The notes below the pieces were generated by a model that ran no database searches, was not told where the DNA came from, and was given only the letters and a program-made list of their open reading frames with translations. From Bacteroidetes bacterium 2013_40CM_41_45 (lineage in GTDB: Bacteria; Bacteroidota; Bacteroidia; AKYH767-A; 2013-40CM-41-45): DNA of 64,000 bases. The translations under genes and the position numbers were made by a program. This document shows, in pieces, positions 1 through 64,000 of this stretch (its first letter is position 1; each line of letters begins with the position of its first letter). The DNA is taken from contig NGFH01000011.1 in assembly GCA_002215675.1 (NCBI GenBank), positions 248,001 through 312,000 on the forward strand, given 5' to 3'.

Positions 1-147
1 TTCAACCGCCTTGAAATTGTTTTTAAGAATGTTCTCGGTGAATCGTCATTGAAGAAAAATCTCGGCACGCAAAAGGTTTTTAATTACCTGCTCGTTGCAC
101 TTATAGCTGCTTTGCTTGTAGGCATAGGCATAATGAAGTGGTTATAA
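1..147 (+). CDS. C-terminal end of an unidentified membrane protein (partial)
   Basis: The reading frame is open from the first base of the window and ends at TAA 145-147, giving 48 residues. The last 20 or so are strongly hydrophobic (LLVALIAALLVGIGI), so the protein ends in a transmembrane helix with only a short tail (MKWL). The preceding stretch is charged (RLEIVFKN, SLKKN). I do not recognise the family from this fragment. Its stop codon overlaps that of the convergent hydrolase gene in the palindrome TTATAA (142-147), so each strand reads a TAA there. The start and most of the gene lie outside the window. Confidence 0.6.
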   Translation, partial: FNRLEIVFKNVLGESSLKKNLGTQKVFNYLLVALIAALLVGIGIMKWL

Positions 148-930
148 AAAAGAAATCCTTTTCAAAAAACTGGTTACTACCTCAAAGAATTCTTCCGGTT
201 GCTCCGCATGAATCCAATGGCCTGAGTTTTTTATGGTGACCGCTTCGGCAAGAGGGAATATTTTTTTAAATTCTGAAATGTCATTATCAGTAACATAATC
301 TGAACGGTCTCCTCTTAGCATCAATGCAGGCAGTTTAATGCTTCGGGAGAAATGAATTTCTTCGCTTGCGTTTTCAATTCTTTTTGAAATCACTTCAAGA
401 TTAAACCGCCACGACAATACTTTTCCTGCTGCTGTTTCCTTCCAGTATATATTTTTCAGGATAAACTGCAGGGTTGCGTTGTCATTTATTTTTTGTGATA
501 AAAATTGTTCCGCTTCTTTCCTGGAGGAAAGGATTTCTATTTTCACTTCATTCAGCGCTGAAATAATATTGCTGTGAAACACGGGATATTTTTTTGGAGC
601 AATGTCCGAAATGACAAGTCCGGCAAATTGTTCTGCATGCATAAGTATCATTTGCATTGCAACTTTGCCTCCAAGAGAGTGCCCGATTACTACTGGACGG
701 ATAATTTTTCTGTCCACCATTAATTCAAAAACATCCTCAGCCATGGTCTTGAAATTCCATTCTTCGCTGTGCGGCGACTGACCATGATTTCTTAAATCGG
801 GCGCAAAAACATGAAACCCATTTTCAGAAAAACGTTTTGAAATAGTCATCCAGTTATCCGACATACCGAACAAACCGTGAAGGATAATAACCGGTGGACC
901 TGAGCCCAGCTCACGAACGAAAAGTTTCAT
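142..930 (-). CDS. Alpha/beta hydrolase (YbfF/ABHD11-like esterase)
   Basis: 262 residues, a full-length single-domain alpha/beta hydrolase without a signal peptide, so cytoplasmic. Visible landmarks are the oxyanion segment LHGLFG (18-23), the DLRNHGQS strand-loop (45-52), the nucleophile elbow GHSLGG with Ser85, and a catalytic His238 in NSGHWIH near the C-terminus. The acid is probably Asp208 or Asp211 in RGDRSD. The DLRNHG.S and GHSLGGK patterns match the YbfF/ABHD11 group of acyl-ester hydrolases; the natural substrate cannot be read from sequence. The gene overlaps pdxJ by four bases (ATGA, 927-930), so the two are probably co-transcribed and translationally coupled, although no shared pathway is obvious. 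Confidence 0.88.
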
Positions 931-1655
931 TTTAACTGTCGCAGGTAAAGCTGGATTGTATTTTCCAAACCGTAATAAAGCGCGTCCGAAATCAGGGCAT
1001 GACCAATAGAGACTTCGAGCAACTCCGGGATGTTGGAAGAAAAATAGTTGAGGTTATCAAGGTTCAAATCGTGTCCTGCATTTACTCCCAGGCCCACAGA
1101 AGCAGCATGTGCAGCTGCAATCTTGTATGGCTTCAATGCATTGATTTTATCTGTGGAAAATTTTTTTGCATAGTTTTCGGTGTAAAGCTCAACGCGGTCT
1201 GTTCCTGTTTCTGCAGCGCGAGAAATCATTTCAGCATCAGGGTCAATAAAAATAGATACTCTTGAACCTATGTTTTTTATTTCAGCAATAATTTTTTTCA
1301 GAAAGTCTTTATTCTTTTTTGTATCCCATCCGGCATTGGAAGTAATCGCATCCGGTGCATCGGGAACCAGCGTAACTTGTTGCGGTTTGACTTCACGGAT
1401 AAGGTTCAAAAATTTTTCAGAAGGATACCCTTCAATATTAAATTCTGTGGTCACAACTTTTTTCAATTCATAAACGTCTGTATAGCGGATATGTCTTTCA
1501 TCGGGGCGTGGATGCACCGTAATTCCCTGCGCGCCAAAGCGCTCGCAGTCGGCTGCTGCTTTTATAAGGTCGGGCAGGTTTCCTCCGCGTGCATTGCGCA
1601 GCGTGGCAATTTTATTGATATTCACACTTAGCCGGGCCATGTTGGCACTGTTCAT
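927..1655 (-). CDS. pdxJ: Pyridoxine 5'-phosphate synthase
   Basis: 242 residues, the usual PdxJ length. PdxJ condenses 1-deoxyxylulose 5-phosphate with 3-amino-2-oxopropyl phosphate to pyridoxine 5'-phosphate, the last ring-forming step of DXP-dependent vitamin B6 synthesis in the cytoplasm. Diagnostic segments are [16 protein letters not shown] near the N-terminus, the [13 protein letters not shown] block, NIEGYPS, QVTLVPD and the C-terminal [16 protein letters not shown] and [13 protein letters not shown] phosphate-binding blocks. The first Met is used here, but Met6 (MARLSVN) is an equally plausible start. The DXP precursor would come from the dxs gene at 25.1-27.1 kb. Confidence 0.97.
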
Positions 1656-1714
1656 GTATAATAAATGCGATAACTTTTAACTATTTCCTCATCAGTAAAA
1701 GTATTAAAAAATGC

Positions 1715-1722
1715 TATGTTTG
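1715..1722 (+). promoter_or_regulatory. Bacteroidota -7 element upstream of the CBS/ACT gene
   Basis: TATGTTTG matches the Bacteroidota sigma-ABfr -7 consensus TAnnTTTG and lies 44 bases before the ATG at 1767. No convincing TTG -33 element is seen at the usual spacing. Confidence 0.4.
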
Positions 1723-1766
1723 CCCGTCTCAAAACTTTGAGGTCACGATAACGTAAACATCCTGCA

Positions 1767-2429
1767 ATGCTTATAAAAGCGCTCATAAAAGACACCGTTC
1801 CTCCGCTTAAGTTTTCTGATACTATCAAGAAAGCGCTTAACTGGATGGAGGAATTTCACGTCAACCATCTGCCGGTGGTGGATGATAAGGGCTATGCGGG
1901 ATTGTTGGCTCTGCAGAATCTTTCGGGGCTCGACCAGCAGCAGCTTATTTCTTCGGTTGATATTTCTCTCTTTGACAAGTCTTTTATTACAGAGGGCAGG
2001 CATATTTATGAGGTGATGAAACTGATGTATGATAAAGAAATAAGCGTAGTGCCGGTGATGAGCGAAGAAAATAAATATCTCGGACTTATTACATTGGCCG
2101 ATGTGGTGCAATATTTCTCCGGAACAGGTGCTGTTCAGGAACCGGGCGGCATTATTGTGCTCGAAGTGAATGCGAACGATTATACCATGAGCCAGATAGC
2201 GCAAATCATAGAGTCGAATAATGCGAGTGTTTTAAGCTCGTTCACCAATGCAATTCCTGCGCAGAACAAAATAGAAATTACGCTTAAAGTTAATAAGACA
2301 GACCTTTCACGGATTATAGCAGGTTTTGAGAGATATAATTATAACGTGAAAGAATTTTATCATCAAAACGAATATGTAGACACGCTTAAGTCGCGCTACG
2401 ATTCACTGATGAACTATCTTAATATTTAA
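1767..2429 (+). CDS. CBS-pair protein with C-terminal ACT-like domain
   Basis: 220 residues, soluble. Two CBS motifs occupy roughly 1-60 and 65-125 (HLPVVDDKGYAGLLAL and SVVPVMSEENKYLGLITLADV are the characteristic cores). They are followed by an ACT-like fold at about 140-215 (IIVLEVNANDYTMSQIAQIIESNN, then KIEITLKVNKTD). CBS pairs bind adenosyl ligands and ACT domains bind small metabolites, so this is most likely a ligand sensor. In many Bacteroidota such a protein lies next to nadK and pdxJ, as here, but its partner is unknown. Eight bases separate its stop from the following POTRA-barrel gene, which in turn overlaps nadK, so the three form one operon. Confidence 0.85.
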   Translation: MLIKALIKDTVPPLKFSDTIKKALNWMEEFHVNHLPVVDDKGYAGLLALQNLSGLDQQQLISSVDISLFDKSFITEGRHIYEVMKLMYDKEISVVPVMSEENKYLGLITLADVVQYFSGTGAVQEPGGIIVLEVNANDYTMSQIAQIIESNNASVLSSFTNAIPAQNKIEITLKVNKTDLSRIIAGFERYNYNVKEFYHQNEYVDTLKSRYDSLMNYLNI

Positions 2430-2436
2430 CAAGGTA

Positions 2437-3882
2437 TTGCTGCGCCTCGTTTTTTCTTTCTCTTTTTTTATTTTTTTCTTTTCCAGTTACCTTGCTGAGG
2501 CAGAATTTTCTTTTTCTTCCAGAGATGACAGTGTCTTTGTTTCAGGAGTTCCTGTAACCTCTGACACAACATTGGTTTTTATAAAAACCATTTCCATTAT
2601 CGGGAATAAAAAAACCAGGGCTGAAATTATTTTACGTGAACTCACCTTTCAGCAAGGCGATACCGTTTCGCAAAGCCGGATACCTGCTGAGCTACAGCGC
2701 AGCAAAGAAAATCTGCTCAATACTTCGCTCTTCAATTTTGCGGATATATTTTACAAAGAAGAAAGTGAAGAGGTTATCGTTATCGTTTCGGAGCGGTGGT
2801 ACGTGTGGCCTGTTCCGATATTTGAGCTTGTTGACCGCAACCTGAATGAATGGCTTTTGAAAAAAGATTTTTCCAGGACCAACTATGGCTTTTATCTTGC
2901 CATGTATAATTTCAGAGGAAGAAATGAAACACTGGCCCTCGCGTTCAGAAATGGATACACCAAAAAATATTCTATGCAATACACCATCCCGTATATAAAT
3001 AAAAATAAGCAGGAGGGCATCTCTCTGCAGTTCTCCTATGCACAGAACCACGAAATTGCATATGATACGTATCAAAACAAATTGCAATATTATCACAACG
3101 ATGCAGAGAGCGTGCTGAAAGAACTTTACGGAGGCATTCAGTTTAATTTTCGCAGGGAACTTTACTACACCTCATCCTTTAAAATTGAATATGATGAGAC
3201 GCATGTCAGCGACTCGGTTCCGTTTTTGAACCCGGAATATTTCAATAACGGGAGCGCCAGGCAAAAATATTTTGGATTTGTTTTTCTTTACAGGGACGAT
3301 CACAGGGACCTGGTCTCGTATCCCCTGCACGGAACATATTTTGATTTTGAAGCAGTCAAAAAAGGATTTGATGTTTTTGGGGATGATGTTAACCAGCTTT
3401 ACCTTACATCTTCGTTCCGCTATCATTCAGAGTTAAAAAAAAATATTTTTTTTGCAACAGAGGTTAAAGGAAAACTTTCGGGCAGAAGCAGTCAGCCGTA
3501 TAATGTCACACGCGCCCTCGGGTATGGCCGCGATTATGTGCGCGGCTACGAATATTATGTTGTAAACGGTCAGAATTTTTTCCTGATGAAAAATAATCTC
3601 AAGCTGCGTTTGTTGCCCACCTTTGTAAAAAAGTTCAACTTTATTCCCTCTGAAAAATTTTCAACCATACCGTTTTCATTTTATATGAACGTGTTTTATG
3701 ATATTGCTTATGTGCGCGACCGGCAATTTTCAGAACATAATTCACTTGCCAACCAATGGCTGCCGGGATATGGCGTTGGCATTGATTTTTCGAGTTATTA
3801 TGATATTATTATCCGTGTTGAATATTCAATTAATAAATTTGCCGAAAAGGGATTTTTTATTCACTTCACACTTTCAATATGA
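2437..3882 (+). CDS. Outer-membrane BamA/TamA-like protein with a single POTRA domain
   Basis: 481 residues. A hydrophobic signal peptide (LVFSFSFFIFFFSSYLAEA) is followed by one POTRA-like repeat at about 45-125 (FIKTISIIGNKKTRAEIILREL, then SKENLLNTSLFNFADIFY) and a beta-barrel rich in alternating aromatic strands to the C-terminus (FFIHFTLSI). Omp85-type proteins insert or translocate outer-membrane proteins or lipids. With one POTRA and under 500 residues it is too short to be BamA itself. The start is TTG at 2437; no in-frame ATG precedes the signal peptide, which supports the rare start. The stop overlaps the nadK ATG by four bases. Confidence 0.8.
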   Translation: MLRLVFSFSFFIFFFSSYLAEAEFSFSSRDDSVFVSGVPVTSDTTLVFIKTISIIGNKKTRAEIILRELTFQQGDTVSQSRIPAELQRSKENLLNTSLFNFADIFYKEESEEVIVIVSERWYVWPVPIFELVDRNLNEWLLKKDFSRTNYGFYLAMYNFRGRNETLALAFRNGYTKKYSMQYTIPYINKNKQEGISLQFSYAQNHEIAYDTYQNKLQYYHNDAESVLKELYGGIQFNFRRELYYTSSFKIEYDETHVSDSVPFLNPEYFNNGSARQKYFGFVFLYRDDHRDLVSYPLHGTYFDFEAVKKGFDVFGDDVNQLYLTSSFRYHSELKKNIFFATEVKGKLSGRSSQPYNVTRALGYGRDYVRGYEYYVVNGQNFFLMKNNLKLRLLPTFVKKFNFIPSEKFSTIPFSFYMNVFYDIAYVRDRQFSEHNSLANQWLPGYGVGIDFSSYYDIIIRVEYSINKFAEKGFFIHFTLSI

Positions 3883-4757
3883 ATATAGCGCTTTACGGAA
3901 GAACATTCAGCCAGCATCGCAAAGAGCATATCGATGCCATATTAAATGCTCTTGAAAAGGTGGGCTGCAATTGTATTGTTTATGAACCGTACCTGAATTA
4001 TTTGCGCAATGAACTTAAGCTCAAACTCACATTTAATTCTTTCAGCTCACGGCACGATTTAAAAGGTAATGCAGATTTTGTACTGAGCATTGGCGGTGAC
4101 GGAACACTGCTTGATACCGTTTCACTAATTCATGATTCGCTGATTCCGGTAATAGGTGTTAACCTGGGTCGTCTTGGATTTTTGTCCGGAATTTCCCTCG
4201 ATGACTTTTCCAAAACTTTGGAAGCCCTCAAAAAACATCATTATGTTCTTGACCCCCGTTCTCTGCTTCGTCTTGAAACAGGCAATAATCTTTTCGGGGA
4301 AAACAATATTGCACTCAACGATTTCACCATACAGAACAAGCAAACCTCTTCGATGATGACCATTGATGCATACCTGAACGGAGTGTATCTCAACTCGTAT
4401 TGGGCTGACGGGCTGATTATTTCTACGCCCACCGGTTCCACGGGCTACTCGCTCAGTTGTGGCGGGCCTATTATGATGCCGCAGACAGAGAGTTTTATCA
4501 TTACTCCTGTTGCGCCCCATAACCTTAACGTGCGCCCTGTAATTGTCTCTGACAAAAACGTTATCTCACTGGAGCTGAAAGGGCGCAGCAAAAGCTTTCT
4601 CGCTACCCTTGACTCGCGCTCCGAAACCATAGATGAAACCATTCAGCTTGCGGTGCGCAAAGAAAATTTCCCGTTGAATCTTGTAAGGATTGAAGGAGAA
4701 AATTTCCTGAATACTCTTAGAAAAAAACTGAACTGGGGACTGGATAAAAGAAATTAG
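3879..4757 (+). CDS. nadK: NAD kinase
   Basis: 292 residues, normal for bacterial NAD kinase, which phosphorylates NAD+ to NADP+ with ATP or polyphosphate in the cytosol. The catalytic GGDGT motif is at 72-76 (SIGGDGTLLDT), followed by GVNLGRLGFLSG, the LNDFTI acidic/Asn segment and the glycine-rich TPTGSTGYSLSCGGPI motif that binds NAD. The ATG lies inside the stop codon of the upstream barrel gene (ATGA), indicating translational coupling. The convergent trpS ends only 11 bases downstream, with no evident terminator between them. Confidence 0.97.
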   Translation: MNIALYGRTFSQHRKEHIDAILNALEKVGCNCIVYEPYLNYLRNELKLKLTFNSFSSRHDLKGNADFVLSIGGDGTLLDTVSLIHDSLIPVIGVNLGRLGFLSGISLDDFSKTLEALKKHHYVLDPRSLLRLETGNNLFGENNIALNDFTIQNKQTSSMMTIDAYLNGVYLNSYWADGLIISTPTGSTGYSLSCGGPIMMPQTESFIITPVAPHNLNVRPVIVSDKNVISLELKGRSKSFLATLDSRSETIDETIQLAVRKENFPLNLVRIEGENFLNTLRKKLNWGLDKRN

Positions 4758-4768
4758 TCAGAAAAAAA

Positions 4769-5764
4769 TCAGAAAGAGAGAAAGCCGATTGCCTTTCGCG
4801 CTTCGCTCATGGTTTTCCGGGCGCTTTCTCTTGCTTTGGCGGCCCCTTCGGTAGCAACACGATGAATATATTTTTCGTCCGAGGAAAGCTCCAGTATTTT
4901 TTCTCTTAACGGAGCCGTAAATGCAATGATATCTTCAGCTAATTGCTTTTTCATATCACCGTAACGAATCGTGCAATTATTGTAGGTGTCATCGAAATGC
5001 CTGAAAGTTTGGTCAGGAGAAACCAGCTTCATAATTGAAAAAATATTTTCAATTGCTTCTGGTTTTTTCTGGTTGGGCTGCGTAGGCCCTGCATCGGTAA
5101 CGGCACGCATCACTTTTTTTCGGATCACATCAGGAGAGTCGGCCAGGAAAATGGCATTGCCTTCGCCTTCACTCTTGCCCATTTTTCCGCTGCCGTCAAG
5201 CCCCGGAACTTTCACTAAATCGGTTCCGAAATTGAATGCAAAAGATTCGGGAAATAATTCTATTTTATACATGCGGTTAAAGCGGTTTGCAAAGGTTCGC
5301 GCCATTTCAAGGTGCTGCTGCTGGTCTTTACCTACCGGAACTTTTACGGCACGATGAATCAGAATATCGGCTGCCATAAGAACAGGATAGGTTAACAGCC
5401 CTGCGTTGACATTATCCGGTTGCGCCTTTACTTTTTCTTTAAAGGTAACGGAACGTTCAAGCTCACCTGTATAGGCATTCATGTTGAGCAGAAGATAAAG
5501 TTCTGCAGTTTCTGGTAAATCGCTCTGGATGTAGATGGTTGATTTGCCGGGGTCTATTCCGCAGGCAAGATATTCAACCAAAACCTGTTTCACATTGGCA
5601 TGTAAATCTGCTGATGCGGGATGCGTGGTCAGGGAATGATAATCGGCAATAAAAAAAAAGCAGTTGTAATCATGCTGCATCTTTATGAAATTCTTTACCG
5701 CCCCGAAATAATTCCCAAGATGTAACATACCTGTACTGCGAATACCGCTTACGACCGTTTCCAT
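4769..5764 (-). CDS. trpS: Tryptophanyl-tRNA synthetase
   Basis: 331 residues from the ATG at 5764 (METVVSGIRSTG). An in-frame start 57 bases upstream would add 19 residues unlike the family, so it is not used. The class I signature HIGH is present as HLGN in GMLHLGNYFGA, and KMSKS as KMGKS in GSGKMGKSEG. Conserved blocks YNCFFFIADYHSLT, YPVLMAADIL and GKDQQQHLEMAR, which form the Trp/adenylate pocket, are all present. It charges tRNA-Trp in the cytoplasm. It is divergent from the acyltransferase gene, with a heptad-repeat array (5783-5830) between the two starts. Confidence 0.97.
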   Translation of the reverse strand: METVVSGIRSTGMLHLGNYFGAVKNFIKMQHDYNCFFFIADYHSLTTHPASADLHANVKQVLVEYLACGIDPGKSTIYIQSDLPETAELYLLLNMNAYTGELERSVTFKEKVKAQPDNVNAGLLTYPVLMAADILIHRAVKVPVGKDQQQHLEMARTFANRFNRMYKIELFPESFAFNFGTDLVKVPGLDGSGKMGKSEGEGNAIFLADSPDVIRKKVMRAVTDAGPTQPNQKKPEAIENIFSIMKLVSPDQTFRHFDDTYNNCTIRYGDMKKQLAEDIIAFTAPLREKILELSSDEKYIHRVATEGAAKARESARKTMSEARKAIGFLSF

Positions 5765-5782
5765 GGGTGCGAAAATAGAAAT

Positions 5783-5830
5783 GTTATTCGTTAGATGTTT
5801 GACGTTAGACGTTAATCTCAAACTTCAAAC
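5783..5830. repeat. Heptad array: GTT every 7 bases, then an AAC arm
   Basis: GTT begins at 5783, 5790, 5797, 5804 and 5811, exactly seven bases apart, with varied bases between. AAC then begins at 5821 and 5828, also seven apart, so the two arms are of opposite orientation. The array sits between trpS and the acyltransferase, directly before the -7 element at 5837. See the finding on heptad arrays. Confidence 0.7.
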
Positions 5831-5836
5831 GCTTTT

Positions 5837-5844
5837 TATCTTTG
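5837..5844 (+). promoter_or_regulatory. -7 element of the acyltransferase gene
   Basis: TATCTTTG fits TAnnTTTG and lies 8 bases before the ATG at 5853. This predicts a very short leader and supports the downstream start over an in-frame one at 5763. Confidence 0.5.
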
Positions 5845-5852
5845 CCATCCCT

Positions 5853-6611
5853 ATGAGATGGATTTTTTACCCTTTGCAGTGGCTGTGGCGCGCATGGTTT
5901 TTTGTTAATGCCGTGCTTACCTTTTTAATTTTCCTGCCGTTGTTCACTATTTTGTTGTCGAGCCGCAAATGGTTTCCAAAGGTTTTCATACTGAAAAAAA
6001 TCTGGGCTCACTTTATTTTGTTTCCCGCCTTGATTTTTTATTTCATCCGGAGAGAATCTATGTTGGATAAAAATAAAACGTATGTATTCTGTCCAAATCA
6101 TACTTCCTATCTTGATATTATGCTCATCTACATTGCCATCCCCAATTATTTTCATACCATGGGAAAGGCAGAGTTGATGAAGGTTCCGCTGTTTAATCGT
6201 TTTTTCAAGCGTATGAATATTCCAGTAAATCGTAAGAGCCATATTGATGCGCACCGTGCGTTTGTGCGAGCAGGAGAGGACATAGATAAAGGCATCAGCA
6301 TTGCGCTGTTTCCCGAAGGCACCATTCACCATACTTCACCGGAAATGGGACGGTTTAAAAATGGACCGTTTAAGCTTGCCATTGAAAAGCAGGTGCCCAT
6401 TGTTCCGATAACTTTTTTAAACAACTACATGCTGCTGCCCGATGACTATCCTAAACATATAGGATATCCAGGGGTCGCAGGTGTGGTGCTTCACAAACCT
6501 ATTGAGACAACAGGTATGACAGAAAACGACCTGGAATTTTTGAAGCAGAAGGTCTATGACGTTATTGACAAGACCTTAAAAGACTATGCGAGCGAGCGAG
6601 CAGCGGGTTAG
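5853..6611 (+). CDS. plsC: 1-acyl-sn-glycerol-3-phosphate acyltransferase (PlsC family)
   Basis: 252 residues from ATG 5853; the extra 30 residues of the longer frame are encoded by repeat-like intergenic DNA and would precede the promoter, so they are rejected. An N-terminal membrane segment (FVNAVLTFLIFLPLFTILL) is followed by the acyltransferase block I NHTSYLD (HxxxxD), block II GKAELMKVPLFNRF, the FPEGT phosphate-binding block and the VPIVPITF block. It acylates lysophosphatidate to phosphatidate at the inner membrane; some family members use other lysolipids, such as ornithine lipids. Its stop codon overlaps the end of the convergent bacilliredoxin gene. Confidence 0.92.
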   Translation: MRWIFYPLQWLWRAWFFVNAVLTFLIFLPLFTILLSSRKWFPKVFILKKIWAHFILFPALIFYFIRRESMLDKNKTYVFCPNHTSYLDIMLIYIAIPNYFHTMGKAELMKVPLFNRFFKRMNIPVNRKSHIDAHRAFVRAGEDIDKGISIALFPEGTIHHTSPEMGRFKNGPFKLAIEKQVPIVPITFLNNYMLLPDDYPKHIGYPGVAGVVLHKPIETTGMTENDLEFLKQKVYDVIDKTLKDYASERAAG

Positions 6612-7024
6612 CAGAACTCTTCGTAAGCTGCTACGAGATTTTCGGCAATCACTTGTGCCGGGCGCCCTTCAATGTGGTGACGCTCTATAAAGTGAACCAA
6701 TTTTCCGTCTTTGAATAAGCCAATGGAAGGAGAACTTGGCGGATAGGGCAACGTAAATTTCCTTGCTTCAGCCGTTGCGTCCAGGTCCTGACCTGCAAAA
6801 ACTGTTACCAGCTTATCAGGATGTTTGGAATTCTGAAGTGATATTTTTACTCCCGGGCGGGCAGTGCCGGCAGCGCAGCCACAAACAGAATTTATCATAA
6901 GCAGTAGTGTGCCTTTGCTGTTGGGGATAATCTCATCAACCTGGGTAGGTGATTTTAATTCAGTGAAACCGGCGGATACCAGCTCTTCTCTCATCGGAGT
7001 ACATATATATTCGGGGTAGGGCAT
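6608..7024 (-). CDS. Bacilliredoxin, BrxA/BrxB (YphP/YqiW) family
   Basis: 138 residues, thioredoxin-like. The active site is the unusual CGC in NSVCGCAAGTARPG, and YPPSSPSIGLFKDG and the C-terminal HHIEGRPAQVIAENL blocks are typical of the family. In Firmicutes these proteins remove bacillithiol from mixed disulfides on oxidised proteins; many Bacteroidota also make bacillithiol, so the same role is likely here. The CDS ends within the convergent acyltransferase stop (four-base overlap at 6608-6611). Confidence 0.93.
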   Translation of the reverse strand: MPYPEYICTPMREELVSAGFTELKSPTQVDEIIPNSKGTLLLMINSVCGCAAGTARPGVKISLQNSKHPDKLVTVFAGQDLDATAEARKFTLPYPPSSPSIGLFKDGKLVHFIERHHIEGRPAQVIAENLVAAYEEFC

Positions 7025-7046
7025 AAGATATTTTGTTTTATGGATG

Positions 7047-7054
7047 CAAATTTA
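7047..7054 (-). promoter_or_regulatory. -7 element of the bacilliredoxin gene
   Basis: On the minus strand this reads TAAATTTG (consensus TAnnTTTG), 22 bases upstream of the ATG at 7024. Confidence 0.4.
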
Positions 7055-7071
7055 ACAAGTGTTTGTGAAAA

Positions 7072-7158
7072 AAGGGTTTAGAGTTTAAAGTTTAGTTTTT
7101 GGGGTTAAAAAACGCCTTTAACAACCTCTGAACCTTAAACCCGGAATTCTGAACTTTT
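7072..7158. repeat. Inverted heptad array (GTT arm / AAC arm)
   Basis: GTT begins at 7076, 7083 and 7090 on the left. On the right AAC begins at 7131, 7138 and 7152, with AAT at the intervening position 7145. Spacing is exactly seven or a multiple of it within each arm, and the arms face each other around about 35 bases. Nothing in the stretch is coding. Confidence 0.6.
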
Positions 7159-7254
7159 ACTAAAATCTTACATCTGTCAGAGCCATTCCATCTTGATGTT
7201 TCTCACCGCTAAGGCGGGCATATTTTTGGACTTGAAATAAATCTGAGGAATACC

Positions 7255-7683
7255 ATGAAAATCTTTTCAATTATCTTTTGCTGCGTAGCACTAATGTCAT
7301 TTTCTGCCCCCGCGCAGATTCTGGAAAACAGAACCTACCGTGTAACGGCTGTCAAGTCTGGAAGCCCCGGTATTACAAGCGAATCTAATTATGCTGAAGT
7401 AGCTCCCGAATTGAGAATATTTGTTCCCAACACTTTTACTCCCAATAATGACGGGTTGAACGATACATTTGGCCCCAAAGGCGAAGGTATTGCCTGGATT
7501 GACATGCAGATTTTCGACCGCTGGGGAAACCTCATCTTTCATACCAACAACCCGAAGCAGCAGTGGAACGGTAAGTACCATAAGGAAGAAGCTCCGATGG
7601 GCGCGTATGTTTACAAGATTTATGCACGCGGAACGTATGAAGGCAGCGCCAGCATTAACGGAACGGTCACTCTGCTGAGGTAA
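7255..7683 (+). CDS. Minimal secreted protein: signal peptide plus gliding-motility/CHU-type C-terminal domain
   Basis: 142 residues. A signal peptide (IIFCCVALMSFSAPAQ) runs straight into about 22 residues that look like the last strands of a fibronectin III domain (YRVTAVKSGSPG, then TSESNYAEV). After this comes a complete type B T9SS sorting domain: FVPNTFTPNNDGLND, IFDRWGNLIFHT, W.GK, GAYVYKIYA. Such domains normally sit at the end of proteins of hundreds to thousands of residues, exported across the outer membrane by the type IX system. The short length and sliced domain suggest an internal deletion of a larger adhesin, though a minimal secreted protein is possible. No -7 element is clear upstream. 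Confidence 0.85.
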   Translation: MKIFSIIFCCVALMSFSAPAQILENRTYRVTAVKSGSPGITSESNYAEVAPELRIFVPNTFTPNNDGLNDTFGPKGEGIAWIDMQIFDRWGNLIFHTNNPKQQWNGKYHKEEAPMGAYVYKIYARGTYEGSASINGTVTLLR

Positions 7684-7766
7684 GTCAGTTATGCGTTATT
7701 AGTTATCCGTCAATTGACGGACGGAAAAATTTTCTAACAACGTATAACGTATAACATGTAACTTTA
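7684..7766. repeat. Inverted heptad array around a TCCGTCA palindrome
   Basis: GTT begins at 7688, 7695 and 7702 (GTC at 7709). AAC begins at 7739, 7746, 7753 and 7760. Between the arms lies the perfect 16-base palindrome TCCGTCAATTGACGGA (7706-7721). The array ends three bases before the -7 element at 7769. Confidence 0.7.
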
Positions 7767-7768
7767 AA

Positions 7769-7776
7769 TATCTTTG
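7769..7776 (+). promoter_or_regulatory. -7 element of the response-regulator gene
   Basis: TATCTTTG matches TAnnTTTG, 22 bases before the ATG at 7799. Confidence 0.45.
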
Positions 7777-7798
7777 GCGGCACTGATACAAAATTTTC

Positions 7799-8197
7799 AT
7801 GACCGCATCTCCTCGCTATCCGCTCACCATGATTGTGGATGACAATGAACTGGATAGTTTCGTGCTTAAAAATGTTTTATCAGCCAATGCATTTACATCC
7901 GAAGCGTTGCTGATGTCTGATGCCCGCTCAGCGCTGGATTATCTTAGAACGAATAATACAGCTGAAAAACTTCCCCGGGTTATTTTTCTCGATATCATGA
8001 TGCCGGGAATGGATGGCTTCGAATTCCTCGAGCATTTTGAAAAACTTTCCCAGGAAGTGCGTGACAAATGCCGCATAATACTCATCTCAACTTCCGAATC
8101 GTTCAAAGATTTGAACCGGGCAAATAAAAACCGTTTTGTATACCGCTTTCTCAACAAGCCGATTACGGAGGCCATGCTGAATGCCATTAGTATTTAA
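7799..8197 (+). CDS. Single-domain response regulator (REC only)
   Basis: 132 residues, a lone receiver domain with no output module. The acidic pair is Asp14-Asp15 (MIVDDNELD), the phosphoacceptor is Asp65 (FLDIMMPGMDG), the switch Ser/Thr is in ILISTSES (97-101) and the invariant Lys is Lys120 in FLNKP. All phosphorylation residues are intact. Stand-alone receivers of this DDN.LD type in Bacteroidota are usually partners of hybrid or orphan histidine kinases. No kinase is nearby, so the input is unknown. Confidence 0.92.
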   Translation: MTASPRYPLTMIVDDNELDSFVLKNVLSANAFTSEALLMSDARSALDYLRTNNTAEKLPRVIFLDIMMPGMDGFEFLEHFEKLSQEVRDKCRIILISTSESFKDLNRANKNRFVYRFLNKPITEAMLNAISI

Positions 8198-8208
8198 TTA
8201 TTGATTTA

Positions 8209-8250
8209 TTGATAATTGATAATTGATAATTGATAATTGATAATTGATAA
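8209..8250. repeat. Six exact copies of TTGATAA in tandem
   Basis: The 7-base unit TTGATAA occurs six times without a mismatch over 42 bases, in the gap between the convergent response-regulator and tadA genes. It shares the 7-base period of the degenerate arrays elsewhere in the window. Confidence 0.95.
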
Positions 8251-8272
8251 TTGGTTATTGGTGATTAATAAG

Positions 8273-8719
8273 TCACTTCCTTTTCTTCCTGAAAAATTCT
8301 ACCATCAGCTCAGCACATTCTTTTTCCAGTACCCCACTCACAAGTGTTGTTTTAGGATGAAGAATTTTTTTTGAGACGGTCATAAATCCTCTCTTTATAT
8401 CTCTTGCGCCATACACTACCTGTTTTACCTGCGCCCACATGGTTGCTGATGCACACATGGCGCACGGTTCAACGGTAACGTAAAGGATACATTGGTCCAG
8501 ATATTTTCCTCCAAGATGATTTGCCGCTGATGTTATCGCCTGCATCTCGGCATGAGCCGTTACATCATTCAAGCGTTCCGTCATGTTGTAGGCGCGTGCA
8601 ATAATTTTATCGCGGCACACTACAACGGCACCAATAGGCACCTCGTCTATTTCCAATGCTTTCTGCGCTTCTTTCAGCGCTTCGCGCATGTAATGTTCGT
8701 GGTTGATTTTGACATTCAT
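8273..8719 (-). CDS. tadA: tRNA(adenine-34) deaminase / nucleoside deaminase
   Basis: 148 residues from the ATG at 8719 (MNVKINHEHYMREAL), preferred over an in-frame ATG 36 bases upstream because family members begin with this helix. Zinc-deaminase signatures are VTAHAEMQA (His zinc ligand, Glu proton shuttle) and EPCAMCASA (two Cys ligands). DEVPIGAVVV, YNMTERLNDVTAHAE and VVYGARDIKRG match TadA. It converts A34 to inosine in the tRNA-Arg anticodon, an essential step in most bacteria. A palindromic dispersed repeat separates it from the EF-G2 gene upstream. Confidence 0.93.
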   Translation of the reverse strand: MNVKINHEHYMREALKEAQKALEIDEVPIGAVVVCRDKIIARAYNMTERLNDVTAHAEMQAITSAANHLGGKYLDQCILYVTVEPCAMCASATMWAQVKQVVYGARDIKRGFMTVSKKILHPKTTLVSGVLEKECAELMVEFFRKKRK

Positions 8720-8754
8720 CTTGCAAGAAATTATTTCCCGAAATTCTCCCACCA

Positions 8755-8833
8755 CTCACCCCTTACCCCTAAAGGGGAATCAACACTGCATAATGCGGGA
8801 AGGGGTTCTCCCTTTAGGGAGTCAGAGGGTAGC
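8755..8833. repeat. Dispersed palindromic repeat, copy A
   Basis: A 79-base element with two internal palindromes (CCCCTAAAGGGG and CTCCCTTTAGGGAG). It matches, in the opposite orientation, the copy at 54509-54585 with roughly 80 percent identity by eye. It lies in the gap between tadA and the EF-G2 gene and has no coding capacity. Confidence 0.9.
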
Positions 8834-8862
8834 AAGGGGCAAAACGCTTCGAGCTTTACAAA

Positions 8863-10995
8863 TTACTCGGCATGGACAGCAGTCTTGCCGTATTCTTCAG
8901 CCAGTTTTTTCTGAATGTCGGCAGGAACAGGGGCATACTCTGAAAATCTTCCGGTAAAGCTTCCCCGTCCTTGTGTAATGGAACGCAATGAATTGGAATA
9001 TTTATCCAACTCTGCAAGCGGAGTGCGTGCTTTAATAACCTGGTAGCTGCCGCGACTGTCCATTCCAAGAATAGTAGTTCTGCGTCCTTGCAAATCTGTG
9101 ACCACATCGCCCATCAGTTCATCGGGAACAAGAACTTCCACTTCGTAAATCGGTTCCAGAATTTTCGGGTCTGCATGGTGGAACGCTTCCTTGAATGCCA
9201 TCATACCCGCTATCTTGAAAGAAATATCATTAGAGTCCACCGGGTGCATTTTGCCGTCATACACAATCACGCGCACATCGCGCACGTATGAACCGGTGAG
9301 GGGGCCTTCCTGCATTTTTTCCATCACACCTTTTTGTATGGAAGGGATAAATCGCTGGTCGATAACACCGCCTACAATGCAGTTGTAAAAAATCATCTTG
9401 CCGCCCCATGTCAAATCAAAAATCTCTTTGTGGCGAACGCTCACTCCCTGCGGCTCGGGCATACCCTCGTAATATGGTTCAATCTTCATATACACTTCCC
9501 CGAACTGTCCCGCTCCACCGCTTTGTTTCTTATGGCGGTAAGATGCCTGCGAAGATTTCTGAATGGTTTCGCGATATGGAATCCTCGGCTTGATAAATTC
9601 AATTTCAATTTTGTAAATGTTCTGCAGTCTCCACTTGGTAACGGTAAGGTGCAGCTCGCCCTGGCCGTAAAGAATCACCTGCTTCAGTTCGCGCGAATAT
9701 TCTACCACCAAGGTGGGGTCTTCCTGGCGGATTTCACTCAACACTTGCCCCAGCTTGTCATCGTCAGCTTTGTTTTTAGTTACAATGGCAGTGCGTATAC
9801 GCGGCTCAGGAAATACAATCGGCTCAATGGTAATGTCTTTGCCGGGGAGGCATAAAGTCTGGTTAGTATGCGAGTCCTTTAGCTTTAGCGTTGCACCGAT
9901 GTCGCCTGCGGTTAGCTTCTGAATGCCATTGCGGTTTTTTCCGTCCATAATAAAAAGCTGGTTGAGGCGCTCGGTTTGCCGAGTCTTGGTATTATACAAA
10001 TCCATGCTTGCATTCACTTCACCCGACATCACTTTAAAGAAAGAAAGCTTTCCGAGATGTGGCTCAATAAGCGTCTTGAAAACAAAAACCACCGTAGGTC
10101 CGTCAGGTTTGCAAGGAAGTTCTTTTCCCTCCTCGGTTTTTTCAGGGAACAATTGCGTGGCTGAAGGCGCTACGTTATCAATGAATCCCATCAGGCGTCC
10201 GCTGCCCATATTCTTTTTTGCTGACAGGCAGAATACAGGGTACACATCATGGTGCAGCATACCCATCAGCAATCCCTGGCGCATTTCGTCCTCGTCCAGC
10301 GAGCCCTTTTCAAAATATTTTTCCATTAGCTTCTCATCGTTCTCTGCCGCTTTCTCCACCAGCTCGTTATGCAGTTGTTCTGCCTTTGCTTTTTCCTCTT
10401 CCGGAATAGGAAGCTTTTGCGGCTTGCCGCCACCGGCAGGAAACTTATACATCGTCATCTTCAGCAAGTCAATAATAGAATCAAAACCATCACCCTGCTG
10501 AACGGGATACTGCATCAGCGTAACTGCTTTGCCAAAACGTTTCTTTGCCGCTTCAATAGTAGCATCGAAATCGCTTTTCGGATGGTCAACCTGGTTAATG
10601 GCGAACACAATCGGCTTCTGAAATTTCTCAACGTAATTCCAGATTAATTCCGTTCCCACTTCAACGCCGTTCTGTGAGTTAAGCAGCAACACAGCCGTAT
10701 CAGCAACACGCAGCGCAGCAATCACTTCCCCTATAAAATCATCCAGCCCGGGCGTATCTATAACATTGATTTTATAATCGCGCCACTCAGTGTGCATGCA
10801 CGTGGCATACACAGAGCTGCCGCGCTCGTGTTCTATTTCATGGAAATCCGAAACGGTATTTTTTTCTTCCACCGTTCCCCTGCGGTTAAGCAGTCCCGCT
10901 TCAAAAAGCATCGATTCGGCAAGCGTGGTTTTGCCGCTCTTGGTTGCTCCCAGCAGCACAACATTTTTGATGTGCTTGTCATCATAAATTTTCAT
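8863..10995 (-). CDS. Elongation factor G paralogue (EF-G2 type)
   Basis: 710 residues with the full EF-G layout: G domain, then domains II-V ending in a typical EF-G C-terminus (GRGSFTGRFSEYAPVP). Two GTPase motifs are off-consensus. G1 is intact (GATKSGKT, 16-23). G3 reads DTPGLDD (80-86), with Leu in place of the catalytic His of DTPGH. G4 reads NQVD (134-137) rather than NKxD. Switch I is ERGSSV rather than ERGITI. This matches the Bacteroidota EF-G2 paralogues, which were reported in Bacteroides to support translocation without GTP hydrolysis. It probably acts on the ribosome under nutrient limitation rather than replacing housekeeping EF-G. The catalytic interpretation is inference from the motifs. 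Confidence 0.88.
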   Translation of the reverse strand: MKIYDDKHIKNVVLLGATKSGKTTLAESMLFEAGLLNRRGTVEEKNTVSDFHEIEHERGSSVYATCMHTEWRDYKINVIDTPGLDDFIGEVIAALRVADTAVLLLNSQNGVEVGTELIWNYVEKFQKPIVFAINQVDHPKSDFDATIEAAKKRFGKAVTLMQYPVQQGDGFDSIIDLLKMTMYKFPAGGGKPQKLPIPEEEKAKAEQLHNELVEKAAENDEKLMEKYFEKGSLDEDEMRQGLLMGMLHHDVYPVFCLSAKKNMGSGRLMGFIDNVAPSATQLFPEKTEEGKELPCKPDGPTVVFVFKTLIEPHLGKLSFFKVMSGEVNASMDLYNTKTRQTERLNQLFIMDGKNRNGIQKLTAGDIGATLKLKDSHTNQTLCLPGKDITIEPIVFPEPRIRTAIVTKNKADDDKLGQVLSEIRQEDPTLVVEYSRELKQVILYGQGELHLTVTKWRLQNIYKIEIEFIKPRIPYRETIQKSSQASYRHKKQSGGAGQFGEVYMKIEPYYEGMPEPQGVSVRHKEIFDLTWGGKMIFYNCIVGGVIDQRFIPSIQKGVMEKMQEGPLTGSYVRDVRVIVYDGKMHPVDSNDISFKIAGMMAFKEAFHHADPKILEPIYEVEVLVPDELMGDVVTDLQGRRTTILGMDSRGSYQVIKARTPLAELDKYSNSLRSITQGRGSFTGRFSEYAPVPADIQKKLAEEYGKTAVHAE

Positions 10996-11245
10996 ATCAG
11001 TTCTTCTTTATTTTGTTTGATGATTTGATGGTTCTAAAAAATGTTCCGAGGTAAGCCGGCCGCGAAACCGCTTACTAAATAAGAAAGATTTTTTCATACT
11101 GCCAAATTATAGCATGAAATGTATTTTTCCGGCTCAATCGGGCTTATGCCCTTCGGACTTGAATTCTATCGGGTCGAGATACGCCTAGCGAATCGAGATG
11201 CTGACATTTATCGTCAGCACTTAGTTGTGAGCGGCTGGAAGTCTT
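10996..11245. other. Gap with a short hairpin and a direct repeat; no gene seen
   Basis: No supportable ORF. The stretch holds a direct repeat of TCGAGAT (around 11174-11198) and a hairpin with the 7-base stem TGCTGAC/GTCAGCA at 11199-11219, just past the stop of the beta-helix gene. There is no T-run, so I do not call it a terminator. Confidence 0.5.
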
Positions 11246-12631
11246 TCATTGCTTGATGACTTTTCCATTCGCGCTTGTCCTGTTTTTGTTTCTCAATTCG
11301 TAAATGTAAACTCCGTAAGCAAGTTGTTCTGTGTTTAGAGTTATTGAGTTTGTAAATCGCTTTTGTAAAAGTTTTCTGCCTGTTATGTCGTAAAGAATTA
11401 ATTCTAAAATTCCTTCTTCATTTGTTAAAACATTTAGTTTCTCATTAAAAGGATTTGGATACACTGCGAGTGACTGTTCAATCGAACTCGTATTGATTGC
11501 TAAAAGTGTTGTGTCGAACAAAGAAGAACAATCAAAATTATTTGGATAGGGGGTTACAATGTTTGAATCATAGGTGATAATTGTTCTACCAATCCAGTTA
11601 TCGAATAAATCATAAATAGAACTGTCAAGCTGAGCTGTTGAGGCATATGCGAAATAATTTTGTTGCATGTCGAAGGTATAATAGGACCCAGTGGGTATTG
11701 GACGACAAAATGGGCCACTCAAACCAAAACCATCTATGCAATAAACATTATAGTTCACATAACTGTAAAAATTATTTCCTGTAATTATAGGAGTGCTGTA
11801 GCAAGATGATTTTGAAATATTGATTTGATTGTTTGTGAAATTGTTATTTAAGATTGAAACCGAAGAATCAGGACCATCAACCATAATTATTGCACTGGTA
11901 TTATTATCATAAAAATTGTTTTCAACAACATTGATGGATGGGCCCTCAAATATTGATAAAGCTCCGAATGTTGCAGTTATGTCATGAACACAATTGTGTG
12001 AGAAAATAGCATTAGAAGTTAGGCGAAGGGCATCGGGGACATTAGTGATATTATTTATTTCACAACTGTCAATAAGAACAGGGAGAGGAAAAACAAATCC
12101 ATACCAAGTTGTAATCGCTTGATAGATGCAGTCATGTATGTGAGTATGTTTAATTGCGATACCAGAGCCGTAGGCGTAAATTCCGCCATTACAATTTTTA
12201 ATTTCAGAGTGAAGTATGCAGACAGTTGTTACATTAATCCACATGGCTTCAGATTTACTTATTACACAATAATCCATAACACATCCTGTTCCGCTAATAG
12301 GATTATAGGGAACAGCACTTTGGTTGTAAGTAATGCCGCCCCACGTTCCTGTATTCCCTGTTTGTAGGAGGAATTTTATTGAATCATTTGCATTTCCAAT
12401 TGCCTGAAATTCTCCTTCCACTGTCCATGAAATAGTAGCATCAAAATATAAAAGAACACCTGGTTCAACGGTTACGCTTACACCAATTGGCACAAGAACA
12501 TTACTCGTAACATGGTAAGGGTTATTGGCTACAGTCAAAATAGTATTTGTAAAAAACACACCGCCAATAATCGTTTGTGCGTTGCAGAAACCGCAAGCCA
12601 TCAAAAGAAGTATTATTAAACGTTCTTTCAT
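11246..12631 (-). CDS. T9SS-secreted right-handed beta-helix protein
   Basis: 461 residues. A signal peptide (LIILLLMACGFCNAQ) is followed by a region rich in short Asn/Ile/Gly repeats, such as IKNCNGGIYAYGSGI, VVENNFYDNNTSAI and SILNNNFTNNQI. These are typical of parallel beta-helix (pectate-lyase-like or NosD-like) coils and span about residues 60-330. The last 75 or so residues form a type A sorting domain: VYPNPFNEKLNV, LYDITGRKLLQK, LAYGVYIYELRN. The protein should be exported by the type IX system and anchored or released at the surface. The catalytic identity, possibly polysaccharide binding or lysis, cannot be decided from sequence. Confidence 0.87.
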   Translation of the reverse strand: MKERLIILLLMACGFCNAQTIIGGVFFTNTILTVANNPYHVTSNVLVPIGVSVTVEPGVLLYFDATISWTVEGEFQAIGNANDSIKFLLQTGNTGTWGGITYNQSAVPYNPISGTGCVMDYCVISKSEAMWINVTTVCILHSEIKNCNGGIYAYGSGIAIKHTHIHDCIYQAITTWYGFVFPLPVLIDSCEINNITNVPDALRLTSNAIFSHNCVHDITATFGALSIFEGPSINVVENNFYDNNTSAIIMVDGPDSSVSILNNNFTNNQINISKSSCYSTPIITGNNFYSYVNYNVYCIDGFGLSGPFCRPIPTGSYYTFDMQQNYFAYASTAQLDSSIYDLFDNWIGRTIITYDSNIVTPYPNNFDCSSLFDTTLLAINTSSIEQSLAVYPNPFNEKLNVLTNEEGILELILYDITGRKLLQKRFTNSITLNTEQLAYGVYIYELRNKNRTSANGKVIKQ

Positions 12632-12660
12632 TTAATTGGGTGTTAGGACTTTCGTTCTTA

Positions 12661-12668
12661 CAAATATA
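12661..12668 (-). promoter_or_regulatory. -7 element of the beta-helix gene
   Basis: The minus strand reads TATATTTG, 29 bases upstream of the ATG at 12631. Confidence 0.4.
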
Positions 12669-12698
12669 TTAACTTAATTTTTCTCATTAGCAAATTCG

Positions 12699-12714
12699 TC
12701 CGTCAGCTGACGGA
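12699..12714. repeat. Palindrome TCCGTCAGCTGACGGA
   Basis: A perfect 16-base palindrome, identical to the one at 7706-7721 except for the two central bases. It is flanked by a wider imperfect symmetry (ATTAG at 12686 and CTAAT at 12729). Confidence 0.85.
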
Positions 12715-12728
12715 TTCGCTATTCGCAC

Positions 12729-14276
12729 CTAATAATTAGTAGGAGGAGAGAAAGGGTTTCTTTTATTTATTCTGAAAATATAACACCTGAAATTAGCATT
12801 CCTCTTATTCAGCTTATGCATTACCTTATCTACCAAACCGGGTTCAATAATGACGTCAAATTCCATGGTCGGGTAAAGTTTTTTAAAATTCTGAATCCGC
12901 TCTTCAATATTTTCTTCTTCATTAAATACAACATAGTTGGCTTTCAATGAATCGGGAGTAGATGAAATTCTTTCTGCCAGCGAGTCAAGCGTAAAGGGTT
13001 TAGTTACGTAAGGATAGCTTAGCCAATGCCTTAGGTAAAACAGCGGAGGCATGGTAAATCCCTCATGCTGCGATTCTTCGACAATAAAATTTTTAAAATC
13101 TTTTTTCTTTGAAAGATAAACCATTGCTTCTACACGGCTCCGGTGCGAATAAGCCGTTGAAATAAAAACCAGCGGGATAAAATTCACGGTCCAGAAAAAA
13201 ATCCAGCAGGCGCGCAAAAGTTTTTGCCGCTTCTGCCAGAAGCCCGAGTGTGCAACAAAATCAGTCCATCCGCAAACGCCAAGCGTAATGATGAATGGAA
13301 TGATGGGCAATATAAACCGCTCCTGCTTGTTGGGAAAATAAGAATGGAATATAAGGAATATAAAAGACGGCAGAAACAGCAGTAAATGCTTTTTCCAATT
13401 ACGCAAAAACCCAAAGAGAATAAAAATACTTACCGGCGGAATCAGGATTCCTGCCAGGAGAATAATATAGTTGTACCATTTCTGTGTAATGTATTCATTA
13501 GCATGCTCCATGTTATATCGCACATACTCGGTAAGTTCAGCAAACGGACGTTCCCAGATTATTATATCTGTTATTCCCTGCACAATGGCAATGCAAAAAA
13601 TAAATCCTGTAGCAGAAAGAAAAATTTCTTTCCATTTTTTCTGTAACAGCAACGCAAGGTAAAATCCCCCTATAAATAAAATAGTTTGAAACCGCACGCT
13701 CAAAGCCAGCGCGAGCATAATCCCTGAAAGCAGCAACGGAAATTTTTTTTTCTTTTCCTCATTCTTCATCACCAGCCACGTTGCGTACAGCATCGGTGGA
13801 ATGCACACAAACTCCACCAGGTTGCGCACACTGAACATGGGCATAAAAAACAAGAGCGCCAGGATCAGCCCGGTCGTTTTTGCAGCACTGCTTCCGTTTA
13901 TTTTTTCAGCCATCCTGTAACCGAGATAAACAATGCTCATAGATAGCACAGCATGAATAAACCGTACCACATACATCTTGCTTTGCGGGTCAGTTATTCC
14001 AAAGAACTCCAGCATGCGGAAGAGAACATAATGCAGCCCCGGGTACAGCAAGCTGTGGCCGGATGGTGTTACCAATCCTTTTGTAATGCTCGGAATCCAA
14101 TCATTATAATCGTATCCGTTCACCCAGCTTTGTGCTGCCTCAATCACAAGGAAATGGTCGTCATGCATGCCGTATCCCTTGGAAAATATCACCGCAAGCA
14201 GGCGGAAAAATCCGGCAAGAGATAAAATGCAGAGCAGCGGTTTTTCCTGCCAGTATTTAAGAATGAAATTTTTCAC
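12729..14276 (-). CDS. GT-C fold membrane glycosyltransferase (mannosyltransferase-like)
   Basis: 515 residues with about ten transmembrane helices, for example LLCILSLAGFFRLLAVIF, ALSMSIVYLGYRMA and FILPIIPFIITLGVCGW. An acidic HDDH cluster in the first periplasmic loop (YGMHDDHFLVIEAAQSW) and the NKQERFILPIIP motif, close to the HKEERF signature of the GT22 mannosyltransferases, identify a GT-C enzyme using a polyprenyl-phosphate sugar donor. It probably adds a sugar to a surface glycan or glycolipid in the inner membrane. It follows the beta-propeller gene by five bases on the same strand, so the pair are co-transcribed. Donor and acceptor are unknown. Confidence 0.82.
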   Translation of the reverse strand: MKNFILKYWQEKPLLCILSLAGFFRLLAVIFSKGYGMHDDHFLVIEAAQSWVNGYDYNDWIPSITKGLVTPSGHSLLYPGLHYVLFRMLEFFGITDPQSKMYVVRFIHAVLSMSIVYLGYRMAEKINGSSAAKTTGLILALLFFMPMFSVRNLVEFVCIPPMLYATWLVMKNEEKKKKFPLLLSGIMLALALSVRFQTILFIGGFYLALLLQKKWKEIFLSATGFIFCIAIVQGITDIIIWERPFAELTEYVRYNMEHANEYITQKWYNYIILLAGILIPPVSIFILFGFLRNWKKHLLLFLPSFIFLIFHSYFPNKQERFILPIIPFIITLGVCGWTDFVAHSGFWQKRQKLLRACWIFFWTVNFIPLVFISTAYSHRSRVEAMVYLSKKKDFKNFIVEESQHEGFTMPPLFYLRHWLSYPYVTKPFTLDSLAERISSTPDSLKANYVVFNEEENIEERIQNFKKLYPTMEFDVIIEPGLVDKVMHKLNKRNANFRCYIFRINKRNPFSPPTNY

Positions 14277-14281
14277 AAGGA

Positions 14282-16864
14282 TTATTCAACCATCACCTTG
14301 CTCACTTTACTTTCTTTTCCCAGCAACGTTCGCACAAAATAAAATCCCGGAGAAAAATTCTGCGCATCAATTGTAATTTCATTAATGCCGGAATGAACCT
14401 GCTGCTTCATAAGTGAAATATATTTTCCGTTTATATCATAAAGAAAAAGTTCTGCGTTGCCTTCGGTACCCGAATTAATCAGCAGTCGTATAAAATCTTT
14501 ACAGGGATTTGCAATTATATTTTGGGTGAATGATTGAAGGAAGGAATTTTCTCCCGTGCTCACTGAAAAATCAGCAAGAGAAATTTTATATGCACCATAG
14601 CCGTGAGTGAATGCAACCAGAGACGTATCGGCGCCGGAATAAACCAAATCAAAAACCATAGCACCATCAGGCATGTTGCTGTTAAATGCCGTCCAGGTTG
14701 CTCCGCCGTCTATTGAAACAAAAACTCCCAAATCACTTCCCGCAAAAATTTTATTTGTGTTAGTCGGGTTATGGGTAACGCAATGAAATGGAACATCGGG
14801 CAACGCAGCAGAAACATCTGTCCAGGTATTTCCGCCATTAAGTGATTTAAAAATATGCCCTGTCCCGAAACCAGAGAGTGCAACAAAAATTTCCTGGCTG
14901 TTATTCGGATTCAAAGTAATATCGCGTATAAAACGGTCGGGCAGAGTGCCGGTAATGTCTGTAAATGACTGACCACCATCAATACTTCTCCATAAATGAT
15001 TGTGTTGCGTGTCGGATGGAGCCGTGCTTGCAAAAACTGAATCAACATTCGTTGCCGAAACAGCAAGTGCAATTACGGGCTCGCCCACAGCAGAAATTAC
15101 TCCTGAGGTGGGAAACCAATTATTACCACCGTTGTTGCTGCGAAGAAGCTCCTCTGTTGCTGCATACATCACCTGAGGATTAGACGGGCAAAGGATAAAT
15201 GGCGCAATGAATGCCACGTTATTGTACAAATCCGGAGCTGACCCATGATTAAAAACCTGGAAATAACCGTTCCAGTTTGTATTGGTCTTGTAAACATTCA
15301 GGTACTGGTACGAAGCATACTGCACCTGGTCATTCAAAGGATTGATGGCATTGAAAGAACCATCTCCACCTAAAACAGGAAACCAGTAATTGGTTCCGGT
15401 AAACTGAATGGAATTATTATCCTGCAGTCCTCCAAGCAAAAGATTTCCATCCTGCTGCGATGATGAGCCGATGTAAAACTGCGAGGTTACATACCCATCG
15501 GTGCAGGGATAATATGTATCACCAAAATCATCAGACCGGTATAAACCGCCATCAGTGGCAAAATAAATTTTATTTGGGTTAAGAGGGTTGGAAATAATGT
15601 CGTGTATGTCTGAATGAATCCCATCTCCCGGGTTTCCGTTGTTGGAAACCTGGAAGAGAAAATCTCCTGAGCTGGTCGAACGAAACACCTCTACACCCCC
15701 AAAAAGAATTTGTGTTGGGTCGTTGTTTTTGTAGCAAAGCCCTTCGGCATACCATCCCTGGTAGGAAAGTATTTCGGTGAACGGAGAATTTTTTGGAGCC
15801 CATGACACACCTTGGTTTGTAGACTCATAAACACCTACCGTGCTATACAACTCTCCAATCACGGCCATGATACGATTGTTATTTCCGGGATAAGCGGTAA
15901 TCGTGATTCTCCCTGTATGCGTGTTGGCAGGCAGGCCATTGGTAAGAACAGCCCACGAGCCACCACTATTCGATGTCTTGTAAATTCCCTTGTTAGGACT
16001 TGAGCCGTTTCCCACCCCTGCATAGATAATATTTGTATCTACCTTATCTATTTCTAAATCCATCACCATGAGACGGTTCAGAGAGAGGGCCCAGTTTGCA
16101 CCTGCATCTGTTGTTTTGTACACGCCCTCTGTAGTGGCAGCGTAAACAATATTCGTATTTAAAGGATTGATTTTAAAATCCCAGACACCGCGCAACGAAT
16201 TATAATTCCAGTTCAATGACTGGCTCCAGGTTGCCCCTCCGTCTGTCGTTTTCAGAATTCCTATTCCTACGCTTCCACGTGTTGGCCTTTGAATAAGTCC
16301 GTTTATGGCGGTAGCATAAGTATATGTTTCCCCAGTACCAATATAAATCTCATTGTGATTATTCGGATTGATGGCGATGCTGGTCACACCTCTCACAGGG
16401 AAACCAGTCGGGATATTCGTCCACGCGTTCAGCCCGACCCCGCCCGTAGTTGATTTCCACAATCCGCCCGATGCAGAGCCAAGCCATATGGTTGCTGTAT
16501 CAATCGGGTCAATTGCAATCGCCAGTGTTCTGCCACCAATGTTATTCGGACCAATACTTTGCCATGCCGATGTTTGAACTTCTGAAATTCTTTTCGCCCG
16601 GTTAGCAAAATGTGTTTTATAAAAAAGTTCTGCTTTTGGATACGCATCTGCAGGAATATCGGCGAATGGATATGCGCGTGAGTTGCCTAGAAACTGCAAT
16701 GCAGCCCATGATTCACTTCGGTTCTCACCCGCACTTCTTCCCCGCTTCTTTGTAGAAGGGTCAGCTTCGCCTTCGGCAAGCCTATGGCGACCGAAGGGGG
16801 TAAGGCAGGTAACAAAAATTACTGCCAAAAAAATTACAGCTAAGAGAAAGTAATATTTTTTCAT
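14282..16864 (-). CDS. T9SS-secreted beta-propeller protein with BNR/Asp-box repeats
   Basis: 860 residues. After a membrane-spanning N-terminus come repeated Asp-box strands (KTTDGGATWSQS, KTSNSGGSWAVL, RSIDGGQSFTDI, KSLNGGNTWTDV, VSIDGGATWTAF) forming sortilin/YCF48-like propellers over about residues 80-770. A type A sorting domain (IIANPCKDFIRL, LFLYDINGKYISLM, FSPGFYFVRTLL) ends the protein. Residues 24-53 (GRHRLAEGEADP and following) are highly charged and unlike the rest; they are encoded by DNA with inverted repeats and look inserted. The protein is exported to the surface, but its function is unknown; similar proteins bind peptides or carbohydrates. Confidence 0.88.
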   Translation of the reverse strand: MKKYYFLLAVIFLAVIFVTCLTPFGRHRLAEGEADPSTKKRGRSAGENRSESWAALQFLGNSRAYPFADIPADAYPKAELFYKTHFANRAKRISEVQTSAWQSIGPNNIGGRTLAIAIDPIDTATIWLGSASGGLWKSTTGGVGLNAWTNIPTGFPVRGVTSIAINPNNHNEIYIGTGETYTYATAINGLIQRPTRGSVGIGILKTTDGGATWSQSLNWNYNSLRGVWDFKINPLNTNIVYAATTEGVYKTTDAGANWALSLNRLMVMDLEIDKVDTNIIYAGVGNGSSPNKGIYKTSNSGGSWAVLTNGLPANTHTGRITITAYPGNNNRIMAVIGELYSTVGVYESTNQGVSWAPKNSPFTEILSYQGWYAEGLCYKNNDPTQILFGGVEVFRSTSSGDFLFQVSNNGNPGDGIHSDIHDIISNPLNPNKIYFATDGGLYRSDDFGDTYYPCTDGYVTSQFYIGSSSQQDGNLLLGGLQDNNSIQFTGTNYWFPVLGGDGSFNAINPLNDQVQYASYQYLNVYKTNTNWNGYFQVFNHGSAPDLYNNVAFIAPFILCPSNPQVMYAATEELLRSNNGGNNWFPTSGVISAVGEPVIALAVSATNVDSVFASTAPSDTQHNHLWRSIDGGQSFTDITGTLPDRFIRDITLNPNNSQEIFVALSGFGTGHIFKSLNGGNTWTDVSAALPDVPFHCVTHNPTNTNKIFAGSDLGVFVSIDGGATWTAFNSNMPDGAMVFDLVYSGADTSLVAFTHGYGAYKISLADFSVSTGENSFLQSFTQNIIANPCKDFIRLLINSGTEGNAELFLYDINGKYISLMKQQVHSGINEITIDAQNFSPGFYFVRTLLGKESKVSKVMVE
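16744..16800. repeat. Inverted-repeat insertion within the beta-propeller N-terminus
   Basis: CCTTCGG (16770-16776) pairs with CCGAAGG (16791-16797), and TCGCC (16767-16771) with GGCGA (16786-16790). The segment encodes an atypical Arg/Glu/Ala-rich patch directly after the signal peptide. Confidence 0.45.
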
Positions 16865-16875
16865 GCGATTAATTT

Positions 16876-17916
16876 TTACACTTTAATTTTCTCTGAAACC
16901 TTTTGCGCCAAAAATTTTTCTCTTTTCATTCCAAGCCACCGGAGCGCAGTACCGCTGAGCAATTGCTCCTTTATTTTATGGTCTAAGTCCATACCTTCAA
17001 TCAGTTTGCCGGGAGTTTGTTCCCCGAGCGGAAACGGGTAATCACTGCCCATAGCAATATGTTCGGCTCCCATGAATTTCACCAGGTAATTCAGCACGTC
17101 TTTATCATGCACAAGCGAGTCAATAAAAAACTTCCCTATATATTCCCGCGGGTTAATATTGTTGTGAATTGCTACCAGGTCTGGACGTGTTTCAAATCCG
17201 TGTTCTATTCTTCCTATCAGTCCCGGGAACGAGCCACCGCCATGTGCAAAAGCAACACGCAGCTTTGGAAACTTCTCAAACACGCCTCCGAAAATCATAG
17301 AGCAAATTGCAATTGCCGTTTCCGTGGGCATACCCACAAGCCATGGAAGCCAATAGCGTTGCATGCGTTCCTGCCCTGCCATATCCCACGGATGAACAAA
17401 AATTGCAGCGCCCAGTTTTTCTGCCGCCTCGTAAATCGGGAAGAGAGCAATGGAGCCAAGATTCCAGTCGTCAACAACGTGCGAACCAATCTGTACTCCG
17501 CTCAGTCCTATTTTCATGCAACGCTCCAGCTCTTTCACCGCAAGGTCAGGTGACTGAAGCGGAATAGTTCCGAGTCCTACAAACCGGTCGGGGTATTTTT
17601 CTACCACCTCTGCAATGTGGTCATTGAGGAACATAGAGATGGCAAGCGTATCATGCGGCTTTGCCCAATAGCTGAACATGACGGGAACCGTGGAAAGTAC
17701 CTGCACATGAACTCCGTGCTCTTTACATTCTTCAATTCTTGTTTTCGGGTCCCAGCAGTTGGATTGAACTTCGCGAAAAAATTTATCATCAATCATCATG
17801 CGGGCGCAGCCATGCTTATGATGGTCGAGATGTACAAAGCCGGTATAGCCGAATTTCTCCGACCATTTTGGTAAATGTTCAGGAAGGATGTGTGTATGAA
17901 TGTCTATTTTAAACAT
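16876..17916 (-). CDS. 2-amino-3-carboxymuconate-6-semialdehyde decarboxylase (ACMSD)
   Basis: 346 residues, an amidohydrolase-fold decarboxylase (EC 4.1.1.45). It converts the 3-HAO product ACMS to 2-aminomuconate semialdehyde and so diverts flux away from quinolinate and NAD. Zinc ligands His7 and His9 (IDIHTH), His175 (FVHPWDM) and Asp292 (GSDYPFPLG), with catalytic His225 (FAHGGGSFP), correspond closely to characterised bacterial ACMSD. IPLQSPDLAVKELERC and GVQIGSHV are also typical. It lies 96 bases downstream of 3-HAO on the same strand, with an inverted heptad array between them. Confidence 0.94.
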   Translation of the reverse strand: MFKIDIHTHILPEHLPKWSEKFGYTGFVHLDHHKHGCARMMIDDKFFREVQSNCWDPKTRIEECKEHGVHVQVLSTVPVMFSYWAKPHDTLAISMFLNDHIAEVVEKYPDRFVGLGTIPLQSPDLAVKELERCMKIGLSGVQIGSHVVDDWNLGSIALFPIYEAAEKLGAAIFVHPWDMAGQERMQRYWLPWLVGMPTETAIAICSMIFGGVFEKFPKLRVAFAHGGGSFPGLIGRIEHGFETRPDLVAIHNNINPREYIGKFFIDSLVHDKDVLNYLVKFMGAEHIAMGSDYPFPLGEQTPGKLIEGMDLDHKIKEQLLSGTALRWLGMKREKFLAQKVSEKIKV

Positions 17917-17920
17917 GGAA

Positions 17921-18001
17921 GAAGTTATATGTTATAAGTTATATGTTACACGGCACTCCTGATTACTTCTTATCAGCGTATAACGTGTAACTTATAACTT
18001 C
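17921..18001. repeat. Inverted heptad array between the 3-HAO and ACMSD genes
   Basis: GTT begins at 17924, 17931, 17938 and 17945; AAC begins at 17982, 17989 and 17996. The arms also pair directly: GAAGTTATA (17921-17929) with TATAACTTC (17993-18001), and GTTACACG (17945-17952) with CGTGTAAC (17984-17991). About 30 bases separate the arms. In transcript form it could fold between the two coding regions. Confidence 0.8.
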
Positions 18002-18012
18002 TTTTATCTGCC

Positions 18013-18555
18013 TCAAGTTGGCTCGGCAACGCGGGCAGTTTTGGGCGGCTCCATCACCGTGCCGCAATTTTTGCAGGTGCGCAGGCTAGGGTCAGAATAA
18101 AACTTCTCGAAGATGAGAGGCAGTTGAACGACAATATCTTTCAGGTCAAAAAATTCCTCGTAAAGTTTGTTGTTGCAGTTTTCGCAGTACCACTGGCATG
18201 AATCTTTTTCTGTCGATTTGCGGTAACGTTCAATTACCAGCCCGATAGTATTTGGCCCACGCTGCGGTGAATGCGGAATATGTGGAGGAAGCAAAAACAT
18301 ATCACCCTCTTTGATATGGACATCAATATTTTTTCCGCCTTGCTGGGTTTTCAGCGTTATGTCACCTTCAAGCTGGTAAAAAAGTTCTTCGCCATCCTGG
18401 AAGTGATAATCCTTACGCGAATTCGGTCCGCCAACAACCATCACGATATAGTCACCATTACCCTTGTAAACCTGCTGGTTTCCAACGGGTGGTTTCAGAA
18501 GATGCCGGTTGTCATCAATCCATTTTTTCAAGTTGAAGGGCTGCGCGATAGACAT
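18013..18555 (-). CDS. 3-hydroxyanthranilate 3,4-dioxygenase
   Basis: 180 residues, a cupin dioxygenase (EC 1.13.11.6) that opens the ring of 3-hydroxyanthranilate to ACMS in the kynurenine pathway. Fe(II) ligands His51, Glu57 and His95 fall at the positions known for the Cupriavidus enzyme. The second, rubredoxin-like iron site found in bacterial members is complete: Cys124/Cys127 (WYCENC) and Cys161/Cys164 (TCKNCG). QLEGDITLKTQQGG and LLPPHIPHSPQRG are diagnostic. It is divergent from the SDR gene (18660) and upstream of ACMSD on the same strand. No upstream kynurenine genes (TDO, KMO, kynureninase) are in the window. Confidence 0.96.
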   Translation of the reverse strand: MSIAQPFNLKKWIDDNRHLLKPPVGNQQVYKGNGDYIVMVVGGPNSRKDYHFQDGEELFYQLEGDITLKTQQGGKNIDVHIKEGDMFLLPPHIPHSPQRGPNTIGLVIERYRKSTEKDSCQWYCENCNNKLYEEFFDLKDIVVQLPLIFEKFYSDPSLRTCKNCGTVMEPPKTARVAEPT

Positions 18556-18659
18556 GAGTTTTAAGTTTAGATTTGATTTGCAATTTTAAATTTAGTTTTG
18601 TGCTGAATGCCAGTACGGGTATTTATAATTTTCAAATTTACAAATTTTCAAATTGACCA

Positions 18660-19445
18660 ATGAATATTTCCCTTGAAAATAAACATGCCATTGTTTGTGG
18701 AAGCACGCAAGGCATAGGCAAAGCGGCTGCTATGGAATTGGCTTCACTTGGCGCTACAATTACACTGATTGCCCGTAATGAACCCGAATTACAAAAAGCT
18801 TGCAAGGAACTTCCTCAAAAATTTTCGCAAAAGCATGATTTTATCTCTGCAGATTTTTCTAAACCTGAAGAGTTAAAAATGCAAGTTGAAAAATACATTG
18901 TCGGAAAAACCATTCATATACTTATTAATAACACAGGCGGACCAAGAGGCGGACCTATTACCGAAGCAAAGACAGAAGAATTTATTTCAGCTTTCAACCA
19001 GCATCTTGTGTGCAATCATATACTTGTCCAGGCGGTGCTTGAAGGGATGAAAAAAGAAAAGTACGGGCGCATCATCAACATTATTTCTACTTCAGTGAAA
19101 CAACCGATTAAAGGATTGGGTATCTCCAATACCATTCGTGCTGCGGTAGCAAACTGGGCGAAAACATTAGCAGCAGAGGTGGCGCGGTACGGAATTACAG
19201 TTAATAATATTCTTCCCGGCTCTACCGAAACACAACGTCAACGCTCATTATTTGACTTAAAAGCGGAGCGTGAAAAAAGAACATTAGAAGAAATAAAAAC
19301 CGAAGCGCTCGGCGAAATTCCAATGGGGCGCTTTGCTTCGGCCGATGAAGTCGCCAATGCCATTGCATTTCTTGCATCGCCTGCTGCATCCTACATAACC
19401 GGAATTAACTTACCTGTAGACGGGGGAAGGACAAGTTCGCTTTAG
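18660..19445 (+). CDS. SDR-family protein with non-canonical active site
   Basis: 261 residues with a Rossmann fold. The cofactor motif GSTQGIG (14-20), the NNTGGP motif (90-95) and the C-terminal PVDGG are all present. The catalytic Ser region is at 143-145 (IISTSV), but the expected YxxxK is replaced by Ser156...Arg160 (GISNTIRAAV). The normal Tyr-Lys pair is therefore missing, so classical SDR chemistry is doubtful. This SNxxR variant recurs in a subgroup of SDRs annotated as 3-oxoacyl-ACP reductase-like. The location, divergent from 3-HAO and upstream of the semialdehyde dehydrogenase, suggests a role in the same catabolic pathway; this is inference. Confidence 0.85.
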   Translation: MNISLENKHAIVCGSTQGIGKAAAMELASLGATITLIARNEPELQKACKELPQKFSQKHDFISADFSKPEELKMQVEKYIVGKTIHILINNTGGPRGGPITEAKTEEFISAFNQHLVCNHILVQAVLEGMKKEKYGRIINIISTSVKQPIKGLGISNTIRAAVANWAKTLAAEVARYGITVNNILPGSTETQRQRSLFDLKAEREKRTLEEIKTEALGEIPMGRFASADEVANAIAFLASPAASYITGINLPVDGGRTSSL

Positions 19446-19456
19446 CAATATCTACA

Positions 19457-19951
19457 ATGAAGGAATTTGATTCGGCAATTATTTCTTCTCCGCTCGGCAT
19501 GATTGAAATCACGGGCTTGCACGAGGTTATTTTTTCTGCTTTATTTCTTGACGATAAAAAAGCAAAGCCCACAACAGTTCCTGCCTCATTGCAAAAATCC
19601 GTTACACAACTGGAAGAATATTTTTCAGGGAACAGAAAATCATTCAACCTGCCCCTTCAGCCTAACGGAACAACTTTCCAAAGGCATGTATGGGATGAAC
19701 TTCTAAAAATTCCTTATGGAAAAACTATTTCGTATCTGAAACTTGCACAACAGCTTGGTGATGAAAAATCAATTCGTGCTGCGGCTTCGGCTAATGGAAA
19801 AAATCCTATTGTTGTTATTATTCCCTGTCACCGTGTAATCGGTTCGCATGGAGAGATGGTTGGTTATGGAGGAGGAATACGAAGAAAAGAGTGGCTGCTG
19901 GCGCATGAGAAAGGGGAAGAGCAGCTCGGACTATTCGGGGAAATTGGATAA
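19457..19951 (+). CDS. ogt: Methylated-DNA-[protein]-cysteine S-methyltransferase
   Basis: 164 residues. The acceptor Cys124 sits in the invariant PCHRV motif (IIPCHRVIGS). It is preceded by the helix-turn-helix region YGKTISYLKLAQQLG and the RAAASANGKNP arginine-finger block, and followed by GYGGGIRRKEWLLAHE. It removes O6-alkyl groups from guanine in a suicide reaction. Length and domain order (short N-terminal ribonuclease-like domain plus the ATase domain) match Ogt rather than Ada. It begins 12 bases after the SDR stop, so it shares that transcript although it has no metabolic link to it. Confidence 0.94.
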   Translation: MKEFDSAIISSPLGMIEITGLHEVIFSALFLDDKKAKPTTVPASLQKSVTQLEEYFSGNRKSFNLPLQPNGTTFQRHVWDELLKIPYGKTISYLKLAQQLGDEKSIRAAASANGKNPIVVIIPCHRVIGSHGEMVGYGGGIRRKEWLLAHEKGEEQLGLFGEIG

Positions 19952-19978
19952 TTAAGAAAAATAGAAAATTGGATAGTT

Positions 19979-20365
19979 ATGGAATATAAAAGAGGTTTTG
20001 AAAATCTTGAAGTTTGGAAAGTCGGTCGTGAACTTAGAATATTTATTTCCGGACTTTGCAAAAAATTTCCAAAGCATGAAATCTATGGGCTTGTTCAGCA
20101 AATAAAAAATTCTTCACGTTCAGTTACTGCTAATATTGCAGAAGGATACGGCAGATTCCATTACCAGGAGAACATGCAATTCTGCCGACAGAGCCGTGGT
20201 TCTCTTGAAGAAACAAAAGACCATGCTTACACAGCTCTCGATGAAAATTACATTTCCAAGGAGGAGTTTGATGCTTTTCTTGAAAAATATGAGAAGTGTT
20301 TGAAATTGTTAAATGGGTATCTTTCATACATCAAAACTGAAAAGGAAAAGCAATCAATCCTTTAA
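19979..20365 (+). CDS. Four-helix bundle protein (S23/TIGR02436 family)
   Basis: 128 residues, all-helical and soluble. FENLEVWKVGRELRIF at the start, IKNSSRSVTANIAEGYGR in the middle and the C-terminal EEFDAFLEKYEKCLKLLNGYL helix are hallmarks of the family. It was first found inside intervening sequences of Leptospira 23S rRNA but is common as a free gene in Bacteroidota. The biochemical role is unknown. It lies between ogt and the aldehyde dehydrogenase in the same direction; the family is often scattered between unrelated genes, so no pathway role is inferred. Confidence 0.9.
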   Translation: MEYKRGFENLEVWKVGRELRIFISGLCKKFPKHEIYGLVQQIKNSSRSVTANIAEGYGRFHYQENMQFCRQSRGSLEETKDHAYTALDENYISKEEFDAFLEKYEKCLKLLNGYLSYIKTEKEKQSIL

Positions 20366-20409
20366 CCTAATTTTCAAATTTCCCATTTTTCCAAATTATC
20401 TTTTACCCC

Positions 20410-21852
20410 ATGCAGAAAATCAAAAACTATATAAACGGAGAACTTACTGAGCCGGCCGGAAAAAATTATCTCGATAATATTAATCCTGCCACAGGAGAAG
20501 TGTATTCCCTGATTCCCGATTCAGACGAAAGAGATGTGCAGCTTGCAGTGGATGCAGCGAAAGCAGCATTTCCATCGTGGAGTGTAATGCCTGTTGCCGA
20601 ACGCTCTGATATTCTTTTAAAAATCTCGCAGCTCATTGATAAAAACCTTGACCGCCTTGCACTTGCTGAATCTATAGACCAGGGTAAACCGGTTTGGCTG
20701 GCAAAAAGAGTTGACATTCCCAGGGCGCGTGACAATTTCCATTTTTATGCTACCGGTGCCATTCATTTAAGTACGGAAGCACATGCTACAGAAAACACGG
20801 CAATAAATTATACACTTCGGCAACCTATCGGAATTGCCGGATGCATTTCTCCATGGAATCTTCCCTTGTATTTGTTTACATGGAAAATTGCTCCTGCACT
20901 AGCTGCCGGCTGCTGCGTGGTTGCAAAGCCAAGTGAGATTACCCCAATGACAGCGTATCTTCTTTCTGAATTATGTATTGAAGCCGGGTTGCCGAAAGGT
21001 GTTTTGAATATTGTTCATGGCCTGGGACCAAAAGCAGGAGCAGCCATCATTCAGCATCCCGAAATTTCTGCCATAAGTTTTACAGGCGGAACAAAGACGG
21101 GAGAGTGGATTGCAAAAACAGCAGCTCCCATGTTCAAAAAGCTTTCGCTTGAGTTGGGAGGAAAAAATCCCAACATGGTTTTTGCTGATTGTAATTTTGA
21201 AGAAGCAGTAAAAACATCCGTGACCGGCGCGTTCAGTAACCAGGGAGAAATTTGCCTAACGGGTTCAAGAATATTTATTGAAAAACCTTTGTACGAAAAA
21301 TTCAAAGATGCATTTTTAAAAAGAGTGTCCACGCTTACGGTTGGCGACCCGCTTGATGATAACAGCCGCATGGGAGCCATTGTAAGCAAACAGCACATGG
21401 AAAAAATTCTTTCATATATAGAGCTTGCAAAACAGGAAGGCGGAAAAATTTTATGCGGTGGAAATCAATTGCACTTATCCGGAAAACTTTCGAAAGGATA
21501 TTACATTGAACCTACTGCTATAGAAGGACTGCCATACGATTGCCGCACCAACCAGGAAGAAATTTTCGGCCCGGTTGTTACATTGATGCCTTTTGAAAAA
21601 GAAGAAGAAGCATTGAAGTATGCTAATTCCACCACCTATGGGTTGGCAGGAACTATATGGACAGAAAATCTTAGCCGCGCGCATCGCATGGCCGCGCAAC
21701 TGCAAAGCGGAATTATCTGGATTAACTGCTGGCTCTTCCGAGATTTGCGCACTCCCTTTGGTGGAATGAAAAACTCAGGCGTAGGGCGTGAGGGCGGTTT
21801 TGAAGCACTGAAGTTTTTTACGGAAGAAAAAAACGTTTGTATTAAGCTTTGA
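20410..21852 (+). CDS. Aldehyde dehydrogenase, probably 2-aminomuconic-6-semialdehyde dehydrogenase
   Basis: 480 residues, full-length ALDH. Catalytic residues are in place: Asn150 (SPWNLP), Lys173 (VVAKPSE), Glu248 (LELGGKNP) and Cys282 (NQGEICLTGSR). The C-terminal block CWLFRDLRTPFGGMK, followed by NSGVGREGG, is characteristic of aminomuconate/hydroxymuconate semialdehyde dehydrogenases. Together with 3-HAO and ACMSD 2-4 kb away it would oxidise 2-aminomuconate semialdehyde to 2-aminomuconate (EC 1.2.1.32), the third step of the module. Generic betaine- or hydroxymuconate-semialdehyde activity cannot be excluded by sequence alone. Confidence 0.9.
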   Translation: MQKIKNYINGELTEPAGKNYLDNINPATGEVYSLIPDSDERDVQLAVDAAKAAFPSWSVMPVAERSDILLKISQLIDKNLDRLALAESIDQGKPVWLAKRVDIPRARDNFHFYATGAIHLSTEAHATENTAINYTLRQPIGIAGCISPWNLPLYLFTWKIAPALAAGCCVVAKPSEITPMTAYLLSELCIEAGLPKGVLNIVHGLGPKAGAAIIQHPEISAISFTGGTKTGEWIAKTAAPMFKKLSLELGGKNPNMVFADCNFEEAVKTSVTGAFSNQGEICLTGSRIFIEKPLYEKFKDAFLKRVSTLTVGDPLDDNSRMGAIVSKQHMEKILSYIELAKQEGGKILCGGNQLHLSGKLSKGYYIEPTAIEGLPYDCRTNQEEIFGPVVTLMPFEKEEEALKYANSTTYGLAGTIWTENLSRAHRMAAQLQSGIIWINCWLFRDLRTPFGGMKNSGVGREGGFEALKFFTEEKNVCIKL

Positions 21853-21893
21853 GGAAATAATCCCTTCTGATTATTCATCCGGAAATTCTTCTG

Positions 21894-21901
21894 TATATTT
21901 G
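21894..21901 (+). promoter_or_regulatory. Possible -7 element upstream of the SprB-repeat cargo gene
   Basis: TATATTTG fits TAnnTTTG but is 151 bases from the ATG at 22053, leaving a long leader in which I see no riboswitch-like structure. Confidence 0.25.
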
Positions 21902-22052
21902 AAATGATATTTAAAACTAATATTCATGAAAATAAAATACACACTCAGCGCAACTTCAAAGCGGAATATATTTTCTGAATTTGTCTTCAGGAAATGAAAT
22001 GAAAGTTTTGAAGGTTGCTTTGACGAGGTAAAATTCAAACTAAAAATTTATT

Positions 22053-23717
22053 ATGAAAAAACGTTTATGCGTTATGCTGCTGTTTGCAGCATTGAATTCG
22101 CACGCACAGGTATTCTGGACAGAAACATTTTCAAACGGCTGTACATCTGCTTGCCTTGCAAATTCATATTCCGGTCCAAACGGTGCATGGACGGTTACTT
22201 CTACCGGTGCCAACACAGCAAGCTCCAACAAATGGTTTGTAAGCGGGGCAGAATGCGGTAATGCTGCCGGACAATGCGGAACGGCTTGTGGAGCTGCAGA
22301 TGCGTCTCTTCATATCGGATCAGACATCATAATTGCTATTGACCCGGGCGCTGCATATTATGCAGGCATTGCAAGTAACTGGAGAGCAGAATCTCCAATC
22401 ATTAACTGCACAGGCAAATCAAACATTACTGTTTCATTCAATTATATAACGGAAGGACAACCGGGTGCTGACTTTGCCGGCATTGCATATTACGATGGAA
22501 CTACATGGTACTACTATAACGGCTCTGCATGGACGACAACATTTACTGCGCTGCCTGTTACCAATAATGCCTCCTGCGCTCCGCAGGGTTTGTGGACAGC
22601 TTATTCGGTAATGCTTCCGGCAAGTGCCAATAATAATCCATCTGTTAAAATCGGGTTCAGGTGGGTGAACGATAATGATGGTGCAGGCACCGACCCCTCC
22701 ATTGCCATTGACGACATTAATGTTTCTTCTTCTGCACCATCTTGCTCTGTGAGTATCAACCCTATTTTTCCCGCTATATTATGTCACGGCGATTGCAACA
22801 GCGCATTGGGTGCAACAGCAACCGGATTGGGGCCCATCCAATATTCCTGGAACACTATTCCTGTACAGACCACATCAGCTGCCGTCAATCTTTGCGCAGG
22901 AACTTATACTGTTACCATAACAGACAGCACCGGTTGCACAGCTACTGCATCTATGACTATTACCCAACCGACACAACTAATTGCGTCAGTTTTCGGAAGT
23001 AATTTCCATGGATGGGGTGAGCCATGTAATGGTGATTGCCTGGATACATTGACTGTTGCAGCTACCGGCGGAACTCCCCCATACGCTTTCATCTGGTCGA
23101 ATGGATGTTTTACGCAATCATGTCCCAATCTTTGCGCAGGAACTTATACAGTGGCAGTAACTGATGCGAATGGGTGCACAGCGACTGCGAGTTATACAAT
23201 CACAGAGCCCCCTGTGCTTACCATGGGCGCCCCGATAATTACCAATCCATCCTGCACCGGATGTTCTGACGGTTCAATTTGTTTAGGGCCCCATAGCGGA
23301 GGCACGCCTGCATACACATATTCTCTTACTCCCAACGCAGGCAACTTTAATGGAAACTGCTGGCAAAATCTCCCTGCAGGGATTTATACAGTTTGCATTA
23401 CCGATGCTAATGGCTGTACCGTCTGTTTAACCGATACTCTTGTTGACCCGCCTTCAGGTATCGTGGATAATTTTTCTTCGGGAGCAATTATTTTATCTCC
23501 CAATATCATTTCTACTTCTGCGCTTCTCACGGTTCCATTCACGGAAATGGAATTTACGTTTACTGCTTATGACTGTTTCGGCAAAAAAGTAAGAGAGAAA
23601 ATTTTTAGCGAAAGACAAATGGCTATTGAAAAAGGAAATCTTTCTGCCGGCCTTTATTTCTTTGAGCTGACAGGAAACCAAAGGCGGTTTTATGGTGGTA
23701 AATTTATTATAGAATAA
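22053..23717 (+). CDS. T9SS-secreted protein with SprB-type repeats
   Basis: 554 residues. A signal peptide (LCVMLLFAALNSHAQ) is followed by an N-terminal jellyroll-like domain, about 20-225, rich in Cys and aromatics (WRAESPIINCTGKSNITVSFNY is cut here as two typical strands, WRAESPIINC and NITVSFNY). At least three SprB-like repeats follow at about 230-470, with cores such as AGTYTVTITDSTGCTA, AGTYTVAVTDANGCTA and AGIYTVCITDANGCTV. These repeats occur in the SprB gliding adhesin and related surface proteins. The C-terminus (FSAYDCFGKK-like and SAGLYFFELTGN, ending FIIE) is a divergent type A sorting domain. A surface adhesin or filament role is inferred. Confidence 0.85.
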   Translation: MKKRLCVMLLFAALNSHAQVFWTETFSNGCTSACLANSYSGPNGAWTVTSTGANTASSNKWFVSGAECGNAAGQCGTACGAADASLHIGSDIIIAIDPGAAYYAGIASNWRAESPIINCTGKSNITVSFNYITEGQPGADFAGIAYYDGTTWYYYNGSAWTTTFTALPVTNNASCAPQGLWTAYSVMLPASANNNPSVKIGFRWVNDNDGAGTDPSIAIDDINVSSSAPSCSVSINPIFPAILCHGDCNSALGATATGLGPIQYSWNTIPVQTTSAAVNLCAGTYTVTITDSTGCTATASMTITQPTQLIASVFGSNFHGWGEPCNGDCLDTLTVAATGGTPPYAFIWSNGCFTQSCPNLCAGTYTVAVTDANGCTATASYTITEPPVLTMGAPIITNPSCTGCSDGSICLGPHSGGTPAYTYSLTPNAGNFNGNCWQNLPAGIYTVCITDANGCTVCLTDTLVDPPSGIVDNFSSGAIILSPNIISTSALLTVPFTEMEFTFTAYDCFGKKVREKIFSERQMAIEKGNLSAGLYFFELTGNQRRFYGGKFIIE

Positions 23718-23793
23718 AAATATCAATACCTGTCAAACGTATACCCTGTAAGGTTTTCATGGCTTTTTAAATATCTGCCATATCCCAATCTTT

Positions 23794-23801
23794 TATTTTT
23801 G
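23794..23801 (+). promoter_or_regulatory. -7 element of the DUF4382 lipoprotein gene
   Basis: TATTTTTG matches TAnnTTTG, 15 bases before the ATG at 23817. Confidence 0.45.
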
Positions 23802-23816
23802 TATTAAACTTAAATC

Positions 23817-24335
23817 ATGAAAACCAACTTAATTTTATCTGTATTACTTATTGCCTTTGCCACAGTAATTATTAATGGATGCAAAAAGGAAGAAACAGGA
23901 ACGGCAACACTTATTGTGCACCTTGTCGATACGCCTGCCACATATGACGCGGTACACGTAGAAGTGATTGGCGTGGAAGTGCATACGAATACCAATGGCT
24001 GGATGATTATCCCCGTTACAGACACTATATACGATTTACTGCAATTGCAGGACAGCGCTAACGCAGTGCTTGGTTCATTGGTTATTCCCGCAGGAACACT
24101 CTCACAGGTGCGGCTTATTCTCGGCACTCACAATACGGTGACAGTAAGCAGCGTAGTATACCCGCTTTCTTTGTCGAGTCAGGATGAATCAGGTTTAAAG
24201 CTTAACATTCACCAGGAACTTTCTGCCAATACAGTATACAGGCTTGTTTTAGATTTTAATGCAGCTCAATCGGTAATAGATAACGGCAACGGTACATATA
24301 GGCTTAAGCCCGTTATTAAAGCTTCGTTTCAATAG
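23817..24335 (+). CDS. DUF4382 lipoprotein
   Basis: 172 residues. The signal peptide ends in a lipobox IINGC, with lipidated Cys22, followed by KKEE, which suits surface or periplasmic membrane anchoring. The body matches the DUF4382 pattern: TLIVHLVDTPATYDAVHVEVIGVEV, quoted here in two parts (TLIVHLVDTPATYDAV, HVEVIGVEV), then LLQLQDSANAVLGS, IPAGTLSQVRLILG and YRLVLDFNAAQSV. The family has a transthyretin-like beta-sandwich and no assigned activity. The gene is monocistronic, with its own promoter and a clear terminator. Confidence 0.9.
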   Translation: MKTNLILSVLLIAFATVIINGCKKEETGTATLIVHLVDTPATYDAVHVEVIGVEVHTNTNGWMIIPVTDTIYDLLQLQDSANAVLGSLVIPAGTLSQVRLILGTHNTVTVSSVVYPLSLSSQDESGLKLNIHQELSANTVYRLVLDFNAAQSVIDNGNGTYRLKPVIKASFQ

Positions 24336-24356
24336 CTTTATTCAGACTCCGTAATC

Positions 24357-24386
24357 AAATCCTGCTATAACGGCAGGATTTTTTTG
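24357..24386 (+). terminator. Rho-independent terminator
   Basis: An 8-base stem, AATCCTGC/GCAGGATT (24358-24365 with 24373-24380), and a 7-base loop are followed by a run of T, 22 bases past the DUF4382 stop. Confidence 0.85.
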
Positions 24387-24410
24387 TCATAATCCTGATT
24401 TATATTTTTG
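24383..24410 (+). promoter_or_regulatory. Promoter (-33 TTTG, -7 TATTTTTG) of the DUF1801/YdeI gene
   Basis: TTTG at 24383-24386 is followed, after 16 bases, by TATTTTTG at 24403-24410, 19 bases before the ATG at 24430. Both Bacteroidota elements are visible. The -33 element is formed from the T-tail of the preceding terminator. Confidence 0.5.
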
Positions 24411-24429
24411 TCTTCTATATTTTTTGACC

Positions 24430-25053
24430 ATGGCAAAAAAAGACAAACGCATAGACGTATACATAGAAAAGGCGCAGCCCTTTGCTAAACCAATTCTTAA
24501 GAAACTCCGTGAGCTTATTCATAAAGGAAATCCCGATGTGGAAGAAACCATCAAGTGGGGAATGCCCTCGTTCGATTACAAAGGACCGTTCTGCAGTTTT
24601 GCCGCATTCAAGGAGCATGCCGTTTTCGGTTTCTGGAAATATAAATTAATCAAAGACCCTAACGGTTACCTCGGTGAAATATTTAATAAAGGAGGCGATG
24701 CAATGGGAAACCTGGGAAGAATGAGCAATGTAAACGATTTACCTCCCGATGCAGCCGTCGTGGATTTTGTGCGGCAGGCAAAAAAACTGAATGATGACAG
24801 TGTAAAACTTCCGGCAAGACCAAAAAAGCCAAAGAAAGAATTGGTGATACCCGCTTACTTTATTAAAGCAGTGAGGGGAAATAAAAAGGCAAAGACAGTT
24901 TTCGATAATTTCAGTCCAAGCAATAAAAGGGAATATGTAGAGTGGGTTACTGAAGCCAAAACCGATGATACACGTCAAAAACGTTTAGACACAGCAGTGG
25001 AGTGGATAGCAGAAGGAAAAATAAGGAACTGGAAATATCTTCCGAAGAAATAG
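24430..25053 (+). CDS. YdeI/OmdA-type protein with DUF1801 domain
   Basis: 207 residues from ATG 24430; a TTG two codons upstream is in frame but unnecessary. The N-terminal half is a DUF1801/YdhG-like fold (RELIHKGNPDVEETIKWGMP, FDYKGPFCSFAAFKEH). The C-terminal half is the YdeI/OmdA segment (AVRGNKKAKTVFDNFSPSNK, KREYVEWV, AKTDDTRQKRLDTAVEWI). OmdA-like proteins are linked to resistance to antimicrobial peptides, but the function is not established. Cytoplasmic and monocistronic. Confidence 0.9.
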   Translation: MAKKDKRIDVYIEKAQPFAKPILKKLRELIHKGNPDVEETIKWGMPSFDYKGPFCSFAAFKEHAVFGFWKYKLIKDPNGYLGEIFNKGGDAMGNLGRMSNVNDLPPDAAVVDFVRQAKKLNDDSVKLPARPKKPKKELVIPAYFIKAVRGNKKAKTVFDNFSPSNKREYVEWVTEAKTDDTRQKRLDTAVEWIAEGKIRNWKYLPKK

Positions 25054-25131
25054 ATTGCACCACTATAACGCTGAGCTGGGTCGAAGGCACCGTTACATTT
25101 TGATTATGTTCAATGTGAGACAATTAAAAAT

Positions 25132-27060
25132 TTAAAAATCTCCGGCTGGCACGCCTTCACCAATCAATTGGCGCACGGCATCCATAATGCTGTTTTTATC
25201 ATAGCCACACTCTGTATAAAGTTCCGGTTGTTCACCGTGCTCGATAACCCGGTCGGGAATTCCGAGGCGTTTAATAGATGCGCTGTAATTATGGTCAATC
25301 ATAAATTCGGCTACGGCACTTCCCATTCCGCCCATGAGCGCAGCGTCTTCAACGGTAATTATTTTTTTGAACTTTGAAAAAACATCGTGAAGCAATTCCG
25401 AATCCAGCGGCTTTACAAACCGCAAATCGTAATGTGCCGGGTAAAAACCTTCTGCCGATAATTCATCACATGCCGTGACGGCAATATTTCCTATATGCCC
25501 TATGGTAAGAATAGCGACTTCCTCTCCATCACGTAATTTTCTTCCGGTTCCTATTTTGATTTCACGGAAAGGTTTTTTCCAATCTACCATCACGCCGTTT
25601 CCGCGCGGGTAACGAATGGTAAAAGGACCTGTGTTGCGAAGCTGTGCCGTATACATAAGGTTGCGGAGTTCTTCCTCGTTCATCGGTGCGGAAACAATCA
25701 TGTTGGGAAGACAACGCATGTATGCAAAATCATAAGCGCCATGATGCGTTGGGCCATCAGCGCCTGCCAGCCCGGCACGGTCGAGGCAAAATATAACGTG
25801 AAGGTTTTGCAACACCACATCATGTATCACCTGGTCGTAGGCGCGCTGCATAAATGATGAATAGATATTGCAGAACGGAATCAATCCCTGCGTGGCAAGT
25901 CCTGCAGAAAATGTTACAGCGTGTTGCTCGGCAATGCCAACATCAAATGCACGGTCAGGCATGGCTTTCATCATAATGTTGAGAGAACTTCCCGACGGCA
26001 TGGCAGGAGTTACTCCCATAATTTTAGGATTCTTTTCTGCAAGCTCAACCAGGGTGTGGCCAAAAACATCCTGGTACTTGGGCGGCTGCGGTGTGCTTGA
26101 TTTAGGTTTAAAAATTTCCCCGGTGATTTTATCGAACAATCCCGGTGCATGCCATTTGGTCTGGTCTTTTTCGGCAAGCTCGTATCCTTTTCCTTTCACG
26201 GTGATGCAATGCAAAAGTTTTGGCCCGGGAATTTTTTTCAGGTCATTAAGGACTTTGACCAGGTGAGTTACATCGTGTCCGTCAATCGGGCCGAAGTAAC
26301 GGAAACGCAGCGCTTCAAAAAGATTGCTTTGTTTAAGCAAAGCCGATTTCACTGCTCCCTCCATTTTCTGAACAATGCTGCGTGCATCAGGGCCAAACTT
26401 GCTGATGGTTCCCAGGAGTTTCCACACCTCGTCTTTTACTTTGTTGTAAGTGCCGGAAGTGGTTATGTCGGTAAGATATTCTTTCAACGCGCCTACATTC
26501 GGGTCTATACCCATGCAGTTGTCGTTGAGGATAACTAACAGGTTGGTATTGCTAACACCAGCATTGTTCAATGCTTCAAAAGCAAGACCGGCAGTGAGCG
26601 CGCCATCACCAATAACAGCAATGTGCTGCTTATCTTTTTCTCCTTTATACTTCGATGCCACTGCCATTCCAAGCGCGGCAGAAACCGAAGTGGAAGAATG
26701 CCCTACACCGAAAGTATCATATTCACTCTCGCTGCGTTTAGGAAATCCGCTGATGCCTTTATAAATGCGGTTGGTATGAAAAACATCGCGCCTGCCGGTA
26801 AGAATTTTATGCCCGTATGCCTGGTGTCCTACGTCCCACACAAGCAAATCATCGGGAGTATTAAAAACATAATGCAGCGCCACGGTGAGTTCAACCACTC
26901 CCAGCGAAGCTCCAAAATGCCCTCCGTTTACTGAAACAATATCAATAATAAATTCACGCAGCTCTTTGCAAACTTGTAGCAATTCTGTTTGCTTCAGCTT
27001 TCGCAAGTCAGCAGGATAATTTATCCTCCGCAAAAGTTTCCCCGGTTTTACTTCTGACAT
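25132..27060 (-). CDS. dxs: 1-deoxy-D-xylulose-5-phosphate synthase
   Basis: 642 residues from the ATG at 27060 (MSEVKPGKLL). The upstream in-frame ATG at 27075 overlaps the -7 element (27073-27080), so the inner start is preferred. DXS makes DXP from pyruvate and glyceraldehyde 3-phosphate with thiamine diphosphate, the first step of the MEP isoprenoid pathway and a precursor for PdxJ. Evidence includes LVWDVGHQAYGHKILTGR, the ThDP motif GDGALTAGLAFEALNNAG, the catalytic Glu in DVGIAEQHAVTFSAG, and DRAGLAGADGPTHHG. The prenyl synthase at 57.7 kb acts further along the same pathway. Confidence 0.97.
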   Translation of the reverse strand: MSEVKPGKLLRRINYPADLRKLKQTELLQVCKELREFIIDIVSVNGGHFGASLGVVELTVALHYVFNTPDDLLVWDVGHQAYGHKILTGRRDVFHTNRIYKGISGFPKRSESEYDTFGVGHSSTSVSAALGMAVASKYKGEKDKQHIAVIGDGALTAGLAFEALNNAGVSNTNLLVILNDNCMGIDPNVGALKEYLTDITTSGTYNKVKDEVWKLLGTISKFGPDARSIVQKMEGAVKSALLKQSNLFEALRFRYFGPIDGHDVTHLVKVLNDLKKIPGPKLLHCITVKGKGYELAEKDQTKWHAPGLFDKITGEIFKPKSSTPQPPKYQDVFGHTLVELAEKNPKIMGVTPAMPSGSSLNIMMKAMPDRAFDVGIAEQHAVTFSAGLATQGLIPFCNIYSSFMQRAYDQVIHDVVLQNLHVIFCLDRAGLAGADGPTHHGAYDFAYMRCLPNMIVSAPMNEEELRNLMYTAQLRNTGPFTIRYPRGNGVMVDWKKPFREIKIGTGRKLRDGEEVAILTIGHIGNIAVTACDELSAEGFYPAHYDLRFVKPLDSELLHDVFSKFKKIITVEDAALMGGMGSAVAEFMIDHNYSASIKRLGIPDRVIEHGEQPELYTECGYDKNSIMDAVRQLIGEGVPAGDF

Positions 27061-27072
27061 AGTGTATGTGTG

Positions 27073-27080
27073 CAAAATTA
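27073..27080 (-). promoter_or_regulatory. -7 element of dxs
   Basis: The minus strand reads TAATTTTG (TAnnTTTG), 12 bases upstream of the preferred dxs start at 27060 and overlapping the alternative one. Confidence 0.45.
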
Positions 27081-27257
27081 AAAAGAATAACGCTGGAGTA
27101 CTTAAATTATTGTGATTCAGGCTGAATTTTCAAACCCCCAAATCGGTCATTCACCCAACATAGTTATAAATTAACGTAAATATTGAAACAAGAATTGAAT
27201 TATAGAGTAATTTTAGGGTGAAATTTTTACCAGGAAGTAAAACTAAAACTAAGTACC

Positions 27258-28295
27258 ATGAAAAAGTTTTTACTCACCATTGGACCAACAATTTTGTTGC
27301 TCTGTTTTTCTGACGCCGCGTTTGCACAGCGCCACATAGATTTAGGATTTTCAGGAGGCGTTACTGATTTTTTTGGCGACTTAGGAAATGAGAAGGGAAT
27401 ATTTCCATATTCGTCTACCAATATGGGCTTTGCTGCTACCGCCCGCAATTTTCTAAACAACCCGCAAAAATCGGGAATGCAGTATAAGCCGCTTTCAGTA
27501 GAAGCCAGATTCAGCTTTCATCGTATCGGGTACGATGAAGCATCGCCTATCGGAGATATGAAAGGTGCCGAACTCAGGAATTATTACAGAGGTATTAATT
27601 TCAGGAATGATGTTATAGGTGCGTCGGGACATATTTCATATACTATTTACCCGAATAAGTACCGCTCACTCTACAAGCAAAAATTTTGCTTCTTCGGATT
27701 TGCCGGCATAGGCGCTTTCTATAGCAACCCGAAAGCAGACTTATTCCGCGGCTCCATTAACATAGCGAATCGCTACTACGCATGGAATGACGGAACACTT
27801 CGTGATGCACCTGAAAATTCAGGCCGCGGAAATATTGTGGAGAGAGATGGTGTGTATGAAACCAACCTTAGAGATTGGCGCACCGAAGGCCAGGGCGATA
27901 ATTCAGAAACAGGCAACCGCCCAATGTATTCTAAAATCAATGTGGGCTTTCCTCTAGGCTTCGGAACCAGGTATGGAATGACGAGAGAAATTACATTGTC
28001 TGCAGAGATTGCATTCTATTATTTCCTGACAGATTATCTTGACGATGTAAGTTCGCGTTATGCGACCACTTCAGAAATTGATAAAAATTTCCCTAATGAC
28101 CCGGTAAAACAGCAACTGGCAACTTACATTTCTGACCCTACCGGAAGAGGCACAGACGGTACACTGCTTACGCCGCCAACCAGCCGCAGGGGCAACCCAA
28201 AGTACAGCGACCTTTATACCTATATAAGTTTGGAAGTGGCATATAGCTTCCGACTTTCTCAAAGAGACATTTACGGCAGAGTAGCCAGCAGATAA
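27258..28295 (+). CDS. DUF6089/PorG-like outer-membrane beta-barrel protein
   Basis: 345 residues. A signal peptide (ILLLCFSDAAFAQ) is followed by a short barrel. The start of the mature protein (DLGFSGGVTDFFGDLGNE), PLSVEARFSFHRIGYDEA and the C-terminal DLYTYISLEVAYSF are characteristic of the DUF6089 family, which includes PorG, an outer-membrane component of the type IX secretion machinery. Given eight T9SS cargoes in this window, a secretion role is plausible, but paralogues exist and the assignment is by pattern only. A clear terminator follows. Confidence 0.82.
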   Translation: MKKFLLTIGPTILLLCFSDAAFAQRHIDLGFSGGVTDFFGDLGNEKGIFPYSSTNMGFAATARNFLNNPQKSGMQYKPLSVEARFSFHRIGYDEASPIGDMKGAELRNYYRGINFRNDVIGASGHISYTIYPNKYRSLYKQKFCFFGFAGIGAFYSNPKADLFRGSINIANRYYAWNDGTLRDAPENSGRGNIVERDGVYETNLRDWRTEGQGDNSETGNRPMYSKINVGFPLGFGTRYGMTREITLSAEIAFYYFLTDYLDDVSSRYATTSEIDKNFPNDPVKQQLATYISDPTGRGTDGTLLTPPTSRRGNPKYSDLYTYISLEVAYSFRLSQRDIYGRVASR

Positions 28296-28317
28296 TTTTT
28301 GGTTTTCATGTGGGGAA

Positions 28318-28348
28318 AATCCTCCTGTTATTTCGGGAGGATTTTTTT
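28318..28348 (+). terminator. Rho-independent terminator after the PorG-like gene
   Basis: AATCCTCC (28318-28325) pairs with GGAGGATT (28336-28343), followed by seven T. It also lies at the 3' end of the convergent OmpA gene. Confidence 0.85.
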
Positions 28349-28366
28349 ATTGGAGAGAACCTAATC

Positions 28367-29383
28367 TTAATTTGACCCCAGAACTTTCAAAAGCTCATCC
28401 AGCTTGGGAGTAAGGATGATTTCAGTTCTCCTGTTTTTCTTTCTCGCTTCCGGAGTGTTTGATTTATCTATAGGAAAATATTCACTTCGCCCGGCCGCAG
28501 TTAGTTGTGAGGGCTCAACTTTTTTATTGGACGACAAAATTCTTACAACGGCAGTAGCGCGCATTACACTTAAATCCCAGTTGTCTTTTATCGGCCCGCC
28601 TGTTATGGGAACGTTATCGGTATGCCCTTCCACCATTACATTTATATCCGAATTTTTCTCCAGCACTTTGGCAAGCTGCTTCAGCGCTTCTTCTCCTTTT
28701 TTATCTACTTCAGTGCTGCCGGTCTGGAAAAGCAAGCGCTCTTCAAGCGATATATATACTTTTCCGTTTTTGACTGAAACACTCAGCCCGTTGTCCTTGA
28801 ATCCGAGTAAAGCATTGTTCACCGTATTTTTTAATGCAGCAACTGCAGAATCTTTCTTGTTGAGAACAGATTGAAGCTCGTTGATTTTATTTTCGCGTTC
28901 GTGCAGCGTGGAGCTCAGCTCATTCAGGTATTGCTCTTTTTCACTTAAAGCTCTGCTCGTCTTATTCAGTGTGTCTTCCTTTTTCTGAAGTTCTTCCTGC
29001 GCGTCCTGCAATTGTGCAATCAGCTTTTTTGTTTCTGCGTTACTGCCTGCAATAGTTTTTTCCTGGTTCGAAATCAAACGGTCGTAAGATTTATTAAGCT
29101 CGTTGTATAAACCATTGAGCCGCGCCATAGCCGTACCCAGGTTTGTAGTATCTTTTATGAGTCCCTGGTTTTCTTTTGATAAATTGTCAATGCGGGTGTT
29201 AAGGTCAGCATTGGTTGAAGTTAAATTCCGGTTCTCGGCCTTCAGCTTTTCCAAATCGTCCCGGCATTGTTTTTCTTTTGACTGCAACTCGTCATATTGT
29301 CGTGAAGGAACGCAGGAAGAAAGTGCCAACACGGATGCAAGGACTATGGATAGAAATGAAGATGGGATATAATGTCTTTTCAT
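28367..29383 (-). CDS. OmpA-family lipoprotein with long coiled coil
   Basis: 338 residues. The lipobox LALSSC gives lipidation near residue 24. Residues 30-185 are a continuous heptad coiled coil (LKAENRNLTSTNADLNTRID, LQDAQEELQKKEDTLNK). The C-terminal OmpA/MotB peptidoglycan-binding domain has VMVEGHTDNVP, NWDLSVMRATAVVRIL and KNRRTEIILTP. It should link the outer membrane to the cell wall. A long coil between anchor and OmpA domain is common in Bacteroidota and would span the periplasm. Confidence 0.93.
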   Translation of the reverse strand: MKRHYIPSSFLSIVLASVLALSSCVPSRQYDELQSKEKQCRDDLEKLKAENRNLTSTNADLNTRIDNLSKENQGLIKDTTNLGTAMARLNGLYNELNKSYDRLISNQEKTIAGSNAETKKLIAQLQDAQEELQKKEDTLNKTSRALSEKEQYLNELSSTLHERENKINELQSVLNKKDSAVAALKNTVNNALLGFKDNGLSVSVKNGKVYISLEERLLFQTGSTEVDKKGEEALKQLAKVLEKNSDINVMVEGHTDNVPITGGPIKDNWDLSVMRATAVVRILSSNKKVEPSQLTAAGRSEYFPIDKSNTPEARKKNRRTEIILTPKLDELLKVLGSN

Positions 29384-29543
29384 GAAAATGTATTTTCAAC
29401 AATAATAAACGGCCTTATCCAATGAAATGCGGCAACTTCATGTAAGATTTCAATAACTCTCTGTTATTTACTTTCCGTTTTGCATCTATTTTGCAACAAC
29501 ATTGCGGCATAATTTTCGTTAATAAATACTAAGACAAACGGTT

Positions 29544-30260
29544 ATGGATACCTTGAGCAGAACATGGCTTACAGAAAAGCATATCGACTTTGAATACAAG
29601 CGTTACCTGTTGCTGGCTTATTTGCAAAGCGTAAACGACAATTTCAGAGAACACCGGCTTTATCCTTTTCTTTCTGACCTTATAGGGCACTACCGCGATT
29701 TGCTGCAATTGCGCGAGGGCAAAAAAAATCTGTACGAAAATTTTCCGTCCGCTATCAAATCAGCCGATATGGAAACATTCAGCATTGCGTATGAAAAAAT
29801 TATCCAGGACGATGAGTTGATGAAGGAAATAGAATCCATCATTGATTTTTCCATACCGCAGATGGAACAGCACCTGCGCATCGGCAAAAAAATTTATGAT
29901 TTGCTCGAGGAGCATTTAAAATTTTTTCCAATAGGTATTGTTCCGCTCCAGACCGACTGCGGTTATTTGTTTCTGCGTGATGGAAAACGAAGCGACACAA
30001 AAGTTTTTGAATACCAAATAAGTATTTTTGAGAGCGCGAACGAGCGTTACCGCGGTATCCACACCAGGTTTATTTCCGCTTTTGAGAAAAGCATTTCCAA
30101 TACCTATGAATCTATAAAAACAGAACTCTTGCAGGAGAACCGCACGCTTCCCAATCCTGCCACGTATGCCATAGAGACCGATATGCTTCTTCCGCTGGAA
30201 GAAACATTTCTTCCACTTGCCAAGCGTACCTTGATCAAGTACATCTCCCAGGTAAATTGA
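29544..30260 (+). CDS. Conserved-looking protein of unknown function
   Basis: 238 residues, soluble, mostly helical and acidic, with no signal peptide. Segments such as EYKRYLLLAYLQSVNDNFRE, LYPFLSDLIGHYRDL, FPIGIVPLQTDCGYLFLRDG and YRGIHTRFISAFEKSI look ordered and conserved rather than random. I do not recognise a family. It is transcribed divergently from the OmpA lipoprotein with 160 bases between starts. Codon use and length are like its neighbours. A regulatory or structural cytosolic role is possible but unsupported. Confidence 0.8.
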   Translation: MDTLSRTWLTEKHIDFEYKRYLLLAYLQSVNDNFREHRLYPFLSDLIGHYRDLLQLREGKKNLYENFPSAIKSADMETFSIAYEKIIQDDELMKEIESIIDFSIPQMEQHLRIGKKIYDLLEEHLKFFPIGIVPLQTDCGYLFLRDGKRSDTKVFEYQISIFESANERYRGIHTRFISAFEKSISNTYESIKTELLQENRTLPNPATYAIETDMLLPLEETFLPLAKRTLIKYISQVN

Positions 30261-30368
30261 TTTAGTCAGTTTGGTTTCGAGTCGCCGGGTATTTTCCTGG
30301 TGCCGTTTTCACGGTATTTTCCGTTAAAAATTCTTTTTTTTACTTTTATGTTTTCAAACTCGAACAAC

Positions 30369-32042
30369 ATGAAAACATTTTACTCTATTTTATTCTCTTT
30401 TCTATGCACCGTTGCTACCGCGCAGTGGAGCGTTATATATACCAATTCCATAGCGCCCATTGAAGAATTCCGAGGCTGTTTTTTTACAAACTCTCTTAAC
30501 GGAATTGTTGTAGGCGCACAGACCGTTGTAGGTAATCCTGCAACCATCAGAAAAACTACCGACGGAGGAACTTCATGGACACCTATAACTACTTCAAATA
30601 CAGATACGCTGCGCTCGGTGTGGTTTACCGATGACACAACCGGGTTTGCCTGCGGTGCAAAAGGAAGAATCATCAGAACCTTCGATGCAGGACTAACATG
30701 GGATACAGTGCCCAGCGGAGTGAATAATCTTTTGCGCAGCATCACTTTCCCGACTCCTCAAACAGGTTACATCTGCGGAGGCGCAGGAATTATTCTGAAG
30801 TCAACCGATTACGGAAACACCTGGGTGCAGCAGACAAGCCCACTGACACAGGACTTAATTAATATCAGGTTCCTGAACCAGGATACCGGCTACGCCTGCT
30901 CCAGTTTGGGTACGTTTCTCAATGGATATGTTATCCGCACTTACGATGGAGGTGCAACCTGGGACACAGTACACTCCGATGCTCAAGGGTTACTTGGCAT
31001 TGCCATTGCCGATGCAAATATCATTGTAGCCGCAGGAGGAAATCAAACCATTGTTCGCAGCACAGATGGCGGGCAAACATGGGCAACAGTATACACAGGG
31101 AATGCAGGAACCAATTTCCGCTCGGGATGGTTCACATCACCATCATCAGGTTTCTTCATTGGCGATGTTGGCTCTCTTTTTAAAACCACCAATGGCGGTG
31201 CGACATGGACTCCGATATCGCTTGTTACCACAGGATTGCTGGGCATTCATTTTCCCGATGCCGACACGGGCTATGCGGTAGGTAATGGAATTATTCTGAA
31301 GTACATTGCTCCCTGCACGCCTCCCGCGCCCGGACCAATCGCCAGCAATGAAACGGCATGCTCGCTCGATACTTCTGTGTATTGCATTCCTTCCATACCC
31401 GGAGTTACCTCGTATCAATGGACCGTTCCGGCCGGTAATACAATTACAAGCGGGCAGGGCGATACGTGCATTACCATTTCATTCGGAAACCAGACGTCAG
31501 GTAATATAACCGTCTACGCTGTGAATTCATGCGGGAATGGAGACACGACAACAATTGCAGTTACCGTGCATGTAACACCGGCCGCTCCCAACATTAGCAT
31601 GGTGGGAAATCAACTGATGTCAAGCACGCCCATTAATATTCAGTGGAATCTCAACGGTGTTCCAATTCCCGGGGCTACAAGCCAATTTTATACTCCTACT
31701 CAAAACGGAAACTATACAGTTACTTACACCAATTCTGTGGGATGTTCGGCTACTTCTGCCCCGTATGCATTAATAAATATGGGAATGAATAAACTTTCTT
31801 CTGCAGGCATATTTATTTATCCCAATCCTGCCAGTGAAATGTTCATGGTTTCTGTTGAGGAGAACATTTCGCATTTGCTTCTCAATCTGTTTGATGCAGC
31901 CGGACGAAATGTGTTAAGCAGCAACGCTTCAGGAAAAAAATCACTTAATCTTGACGTTTCTTCACTTGAAAATGGAATTTATTTGCTTATTGTTGAAACG
32001 GAAAATGGAAAGGTAAGAAGCGAACTTGTTATTATGCACTGA
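30369..32042 (+). CDS. T9SS-secreted YCF48/BNR beta-propeller protein
   Basis: 557 residues from ATG 30369 (MKTFYSILFSFLCTVATAQ, a clean signal peptide); a GTG 69 bases upstream is in frame but gives an unlikely N-terminus. Repeated Asp-box/YCF48 strands (KTTDGGTSWTPI, RTFDAGLTWDTV, STDGGQTWATVY, KTTNGGATWTPI) fill about 20-315. Ig-like domains (CSLDTSVYCIPSIPGVTSYQW; PININWNL-like) follow to about 465, then a type A sorting domain (IFIYPNPASEMFMV, LFDAAGRNVLSS, ENGIYLLIVETENG). Exported to the surface; role unknown. Confidence 0.87.
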   Translation: MKTFYSILFSFLCTVATAQWSVIYTNSIAPIEEFRGCFFTNSLNGIVVGAQTVVGNPATIRKTTDGGTSWTPITTSNTDTLRSVWFTDDTTGFACGAKGRIIRTFDAGLTWDTVPSGVNNLLRSITFPTPQTGYICGGAGIILKSTDYGNTWVQQTSPLTQDLINIRFLNQDTGYACSSLGTFLNGYVIRTYDGGATWDTVHSDAQGLLGIAIADANIIVAAGGNQTIVRSTDGGQTWATVYTGNAGTNFRSGWFTSPSSGFFIGDVGSLFKTTNGGATWTPISLVTTGLLGIHFPDADTGYAVGNGIILKYIAPCTPPAPGPIASNETACSLDTSVYCIPSIPGVTSYQWTVPAGNTITSGQGDTCITISFGNQTSGNITVYAVNSCGNGDTTTIAVTVHVTPAAPNISMVGNQLMSSTPINIQWNLNGVPIPGATSQFYTPTQNGNYTVTYTNSVGCSATSAPYALINMGMNKLSSAGIFIYPNPASEMFMVSVEENISHLLLNLFDAAGRNVLSSNASGKKSLNLDVSSLENGIYLLIVETENGKVRSELVIMH

Positions 32043-32194
32043 CTTTGTAACAGAATCCTTCGCGGATATCTCTTCTTAGCTATACCAAACCAACATTCGA
32101 CTCTAAAATTTACCTTTTTCAGTTAAAAGCGTATTCATTAAAGTAAAAACCCTCCAAACCTTACAGGTGTAACAAGGCAGTAAATAGTAAAACA

Positions 32195-32221
32195 TTGCCG
32201 CATGCGTGCGGGATAGTTTTG
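32195..32221 (+). promoter_or_regulatory. Promoter with an inverted repeat in its spacer
   Basis: TTG (32195-32197) and TAGTTTTG (32214-32221) fit the -33 and -7 elements with a 16-base spacer, 24 bases before the ATG at 32246. The spacer is almost filled by the inverted repeat CCGCA-TGCG-TGCGG (32198-32211), a possible operator. Confidence 0.5.
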
Positions 32222-32245
32222 GCGCAGAAATAATAAATCTGAGTC

Positions 32246-32767
32246 ATGAAAAAAATCCTTACGCAAGTTACACTGCTCGCAGCATTATTGCTGTTGGTTT
32301 CAACACAATCACAAGCACAATACTATACCGGTATTGGAGTCCGCTTGGGAAAATTCTCATCGGGTCTTTCTGCTAAATATTTTTTTGATGCAAACAACGC
32401 CAAAGGTTTGGAATTGTTTGCCGGGAAAACCAAGATTGCCCGCGGCGGATACATAGGACGGTTGCTTTATGTAAATCAAACACCTTGCACTATGCCTTTG
32501 CTGCAGATTCCACTGGATATTGTTTTCGGGGGTGGAGCGCACGCAGCATATTTCCCTAAAGGTTATTACCGCCTTAGAGATGGCGAGCTTATTCCGTACG
32601 GAGACCGGATTTTTTGTGCCGGTATTGATGCCGTACTCGGAGTGGAATATAAAGTTCCTATTGCCCCTCTTACTTTAGGAATAGACGTTAACCCGTTTCT
32701 TGATTTATTAAATCCAGGCCCGGAGTATCTTGATTTCTCTCTTGCAATACGATACGTATTTGAATAA
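32246..32767 (+). CDS. Small outer-membrane beta-barrel-like protein
   Basis: 173 residues. The signal peptide (LAALLLLVSTQSQAQ) is followed by alternating polar/apolar strands that end in an aromatic residue pair typical of a barrel (YLDFSLAIRYVFE). YYTGIGVRLGKFSSGLSAKYF, quoted as YYTGIGVRLGKFSSG, is a frequent start in uncharacterised Bacteroidota outer-membrane proteins. Two Cys are present in the mature part. Function is unknown. It has its own promoter, with a possible operator, and a terminator. Confidence 0.8.
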   Translation: MKKILTQVTLLAALLLLVSTQSQAQYYTGIGVRLGKFSSGLSAKYFFDANNAKGLELFAGKTKIARGGYIGRLLYVNQTPCTMPLLQIPLDIVFGGGAHAAYFPKGYYRLRDGELIPYGDRIFCAGIDAVLGVEYKVPIAPLTLGIDVNPFLDLLNPGPEYLDFSLAIRYVFE

Positions 32768-32868
32768 ATTTTTTAGATAATCAGCTAATAGCAAGAAGAT
32801 AAATAATAAACCAATATTGTGAATATTATTTCAAAAGAGAATAATTAAAAAATAGTTTTTTCATGTTA

Positions 32869-32906
32869 GAGCGTCATGGCCTGCAGAGCTTTGGCGCTTT
32901 TTTATT
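32869..32906 (+). terminator. Rho-independent terminator of the small barrel gene
   Basis: AGCGTCA (32870-32876) pairs with TGGCGCT (32892-32898), with one T-G wobble, and is followed by eight T. It lies 100 bases past the stop and a few bases before the end of the convergent lpxH. Confidence 0.75.
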
Positions 32907-32911
32907 TTCTC

Positions 32912-33700
32912 TCATTCAAACTTTAAAAGCTTCAGCTCATTACCGTCAAATACGGCATAGGTAAAATATTTTACCCAGTCGCCCAGATTTATGTAGCGCG
33001 ATGAAGCATTTTCTCCTCCCCCTCTCCCATGGAGAGGGGGCTGGGGGGTGAGGCTTATATCAAGCGGCAAATGGCGATGTCCAAAAATGAGGTAGTCAAA
33101 ATGTTCTTTTGAAAGAATTTCTTTTGAGTGAACAGCAAGGTATTCCTTTTCATCACCAAGGTATTTTTCATCATTACGTCCGGTTGCAATCCTGCTTTTA
33201 CCCGACCAGTAACGGGCAATGCTTATTCCCAGGTTGGGATGAATGCGTGCAAAAAGCCACTGGCACAGAGGACTTGCAAAAACTTTCTTTATAAATTTAT
33301 ACCCGTAATCTCCCGGTCCGAGCCCATCGCCATGGGCGATATAAAATTTTTTTCCGTTGTATTCTTTTTGAATGGAGGAACGGTGTAAAATCACATTCAG
33401 CTCTTTTGGAATGTAATCAAAAATCCACATGTCGTGGTTTCCGGTAAACCAGTGAACGGGTATCCCCGAGTCGGTAAGCTCGGCAATTTTACCAAGCAAG
33501 CGAACAAAACCGCGTGGAACTACAGTGCTGTATTCGAACCAGAAATCAAATACATCGCCCAGTAGGTAAATTTCTGCGGCATTATGTTTAATAGTATCCA
33601 ACCAGCGAACAATTTTTTTCTCCCGCTCTAAACTGGAATCATAATTTGGGATTCCCAGGTGGAAATCAGAAGCAAAATATATCTTTTGTCCGGGCTTCAT
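32912..33700 (-). CDS. lpxH: UDP-2,3-diacylglucosamine diphosphatase
   Basis: 262 residues. LpxH cleaves UDP-2,3-diacylglucosamine to lipid X in lipid A synthesis at the inner membrane. Metal-binding residues are all present: Asp12 and His14 (SDFHLG), Asp49 (LLGDVFDFWFEY), Asn88 (TGNHD), His123 (IAHGDG), His208 and His210 (FGHRHLPLDI). Directly after FGHRHLPLDI about 18 residues (SLTPQPPLHGRGGGENASS) are inserted, encoded by a dispersed palindrome, before the conserved RYINLGDWVKYFTYAVFD resumes. The insert keeps frame and leaves the catalytic residues intact, so the enzyme is probably active. The M1-type peptidase gene lies just upstream. Confidence 0.95.
   Translation of the reverse strand: MKPGQKIYFASDFHLGIPNYDSSLEREKKIVRWLDTIKHNAAEIYLLGDVFDFWFEYSTVVPRGFVRLLGKIAELTDSGIPVHWFTGNHDMWIFDYIPKELNVILHRSSIQKEYNGKKFYIAHGDGLGPGDYGYKFIKKVFASPLCQWLFARIHPNLGISIARYWSGKSRIATGRNDEKYLGDEKEYLAVHSKEILSKEHFDYLIFGHRHLPLDISLTPQPPLHGRGGGENASSRYINLGDWVKYFTYAVFDGNELKLLKFE
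33018..33040. repeat. Palindromic repeat inserted in lpxH
   Basis: CCCCCTCTCC (33018-33027) pairs perfectly with GGAGAGGGGG (33031-33040) around a 3-base loop. The flanking CTGGGGGGTGAGG resembles the CTCACCCC end of the repeats at 8755 and 54509 (reverse complement). Confidence 0.85.
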
Positions 33701-33724
33701 TTATGAATCTTCTTTGCTGATTTT

Positions 33725-36700
33725 TTAAAGTTCAATATTACGAATCAGTTTGAGCGGATTAAGTTTTTCCAGCCGTATTTCAAACCGCACCTTCTGCAAA
33801 TAGCTTGAGAACAAATCGGGATTGGCATCATATACTTGCTTTATGTCGTCAGAATATCCGAACGGAAAATAGATTGAAAATATTCGGGAGATGATGGTAA
33901 TTTCTGCTCCGTAGTCGTACATCAGTCCTTGCCTGTCGTCTTTTGGAGTATCTGATTCGTCATGCAAACCAAGGTCAGCAAAAAGTTTTATGGGCAGACG
34001 CCCGGGTATGCTGGTTTTAAAATTAATTGCCGCAAGCCATGTATTGCTTTGCCCGGTATACGTGGGGACTTTAAAACCTCCTTCTGCCACCACAAATTGC
34101 TGCGACAAAATTCCCTCGCTTTCTGTTCTTCCCAGGAAAATATGTTCAAACGTGTAGTCTTGTGTGTAATTATATACATAATCATGGGTTGTAGAATATC
34201 CACTCATGCGAAGACGGTAATCAGATTTTGAATCAAATGAAACATACCCTGCAAAAAGACGGACATCGAACCCCCGGTTTCTTCCCTTATAGCTGAAACG
34301 GTAATTTCCTTCACCGGCAACGCGAAATAAATCATCAGCTGCGTTTTCACGAATTCCTATAGAAAATGAATATAGGTTGATTGCATGCGTATTTTCTCCC
34401 CGGAAATTTACTTCGTTAAAGTATTTTACCTCGTTCAATATGTTATATGTAAAAGTATTGGGGTCGCAAAGGCACAGTTCTGAACCTGAAAAAATACTGT
34501 GGGCAGCCTGTTTATCAATTCTTGAAACTCTTAACGAAAGAGAGCTAGAATAACCCGTATTTTTTTCTTTCGGATTAAAATAAAATGTGAACACTGAATT
34601 CAATTTAGAAAACCTAAACGTTTTTTCTTCAGTAATTAAATGATTAATGCTGGTATTTGTGAAATCCGCGAAGTGATATGATTGCCCTCCTAACTCTAAC
34701 GTCATTTTTCTAATCCAGTGCTCTTTCCCTGTTTTTGTTCCTGTATAAAAATTGTATGAAACATTTCCGCCACCAGCCAGGGAATTGGTTCGCGTGCTGT
34801 ACATGGGCATCAGGACATATTCAAACTTTTTTTCAGGAACAAAAATATTATGCATTGCAATTCCTGCCATAGTCTTGTCATAATTATTCCAGCCGATAAC
34901 GGGCAAGGAAAATATTTGTGTTGTGGCGGGTTTCTCAAGCCCTCCGGCAAAACGGAAATTAAGTTTGTTCCACTTTTTAAAAATACCTGACGCGCGAATA
35001 AAGTTATTGTTTCGGTTTATTTCGGGAATGTCCTGGTCTGCATCTATGACGGCCTTATCAAAATCCATCGCGTATAGGTTTATTTTTTTTGTTCCCGTAA
35101 AGCCATCTGTCCATTGAGTGGAAATATTTTTTTTGTCTTTGACCGTTGAAACAGAAACAGGACCTGCAACGCCTCCGTTATTTTTCAGAGTCACTTCCCA
35201 GCAATTACCCGTAAAACTTTCAGGGCACTTCGATTTTTTGCACGACACTATTTTGTAGTCAATCTTCTTCGTCGTTCCAAGCAAATCGTCAAAGAACCAT
35301 GAAAAACTTTTTCCTGATGTTTCTTCAAAAGCTTTTTTTACATCAGCAGGGGAGGGGTGTTTGAATTTCCATTTCCCGTAATATGTTTTCATGCCGCGGT
35401 CAAAGAGTGAATCGCCCATCCATGATTTAAGGTAGTTAAACGACAGCGCTGTTTTATAATAAACGCATGTTCCATAATTGGTGGCGCTGAATTTTTCAGC
35501 CGGGAGATTCAGCGGCTGGTCTGTATTGCTTCGGGCGCTAATCAGGTAGCCAAGTTCGTCAAGCTTCTTGTCAGTGAGCGTATCAAATCCTACCAATTTT
35601 GCAAGTGTTGTCGTTTCAATTAAAGATTCATTTTTTCCGTGCCTTACCGCTTCAGAATACCTTAACTCATAAAACTGGTTAATGCCTTCATCCATCCACG
35701 GATTCTCACGTTCGTTGCTTCCCAGAATTCCATAAAACCAGTTGTGACCCGCTTCGTGCGCAATGGTAAGTTCAAGAAGACGTTCAGTTTCGCATTCACC
35801 GATAACGGTTACATTGGGATATTCCATTCCTCCACCTGCACTAATGCTTCCGCTCACAGCACTTATATTATTATACGGATAATCATCAACCCAGAGAGAA
35901 TAATAATACGTTGCATCATTCAAATATTGCAAAGCGTCTTTCCATAAATGCGCCTCATAGTTAGTGAACATTATCCAGGTACTCACTTTTCTTTTTGATA
36001 CCGGAAGTTCAACTTCACCCTTCAGGACATGATAACGCTTATCAGCAAACCATGCAAAGTCATGCACATGATTCTGGATAAAGCGTATGGTTTTTGTTTC
36101 AACATCCGACTTCGGAATCGTCATGTCCTTTGTGTACGAAGAAATATTTTTTGTCTCATTGATTTTTTTCTCAAGAAACATTTTTTCATCTTCGGTTTGC
36201 AAATCACCGGTGGCGCCCACGACATAATTTTTCGGAAGAGTAATGCTCACTTCAAACGAACCAAACTCGGAATAAAATTCTCCCTGGTCGAGAAAAGGAA
36301 TGGGATGCCAGCCGTATTTATCATACACAGCCGGTTTGGGATACCACTGCGAAATCTGGTAGGATTGCTTATCATGCCCGAGGCGGGAAAGGGTGGAGGA
36401 GGGAAGCTTTACCCGGAAAGGAGTGGAGATTGAAATGCTGTCACCGCTTTTAAGCGGGCGGTTGAGAATTATTTTACAGATATCAATATGGAGCGAATCA
36501 TATTTCCATTGTGCGGTCTCTCCATCAATAGTGAAATTCAGTGAGTCAATAAACCCCAAATCTTTTTCGTCGGCATCCAGCATTCTGCGGGTTCCCTGCC
36601 TGTAGAACTGTTGTGCCAGTGCGGTCTCATTGTCCTTGTATCCATTAGGCCATAGGTGAAAGTAAATTTCTTTCAATTCATCCGGTGAGTTGTTGATGTA

Positions 36701-36865
36701 AATAACGGTTTCGAAAGCAGACAGTTCATGTTTAATATCGTTGAGCGAAACATTAATTGTATATTTTACTTCCTGCTGGAAATAGTTTTGGGAGAAGGAG
36801 AATTGAGTACAAAGTACAAAGTACAATGTACAATAAAATAAAAATTTGCTCAAAAGGATTTTCAA
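33725..36865 (-). CDS. Large M1-family metallopeptidase with C-terminal barrel-like region
   Basis: 1046 residues. A signal peptide precedes an M1-type N-terminal beta domain (to about 220) and a gluzincin catalytic domain with the zinc site HEAGH (His370, Glu371, His374) and downstream Glu393 (DEGINQF). The substrate exopeptidase motif GxMEN is replaced by GGMEYP (345-350). After about residue 640 a second half of roughly 400 residues follows, with repeated amphipathic strands such as YSTRTNSLAGGGNVSYNFY and VRFEIRLEKL, resembling an outer-membrane barrel. Cleaving peptides at the cell surface or periplasm is likely; a barrel anchor is inferred. Residues 11-20 of the signal peptide come from a 7-base tandem repeat. 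Confidence 0.87.
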   Translation of the reverse strand: MKILLSKFLFYCTLYFVLCTQFSFSQNYFQQEVKYTINVSLNDIKHELSAFETVIYINNSPDELKEIYFHLWPNGYKDNETALAQQFYRQGTRRMLDADEKDLGFIDSLNFTIDGETAQWKYDSLHIDICKIILNRPLKSGDSISISTPFRVKLPSSTLSRLGHDKQSYQISQWYPKPAVYDKYGWHPIPFLDQGEFYSEFGSFEVSITLPKNYVVGATGDLQTEDEKMFLEKKINETKNISSYTKDMTIPKSDVETKTIRFIQNHVHDFAWFADKRYHVLKGEVELPVSKRKVSTWIMFTNYEAHLWKDALQYLNDATYYYSLWVDDYPYNNISAVSGSISAGGGMEYPNVTVIGECETERLLELTIAHEAGHNWFYGILGSNERENPWMDEGINQFYELRYSEAVRHGKNESLIETTTLAKLVGFDTLTDKKLDELGYLISARSNTDQPLNLPAEKFSATNYGTCVYYKTALSFNYLKSWMGDSLFDRGMKTYYGKWKFKHPSPADVKKAFEETSGKSFSWFFDDLLGTTKKIDYKIVSCKKSKCPESFTGNCWEVTLKNNGGVAGPVSVSTVKDKKNISTQWTDGFTGTKKINLYAMDFDKAVIDADQDIPEINRNNNFIRASGIFKKWNKLNFRFAGGLEKPATTQIFSLPVIGWNNYDKTMAGIAMHNIFVPEKKFEYVLMPMYSTRTNSLAGGGNVSYNFYTGTKTGKEHWIRKMTLELGGQSYHFADFTNTSINHLITEEKTFRFSKLNSVFTFYFNPKEKNTGYSSSLSLRVSRIDKQAAHSIFSGSELCLCDPNTFTYNILNEVKYFNEVNFRGENTHAINLYSFSIGIRENAADDLFRVAGEGNYRFSYKGRNRGFDVRLFAGYVSFDSKSDYRLRMSGYSTTHDYVYNYTQDYTFEHIFLGRTESEGILSQQFVVAEGGFKVPTYTGQSNTWLAAINFKTSIPGRLPIKLFADLGLHDESDTPKDDRQGLMYDYGAEITIISRIFSIYFPFGYSDDIKQVYDANPDLFSSYLQKVRFEIRLEKLNPLKLIRNIEL
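36807..36834. repeat. Four 7-base units encoding part of a signal peptide
   Basis: GTACAAA, GTACAAA, GTACAAT, GTACAAT in tandem (28 bases). Read on the minus strand, they encode residues 11-20 of the metallopeptidase (YCTLYFVLCT). Confidence 0.95.
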
Positions 36866-36892
36866 ATTTTCAAATCGAAATTAATAATGCGG

Positions 36893-36900
36893 CAAAGCTA
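36893..36900 (-). promoter_or_regulatory. -7 element of the metallopeptidase gene
   Basis: The minus strand reads TAGCTTTG, 27 bases upstream of the ATG at 36865. Confidence 0.4.
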
Positions 36901-36958
36901 TTGAAATTTGCCATCCTTTACTCTAAACTCTTTCCCGTAAGTTCGCACAAAATATTTT

Positions 36959-38140
36959 GTGAAATATCGTTTCCTCACCCGCGTTGTCATAGCACTTTCG
37001 GTGGTAAGTTTATTCACCGATATCTCCAGCGAAATGCTGTACCCGGTTATGCCGGTTTTTCTTACCAGTATAGGATTTACTGCACTATGGATTGGAATGA
37101 TGGAAGGAATTGCAGAGGCAGTTGTGGGCTTATCAAAAGGATATTTCGGAAAATGGTCAGATGTTTCGGGAAGGCGATTGCCGTTTGTGATTATTGGATA
37201 TTTATTCAGTTCGATTTCCAAACCACTCATCGCGCTGTTCACCTCCGTGCCCGCGATATTTTTCCTGCGCAGCACCGACCGGTTGGGGAAAGGAATCCGC
37301 ACGGCTGCACGCGATGCCATGCTTACGCATGAGTCCGATGCAGAACATCGCGGTAAAGTTTTCGGTTTTCATCGCGCCATGGATACGTTTGGCGCTGCGC
37401 TCGGCCCGCTGGCGGCCCTCATTTACCTGCACTATAATCCCGGAGCATACAAGCAGCTTTTTTTGTATGCTTTTATTCCCGCAATCGCCGGAGTATCATT
37501 ACTTTTTTTCATTAAGGAAAAAAGAGCAGAAAGCAGCTCGGATAAAAATTCTATGCCCAAACTGTTTTCGTTTTTCGGATACTGGAAAAAATCTTCTTCT
37601 GCGTATAAGCATACTGTAGTGGGATTAATTGCTTTTGCCCTGATAAACAGCTCAGATGTGTTTCTTCTCTTAGGAGCCAAGAATGCAGGCGCCTCAGATG
37701 AGCAGGTAATTCTTGCCTACATTTTTTATAACCTGGTTTATGCTTTGCTTGCGTTTCCTGCCGGCGTGCTTGCCGACAGAATGGGAATGAAAAAAACATT
37801 TATGCTTGGCCTTATCTTTTTTGCCGCTGCATATTCAGGCATGGCTTTCGCATCATCGGCATACCAGGTCTTTGTTATGTTTGTGTTGTATGGAGTTTAT
37901 TCTGCCGTTGCCGAAACAGTTTCACGGGCATGGGTCAGCCGCCTGAGTGAAAAAGACGAACGCGCTACTGCGCTCGGTTTTTATTCGGGTATGACCAGCT
38001 TGGCATTGCTGGCAGCCAGCACTATTGCGGGAGCAATTTGGGTTGCTGCGGGTGCAGGAACGGTATTCCTGTTTTCAGCAGCAGGAGCCACGCTAGCGCT
38101 GCTTTATTTTGCTATCAGCAAGCCAAAGGAAAAAAATTAA
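36959..38140 (+). CDS. MFS transporter
   Basis: 393 residues with about twelve transmembrane helices (for example FLYAFIPAIAGVSLLFFI, TFMLGLIFFAAAYSGMAF and GTVFLFSAAGATLALLYF). The loop 2-3 motif GYFGKWSDVSGRR and the signature DRLGKGIRTAARDAML are typical of an MFS subgroup with unknown substrates, often near metal or drug resistance genes. The start is GTG at 36959; no nearby in-frame ATG precedes helix 1. Divergent from the metallopeptidase. Substrate cannot be read from sequence. Confidence 0.9.
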   Translation: MKYRFLTRVVIALSVVSLFTDISSEMLYPVMPVFLTSIGFTALWIGMMEGIAEAVVGLSKGYFGKWSDVSGRRLPFVIIGYLFSSISKPLIALFTSVPAIFFLRSTDRLGKGIRTAARDAMLTHESDAEHRGKVFGFHRAMDTFGAALGPLAALIYLHYNPGAYKQLFLYAFIPAIAGVSLLFFIKEKRAESSSDKNSMPKLFSFFGYWKKSSSAYKHTVVGLIAFALINSSDVFLLLGAKNAGASDEQVILAYIFYNLVYALLAFPAGVLADRMGMKKTFMLGLIFFAAAYSGMAFASSAYQVFVMFVLYGVYSAVAETVSRAWVSRLSEKDERATALGFYSGMTSLALLAASTIAGAIWVAAGAGTVFLFSAAGATLALLYFAISKPKEKN

Positions 38141-38209
38141 CCTTTTCTCCTGATTTATGATTTCGTCATGAGCGTAACTGTTAAGTTTTCTAAGTAAAAA
38201 CACATTTGC

Positions 38210-38217
38210 TATTTTTG
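38210..38217 (+). promoter_or_regulatory. -7 element upstream of the His-rich protein gene
   Basis: TATTTTTG, 7 bases before the ATG at 38225, implying a near-leaderless transcript that would cover the metal-uptake cluster. Confidence 0.45.
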
Positions 38218-38224
38218 GCGTCTC

Positions 38225-38551
38225 ATGCAATCCTTTCGAAGATTAATTTCTCTTTTTCTTCTGGCGGCAATTTCACTTTATATTGCTCCGAAGGATTTGC
38301 TTCATGAACTCTATCAACATGAAGATACGCGGGATGTTATATACACCGATGCATGTGCGCATCATGTAAGCAAGCCGCATCACCATTGCGACTCCCTGCA
38401 GCTTTCTTCTCCACCGCTCTATCATTCTGTAAATAATTTTTCTTTTGTTTTCTCTGCTGTCTTTTCCTGTAAAAAAATCGCAGATATAAGGCAGTACTGT
38501 TTTTCTTTTTCCCCGTTTTTATTTTTCAGGGGACCTCCTTCGCTCATTTGA
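38225..38551 (+). CDS. Small His/Cys-rich membrane-associated protein
   Basis: 108 residues. The N-terminus is hydrophobic (LISLFLLAAISLYIAP). Next comes a His/Cys cluster: ELYQHED, then ACAHH and PHHHC (42-55), with further Cys residues downstream. The pattern H..H...C.HH....HHH.C resembles small putative metal-binding proteins encoded beside Bacteroidota metal transporters. It is the first gene of a run with an outer-membrane protein, a metal-binding lipoprotein-like SBP and a permease, so periplasmic Zn/Mn handling is a reasonable guess. No characterised homologue is recognised. Confidence 0.7.
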   Translation: MQSFRRLISLFLLAAISLYIAPKDLLHELYQHEDTRDVIYTDACAHHVSKPHHHCDSLQLSSPPLYHSVNNFSFVFSAVFSCKKIADIRQYCFSFSPFLFFRGPPSLI

Positions 38552-38639
38552 TTTGATAAAGTTCCCGAATTCCCGGGACGAAATGCAGAAAGAAACTTCC
38601 TCTTTCTGATTAATTTCATTTATTCTTAAAATCATTTCT

Positions 38640-39791
38640 ATGAGAAAGAAAATATTTTTAGCACTGTTGTTCCTATTGCTGTTCTACGCTGCACGGGCGC
38701 AGACAGACAGCACCAGGGCGGACTCTCTTCTGTTGTTGCAGATTCAAAATCAGCTGCAGCAACAGGCAAGCGCACCTGCTGCGCCTGCACGAAGCGCTGC
38801 TTCTGCAAACCCCGACATCAGCGCCATTGGCGACTTCAGAATAAATTACACGAGTAACCAAAAGCGAAACTTTAATGCCGAGCTTCATGAAGCCGAAATT
38901 TCGTTGCAATCTGTTGTTGACCCGTATGCGCGGGCGGATTTTTTTATTTCATTCTCCCGCAATGCTGAGACGGGAGAATTTGGCGCCGAAGTGGAAGAAG
39001 GTTATCTCACCACGCTTTCCCTGCCGGGGCATCTGCAATTGAAAGCGGGAAAGTTTAAACAGATGCTCGGAAAAATTAATTCCGTTCATCCGCATGCACT
39101 TTTTTTTGTTGACATGCCGAATGCTTACGTGAGATTTTTCGGAGAAGAAGGACTGAATGATGAAGGAATTTCTGTAAGCTGGCTGTTGCCGAATCATGCT
39201 TTCTTCCAGGAGCTCACATTGGAACTGACAGACGGACCGAGAGACAATCCGAGTTTTGCACGAAGCACAGAGAATAATTATCTCAGACTCGTTAAGCTCA
39301 AGAATTTCTGGGACCTTACTTCAAATGCAACGCTTGAACTTGGACTGACAGGAGTCTCCGGTGCAAATTATTCGCAGCACAGTACGAATATTGGCGCTGT
39401 TGACCTCACGTACAAATGGAAACCGGTTCAGTTCAATACGTACAAGTCCTTTACATTTCAGAATGAGTTTTATTTCAGCAGAGCGGATTACCTGGATAAA
39501 ACGGTAAAATCCATCGGCTGGTATTCACTTATTAACAAGCAGGTTTCTAAACGCACGTTTGTGACCGCGCGATACGATTACACCAATCTGCCCTCTTCAA
39601 AACAGTTTGTGGAGCAGGCGGCATCGGTAACGTTGGGATGGTATGCTACTGAGTTTCAGAAAATAGAACTCCAGGGAAAATATACTACGGCAAACGAAGA
39701 AGACGAATTAAACAACTTTAAGAAAAATTTTTCCTCTGTATTTCTTCGGTGGATTTTTGTGATAGGAACGCATGGAGCCCACCAATATTGA
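38640..39791 (+). CDS. Outer-membrane porin-like protein of the metal-uptake cluster
   Basis: 383 residues. A signal peptide (IFLALLFLLLFYAARAQ) and a Gln/Ala-rich linker (QLQQQASAPAAPARSAASAN, about 37-60) lead into a beta-barrel. Strand motifs include IGDFRINYTSNQKRNFNAEL, RADFFISFSRNAETGEFG, LQLKAGKFKQMLGKINSVHPH and FVTARYDYTN. The GKFKQMLGKIN..H segment resembles phosphate-selective-porin-like barrels. There is no TonB box or plug, so it is not a TonB-dependent receptor. It is 43 bases upstream of the binding protein; passive entry of the metal across the outer membrane is inferred. Confidence 0.78.
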   Translation: MRKKIFLALLFLLLFYAARAQTDSTRADSLLLLQIQNQLQQQASAPAAPARSAASANPDISAIGDFRINYTSNQKRNFNAELHEAEISLQSVVDPYARADFFISFSRNAETGEFGAEVEEGYLTTLSLPGHLQLKAGKFKQMLGKINSVHPHALFFVDMPNAYVRFFGEEGLNDEGISVSWLLPNHAFFQELTLELTDGPRDNPSFARSTENNYLRLVKLKNFWDLTSNATLELGLTGVSGANYSQHSTNIGAVDLTYKWKPVQFNTYKSFTFQNEFYFSRADYLDKTVKSIGWYSLINKQVSKRTFVTARYDYTNLPSSKQFVEQAASVTLGWYATEFQKIELQGKYTTANEEDELNNFKKNFSSVFLRWIFVIGTHGAHQY

Positions 39792-39834
39792 TGTAGAATT
39801 AGGTATTCAGAATTAAAAATAAAAAAATAAAACT

Positions 39835-40740
39835 ATGAAAAGAAAAATAAGTTTAATCATCGCTGCCATGGCAATAATGATGACAAAAGTTTTTGCGGGA
39901 ACCATTCATGTGGTTGCAACAACACAGGATTTGAAAAGCATCGCTGAGTTTATTGGCGGAAACAAAGTGGATGTGTTTGGCATTGCCACCGGGTATCAGA
40001 ATCCACACTTTGTAGACCCCAAGCCGAGTTATATCATCAAACTTTCTAATGCCGATGTATTTATAACCGTTGGTTTGGATTTGGAAACCGGATGGTCGCC
40101 TCCTCTGCTGGCGAGTTCGCGTAATCCGAAAATTCAGAAAGGCAATGCCGGGTATGTCGATGCATCCATCGGGGTTCAGCTCATGCAGGTTCCGTCAAGC
40201 ATCAACAGGGGAGAAGGCGATATTCATATCTACGGCAACCCTCATTATTGGCTGGACCCGCTGAACGGAAAGCAAATTGCAAGAAATATCTGTGACGGGC
40301 TGGAACGGATTTCTCCTGAGAACAAATTTTTTTTTGAAGCAAACCTGAAAACTTTTAACGAAACCATTGATACAAAATTGAAAACATGGAATGCACAAAT
40401 GGCAAAATACAAGGGGTCGAAAATCATTGCTTATCATAACGAATGGTGCTATTTTGAAAACCGTTTTGGTTTGCAGGTTGTAGATTTCCTTGAACCCAAA
40501 CCGGGCATTCCGCCAACTCCGTCACAGCTTGTAAAAATTATCGGTGAAGTGAAAGACAATCATATTAAGGTGATTATTTCTTCTCCGTATTTTACCACCT
40601 CTTCTTCTGATGTTGTTGCAAAACAAACCGGGGCAAAAGTGCTGACGCTTGCAACTTCTGCAGGTGCATTCGATTCTGTGAAAACGTATTTTGATGTATT
40701 TGATTACAACATCCATCAACTAACCAATGCATTGCAGTAG
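39835..40740 (+). CDS. Metal ABC transporter substrate-binding protein (ZnuA/TroA type)
   Basis: 301 residues with a signal peptide (LIIAAMAIMMTKVFA). Cluster 9 binding-protein features are VVATTQDLKSIAEFIGG, the first His ligand in NPHFVDPKPS, the second in GNPHYWLDP and the third in YHNEWCYFENRFGL. The fourth ligand position (Asp/Glu in characterised Zn/Mn proteins) is unclear: the usual E.PQ segment reads SSPYFTT. There is no His-rich loop. It should capture Zn(II) or Mn(II) in the periplasm and pass it to the permease encoded next. No ATPase gene is in the window. Confidence 0.88.
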   Translation: MKRKISLIIAAMAIMMTKVFAGTIHVVATTQDLKSIAEFIGGNKVDVFGIATGYQNPHFVDPKPSYIIKLSNADVFITVGLDLETGWSPPLLASSRNPKIQKGNAGYVDASIGVQLMQVPSSINRGEGDIHIYGNPHYWLDPLNGKQIARNICDGLERISPENKFFFEANLKTFNETIDTKLKTWNAQMAKYKGSKIIAYHNEWCYFENRFGLQVVDFLEPKPGIPPTPSQLVKIIGEVKDNHIKVIISSPYFTTSSSDVVAKQTGAKVLTLATSAGAFDSVKTYFDVFDYNIHQLTNALQ

Positions 40741-40769
40741 CAGCTATTTGCTTTTAACAATCCGCAACG

Positions 40770-40797
40770 AACTCTAAACCTCAAATTCTAAACTTCT
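40770..40797. repeat. AAC heptad arm before the permease gene
   Basis: AAC (AAT at the third position) begins at 40770, 40777, 40784 and 40791, exactly seven apart, ending six bases before the permease ATG. Confidence 0.6.
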
Positions 40798-40803
40798 CTC
40801 TTT

Positions 40804-41634
40804 ATGTTCCAGATGTTTCAACTCGACTTCATAACCCAGGCATTTATGGTCAGTGTAATTGTCGGTATTGTCCTCTCTTATCTCGGTGTTCACGTGGTGG
40901 GAAGAGGAATTGTTTTCGTTGATCTCGCCCTCGGACAGATTTCTTCGCTCGGTGTCGCCTTCTCCGATTATGTGGGCTATGGGAAAACTTCTATTCCTAT
41001 TTTGTTTGCGCTGCTGGGGGCATTCCTTATGTCGTTCATCAACATCCGCGACCGGAGGTTGAAGCTGGAGGCCATCATCGGAATTATTTACGCTGTTGCT
41101 TCTGCCGCAACGGTGATGCTGATTTCAAAAACTCCTCATGGCGATTCGGATATCCAGGAAGTGTTGTTTGGAAATATTTTATCGGTGAGCATGGAACAAA
41201 TTAAATTGATTGGAGCAGTACTCGGGGCAATTGCCCTGCTGCATATCCTGTTTCATAAAAAGTTTTTTGCGCTCACGGAAAGTTTTGAGAAAAAAGAAAA
41301 TCACGCCATCGGGATTTTTAATCTATGGAATTTTCTTTTTTACATCTCCATCGGGCTGAGCATTGTGTTTGCTGTTCGGATCAGTGGTGTGATTCCTGTG
41401 TTTTCGTTTCTCATTATTCCGGCGGTTGCCGCCCTCATGCTGGCGAAAAAAAATATTTCGGTGGTACTTCTTGCTGCGCTGCTCAGTGTGCTCGGTGCGT
41501 TATTCGGATTATTCGTTTCTTACAAATATGATTTTCCTGCCGGCTCTTCAATTGTAGCAGTGCTAGGAGGCGTCTTTTTGCTTGTATCGCTATATTATAT
41601 TTTTAAAACTATTTTTAAGAAAATGCAATCCTGA
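40804..41634 (+). CDS. Metal ABC transporter permease (ABC-3 / ZnuB type)
   Basis: 276 residues with seven or eight transmembrane helices. Family features are AFMVSVIVGIVLSYLGVHVV, FVDLALGQISSLGVAFS (the coupling-type loop), EVLFGNILSV and the C-terminal GVIPVFSFLIIPAVAALMLA. It forms the membrane channel for the binding protein encoded 63 bases upstream. The ATP-binding subunit needed for import is not encoded nearby on either strand, so it must be supplied elsewhere or the importer works atypically. Confidence 0.92.
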   Translation: MFQMFQLDFITQAFMVSVIVGIVLSYLGVHVVGRGIVFVDLALGQISSLGVAFSDYVGYGKTSIPILFALLGAFLMSFINIRDRRLKLEAIIGIIYAVASAATVMLISKTPHGDSDIQEVLFGNILSVSMEQIKLIGAVLGAIALLHILFHKKFFALTESFEKKENHAIGIFNLWNFLFYISIGLSIVFAVRISGVIPVFSFLIIPAVAALMLAKKNISVVLLAALLSVLGALFGLFVSYKYDFPAGSSIVAVLGGVFLLVSLYYIFKTIFKKMQS

Positions 41635-41745
41635 ATTTACAACTAAAGGAACCTGCAGGGCGGAGACGAAAAATAATTTCATTCTCTAGCAACCTTATTG
41701 CCCCAAGACTCGTCAATTAATATAAAAGAGAACAGGACAAAAAGT

Positions 41746-41753
41746 TATCTTTG
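41746..41753 (+). promoter_or_regulatory. -7 element of the b561/YceI/diiron unit
   Basis: TATCTTTG (TAnnTTTG). It starts a transcript whose leader would contain the hairpin at 41767-41799. Confidence 0.5.
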
Positions 41754-41766
41754 TATATAGAATCCG

Positions 41767-41799
41767 GACCCCTGAAGGGTGTTTAACTCTTTAGGGGTC
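41767..41799 (+). promoter_or_regulatory. Leader hairpin upstream of the b561-like gene
   Basis: GACCCCTGAAG (41767-41777) pairs with CTTTAGGGGTC (41789-41799), with one G-T wobble, around an 11-base loop. It ends ten bases before the ATG at 41810 and has no T-tail, so it could affect ribosome access or RNA stability. The CCCCT/AGGGG core resembles the dispersed repeats at 8755 and 54509. Confidence 0.55.
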
Positions 41800-41809
41800 G
41801 CTTATCATT

Positions 41810-42439
41810 ATGAAAACCACGCAGAAATTTTTTATCGTATTTGCCATGCTGCTGATTTTCTCCAATGGTGTAAAAGCGCAAGTTGATAGCTTGCTGCTGG
41901 GCGTTGAAGAATCACCGCAACAGCTTCTGCCCGAAAAAATGGGATTTGTAAAAAAAGCTTTCTGGGGAGAGCATGGCCTGATGCGCACATTAAAAATTTC
42001 GCCTCTTACTCCCGAAGGCAGGCAAAAGGAGTTGCGGGTAAGACGCACTATGCTCAAGATGCATCAGTTCCTGGGAATTGTTACCGTGGCAGCGATGGGT
42101 ACGACAATTTATTTCGGACAGCAAATTAAAAGCGGCCATTATGAGTACGTGCATAAGATGGATGTATTCGGTGTGACAACGGCAGGCCTTTATGGAACCA
42201 CAGCGCTGCTGCAATTGCTTGCACCTCCGCCTTTGATTATCCGGAAGGATAAGGGAGGATGGAGCTCTATCAGGGTTCACAAAACGCTTGCCTATGTTCA
42301 CCTGACAGCCATGATAGCCACCGCTAGTTTTGGCCGTTACCTGGCCACACATAACTATGATTTGATAACAGTTCACCAGGTTTCGGCTTATGTTGCTACC
42401 GCTTCGCTTGCTGGCGCGATGATTGTTATGATTTTTTAA
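41810..42439 (+). CDS. Cytochrome b561-like membrane protein
   Basis: 209 residues. A signal-like first segment (FFIVFAMLLIFSNGVKAQ) and a soluble stretch precede four transmembrane helices at about 84-104, 118-138, 155-175 and 188-209. Conserved His residues lie in or near the helices: His85 (MHQFLG), His157 and His164 (VHKTLAYVHL) and His189 (VHQVSAY), the arrangement expected for haem b in the b561 fold. FWGEHGLMRTL and SPLTPEGRQKELRVRRTML look conserved. It begins an operon with YceI, as in E. coli where yceJ (b561) precedes yceI. Haem binding is inferred. Confidence 0.75.
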   Translation: MKTTQKFFIVFAMLLIFSNGVKAQVDSLLLGVEESPQQLLPEKMGFVKKAFWGEHGLMRTLKISPLTPEGRQKELRVRRTMLKMHQFLGIVTVAAMGTTIYFGQQIKSGHYEYVHKMDVFGVTTAGLYGTTALLQLLAPPPLIIRKDKGGWSSIRVHKTLAYVHLTAMIATASFGRYLATHNYDLITVHQVSAYVATASLAGAMIVMIF

Positions 42440-42449
42440 ATTTAATGCA

Positions 42450-42998
42450 ATGAAAAAAGTTATCCAACTCAGCTTGCTCCTTGTGGTAGCAGCAAACATT
42501 TCTTTTGTTCTCAAAGGAAAAATTATTTCTGCCGATAAAACCATCTCGTCAATTCAATACACGGTGAAACATCCTTTTCATGATGCAACGGCTGTCTCTG
42601 ATAATTTTGTTTGCAACATTGATTACAATTCAGAGACAAAGCAGATTGATAAAGTTGCTGTATCGGCAAAGATGTCTTCGTTTGACAGCAAAAATTCAAA
42701 TCGCGATTCGAATGCGATGGAAGCTGTGGAAGCAGTTAAATATCCTACCGTAAAATTTATAAGCAGCTCTGTTAATTCCTCTTCAGGGAAGCTGGATATA
42801 AAAGGCAATCTGACCTTTCACGGTATTACTAAAGAAATAAATTTTAACGGGGAACAGAAGACAGAGGGAAATAAGCTCACAGTGACCGGCTCGTTCCCGA
42901 TAAGTTTGGACGCTTACAAAGTAGAACGCCCCAGCTTGCTCGGAATGAAAATAGATGATGAAATGATTGTAGAGTTTAAAGCAGTGTTTAATATTTAG
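42450..42998 (+). CDS. YceI-family lipid/isoprenoid-binding protein
   Basis: 182 residues with an N-terminal signal segment (LSLLLVVAANISFVL). YceI features are SIQYTVKHPFHDATA, MSSFDSKNSNRDSNAMEAVEA, KYPTVKFIS, LDIKGNLTFHGITKEINF and TGSFPISLDAYKVERPSL. The family forms a lipocalin-like barrel; a Thermus member (TT1927b) was crystallised with a polyisoprenoid. It is probably periplasmic. It starts ten bases after the b561-like gene and is followed by the diiron gene, supporting a shared redox or lipid role. Confidence 0.92.
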   Translation: MKKVIQLSLLLVVAANISFVLKGKIISADKTISSIQYTVKHPFHDATAVSDNFVCNIDYNSETKQIDKVAVSAKMSSFDSKNSNRDSNAMEAVEAVKYPTVKFISSSVNSSSGKLDIKGNLTFHGITKEINFNGEQKTEGNKLTVTGSFPISLDAYKVERPSLLGMKIDDEMIVEFKAVFNI

Positions 42999-43015
42999 TC
43001 AAAAGTTTATCTGAA

Positions 43016-43648
43016 ATGCAATCATTACGTAGACGCTTCAATGACTTGCTCGTGTCAGTATATCTTTATAATGAATATACAGGATACAAAGAGCTGGAAC
43101 GGCTCATCAACTCCATTAAAATAAAATTCCCTGGAGAAAACGAATTTATCAGGGCGGTGGAAAAACATTGTGATGACGAGCGAAAGCATTATCTGATGTT
43201 CAGAAATTATTTTAAAAAAAACGACCGCATGCCTTTTAAAATTGGCCCTGCTTTCGGTTATGTTGATTTATTTATCAATCACATTTTCAAAAAGAATATC
43301 CAGAACCTTGACAGGGAAGAAATCCTGGGGAGTGATGTGCTTTTCTTCAAGCTCTGCCGCCTGGTGATGATGACCGAATTCAGAGGCATGAAGCAAGTGC
43401 ATAATTTATTACAGATGGACATCATAAAAAAAAACCCGGAACTCAATAAAATTTTCAGGGTGATTGAACGAGATGAACCTTCGCATTGTTATCCTTATCA
43501 GTACTGGTTAAAAAAATATCGCAGTCATTTGCCGCAATTCCAGGAAAAAATAACGGACCTGTGGATACATTACTCGTTGACGCTGATAAAAATTCCTTTT
43601 TTGTTTTTTAACTTCAGGTTATCGAGGATGAATGAATTTTATGCCTGA
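43016..43648 (+). CDS. Ferritin-like diiron four-helix protein
   Basis: 210 residues, helical, no signal peptide. The diiron ligand pattern E...ExxH...E...ExxH is visible: Glu20 (YNEYTG), Glu55xxHis58 (DDERKHY), Glu121 (TEFRGM) and Glu154xxHis157 (DEPSHC). The spacing fits a ferritin-like carboxylate diiron bundle; COQ7/AurF-type hydroxylases share the scaffold. A hydrophobic stretch near the C-terminus (LIKIPFLFFNF) could associate with the membrane. It is 17 bases after YceI and overlaps the next gene by 17 bases. The reaction is unknown; metal binding is strongly suggested but not proven. Confidence 0.72.
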   Translation: MQSLRRRFNDLLVSVYLYNEYTGYKELERLINSIKIKFPGENEFIRAVEKHCDDERKHYLMFRNYFKKNDRMPFKIGPAFGYVDLFINHIFKKNIQNLDREEILGSDVLFFKLCRLVMMTEFRGMKQVHNLLQMDIIKKNPELNKIFRVIERDEPSHCYPYQYWLKKYRSHLPQFQEKITDLWIHYSLTLIKIPFLFFNFRLSRMNEFYA

Positions 43649-44201
43649 AAAGAACCGGATGAAAAATATTTTTAATAACCTGATAAAAATAACGGCTTGG
43701 CTTACAGGCGCTGTGTTTTTCTTTTTACTCGTTGTCTATAATGCGATTTCTTTTTTTGCAAATGGATTCAGAAGATTATTTAAATGGAAAGGATTATATA
43801 ATTTCAGGGAGGAAGAATTTCAGGCTTTGAACGTTATTTATGATACAAAAAAAAATATCCCGATAGGAGCATTGCCAACCGCCAGGGGAAAAACTTCGGC
43901 ATATTATATTCCTCTTAATGCCAAAGAAATATTGCTTGAATTTAAGTTCGCTCCTTCTTCTGATTCATGCGTTGAATTGGATTATTGTTTGTCCGGAAAT
44001 GATTCAGCGAGCAGAAAAGAATACGTCTATATTTTTATGAACCCTTTTTCTGATTCTTTGAATCTTAATTATGATAAGGCATTGGTATGGTATCCCTTGC
44101 CCGAAGACCATATTTTAAAAGTTCAGTTCGCTGATATAAAACCGGTTGCTGATGCTTTAAAAAATATAGAAGGACATTTGAATGTTGTACAAGTCAGGTA
44201 G
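43632..44201 (+). CDS. Unknown membrane-anchored protein of the b561/YceI/diiron unit
   Basis: 189 residues from ATG 43632; ATGs at 43641 and 43659 are possible starts. One transmembrane helix near the N-terminus (LTGAVFFFLLVVYNAISFF) is followed by a soluble domain of about 140 residues with beta-rich segments (SAYYIPLNAKEILLEFKFAP, LDYCLSGNDSAS, EYVYIFMNPFSDSLNL). I recognise no family. It overlaps the diiron gene by 17 bases and ends the operon. Such tight coupling suggests a functional partner, perhaps a periplasmic domain facing the YceI protein. Confidence 0.75.
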   Translation: MNFMPEKNRMKNIFNNLIKITAWLTGAVFFFLLVVYNAISFFANGFRRLFKWKGLYNFREEEFQALNVIYDTKKNIPIGALPTARGKTSAYYIPLNAKEILLEFKFAPSSDSCVELDYCLSGNDSASRKEYVYIFMNPFSDSLNLNYDKALVWYPLPEDHILKVQFADIKPVADALKNIEGHLNVVQVR

Positions 44202-44270
44202 ACATTCTTTAGTTGTAGATTTGTTCCCGAGCACGAAATTCATTTTATAAAAACCTAAATTCATAATCAC

Positions 44271-44621
44271 ATGATTAAAGGCGTTCATACTATGTTTTAC
44301 AGCTCCAATGCATCGGGGCTAAGAAAATTTCTGCGCGACAAGCTCGGCTTTAAAGCAACTGATGTAGGCGGTGGCTGGCTTATATTTGATTTGCCTGAAG
44401 CCGATTTGGGATGCCATCCCAACGATAAAAGAGACCCGCCTTCGGGGACGGCCGATATTTCTTTTTACTGCGACAACATTGAACAGACCGTAAAAAAGCT
44501 CAAGGCAAAAGGCGTAAAGTTCAAAGGCAAAATTGAGGACCACGGATATGGATTGGTTACTCATTTTAAAGTACCGGGGAACTTTTACATACAACTCTAC
44601 CAGCCAAGGTATAAGAAGTAA
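44271..44621 (+). CDS. VOC (glyoxalase/bleomycin-resistance) superfamily protein
   Basis: 116 residues, two beta-alpha-beta-beta-beta modules: GVHTMFYSSNASGLRKFLRDKLGF, quoted as GVHTMFYSSNASG and FLRDKLGF, then ISFYCDNIEQTVKKLKAKGV and DHGYGLVTHFKVPGN. The metal-site position that is usually Glu near the C-terminus reads Gln in FYIQLYQP, so metal ligation may be altered. The family includes isomerases, dioxygenases and antibiotic-binding proteins; the substrate is unknown. Cytoplasmic. Confidence 0.88.
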   Translation: MIKGVHTMFYSSNASGLRKFLRDKLGFKATDVGGGWLIFDLPEADLGCHPNDKRDPPSGTADISFYCDNIEQTVKKLKAKGVKFKGKIEDHGYGLVTHFKVPGNFYIQLYQPRYKK

Positions 44622-44719
44622 TTTTTCAGGTTTTCGACAGACAATCTAAATACTTAAATATGAATAAAATGTCTGAATGGTGCTCTGTTCATTCAAGGTG
44701 CTGTTCCGGTAAAAAGTCA

Positions 44720-44727
44720 TACTTTTG
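44720..44727 (+). promoter_or_regulatory. -7 element of the giant T9SS cargo gene
   Basis: TACTTTTG (TAnnTTTG), 18 bases before the ATG at 44746; a TTG start at 44725 lies inside it and is rejected. Confidence 0.45.
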
Positions 44728-44745
44728 ATTTCCTTTTCCACCAAC

Positions 44746-47700
44746 ATGAAGAAATACCTTTTTATTCTTTTCTCCTTTTCCATTATAGCAACTGCTTTTA
44801 GCCAGGACGTTTCGGAAGGCATTCCCGAATGGGTTCAGCTAATGCATCAGCCCAATGCTGATATAGGCCTTGTTCATGATGCGTACGAAAAATATTATGC
44901 CGAACACCCTTTTGAAAAGAACACATGGACGCAAGAGTACAAACGGCTTGCAATGATGCACACACGCGACAATAATGGAAGCATGTTTGGACTTCCACCC
45001 GATGAAGAAAAATTTTCCGAAAAAAAATACCTGCAGAATATTTCGGGCCAGCGAAGCGCTTCATGGGAATGTATTGGCCCTTTTGATTTTGATAAGGAGG
45101 CAGCGAGCAGAAGCTATGCAGCGGGCGCAGCACATGTTTACACGGTAGAGCAATCGGCATCGAACCCGCTTATACTTTATGCGGGCACTGCAAATGCGGG
45201 TGTCTGGAAAACGGTTGATAAAGGAGCAACGTGGATTCCGCTTACTGATAACATGATGATTGGCACGGTAAAGGCACTTGAGATTGACTGGTCAAATCCC
45301 GATATAGTTTATTTTAACGGTGGAGGTAAAATTTACAAAACCACGGACGGTGGTTTATCATGGAATGTTACGGGCAATGCAGCATTTCAGAACCAGGTAA
45401 CTAATGCAACCGATATTGTAATGTCACCGGTGGATGTGCTTCAGCTTTGGACGGCAACTAATTTCGGCTTGTACAGGACCATTGACGGAGGTGCAAACTG
45501 GATACAACTTCAATCGGGCGTCTGGCAGGAAATAGAAATTCAGCCGGGAAATCCTTCTGTGATATATGCAATTAAGCAGGTTGGCGTGAGAACGGAATTT
45601 TATAAATCAACAGACGGGGGAGTAACATTTACAATTCGTCAGGGCGGGTATCCGGTTGCAGTAGGGCCCGATGAACAAAAAAGAACGGAAATTGCCGTGA
45701 CACCGGCAGCGCCAAATATTATTTATGCCTACGCTACCGGAGCGGTTGCCGGTGACACTACATCGGGACTATATGGAATCTATGTAAGCCATGATGCGGG
45801 TGAAAACTGGACATTCCAGTGTTGTGGCACCGGGCCTTGCGGACACCCTGATTCAGCAAGCAATAAAAATCTCTGCGCCTGGAGCGAATGGGGAGCTGAT
45901 GACGGAGGACAATATTATTATGACCTTGCTCTTGAAGTTTCTCCTTTCGATTCTAATGAAGTTCATGCTTGTGCGGTGAATCATTGGGTATCTCACGATG
46001 GAGGAGTTACATGGATTTGCCCTTCCAACTGGAGCCATTCTTATAAGGTAGATTATGTTCATGCCGATATCCATGATTGCCATTTTTATGGTAACGACTG
46101 GTGGTGGGCATGTGATGGAGGAATTTTTTATTCATCCTCCCGCGCTGATACGATAACGCGTAAGCAGGTTGGTATTGCCGGCACCGATTTCTGGGGTTTC
46201 GGTATCGGAGAATGGGACGGTGATGAAGTGATGGTAGGCGGAACCTATCACAACGGAACCATGCTTAAGGATTTCAATACATACAACAATGGCTGGCTTT
46301 CTACCATGGGAGGCGATAATGTTCTGGGCTCGGTGAATTATGCTTACCCGCGAATTATTTTTTCTGATTACGGAAAGCATAAGCTCTCTGGCAATGCATC
46401 GGTAGGGCTCAACCAGGTTACGTGCGGAATGCTGCCGTCTACTTCTTATTGGACAGGCGAATCGTCAAATATGAAAAACAGCCCTTTCTGTTACAACAGA
46501 ATTTATATCGGCAACGGCAACGGCATTTGGGTATCCAACGATAACGGTGTCACCTTTAATTTGCTCGACACCTTAGGCCCCGGAAAAGTTACCGCCATTG
46601 AATTATCATGGAATAATCCCAATGTAATGTATGCAGTGCTTTACCAGGACTGGTTTGGCATCAAGCAGCTTTTCAAAACAACTGATGGCGGAAACAACTG
46701 GACAAATGTTACACCACCCAACTCATTATTAAATAACAATTATTGGGCTCCTTTTGACATTGCCGTAAGCACAGAAGATGACAACCGCATTTGGTTGGTA
46801 CGCACCATGCAAAGTTCTACTTACCCCAATCTCAATGGGTACAAAACATATTTCTCCTCGAATGGAGGAACAACATGGAATAATATCACTACTCCAACTC
46901 TCAACGGTGAATATATCACCAATATAGAATATCAGCGTGGCACCGATGGAGTTTATATCGGAACGCGCAGGGCAGTTTATTACCGTAATTCTTCAATGAG
47001 TGACTGGCAGCTGTACAATACCTCATTGCCGGCAAGCACTTCATCGAACACATTGCTGATTGATTACCGCAAACGAAAAATTCTTAACGCAACGAACCGC
47101 AGCGTATGGCAATGTGATTTGTATGAGCCGCCGCAAACGGTTGCTACCATCAGCGCCAGCAACACCGAAATATATTGCCTGCGCGATACGGTTTTCTTCC
47201 ACGACCATTCTGCCGTCACCGACAGCAATGTAACATGGCAATGGAGTTTTCCCGGGGGAAATCCTTCCTCATCTTCTCTGCGCGAGCCGTGGGTGCTTTA
47301 TTCCGCACCGGGCAGTTACAGCGTTTCCCTTACGGTTACCGATACATATGGCAGCGCCTCGCAAACGCTCAATAATTTTATTACTGTTGGAAACGGATGC
47401 GCTCCCGATACCGTTCCCGGCATGGCGCTTAGCCTGGACGGAGTAACCGGTTTTGCTGCTGCCGCTCCACTTAATCTTAACTCTAATCAGCTTACCATTA
47501 CTGCATGGATAAAACCGGCCGGCCCGCAAAACGATTGGGCAGGACTTGTTTTTACACGCGGCGGTATTTCTACTTCAGGATTTAGTATAAAAAGCGATAA
47601 TGAAATACGGTATCACTGGGATGGGCATCACTGGGATGTCCCCACCGGGTTGTATGTTCCCGATAATCAATGGTCACACATAGCTTATGTTGTTGCACCC

Positions 47701-48768
47701 AATTACATTAGGGTTTATGTGAATGGATATTTCTTTCAGGAAAGCGTAACCGTTCCTCCTGATGAGTTTGATTCCAACCTGCTGTTTGGATACGATGCAT
47801 GTTGCGGCGAAAGACATTTTAAAGGATTGATTGACGAAGTTGCCGTTTATAATCGCCCGTTATCGCAGGATGAAATCCGTGAACAGATGCATTTGTTAAA
47901 GATTCCTGCAAATGATTCTTCTCTTATTGCATATTACCAGTTCAATGAGCAAAGCGGAATCGTAATCGATAGGGTAGGGACTCGCCATGCTTCGCTGCAT
48001 AATGGAGCATCCAGAGTTGTTTCTACCGGTCCTTTCGGAGGCGGCTCAAGTACAAGTTACCGCACCAATATCAATTCTACTGGTACAACTTCATTTCCTG
48101 GAACGGGTTTTTCAGTTTCATTCCCCCCCGCCTCAGTAATTCCTATGGGAGAAGTTGTCGTTACAAGAATCAATCTGCATCCCGACCAGCTGCCGGCACC
48201 TTACATTGCAAGCCGCAGCTATTGGACTGTTGACAACTACGGAGCCAACCAGGTATTCTCCCTGCCCGATACACTTCGGCTGGATAATTTCGGAGCTATA
48301 ACTCCGCCAGATGCTTCCGTTCCATCGTTGTTCAAACTATACGACAGGGGTATGGGTGAGGACGGACCAACCTGGGGGCCTGCCAGCGACAGTGCAGAAT
48401 TTGTTACAGCAGGCTCTGACGGTGATGTAGCTTTTTATTTCCCGGTTTCGATTGGTACATTCGGTCAGCTGGTAATACTTAATTCGGGCGCTCCCGATGC
48501 TGCAACAGAAAACCATCCTGAAGAAAATTTTGAAGAGCAGGTTGTTGTTTATCCTAATCCCTCTGCAAACGGAAATAACATTATAGTTAAAACATCACTG
48601 AAGGAGGAAATTACATTGCGGATTACCGATGCTGCAGGAAGAGAGCTTTACAATAAAAAGTTTTTCAAATCAGCAGAAATTCCTTCGGCTCATTTTTCTG
48701 GAGGCACTTATTTCTACTCTGCCCGAAGCGCAAACCATATCCGCAACGGAATGTTTGTGGTAGAATAA
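44746..48768 (+). CDS. Giant T9SS-secreted protein: BNR propellers, PKD, LamG, sorting domain
   Basis: 1340 residues from ATG 44746 (MKKYLFILFSFSIIATAFSQ). About 60-780 are sortilin-like Asp-box propellers (KTVDKGATWIPL, KTTDGGLSWNVT, RTIDGGANWIQL, KTTDGGNNWTNV, SSNGGTTWNNI). Residues 795-880 form a PKD domain (TWQWSFPGGNPSS, YSVSLTVTDTYGSAS). Residues 890-1060 are a LamG/concanavalin-like domain (LTITAWIKPAGPQNDWAGLV, YVNGYFF, GLIDEVAVYNRPLS). Residues 1265-1340 are a type A sorting domain (VVVYPNPSANG, ITDAAGRELYN, GGTYFYSAR). A surface-exposed binding or adhesive protein is likely; no catalytic motif is evident. Confidence 0.9.
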   Translation: MKKYLFILFSFSIIATAFSQDVSEGIPEWVQLMHQPNADIGLVHDAYEKYYAEHPFEKNTWTQEYKRLAMMHTRDNNGSMFGLPPDEEKFSEKKYLQNISGQRSASWECIGPFDFDKEAASRSYAAGAAHVYTVEQSASNPLILYAGTANAGVWKTVDKGATWIPLTDNMMIGTVKALEIDWSNPDIVYFNGGGKIYKTTDGGLSWNVTGNAAFQNQVTNATDIVMSPVDVLQLWTATNFGLYRTIDGGANWIQLQSGVWQEIEIQPGNPSVIYAIKQVGVRTEFYKSTDGGVTFTIRQGGYPVAVGPDEQKRTEIAVTPAAPNIIYAYATGAVAGDTTSGLYGIYVSHDAGENWTFQCCGTGPCGHPDSASNKNLCAWSEWGADDGGQYYYDLALEVSPFDSNEVHACAVNHWVSHDGGVTWICPSNWSHSYKVDYVHADIHDCHFYGNDWWWACDGGIFYSSSRADTITRKQVGIAGTDFWGFGIGEWDGDEVMVGGTYHNGTMLKDFNTYNNGWLSTMGGDNVLGSVNYAYPRIIFSDYGKHKLSGNASVGLNQVTCGMLPSTSYWTGESSNMKNSPFCYNRIYIGNGNGIWVSNDNGVTFNLLDTLGPGKVTAIELSWNNPNVMYAVLYQDWFGIKQLFKTTDGGNNWTNVTPPNSLLNNNYWAPFDIAVSTEDDNRIWLVRTMQSSTYPNLNGYKTYFSSNGGTTWNNITTPTLNGEYITNIEYQRGTDGVYIGTRRAVYYRNSSMSDWQLYNTSLPASTSSNTLLIDYRKRKILNATNRSVWQCDLYEPPQTVATISASNTEIYCLRDTVFFHDHSAVTDSNVTWQWSFPGGNPSSSSLREPWVLYSAPGSYSVSLTVTDTYGSASQTLNNFITVGNGCAPDTVPGMALSLDGVTGFAAAAPLNLNSNQLTITAWIKPAGPQNDWAGLVFTRGGISTSGFSIKSDNEIRYHWDGHHWDVPTGLYVPDNQWSHIAYVVAPNYIRVYVNGYFFQESVTVPPDEFDSNLLFGYDACCGERHFKGLIDEVAVYNRPLSQDEIREQMHLLKIPANDSSLIAYYQFNEQSGIVIDRVGTRHASLHNGASRVVSTGPFGGGSSTSYRTNINSTGTTSFPGTGFSVSFPPASVIPMGEVVVTRINLHPDQLPAPYIASRSYWTVDNYGANQVFSLPDTLRLDNFGAITPPDASVPSLFKLYDRGMGEDGPTWGPASDSAEFVTAGSDGDVAFYFPVSIGTFGQLVILNSGAPDAATENHPEENFEEQVVVYPNPSANGNNIIVKTSLKEEITLRITDAAGRELYNKKFFKSAEIPSAHFSGGTYFYSARSANHIRNGMFVVE

Positions 48769-48820
48769 TTTTAAGTGCTGCGTTGAACTCTTTGCAAGGA
48801 GATATAAAGACCCTTTACGC

Positions 48821-50011
48821 ATGAGAGCAATATTTTTTACCCTTGGAATTCTTATCCTGATAATTCCTGAGATACTGCGCGTATATTGGATAATGCCTTT
48901 TCCGGGAAGCCAGGTAGATGAGCGGATTGCTGCCGCTTATTTTTTGTATAACTATATTTTTCTTTTCCGCATTGCCGGAATTCTTCTCATTATTTCTCCA
49001 TTCTATTATTACATGAAGAAGAGAAAACGGATTCAGAAGATTGTTGTGCTGCTGCCGGTTTTGCTTTATGCTGTTATATTTTATCTGTTCAATTATAAAT
49101 TTCTTGCAGAGAAAATGTTTTACATCCCTGAACATAAAGTTTTGCTGGACACATCATCCAATAAGATACCGACATCACAATTGGTAATAGGGGTTGAACA
49201 AAACGGAGAAGCAAAAGCATATCCTGTTGAGATAATAGGATATCATCACCAGGTACAGGACACTATTGGGAGCACTCCGGTATTGATTACGTATTGCACA
49301 GTTTGCAGAACAGGCAGAGCTTTCAGCCCTTTTATACAGGGAAAATTTCAGCACTTCCGGCTGGTGGGTATGGACCATTTTAATGCAATGTTCGAGGATG
49401 AAACCACAAAATCATGGTGGAGGCAAGTGAACGGTGAGGCCGTAGCAGGTCCGATGAAAGGAAATTATTTACACGAAATATTTTCGCAGCAGATGACATT
49501 GGCCGAATGGATTTCTATTTATCCGAATACACGGGTGCTTCAGCGAGACAGTTCATTCCTCAAGAAGTATGAAGGCCTTGAAAAATTTGATGAGGGCACC
49601 ATTGACAGCGACCTTGAACGCAGGGATACCGGCTCGTGGCAAAAGAAGTCGTGGGTAGTTGGAATCAGCATACATAATTCCTCCCGCGCTTACGATTGGA
49701 ATGATTTGTTGAAACTGAAATTAATAAACGACACCATTAATAATATTCCCATTTTGCTCTCGCTTCACAGCGATAATATTTCCTTCTCTGCCTGGAAAAG
49801 TACTGTCGGAGATTCTGTGTTGATTTTTACCAGGAATGATTCATTAGGCAGAATGCAGGATTTGCAAACCAATTCACTGTGGAATTATTCCGGCGTTTGC
49901 GAGGGAGGTTATTTTAAAGGCAAGCAATTGCAACCCATTCAGGCATACCAGGAATTCTGGCATTCCTGGAAAGGATTTCATCCTGCTACAACGATGTTTA
50001 AAAAGCAATAA
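48821..50011 (+). CDS. DUF3179 membrane protein
   Basis: 396 residues. Three transmembrane helices in the first 100 residues (FTLGILILIIPEILRVYWI, FLFRIAGILLIISPFYYY, IVVLLPVLLYAVIFYLF) lead to the DUF3179 domain. It is recognised by ITYCTVCRTGRAFSP, the His/Asp block VGMDHFNAMFEDETTKSWW, RQVNGEAVAGP and the C-terminal ISIHNSSRAYDW. The Cys pair CTVC and His suggest a redox or metal site, but the family has no assigned function. A bidirectional terminator follows the stop. Confidence 0.9.
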   Translation: MRAIFFTLGILILIIPEILRVYWIMPFPGSQVDERIAAAYFLYNYIFLFRIAGILLIISPFYYYMKKRKRIQKIVVLLPVLLYAVIFYLFNYKFLAEKMFYIPEHKVLLDTSSNKIPTSQLVIGVEQNGEAKAYPVEIIGYHHQVQDTIGSTPVLITYCTVCRTGRAFSPFIQGKFQHFRLVGMDHFNAMFEDETTKSWWRQVNGEAVAGPMKGNYLHEIFSQQMTLAEWISIYPNTRVLQRDSSFLKKYEGLEKFDEGTIDSDLERRDTGSWQKKSWVVGISIHNSSRAYDWNDLLKLKLINDTINNIPILLSLHSDNISFSAWKSTVGDSVLIFTRNDSLGRMQDLQTNSLWNYSGVCEGGYFKGKQLQPIQAYQEFWHSWKGFHPATTMFKKQ

Positions 50012-50013
50012 CA

Positions 50014-50039
50014 AAAAATCCCGGATAGCTGGGATTTTT
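50014..50039. terminator. Bidirectional rho-independent terminator
   Basis: AAAAATCCC (50014-50022) pairs with GGGATTTTT (50031-50039) around an 8-base loop, with a T-run on each strand. It separates the convergent DUF3179 and redoxin genes. Confidence 0.88.
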
Positions 50040-50063
50040 GATTTAAAAAAATTGAAAGATTTT

Positions 50064-50693
50064 TTACGATACTCTCTTAATGCTGCAGCCAACCGATTTT
50101 GTTTCAGCAGGGTCAACTTTTTTTCCTGCAGCCAGGTTGTCGATGGCATTTTTAAGGTAAAGCTCTTTCGGAGAAACATCGTCTCTGCCTTCGGTGTCGT
50201 CAATGGCGCCACGGTAAACCAGCTTCATATCCTTGTCAAAAAGATAAACGTGGGGAGTCGTCTTCGCTCCGAATGCATTGGCCAGCTCAGAATTTTCATC
50301 CATGGTGTAAAAGCTGTTGTAATTTTTATCGGCAGCATGTTTTTTCATTTCTTCAATCGAGTCATCGCCTTTTCTGCGTGCCTCGTTGGAGTTGACGAGC
50401 ACCATGCCGATTTTATTTTTTGTGCATTGTTCTCCAAGTGCCGGATAGCGGTTTTCCCAAGCCAGCACAAACGGACAGGTATTGCACGAGAAAATAACGA
50501 GCAGCCCGTTATCCTTTTTAATATCATTGAGTGAAATTTTTTTTTCTGAAATGTCTGTCATCTTTACATCGGCTTTCGGAGCTTTCTTTCCGATAGGAAG
50601 CATTTCATATTTTTCTCCTGAAGAGATGAATGCATAAGACGTTGCCAGCGCTGCAACTATTGCAAGCGTAAATAAAATGGGTTTCTTTTTCAT
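50064..50693 (-). CDS. Exported redoxin-domain protein (AhpC/TSA-thioredoxin type)
   Basis: 209 residues. An N-terminal signal segment (FTLAIVAALATSYAF) is followed by a redoxin fold with active site CNTC (FSCNTCPFVLAWENRYP). The cis-Pro loop is KTTPHVYLFDKDMKLVYRG. It resembles thiol:disulfide or peroxiredoxin-like Bacteroidota proteins of the form GxCPF and is probably periplasmic. The reaction is presumably thiol-disulfide exchange or peroxide reduction; the partner is unknown. Confidence 0.9.
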   Translation of the reverse strand: MKKKPILFTLAIVAALATSYAFISSGEKYEMLPIGKKAPKADVKMTDISEKKISLNDIKKDNGLLVIFSCNTCPFVLAWENRYPALGEQCTKNKIGMVLVNSNEARRKGDDSIEEMKKHAADKNYNSFYTMDENSELANAFGAKTTPHVYLFDKDMKLVYRGAIDDTEGRDDVSPKELYLKNAIDNLAAGKKVDPAETKSVGCSIKRVS

Positions 50694-50716
50694 AACAATT
50701 GATTTGATTAGATATG

Positions 50717-50724
50717 CAAAAATA
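50717..50724 (-). promoter_or_regulatory. -7 element of the redoxin gene
   Basis: The minus strand reads TATTTTTG, 23 bases before the ATG at 50693. Confidence 0.4.
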
Positions 50725-50740
50725 AATTCTGCTTGTGAAA

Positions 50741-51403
50741 TTAAACTGAAACCGCTTCAGTCAGAAAATCAATGAATGGCTTCATAATCTTTGCTCCTTT
50801 ACTAAGTTCACCGGCAAAATTCTTTGAGGTTGCATCTTTGTCACTGTATTGATGCCACACAATATAGCTGTTGTACTTAAGCAGTTCAATATCAGGATGT
50901 GATTTATCATAGCCTTTCGGGGGACGCGCAAGCTTATATTCATCGTCTAGCCCTCCATAATATTTTTTGAAGGCGCTGTCTGAAATAATCTTCTTGAATT
51001 TTTTTCCGCTGTAAACAATTTCCTGCCGAATCATCTTCAACTGGTCGGTGGGAGGCATCCACATACCGCCCGCCAGGAATGCCTTGCCCGGCTCAATATG
51101 CAGGTAGTAACCCGGCTCGTTCATCTTTTTTCCTCCGGGAGACATACCAGCGCCAAGATGCGTTTTGTAAGGAGTCTTATTGGGAGAGAAGCGGACGTCA
51201 CGGTAAATACGGAAGACACAATCCTTTGCCGATAACTTTGCATAGCGCTTGTCAATAGCTGAGAACTTAGCAAGAAATGCCTCGACCAGCGACTCGATAT
51301 TTTTTTTTGCCTCTTCATAGCGAGGTTTGTTTTTATCGAACCACGGCTTGTTATTATTTTTTTTCAGGTCTTTGAGAAACTGAAGTGTTGACTTTTGAAT
51401 CAT
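50741..51403 (-). CDS. DUF2461 family protein
   Basis: 220 residues, soluble, no signal. The family signature is clear: FLKDLKKNNNKPWFDKNKPRYEEAK split as FLKDLKKNNNKPWFDKNK and YEEAK, then VFRIYRDVRFSPNKTPYKTH, SPGGKKMNEPGYYLHIEPGK, FLAGGMWMPP and LARPPKGYDKSHPDIELLKY. TIGR02453/DUF2461 proteins are widespread but uncharacterised. Likely cytosolic; function unknown. Confidence 0.92.
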   Translation of the reverse strand: MIQKSTLQFLKDLKKNNNKPWFDKNKPRYEEAKKNIESLVEAFLAKFSAIDKRYAKLSAKDCVFRIYRDVRFSPNKTPYKTHLGAGMSPGGKKMNEPGYYLHIEPGKAFLAGGMWMPPTDQLKMIRQEIVYSGKKFKKIISDSAFKKYYGGLDDEYKLARPPKGYDKSHPDIELLKYNSYIVWHQYSDKDATSKNFAGELSKGAKIMKPFIDFLTEAVSV

Positions 51404-51570
51404 AGGTTATGAAAATTGCTGACTGATGATGGCTTTTACAGGAAGTCAAAAATACTAAAGATGTATGAACTCTATGTAAAAATTCCGGCTCCCGGAAGAG
51501 CACCTCTTTATGAAATCATAGGTGTTTATAAATTATCTTACAAGAAAAAATATTTCGGTATATGTGAATA

Positions 51571-51578
51571 TATTTTTG
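51571..51578 (+). promoter_or_regulatory. -7 element of the membrane lipoprotein gene
   Basis: TATTTTTG lies 18 bases before the preferred ATG at 51597 and inside the longer in-frame ORF, which argues against the upstream start at 51522. Confidence 0.45.
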
Positions 51579-51596
51579 AAAAAAATTCATTTACCC

Positions 51597-52133
51597 ATGA
51601 AGAACAACAGCACGTTTACATCCTTCCTGATATTTGTAATAACGGTCTTACTTTTTACAATCTCCATATTGCTCACATCCTGTTCGGAGATGCGTTATAC
51701 ATATTTCAATAAGCAAAAAGTACCTTACACAGTCCCCGGAGAAACAAAGCTGGCAAAGGCAGTTCCGGCCAAACCGTTCCTGACCCGATCAGAAAATGAA
51801 TTGAAAGAAAAAAATTCTCTTGCCGGAAACAAAGACAATGCGCAAAAAAAAGTAACTGAAAATAGCGTTCAGAAAAAAGCAGCAGCTCCTGCGACAATGG
51901 AGCAGATTTTTAATGATATAAATATTGCAAAATTTGTCCCCAAAGACTATAAAGGAATTCAGTCGCAAAACAGCAGCAATGATGATGACCACACCTTGCT
52001 AGTCGTGCTTCTTATTGTTTTAATTCTTGTAGTTATCTCCTTACTGGGCGATGGCTTGCTCTGGCTCATTTTCCTGGCCTTACTCATTCTTTTGATTTAC
52101 TTTCTTGTAAAGTACCTCGGCATCTTTAACTGA
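51597..52133 (+). CDS. Unknown lipoprotein-like protein with C-terminal membrane helices
   Basis: 178 residues from ATG 51597. The N-terminal hydrophobic segment ends in a lipobox-like LTSC, followed by SEMRYTYFNKQKVPYTVPG. The middle is Lys/Ala-rich and probably flexible. The C-terminus has two close hydrophobic stretches (LLVVLLIVLILVVISLLGDG and LWLIFLALLILLIYFLVKYL). Similar architecture occurs in Bacteroidota proteins annotated as YqaE/Pmp3-like membrane proteins, but the short Pmp3 signature is not clear here. It may join an outer or surface lipid anchor to inner-membrane helices. Function unknown. Confidence 0.72.
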   Translation: MKNNSTFTSFLIFVITVLLFTISILLTSCSEMRYTYFNKQKVPYTVPGETKLAKAVPAKPFLTRSENELKEKNSLAGNKDNAQKKVTENSVQKKAAAPATMEQIFNDINIAKFVPKDYKGIQSQNSSNDDDHTLLVVLLIVLILVVISLLGDGLLWLIFLALLILLIYFLVKYLGIFN

Positions 52134-52217
52134 AAAAACACAGAGGTTAGTAAAGTATAGAATTTTGCTCACGTTGTAAAAGAGCAAGTTCTCACAATTT
52201 GTTTATGAGATTCATCG

Positions 52218-52670
52218 CTAAGAAATTATTTTTTTCATGCACACACTTTCTTTTATTCCAATATACGGCCCATAATTGTCAGTAATTTCATATTGATGCT
52301 TGCGATAGAGATTCACAGCTTCGGCAAGATTTGCCCCGGTCTCAAGGATTACTTTTTTATAGCCCTGTTCTTTCGCGCATTTCTCCAGTTCATTAAGAAC
52401 TAAAGACGCAATTCCTTTTTTTCTTTCTGCGGGCAGCACAAACATTCTTTTTACTTCAGCCGTGTCTGTGTCGTATTCTCTCAGGCAGCCGCAACCAACA
52501 GGTCTGTCCTTATCATATACAACCACTGCCTCGTTCTCTGCATCCACAGAATTGAACTGCGCGTAATACCCCATGCCCTTGTTGTAAACACTCCAAAGAA
52601 ATTGATCAAGCTGGATGATTAATGCTTTTAAGTCTGCATCGTTTCCGTTGGTTCTTTTAAGAGTAAGCAC
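52218..52670 (-). CDS. GNAT-family N-acetyltransferase
   Basis: 150 residues. The acetyl-CoA binding motif A is RMFVLPAERKKGIASLVLNEL, quoted as FVLPAERKKGIASLVL. It is followed by GYKKVILETGANLAEAVNLY and the final KHQYEITDNYGPY strand. Preceding strands (AVVVYDKDRPVGCGCLREYD) form the central sheet. The acceptor could be a small amine or a protein; no specific subgroup is recognised. Transcribed with the neighbouring minus-strand genes, about 30 bases from the glycoside-hydrolase-like gene. Confidence 0.9.
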   Translation of the reverse strand: MLTLKRTNGNDADLKALIIQLDQFLWSVYNKGMGYYAQFNSVDAENEAVVVYDKDRPVGCGCLREYDTDTAEVKRMFVLPAERKKGIASLVLNELEKCAKEQGYKKVILETGANLAEAVNLYRKHQYEITDNYGPYIGIKESVCMKKIIS

Positions 52671-52701
52671 TGTATACAGGAATAAGGAATTGATTCCCTT
52701 T

Positions 52702-54432
52702 TTAAAATTTCAAAACTTTTCCTGACCGGTTAATTCCGCCTGTGCAGCAGATAAAATAAACTCCCTGTGTTAATCCTTCCAGGTCTGTTCTTAATTCTGT
52801 TTTTCCTGCAGCTATCTCTCCTGAAAAAATATTTTTAACGATACTGCCTTTCACGTCAAACATGTTCACAACACATGGAATATTATTTGCACTTTGTAGA
52901 AGTATGGTAATTTCTCCGGAACTTAAATCTTCAGCAACTGAAAAATTGTTTTCAGTAAGTTCTGATTCATTGATTCCTGCGGGTGACATATTTTTCAATA
53001 TGACACAATCTGATGCATTAACGCTGATACTTCCGCTCACGGGTACAAGCTGAATATTCTGTGTTGCAATCTGCCCGCTTGCATTTACCGCTCCGCCTCC
53101 TGAGGTAACTACCCTGTTCCAGCCATTCCCGCTCAAGGTATAGGCCATAGTATTTGAAGAAGTGTTACAAAGAACCATTCCGCCGGCATAATCTCGTTTA
53201 AAGAGCGAGCTGCTTCCGCTTCCTGCAACACGTAAAGGATTAATATCGGTCGGTAAAACACTTTGGTCGCCTAAATCAATTTCATATTCAGGAAACCAAT
53301 TCACATTTCCGTCAACGATGTTTACAAAACTGTTTTCATTTTTAATGAGCATATACATTCCGATTCTCCGGTAACGCTCCGGCTGAGTGTTGTTGTAAAA
53401 TTGCGCCATCAGGATTTTTCCGCGCCCGGTTATGTGCCGTAAACCGCGCTCAAGAGAAAGATACATATCTGAGGTGGTGGCGTTGCCAAAGCTTTCCACC
53501 ATAACGCCATCAATAGTTTCTCCGCTTGTACCATCGAGCCATGTCGGGTCATACCAGCCTGTGACCAGCTGGTCTACATTGGGTATTACAAGATAATCTA
53601 CAACAGCGGTGTGAAATCGTGTATATAAGTATTGATAGTACCCGCTGTAGCGTGCGTTCATATATGTTGCAAAATCACCTAGCGTGTTGACCGTATAGCC
53701 AAGCGGTCCGTGAGGAGAAATATACCAATTGAAATTATAAGGTGCCGGGTCGTTCTGGTTAGGGTGATATAACCCTCCGGTCATGGTTTCAACACTCACG
53801 TCAAGAAAACATCCTTCGTTTTCATTTCCATTCATCCAGCTCACACATTGGTCACCCATATAAGTTCTCCAGTCGTTATTGTCAGGATTCATCAGCCAAT
53901 ATGGGTCGGAATGCCAGGCACGATGCGCTGTATCCATAACATCATAATGCTGGAACATTTGTTCGTATTGACTGCTTCCAACAGAAATGGAATGACTTGT
54001 AAGCCATGGAATAAAATAAGTGTTCCATTCGCTTACATAACCGGCAGGCGCTATGACACCGATAAAACCGCCGCCCTGGTTAGTATGCGGCTGCGGACAA
54101 TCATCATGATGCTGCGGATTCAATCCCAATGCCAGGTGATAGGTGAGTACCATAAAGTTGGGATTAAACGCCCTGTAATCATTTGCCTGGTAATTAAAAA
54201 TTTTTTGCGTGCCTGTGTAATTTTTTCCAACGAATTCAATTTGTCCTGCTGGCAAACCAAAGAACTGGTCAGCCCATATCAAGTTATAGCGTTTGCTCGA
54301 AGGCACAAAGCGATTGTTTGGTAAAAGCAAAGCATACGGTGATGGCTGCTGCCCTCCGGGGGGCCATGATTGCACCTGCGCTTCAACCTCACTTACGATG
54401 AAGCAGGCGAAAAGAAAAACCCATGCTTTCAT
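52702..54432 (-). CDS. T9SS-secreted putative glycoside hydrolase (TIM-barrel type)
   Basis: 576 residues from ATG 54432 (MKAWVFLFACFIVSEVEAQ). The body has acidic and aromatic strand ends expected of a TIM barrel: NEGCFLDVSVETMTGG, DYLVIPNVDQLVTGWYDPTW, IDGVMVESFGNATT and GKILMAQFYNNTQPER. Possible catalytic acids lie in CFLDVS and VMVESF. This pattern is close to hypothetical glycosyl hydrolase families of the GHL15 kind; I cannot confirm the family. The last 80 or so residues are a type A sorting domain (NIPCVVNMFDVKGSIVKNIF, TQGVYFICCTGG). Probably a surface polysaccharide-degrading enzyme. Confidence 0.78.
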   Translation of the reverse strand: MKAWVFLFACFIVSEVEAQVQSWPPGGQQPSPYALLLPNNRFVPSSKRYNLIWADQFFGLPAGQIEFVGKNYTGTQKIFNYQANDYRAFNPNFMVLTYHLALGLNPQHHDDCPQPHTNQGGGFIGVIAPAGYVSEWNTYFIPWLTSHSISVGSSQYEQMFQHYDVMDTAHRAWHSDPYWLMNPDNNDWRTYMGDQCVSWMNGNENEGCFLDVSVETMTGGLYHPNQNDPAPYNFNWYISPHGPLGYTVNTLGDFATYMNARYSGYYQYLYTRFHTAVVDYLVIPNVDQLVTGWYDPTWLDGTSGETIDGVMVESFGNATTSDMYLSLERGLRHITGRGKILMAQFYNNTQPERYRRIGMYMLIKNENSFVNIVDGNVNWFPEYEIDLGDQSVLPTDINPLRVAGSGSSSLFKRDYAGGMVLCNTSSNTMAYTLSGNGWNRVVTSGGGAVNASGQIATQNIQLVPVSGSISVNASDCVILKNMSPAGINESELTENNFSVAEDLSSGEITILLQSANNIPCVVNMFDVKGSIVKNIFSGEIAAGKTELRTDLEGLTQGVYFICCTGGINRSGKVLKF

Positions 54433-54508
54433 TTTAGTGTAAAAATAAAAATGTTCCGGTAAATAAAAAATAATTGGATTCCATCTCAAAATTGTTTTTC
54501 TACCCCAT

Positions 54509-54585
54509 GCTACCCTCTTACTCCCTAAAGGGAGAACCGCTTCCGCACTTTGTAGCGTGGATTCCCTTTAGGGGCAAGGGGTGAG
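54509..54585. repeat. Dispersed palindromic repeat, copy B
   Basis: 77 bases, in reverse orientation to copy A at 8755-8833 and about 80 percent identical by eye. It has the same internal palindromes (CTCCCTAAAGGGAG and a CCCTTTAGGGG core). It lies in the gap between the glycoside-hydrolase-like gene and dnaG. Confidence 0.9.
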
Positions 54586-54629
54586 CGCTGGAAGAAAATC
54601 AGCTAAAATAATTTTGAGATAGACTGCAG

Positions 54630-56591
54630 CTATTTCAGCACATCGATTCCCAGCGCAAGGGAAAGTTTCATCTTTAGCGTTTCAAGACGGTGCTGGCGCT
54701 CCATCAGTTCAATAATATCAATTCCTTTTTTCCATTGTTCATCCATCTGCCTGCGGTTTTCCCTAAGCATTTTCATCACCTTCCTGATTTTAAGAGAATA
54801 GAGAGAACCTTCCACCGCTTCGCGCAAAACATTTTCTTCGGTGGGAACGGTTATACCATGCCGGCTCCAGTTATCGCTGAGCTCATATGGTTCCGAAAGT
54901 AAGTCGGTCGCTAATTCCCGTACATCGTCATCACGATGATTTAAAAAATAATCTGCCGATAAATTTTGCCCTGCTGAAAAACGATTTTTCAATTCCGAAT
55001 ACATCAGCGAAAATAAAGTATTACCGAACGATATTTCATCACGTTCAAGGTCTTCAATAATATAAGTTGCAACAGGCACCGAAATCCATTCCGTAGTTCC
55101 GTCAGCTGCTTCAACGGTTTCATTTTTTGGAAAAGAAATCTGGTGCGAATGATAATTCAAGAGCAGGCGAAGAATATCGCGCTCCTGTGCATCGGCATCG
55201 TCTTCTTCAAAAACCGGCTGTAATAAAACAGCTTCTTCCGGCTTCGTCTCAAAGGGTTGCTCATCGTTACCGGTGCGCTTGTACTTTTTGCGCAGTTCTT
55301 TATTCAATTCGCCAATCAGCACATGCTCGCTTACATTTCCAATCCGGCTGCAACGCGTTATATATTCTCCGCGCATTATAGGGTCGGGGATACGTGCAAT
55401 GGTTTCTACAATATCATGCAGCAGCGCTACTTTTTTTACCGGGTCATCACCTGCCGCTTTGGATTGCAGCCCCGTTTTGAAAAGGATAAAGTTCTGCGAA
55501 TTTTTTTCAAGATATTCTTTCACTTCAGATGCGCTGAAACTTTTTGCAAAGGAATCAGGGTCATGTTCTGCAGGAAGCAGAACAATTTTTACGTTCAGCC
55601 CCTCTTCAAGTATCAGGTTGATTCCCCTCTCCGAAGCGCTGATGCCGGCCGGGTCTCCGTCATAAAGTATAGTGATATTTTTTGTGAAGCGGCCTATTAT
55701 CCTCACATGCTCCTGTGTTAGAGAAGTGCCTGCCGATGCAACCACGTTTTCAACTCCCGCCATGTGCATCGAGATTACGTCCGTATATCCTTCAACAAGA
55801 TAGCACAAGTCATAATCTGCAATTGCCTTGCGCGCAAAAGAAATTCCGTACAGTACTTTACTCTTCTGGTAAATGGGTGTTTCAGGAGAGTTAATGTATT
55901 TGGCAGGATGCTGATCTTTGCGCAGAATACGTGCACCGAAAGCAATCGTTCTTCCGCTGAGGTTATCAATAGGAAAAATCAACCTGCCTTTGAAGCGGTC
56001 ATAAAGTTTTTCTCCGTCTTTAACCGAAAGCCCCGAGGCAATTAAAAGTTCTTCGCTGTAACCCTGCCGCAAAGCGTATTCCGAAAAACTGCTTTTCAAT
56101 GTTGGGCAATATCCAAGATGGAATTTTTCGATAACATTCTGTGTAAATCCCCGTTCTTTGAAATACGTTTTAGCAACAGACTTGCCTTCCTCATTTTCAG
56201 AAAGCATTTTGCTGAAATATTTCTGCGCAAATTCATGAAGCAGCAGTAAGCTTTCCTTCTGCTTCTGCTGTTCCTCATGCTCTTTGTCACCTTCTGAAAA
56301 AGTTTCTTCAATTTCTATGTTATATTTTTTTGCAAGCCATTTCAACGCTTCGGGATAAGAGAGGCGCTCATGTTCCATAATAAAGTTTACCGAGCTTCCT
56401 GCCTTGCCGCAGCCAAAACATTTGTAAATATTGCGTGCAGGATTTACGCTGAAGGAAGGCGTTTTCTCATTATGAAAGGGACATAATCCCAGCCAGTTTG
56501 CACCACGCCTGCGCAAGCGGACAAAATCGCCCACAACATCTTCGATGCGGGCGCTGTCAATAATTCTGCTTACCGATGCAGGGCTGATCAT
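54630..56591 (-). CDS. dnaG: DNA primase
   Basis: 653 residues, full length. The CHC2 zinc ribbon has Cys37, His40, Cys58 and Cys61 (CPFHNEKTPSFSV, YKCFGCGKAG). RNA polymerase-like core blocks are AIADYDLCYLVEGYTDVISM, VASAGTSLTQEHV and the TOPRIM metal motif TILYDGDPAG. The rest is a long C-terminal helicase-interacting region ending with LSLALGIDVLK. It synthesises RNA primers for replication with DnaB. Its start overlaps the stop of the alpha/beta hydrolase-fold gene upstream by four bases (56588-56591), so the two are translationally coupled. Confidence 0.98.
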   Translation of the reverse strand: MISPASVSRIIDSARIEDVVGDFVRLRRRGANWLGLCPFHNEKTPSFSVNPARNIYKCFGCGKAGSSVNFIMEHERLSYPEALKWLAKKYNIEIEETFSEGDKEHEEQQKQKESLLLLHEFAQKYFSKMLSENEEGKSVAKTYFKERGFTQNVIEKFHLGYCPTLKSSFSEYALRQGYSEELLIASGLSVKDGEKLYDRFKGRLIFPIDNLSGRTIAFGARILRKDQHPAKYINSPETPIYQKSKVLYGISFARKAIADYDLCYLVEGYTDVISMHMAGVENVVASAGTSLTQEHVRIIGRFTKNITILYDGDPAGISASERGINLILEEGLNVKIVLLPAEHDPDSFAKSFSASEVKEYLEKNSQNFILFKTGLQSKAAGDDPVKKVALLHDIVETIARIPDPIMRGEYITRCSRIGNVSEHVLIGELNKELRKKYKRTGNDEQPFETKPEEAVLLQPVFEEDDADAQERDILRLLLNYHSHQISFPKNETVEAADGTTEWISVPVATYIIEDLERDEISFGNTLFSLMYSELKNRFSAGQNLSADYFLNHRDDDVRELATDLLSEPYELSDNWSRHGITVPTEENVLREAVEGSLYSLKIRKVMKMLRENRRQMDEQWKKGIDIIELMERQHRLETLKMKLSLALGIDVLK

Positions 56592-57586
56592 TTTTTTGCA
56601 ATTTTTTTTCTTACGCGTTCCACTTCTGCCGGTACCGCCTGGTGAAGAAAGAAGCTGACGGCATCATAATATGCCTGGCCTCCTTTTTCTTCGATCTCAT
56701 CGTGGCTTGCATTTTTAATGGTGATAAAGTTTTTCATGTCAGAACCGGATGCTTCTGAAACGCTCATTGATTCGACATAAGGAATTTCTGCATCGTTGCT
56801 GCCGGCAATCACCAGCGTAGGAATGAAAATGTATTCACATATATCCGGCAAATTTAATTTTTCCGGTGAATACCCAAGCTGTTTTTTTAGCCGCTTGTTC
56901 GTAACATAGGAATAGGCCGAATTAAGTATTCCCCACTTTTGGCGATAGCGCCTTTGCACATATTTGTCCAGCGAGAGGAAAGGGCTCTGCAGCACTATTG
57001 CGCTGACCCTGTCATCTACAGCGGCTGTCTCAATGGCAATGGCAGCACCGGTTCCTATTCCAAGGATTGCAAGCTGTTCCACATAATATTCCTCGAAGAG
57101 TTTATCAATAACCCGACGCACATCATCGACAGCCAGTGGGCCGGGAGAAAATTCATTGCCCCCGCTGCTTCCGTGGGCCCTTAAATCCATAAGGCATACA
57201 TCTATATTACGGCTTTGAAGCGCCTGAGCAAGGCCCAGGCCGCTGATGCGACTTTCATTCAGGTCGTGAAGAACAAGCACAATAAAGTTTTGCTGGTTGT
57301 CAGATGGAATATACCAAGCTTTAAGCACAGCGCTGTCCAGAGCCCTGACTTCAAAATTTTCATACGCAAGGTTAAGTGAGCCGGGGTTGTACAGGAAAAC
57401 AGAAGCATTTTTTTTTGCAGCAGATGAATCTTCCTGCAGCAGCTTCAATTCCTGGTTCTTTACATAAAGCGAATCAATCCGTTCAGGGTAAAGAATATCG
57501 GGCAGCACGAGAAAAGGAACCGTAATGCTCATGACGAGAACGCAAATCAGCATGAGTTCGGCAAACGATAAAAATCTCCTTTTCAT
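56588..57586 (-). CDS. Membrane-anchored alpha/beta hydrolase-fold protein with Gly at the nucleophile position
   Basis: 332 residues. An N-terminal membrane segment (FAELMLICVLVMSITVPFLVL, cut to LMLICVLVMSITVPFLVL) anchors a hydrolase fold with LVLHDLNES (oxyanion side), CLMDLRAHGSSGG and IPTLVIAGSNDAEIPYVES. The nucleophile elbow is GIGTG (176-180): the expected Ser is Gly178. A possible acid/His pair (SNDAE and NASHDEI) is still present. Without a nucleophile, hydrolysis by the normal mechanism seems unlikely, so it may be a binding protein or use Thr179. It overlaps dnaG by four bases. Confidence 0.85.
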   Translation of the reverse strand: MKRRFLSFAELMLICVLVMSITVPFLVLPDILYPERIDSLYVKNQELKLLQEDSSAAKKNASVFLYNPGSLNLAYENFEVRALDSAVLKAWYIPSDNQQNFIVLVLHDLNESRISGLGLAQALQSRNIDVCLMDLRAHGSSGGNEFSPGPLAVDDVRRVIDKLFEEYYVEQLAILGIGTGAAIAIETAAVDDRVSAIVLQSPFLSLDKYVQRRYRQKWGILNSAYSYVTNKRLKKQLGYSPEKLNLPDICEYIFIPTLVIAGSNDAEIPYVESMSVSEASGSDMKNFITIKNASHDEIEEKGGQAYYDAVSFFLHQAVPAEVERVRKKIAKK

Positions 57587-57702
57587 TTTTGTATTAAATC
57601 AATGGTTCGAATATCGAATCCCAAATACTCGGGACGAATTTGCGAATGAAAGATGGTAACATTGATGAATTCGTAAATTAGTATTGATTCGTTATTAGTA
57701 AC

Positions 57703-58677
57703 CTATTTTGTTCTTTCAATGGTAAACTTCATTAATTGCATCAGTCCGTTCTTGTAAGCGCTGTCGTTATATCTATTTAATATGTCAAGAGCTTTGTGAT
57801 GGTATTCATTCATCTTTTGTCTTGCGTATTCTATGCCCGGGCTTTGAAGCACAAACCTGATCACCTCTGAAACTGCTTTGGAATCTTTATGATGGTTCTT
57901 TATAAGATTGACTATACTTTTTTTCTGGCTATAGGTTGCATTGGCAAGCGCTGTAATCAATGGAAGAGTAAGTTTGTTTTCGCGAATATCAATACCCGAG
58001 GGCTTGCCGGTTTTTGCAGCGGCATCAAAATCAAATAGGTCATCTTTTATCTGGAAAGCGATTCCGATATATTCACCGCAAATCCGCATTTGTTCCACAA
58101 CATCGGAATGAGCGCCTGCCGATGCCGCACCACAGGAGCAGCACGAAGCGATGAGCGATGCGGTTTTTTGCCTGATGATATCAAAATAAATCTGTTCACT
58201 TATATCGAACCGCCTTGCTTTTTCAATCTGCAGCAGTTCCCCCTCGCTCATCTGCCTTACGGCATGAGATACAATGCGCAATAAGGTAAACTCATTATTT
58301 TCAACCGAAAGAAGCAACCCGCGCGAAAGCAGATAATCGCCCACCAGCACGGCAATTTTATTTTTCCATAAGGCGTTAACTGAAAAAAATCCTCTTCGAA
58401 GAGTGGAATCATCCACTACGTCATCGTGGACCAACGTTGCTGTGTGCAGGAGTTCAATGAGAGAAGCCCCGTGATAGGTGGATTCGGTAATTCCACCGCA
58501 CATGCCCGCAGAAAAAAAAACAAACATGGGGCGCATCTGCTTGCCTTTCCGTTTCACAATGTAATGCATAATCCGGTCAAGGAGCGGGACTGCGCTTTTC
58601 ATGGAAGCGCGGAATTTCTCCTCAAACATTTCCATCTCTGCCGAGATGGGACGCTTTATTTCCTCTAATACAAGCAT
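57703..58677 (-). CDS. ispB: Polyprenyl diphosphate synthase
   Basis: 324 residues, all-helical isoprenyl synthase. FARM motif DDVVD (85-89, LVHDDVVDDSTLRRG) and second aspartate-rich motif QIKDDLFDFDAA bind Mg2+ and the allylic substrate. HTATLVHDD, GDYLLSRGL and NKLTLPLI are further family blocks. The residue before the FARM motif and overall length suggest a medium or long-chain product (such as octaprenyl or the chain for menaquinone), but the exact length cannot be set by sequence. It uses IPP from the MEP pathway (dxs at 25.1 kb). Confidence 0.93.
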   Translation of the reverse strand: MLVLEEIKRPISAEMEMFEEKFRASMKSAVPLLDRIMHYIVKRKGKQMRPMFVFFSAGMCGGITESTYHGASLIELLHTATLVHDDVVDDSTLRRGFFSVNALWKNKIAVLVGDYLLSRGLLLSVENNEFTLLRIVSHAVRQMSEGELLQIEKARRFDISEQIYFDIIRQKTASLIASCCSCGAASAGAHSDVVEQMRICGEYIGIAFQIKDDLFDFDAAAKTGKPSGIDIRENKLTLPLITALANATYSQKKSIVNLIKNHHKDSKAVSEVIRFVLQSPGIEYARQKMNEYHHKALDILNRYNDSAYKNGLMQLMKFTIERTK

Positions 58678-58691
58678 AAATGCAATGGCTT

Positions 58692-58699
58692 CAAAGCTA
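58692..58699 (-). promoter_or_regulatory. -7 element of ispB
   Basis: The minus strand reads TAGCTTTG, 14 bases before the ATG at 58677. Confidence 0.45.
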
Positions 58700-58790
58700 T
58701 TACAAAAATGGTATCCGTCATTTGCTATAACGGTAAAGTGCTATGGCATATTGTTGACAGCTTCACAAGGGTTTTATTTAAACTAAAATT

Positions 58791-58798
58791 TATCTTTG
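58791..58798 (+). promoter_or_regulatory. -7 element of tyrS
   Basis: TATCTTTG, 13 bases before the ATG at 58812. Confidence 0.45.
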
Positions 58799-58811
58799 AC
58801 CGCTTCACAGT

Positions 58812-60107
58812 ATGGCAGACAATAAAATAAATTTTGTTGAGGAGCTTCGCTGGCGCGGAATGATTCATGACATCATGCCGGGAACAGAGGAATTGCTGCT
58901 TAAAGAATCCGCCGCAGGATACATCGGCTTTGACCCCACCTCAGATTCCCTCCACGTTGGAAGTTTGGCGCAAATCATGCTGCTTACTTTTTTTCAGAAA
59001 GCAGGGCATAAACCCATTGCCCTGGTTGGCGGAGCAACGGGAATGATTGGCGACCCTTCGGGTAAAACAGAAGAGAGAAAGTTAATGACGGAAGAAGAAA
59101 TCCGTCACAATGAAGCGGGAATAAAAAAACAGCTTGAACGGTTCCTTGATTTCAAAACAGGAGGCACAGCAGCAGAAATTGTAAACAACCACGATTGGTT
59201 TAAAAAAATTCTTACCATCGAATTTTTACGTGATGTGGGAAAACTGCTCACGGTAAATTATCTTCTTAGCAAGGGCTTTATTAAAGACCGCCTTGCAAAA
59301 GAGCAGGAATTATCTTTTACAGAATTCAATTACATACTGATGCAGGCGTATGATTTTCTTTGGTTGTATGAAAATAAAAACTGCAAATTGCAGATGGGCG
59401 GCTCTGACCAATGGGGGAACATAACCGCGGGTTCTGAACTTATCCGTAAAAAACTAAGAGGAGAGGCATACGCTCTTACCTGTCCTCTTATTACCAAAGC
59501 AGACGGCACCAAGTTCGGGAAAACAGAAGAAGGTAATGTGTGGCTTGATGCGGGTAAAACATCACCGTATAAATTTTACCAGTTCTGGCTTAATGTTTCC
59601 GATGAGGATGCGAAAAAATACATCAGAGTTTTTACTTTAAAACCCAGGGAGGAAATCGAATCGTTGGACGCAGAACACGATAAAGCGCCTCATTTAAGAA
59701 TTCTGCAAAAAGAACTTTCAAAAGATGTGACCATCCGCGTTCATTCTGAAAAAGACTTCAACCATGCCGTTGAAGCATCGGAAATACTTTTTGGAAAAGG
59801 GACAACAGAGAACTTAAAAAAGCTTTCTGAGAAGGACTTATTATCTGTTTTTGATGGAGTTCCACAATTTCATATTTCAAAAAATGACCTGGAAAATGGA
59901 GTTAGTATTGTGGATTTTCTCTCCGAAAAAACGCAAATTTTTAAATCCAAGGGCGAAGCCAGGAGAGCCCTCCAAGGTGGAGGAGTTTCTATAAATAAAG
60001 CTAAAGTTCTGGAAAATACGCTGGTTTCGAGGGCGGATTTGCTCAATGAAAAATACATCCTGGCGCAGAAAGGGAAGAAGGACTATTCCCTGGTAATCGC
60101 CTCCTGA
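58812..60107 (+). CDS. tyrS: Tyrosyl-tRNA synthetase
   Basis: 431 residues. HIGH is present as HVGS in [20 protein letters not shown] appears as KFGKT in [15 protein letters not shown]. The Tyr pocket block [20 protein letters not shown] and [12 protein letters not shown] are typical. A C-terminal S4 RNA-binding domain ([20 protein letters not shown]) binds the tRNA. The class Ic cytoplasmic enzyme charges tRNA-Tyr. It has its own promoter and is divergent from ispB. The following T9SS cargo gene is 138 bases downstream, with no clear terminator between. Confidence 0.97.
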
Positions 60108-60245
60108 TTTCCTCCTTAATTTTATTTTTTTCTTCTTGATTTTCGGGTGAAATCTTACACCTGTAAACCGCTGCGGTTTTCGGGCCGACGTCCCCATGTG
60201 TTTGCTTTAGTTTGGGTGTGAAGAAAAAACATCCAATTAACAAAC

Positions 60246-61634
60246 ATGAAAACACTTACCATCCTCATTCTATTTGCATTTACATTAATATCCCATGCGG
60301 GGTTTGCCCAACTGAAATACTATGAAGACGTTTTTACAGGGGGAGTTACTGTAGCCGGATATTCGCCTCAATTCAATGCCGGTGGAACAGGCTCATTTTC
60401 TCTCAGTATTGTGGCGGGAAGCACCATACGTACGGCCTATCTTATAGCCGGTCGCCATGGCAGTGCGGCAGATATTGCGGTTTCCTTAAATGGAACTACG
60501 TATACGTTTAATTCGTCCAACCAGGTGAGTCCTACCTTCCAGTCACCAACATATGGTGGAAATTCAGGTGTTCACCTGATAGACGTAACAGCCGATATCA
60601 ACCCTGCGATAAACAGCTATACATTGACGATTCCTTTCCAGCCCGGGCCCAGCAACCGTTACAATGACTTTGTGTTGTATGTGGCATTTAACAATGTAAC
60701 GTTACCTTTAGTTCATACTACCGTCTTTATAAACAACATCAATTTTGGCACAACAATAAATTACACATTGAATTTTGCCAGCCCTCTTTATACCAGCGCC
60801 GCGGTGGCAGTTTCAATGATGACAGGATTTATATGCGATGATGCTAATGACGGAGAAAAAGTCAAGGTTCAAAATTACAATATGGGGACTATTGGAAATA
60901 ATGATGTGAATTCCGGATTCTGCGGAGGACCGCTAGGCAGCTTTTCATACTCTAATAACACGCTCACAGCACTTAGTGATGATGCGGCAAACCTGAATGT
61001 AACATCATCAGATGCGCTAAGCGATGTTAAAACAAAAATATCAAGCAACGCAACCACTTTCGATTTGGATTTTACCACCTCTACTGCGGGTAATACAACC
61101 AATGCCATATGGGCAGTGTTTGTAACTTCGGGTTCTACAGGGCCATTACCGGTTGAGCTCACCCAATTTAAGGGAGTGGCTGATGGAAGTATTAACCGCT
61201 TAAACTGGACTACCGCTTCTGAAACCAATAATGCTTCTTTTGAAGTTGAAAAAAGTCGTGACGGAATTAATTTTTTAACCTGTGGTTCCGTTCAGGGCGC
61301 CGGAAACTCTACCGTAACGCAGCACTATTCATTCATTGATGTAAATCCTTTTCATGAAACTACATTCTACCGTTTAAAGCAAATTGACTTTGACGGACAT
61401 TATGAATACTCAAATATGATATCCGTGAAGAATGGAAATTATGTTACCACTTCCGTTGACGTTTATACAATTGAAGGAAAACACATTACTTCTTTTACGG
61501 ATAGCGGGGACAATGCTGAACTGAAAAATTTATCGCGCGGCATATATGTCCTGCACTATCATACCGATAAAGGAATCGTGATTAAGAAAACCCTTTGCCA
61601 GCCCTACCAGGAGCCAATAGTAATGGGTTATTAA
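60246..61634 (+). CDS. T9SS-type secreted protein
   Basis: 462 residues. The signal peptide (ILFAFTLISHAGFAQ) is followed by a beta-rich extracellular region of about 300 residues with a typical exported-protein style (VTADINPAINSYTLTIPF, AVSMMTGFICDDANDGEK), no catalytic motif. A common Bacteroidota module, LPVELTQFKGVADGSINRL, then WTTASETNNASFEVEKSRDG, precedes a sorting-domain-like C-terminus (SVDVYTIEGKHITSF, LSRGIYVLHYHT). About 15 residues extend past the expected end (TLCQPYQEPIVMGY), which is unusual for this domain. Function unknown. Confidence 0.82.
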   Translation: MKTLTILILFAFTLISHAGFAQLKYYEDVFTGGVTVAGYSPQFNAGGTGSFSLSIVAGSTIRTAYLIAGRHGSAADIAVSLNGTTYTFNSSNQVSPTFQSPTYGGNSGVHLIDVTADINPAINSYTLTIPFQPGPSNRYNDFVLYVAFNNVTLPLVHTTVFINNINFGTTINYTLNFASPLYTSAAVAVSMMTGFICDDANDGEKVKVQNYNMGTIGNNDVNSGFCGGPLGSFSYSNNTLTALSDDAANLNVTSSDALSDVKTKISSNATTFDLDFTTSTAGNTTNAIWAVFVTSGSTGPLPVELTQFKGVADGSINRLNWTTASETNNASFEVEKSRDGINFLTCGSVQGAGNSTVTQHYSFIDVNPFHETTFYRLKQIDFDGHYEYSNMISVKNGNYVTTSVDVYTIEGKHITSFTDSGDNAELKNLSRGIYVLHYHTDKGIVIKKTLCQPYQEPIVMGY

Positions 61635-61659
61635 AAAGAAAAATATTTAATAAAGAATT

Positions 61660-62865
61660 TCAGGAGTGTTGAAGCTGTTTCAGCACTCCTGTTTCTTTTC
61701 CCACTTTTATAAAAGCGGCAATTGCTTTATCAATATGTTTCTTTTCGTGGGCGGCAGAAAGCTGAACGCGAATCCGGGCATTTCCCTTTGCAACAACGGG
61801 ATAGAAAAATCCGACTACATAAATTCCTTCGTCAAGCAGACGCTTTGAAAAGTCCTGGGCAAGCTGGGCTTCATAAAGCATAATAGGAACAATAGGATGT
61901 TCACCGGGTTTAATGTCGAATCCTGCTTTTGAAATCTGCTCTCTAAAATATACCGTGTTCTCAAAAAGTTTATCGCGCAATGCTGTGGTTTCAGTTATCA
62001 TATTAAGCACAGCAATAGAAGCTCCCGCAATGGAAGGAGCCAATGAATTGGAAAACAGGTAAGGGCGGGAGCGCTGCCTGAGCAGTTCAATAATTTCTTT
62101 TCTGCCTGATGTAAATCCGCCCGATGCACCGCCAAGCGCTTTGCCCAGCGTTCCGGTAATGATGTCTATTCTGCCCACAACGCCTTTGTGCTCATGAGTT
62201 CCTCTTCCCGTTTTTCCCATAAAGCCGGAAGCATGACATTCATCAATCATCACAAGCGCTTTATATTTGTCAGCCAGGTCACAGATTTTATCAAGCTGGG
62301 CTATGGTTCCATCCATAGAAAATACTCCGTCACTCACAATCATCCTGTGTCGAAGATTTTGCGTCTGCTTAAGCTGGCTTTCCAAATCATCCATGTCATT
62401 ATGCTTGAAACGGAACCGTTGTGCTTTGCACAAACGCACACCATCTATAATGCTTGCGTGATTCAGCTCATCGCTGATGATGGCGTCCTGCTCATTAAGC
62501 AGCGGTTCAAACACTCCGCCGTTTGCATCAAAAGCGGCCGCATAGAGAATGGTATCGTCCATTCCGAGAAAGGACGAAATTTTTTCTTCCAGCTCCTTAT
62601 GAATATCCTGGGTGCCACAGATAAAGCGAACCGATGACATTCCATAGCCGTGTGTTTCAATGGCTTTGTGAGCCGCTTCAATAACCTTGGGATGCGATGA
62701 CAACCCTAAATAATTATTGGCGCAAAAGTTTATTACTTCCCTGCCGTCGGCAAGTCGAATAACAGCACCCTGCGGAGATGATATTATACGTTCTTCTTTA
62801 TAAAGTCCTGCGGAACGGATTTCTGAAAGTTCCTTTTCAAGAACCGGTTTTAATGTCTCATACAT
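61660..62865 (-). CDS. kbl: Glycine C-acetyltransferase (2-amino-3-ketobutyrate CoA ligase)
   Basis: 401 residues from ATG 62865 ([13 protein letters not shown]), the usual start; an in-frame ATG 45 bases upstream adds an atypical N-terminus. A PLP enzyme of the alpha-oxoamine synthase family: [56 protein letters not shown] and the Schiff-base Lys in [13 protein letters not shown] are all present. It makes 2-amino-3-ketobutyrate from glycine and acetyl-CoA, or the reverse in threonine catabolism. The signature [13 protein letters not shown] favours Kbl over BioF or HemA. No threonine dehydrogenase (tdh) is nearby. Confidence 0.94.
61661..61691. terminator. Terminator hairpin overlapping the 3' end of kbl
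   Basis: CAGGAGTG (61661-61668) pairs with CACTCCTG (61684-61691), and the inner TGAA/TTCA extends the stem. On the plus strand it is followed by TTTCTTTT, terminating the T9SS cargo gene. On the minus strand the same bases encode the last residues (GVLKQLQHS) and stop of kbl. Confidence 0.75.
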
Positions 62866-62943
62866 AGGTGGCTGTTTAGTAACAACAAAAGTGGAAAAAA
62901 TCTTCGGCATAAAAAATATTTATTCCGGATATGTAAATCAGAA

Positions 62944-62977
62944 TAAAAAAACCGCTCTGAAATTCATCAGAGCGGTT
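62944..62977 (-). terminator. Rho-independent terminator of the SnoaL-like lipoprotein gene
   Basis: AACCGCTCTG (62950-62959) pairs with CAGAGCGGTT (62968-62977); on the minus strand the right arm is followed by a run of T (plus-strand A at 62944-62950). It lies between this gene and kbl on the same strand. Confidence 0.88.
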
Positions 62978-62999
62978 ATAAAATCAGGCCTTTGCCGGG

Positions 63000-63551
63000 T
63001 TATTTTTTCTTTTTTTCCATTTTCATTGGCTCTGCCGGAGGTGCAGGCGGAGCGCCCGGTTCAGGCATCATGCCAAGTTGGGTCATCATTTTCATAGAAT
63101 CAAAAAAGCCCCAGCGTTCTGAAGCTTTGCCGTCTTTAATCTTAATCACGTCTATACCTTCAACGCTGAATGGTTTGTTAGTGGCAGGCATTTTTCCCAT
63201 TGCACCCGTATTAGTTCCTGTCATAGTAACATGAGCCATTACCATATCACCTTCTGCAATCATGAAATCGGATGTCATGCGAACATCAGGAAAAGCAGCA
63301 AAAAAATCTTTGAAGGTTGCTTTCATATCATCAATGCCTTTCCCTGTGTGCCCTTGGTCAGGATTATGGTCAACGAAGTCAGCGGTGCAGAATGAGTCAA
63401 CCATATCCGCGTTGTGAGCATTAATTACCTTATCGTAGAACTGCTGCATACGTTCTTTTTCTGCGGTTGCTTTAGTGCTGGCCGTTTTGTCTGCCATATT
63501 GCAGGAAGCAACGACAACTGCAATTGCTAAAATGTAAATCAGGTTTTTCAT
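63000..63551 (-). CDS. SnoaL-like/ester-cyclase-type lipoprotein
   Basis: 183 residues. The lipobox VVASC (Cys17) marks a lipoprotein. The body matches SnoaL/polyketide-cyclase-like folds: FYDKVINAHNADMVDSFCTADFVDH, cut as FYDKVINAHNADMVDSF and TADFVDHNPDQG, then FKDFFAAFPDVRMTSDFMI, VTMTGTNTGAMGKMPATNK and FSVEGIDVIKIKDGKASERWG. The tail is Pro/Lys-rich. In Bacteroidota such proteins are widespread and unassigned; ligand unknown. The gene ends with a strong terminator before kbl. Confidence 0.88.
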   Translation of the reverse strand: MKNLIYILAIAVVVASCNMADKTASTKATAEKERMQQFYDKVINAHNADMVDSFCTADFVDHNPDQGHTGKGIDDMKATFKDFFAAFPDVRMTSDFMIAEGDMVMAHVTMTGTNTGAMGKMPATNKPFSVEGIDVIKIKDGKASERWGFFDSMKMMTQLGMMPEPGAPPAPPAEPMKMEKKKK

Positions 63552-63615
63552 GTTTTATGTTTTTAAGTTTTTGATTAGAAATATAAAGGTAAAAATTTTT
63601 CTGGTAATTGAAATA

Positions 63616-64000
63616 TCAGATATTTCTTTCCACTTTGTTTTTAATTTTGGGAACGGTGCGCAGGTAACTATAGATAGCGTGTACCTCGCCATCTGTTAAC
63701 TGAACAAACGGCATCATGGGCTTACGAAGTGCGGGGCCGGTCGGTACAATTCCGTTCCTGACTGCATTTGCAAATTGTTCCTCTGTCCAGCCGCCAATGC
63801 CTGTTTCCTCATCCGGTGTAAGGTTTAAGGTTTTGATTTTACTTCCATCCTCGACAGCCAGTTCATTTCCTCCGCCAAAAAATCCCTCTGATTTTTCCGG
63901 TTCGACAAAATTATCGGTTTTGAAATCGGCAGAGTGGCAGCCATAACATTCAAGTTGGTACAATGTAAGATACTTGCCCCACTCCATAACATTTGATGTG
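63616..64000 (-). CDS. Cytochrome c (C-terminal part, gene runs off the window)
   Basis: The frame is open to the window edge at 64000; an internal Met (63987) is not necessarily the start. The haem-binding CxxCH motif is CYGCH, directly after GKYLTLYQLE. NLTPDEETGIGGWTEEQFANAVRNG, quoted in parts (NLTPDEETGIGGW, EEQFANAVRNG), RKPMMPFVQLTDGEVHAIYSYLRTVP provides the Met axial-ligand region (PMMPF). It matches the gluconate/alcohol-dehydrogenase-type or diheme cytochrome c proteins of Bacteroidota. The signal peptide and any earlier haem lie upstream of the visible part. Confidence 0.88.
   Translation of the reverse strand, partial: TSNVMEWGKYLTLYQLECYGCHSADFKTDNFVEPEKSEGFFGGGNELAVEDGSKIKTLNLTPDEETGIGGWTEEQFANAVRNGIVPTGPALRKPMMPFVQLTDGEVHAIYSYLRTVPKIKNKVERNI

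Follow-up and report, generated by a model that had tools for sequence, protein, structure and literature searches.

A Bacteroidota cytochrome b561-YceI gene pair with a Rieske protein as its usual partner, and a probably separate diiron module beside it

The best studied pairing of a membrane cytochrome with a YceI protein is LcoA-BcnA of Burkholderia cenocepacia. Mutants in lcoA and bcnA have raised membrane lipid peroxidation (PMC9113575). YceI proteins hold isoprenoids, often ubiquinone-8, and it was suggested by the authors that LcoA, a predicted cytochrome b561, re-reduces the YceI-bound quinone (PMC9113575). A second relevant pair is yceJ-yceI of E. coli. The repair and prevention of envelope lipid peroxidation in bacteria, and the function of YceI proteins in general, are largely open questions.

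A locus with a similar beginning is found in the window, which here means the whole stretch of 64,000 nucleotides that was analysed. As in lcoA-bcnA, the gene for a b561-type membrane cytochrome lies directly upstream of a YceI gene. However, the locus continues with two further genes. Its features are as follows.

41746-41753, + strand: TATCTTTG box, matching the Bacteroidota -7 box; weak evidence alone
41767-41799, + strand: 5'-leader hairpin with a 14-bp stem, ending 10 bp ahead of the gene 1 start
41810-42439, + strand: gene 1, divergent cytochrome b561-like ORF
42450-42998, + strand: gene 2, YceI family ORF; periplasmic, lipocalin-like, predicted to bind isoprenoid or quinone
43016-43648, + strand: gene 3, ferritin-like diiron protein ORF of a rare, patchily distributed family
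43641-44201 (ORF from 43632), + strand: gene 4, single-pass membrane protein of no known family

Gaps of 10 bp (genes 1/2) and 17 bp (genes 2/3) separate the first three genes. An earlier, sequence-only reading had described this packing of four ORFs on the + strand correctly, apart from the last junction, where it gave an overlap of 17 bp. The overlap is 8 bp if gene 4 starts at 43641 (MPEKN...). This is the most likely start, because a homologue in a Rhodothermaceae MAG (L007) begins at the matching point and there, too, the overlap with gene 3 is 8 bp. How should the four genes be divided? The reading preferred here, and one that we consider fairly probable, is that two modules lie side by side: an antioxidant-type pair (genes 1 and 2) and an independent unit (genes 3 and 4).

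The identity of gene 2 is clear. It belongs to the YceI family (PF04264, 6e-19, 69.3 bits against a curated cut-off of 23.7), and its nearest solved structures are E. coli YceI (1y0g), a secreted protein of Helicobacter pylori (3hpe) and Pseudomonas PA0423 (7bwl). Its ligand would be a quinone or isoprenoid. Gene 1 is much harder to place. Its protein starts with a signal peptide and a conserved periplasmic segment, is predicted to cross the membrane in four helices, and matches no Pfam family, the b561 families PF01292 and PF03188 included. This is one difference from LcoA. One clue comes from its relatives: one of them (L040) passes the cut-off of the eukaryotic b561 family PF03188 (24.9 against 23 bits), and 12 of 21 family members match the prokaryotic b561 family PF01292 weakly, below threshold. 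A second clue is given by a profile comparison: residues 81-199, in a profile built from 28 relatives, could be aligned with a small profile of YceJ at a modest P of 0.0048, against 0.05 and 0.13 for two unrelated membrane proteins. The alignment is collinear, and H85, H114, H157 and H189 of gene 1 superpose on YceJ histidines. Judged by these alignments, the gene 1 product is probably a cytochrome b561, though a highly divergent one, and it matches E. coli YceJ from end to end. Gene order is also the same as in yceJ-yceI. The b561-like and YceI assignments of the sequence-only reading, and its comparison with the E. coli pair, all hold. The similarity to YceJ is nevertheless very low, and gene 1 adds the signal peptide, the conserved N-terminal segment and an invariant histidine, H164, that has no YceJ equivalent. 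The subfamily mostly escapes the current Pfam models; in one public record that was checked, it is annotated as hypothetical.

The histidines of gene 1 (residues 85, 114, 157, 164 and 189) include residues in the predicted helices, and most are strictly kept. H85, H157 and H164 are present in 37 of 37 gene 1 proteins and H189 in 36. However, H114, the expected fourth ligand, is present in 28 and absent from nine. The protein is probably a di-haem, four-helix protein of the inner membrane, with haem binding predicted from its residues, and its haem ligand set may differ from that of an ordinary b561. One genome carries a second gene 1 copy (L068, 5965-6636) that has no YceI neighbour and has neither H114 nor H189. 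This is the single protein without H189, and the simultaneous loss of H114 fits the idea that the two residues serve one site. Such a copy offers a natural experiment on the second haem site. The two halves of gene 1 resemble each other, with a two-helix unit as the repeat (shuffle z = 8.3 for the window protein and above 3 in 22 of 28), and the score, set against a shuffle control that preserves composition alone, is suggestive of a real internal repeat. An AlphaFold model made from the single sequence was too poor for placing ligands (pLDDT 47), and a PDB sequence search with the gene 1 profile returned no match.

The neighbourhood of gene 1 bears on the division into two modules. In a phylum sample of 395 genomes, 32 have gene 1, the window's own included. 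YceI is adjacent and on the same strand in 33 of the 34 gene 1 loci outside the window, and a Rieske gene is adjacent in 28, although some of these loci end early at contig ends. Two further loci, on a Fibrella plasmid (L088) and in an Ignavibacteriales MAG (L090), have both. This brings the totals over 36 other loci to 35 with YceI and 30 with the gene for a small exported Rieske [2Fe-2S] protein. When neighbours within 6 kb were clustered, gene 1, YceI and Rieske (18, 18 and 13 genera) were the only clusters to reach more than four genera. The Rieske gene is upstream of gene 1 in most loci and downstream of YceI in four (L065, L066, L067 and L069), so the linkage survives rearrangement. Rieske, and not the diiron gene 3, is the usual third partner of genes 1 and 2.

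The sequence-only reading had missed this partner because the Rieske gene lies elsewhere in the window's genome. A single one was found there, on another contig (C2; G000:C2:263728-263919; L087, 5549-5956), apart from genes 1 and 2. It encodes a short exported protein of the same subfamily as the cassette proteins (7e-39). The cassette Rieske proteins all retain the CxH...CxxH cluster ligands, and TAT or lipobox signals are common among them. On the Fibrella plasmid (CP155472.1, 1-10919), the order Rieske-gene 1-YceI is followed by genes for Dps, catalase and heavy-metal efflux, an oxidative-stress setting.

What might such a set of proteins do? The most likely job of genes 1 and 2 would be that of a Bacteroidota version of YceJ-YceI and LcoA-BcnA. 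The inner-membrane b561 would exchange electrons with the quinone or isoprenoid that the periplasmic YceI protein carries, and the exported Rieske protein, encoded alongside in most relatives, would be the likely one-electron relay. Kept reduced in this way, the YceI-held quinone could quench the peroxyl radicals of envelope lipids. The direction of electron flow, the quinone ligand and the role against peroxyl radicals are all argued by analogy with the described pairs. Most Bacteroidota use menaquinone, and a ubiquinone-type antioxidant role may therefore not carry over.

A different use of the same parts is conceivable. Genes 1 and 2 with Rieske might form a quinol-oxidising or quinone-trafficking chain that serves respiration or periplasmic enzymes and has no antioxidant function. 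The Rieske protein would then take electrons from the cytochrome while YceI delivers or extracts quinone. The frequency of the Rieske neighbour and its intact cluster ligands suit this proposal, and YceI modules also occur linked to cytochromes in Cbp2D/E, which have been proposed to donate electrons to LPMOs (PMC8981238, PMC12542752). However, only about half of the cassette proteins have retained the disulfide cysteines that are typical of the high-potential Rieske proteins of bc1, and the phenotype of LcoA-BcnA is one of peroxidation. We regard such a chain as unlikely.

Returning to the antioxidant reading of genes 1 and 2, a broader proposal can be put forward tentatively, with rather less than even confidence. 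A Rieske ferredoxin, a di-haem b561 and a YceI quinone carrier may together make a three-part envelope chain in many Bacteroidota lineages, one that regenerates a quinone antioxidant in the periplasm or carries quinone electrons across this compartment. This would be an undescribed extension of LcoA-BcnA, from which the relatives of the window pair differ in that many add Rieske, while the window adds genes 3 and 4. The text of PMC9113575 does not mention Rieske, ferritin or Bacteroid*. No paper that treats YceI, b561 and Rieske together was found in the literature searched, and a search for YceI with Rieske gave unrelated papers only. The Rieske-b561-YceI cassette thus appears to be undescribed in that literature. 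The Rieske partner is a concrete electron-transfer component that is not mentioned in the proteobacterial study, and it opens the direction of electron flow to experiment.

Where does this leave genes 3 and 4? The sequence-only reading had proposed a single redox system of all four genes: the b561 would supply electrons to a diiron enzyme for hydroxylation of the isoprenoid or quinone on YceI. The tight packing and shared strand in the window are in keeping with this, as is the conservation of the gene 3 diiron ligands. A lack of co-occurrence in other genomes had been named beforehand as a refutation, and this is what was observed for the four-gene set: not one of the 34 other loci has gene 3 or 4 within 6 kb of gene 1. 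The separation is also seen from the other side. Gene 1 is missing from four of the five other genomes with gene 3, among them that of the Rhodothermaceae MAG in which genes 3 and 4 occur together, and in the fifth a complete Rieske-b561-YceI cassette sits on a separate contig. Moreover, gene 3 is probably cytoplasmic, because hydropathy reveals neither a signal peptide nor a transmembrane segment, whereas YceI is periplasmic. The four-gene system is largely refuted by the absent co-occurrence and must be considered very improbable, and transfer of b561 electrons to the diiron enzyme is unsupported. Nevertheless, since only 17 bp separate genes 2 and 3, all four genes are probably transcribed together in this genome, and the two modules may be functionally linked locally.

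The distribution of gene 3 points to a history of its own. Homologues were found in Rhodothermaceae, KSB1, Ignavibacteriales and a Sphingomonas plasmid. None was found in the other genomes of its own class that were sampled family-wide, and in the phylum sample gene 3 occurs in two other genomes, one with a decayed copy. The decayed copy, in a Stygiobacter MAG (L010, 8001-8324; L012), has several stop codons and is followed by the apparent start of gene 4. The plasmid homologue (L005, NZ_CP117413.1) has a chemotaxis gene on one side and an IS256 transposase on the other, and genes for cytochrome bd and metal efflux are close by. Glyoxalase genes occur beside gene 3 both in the window and in L011, but they are not similar and were rejected as a shared neighbour. 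No gene 3 was found in phages. Identities of 60-68% across distant groups, together with the patchy spread, suggest horizontal transfer, and genes 3 and 4 have probably spread in this way. They are best described as an independent diiron protein with a membrane partner, and their function would be separate from that of genes 1 and 2.

The motif that drew attention to gene 3, E...ExxH...E...ExxH, is well founded. The ligand set E20, E55xxH58, E121 and E154xxH157 does not vary among five homologues, although identity falls as low as 39-41%. Gene 4, likewise as first described, has one transmembrane segment (residues 14-32) and belongs to no known family. Beyond this, placing gene 3 is difficult. 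Rubrerythrin and DUF455 match weakly over the ExxH blocks, all below the gathering scores, and a profile comparison with one DUF455 protein found nothing. One candidate relative is MiaE (PF06175), a tRNA-modifying diiron monooxygenase. In a profile alignment the last three motif blocks of gene 3, with their ExxH...E...ExxH spacing, superpose on those of MiaE (local P = 0.017), and chains of MiaE and aldehyde-deformylating oxygenase lead the Foldseek list. Perhaps, then, genes 3 and 4 encode a diiron oxygenase similar or related to MiaE, with RNA or lipid at the membrane as its substrate. This idea concerns the second module only and is compatible with the antioxidant reading of the first. However, the best Foldseek E is 0.78, obtained with an all-helical AlphaFold model from four sequences whose mean pLDDT of 53.6 is too poor for placing ligands. 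In addition, gene 3 does not match PF06175 or pass any other Pfam cut-off, a PDB sequence search with its profile found no match, unlike MiaE it is linked to a membrane protein, and the window's genome already has a true MiaE homologue. A MiaE-like activity is possible but somewhat doubtful.

The region ahead of gene 1 was also considered. The TATCTTTG box that had been read as a -7 promoter is present, but the window contains 52 copies of TANNTTTG, where chance alone predicts 68. It is not over-represented, and the TATCTTTG motif alone is therefore weak evidence of a promoter. The leader hairpin is confirmed and strong: folding of 41760-41815 gave -25.4 kcal/mol (z = -5.07). It is possible that this is a regulatory element. 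Two explanations were rejected: an Rfam riboswitch, as no family scores above cut-off, and a genomic repeat, as no second copy was found in the window or the genome. Nor is it shared by three relatives: in L054 gene 1 is preceded by an unrelated hairpin, and L006 and L057 have none of note. Directly upstream, at 39835-41634 and with no adjoining ATPase gene among ORFs of at least 70 aa, are genes for a zinc/manganese-type ABC substrate-binding protein and an ABC-3 permease.
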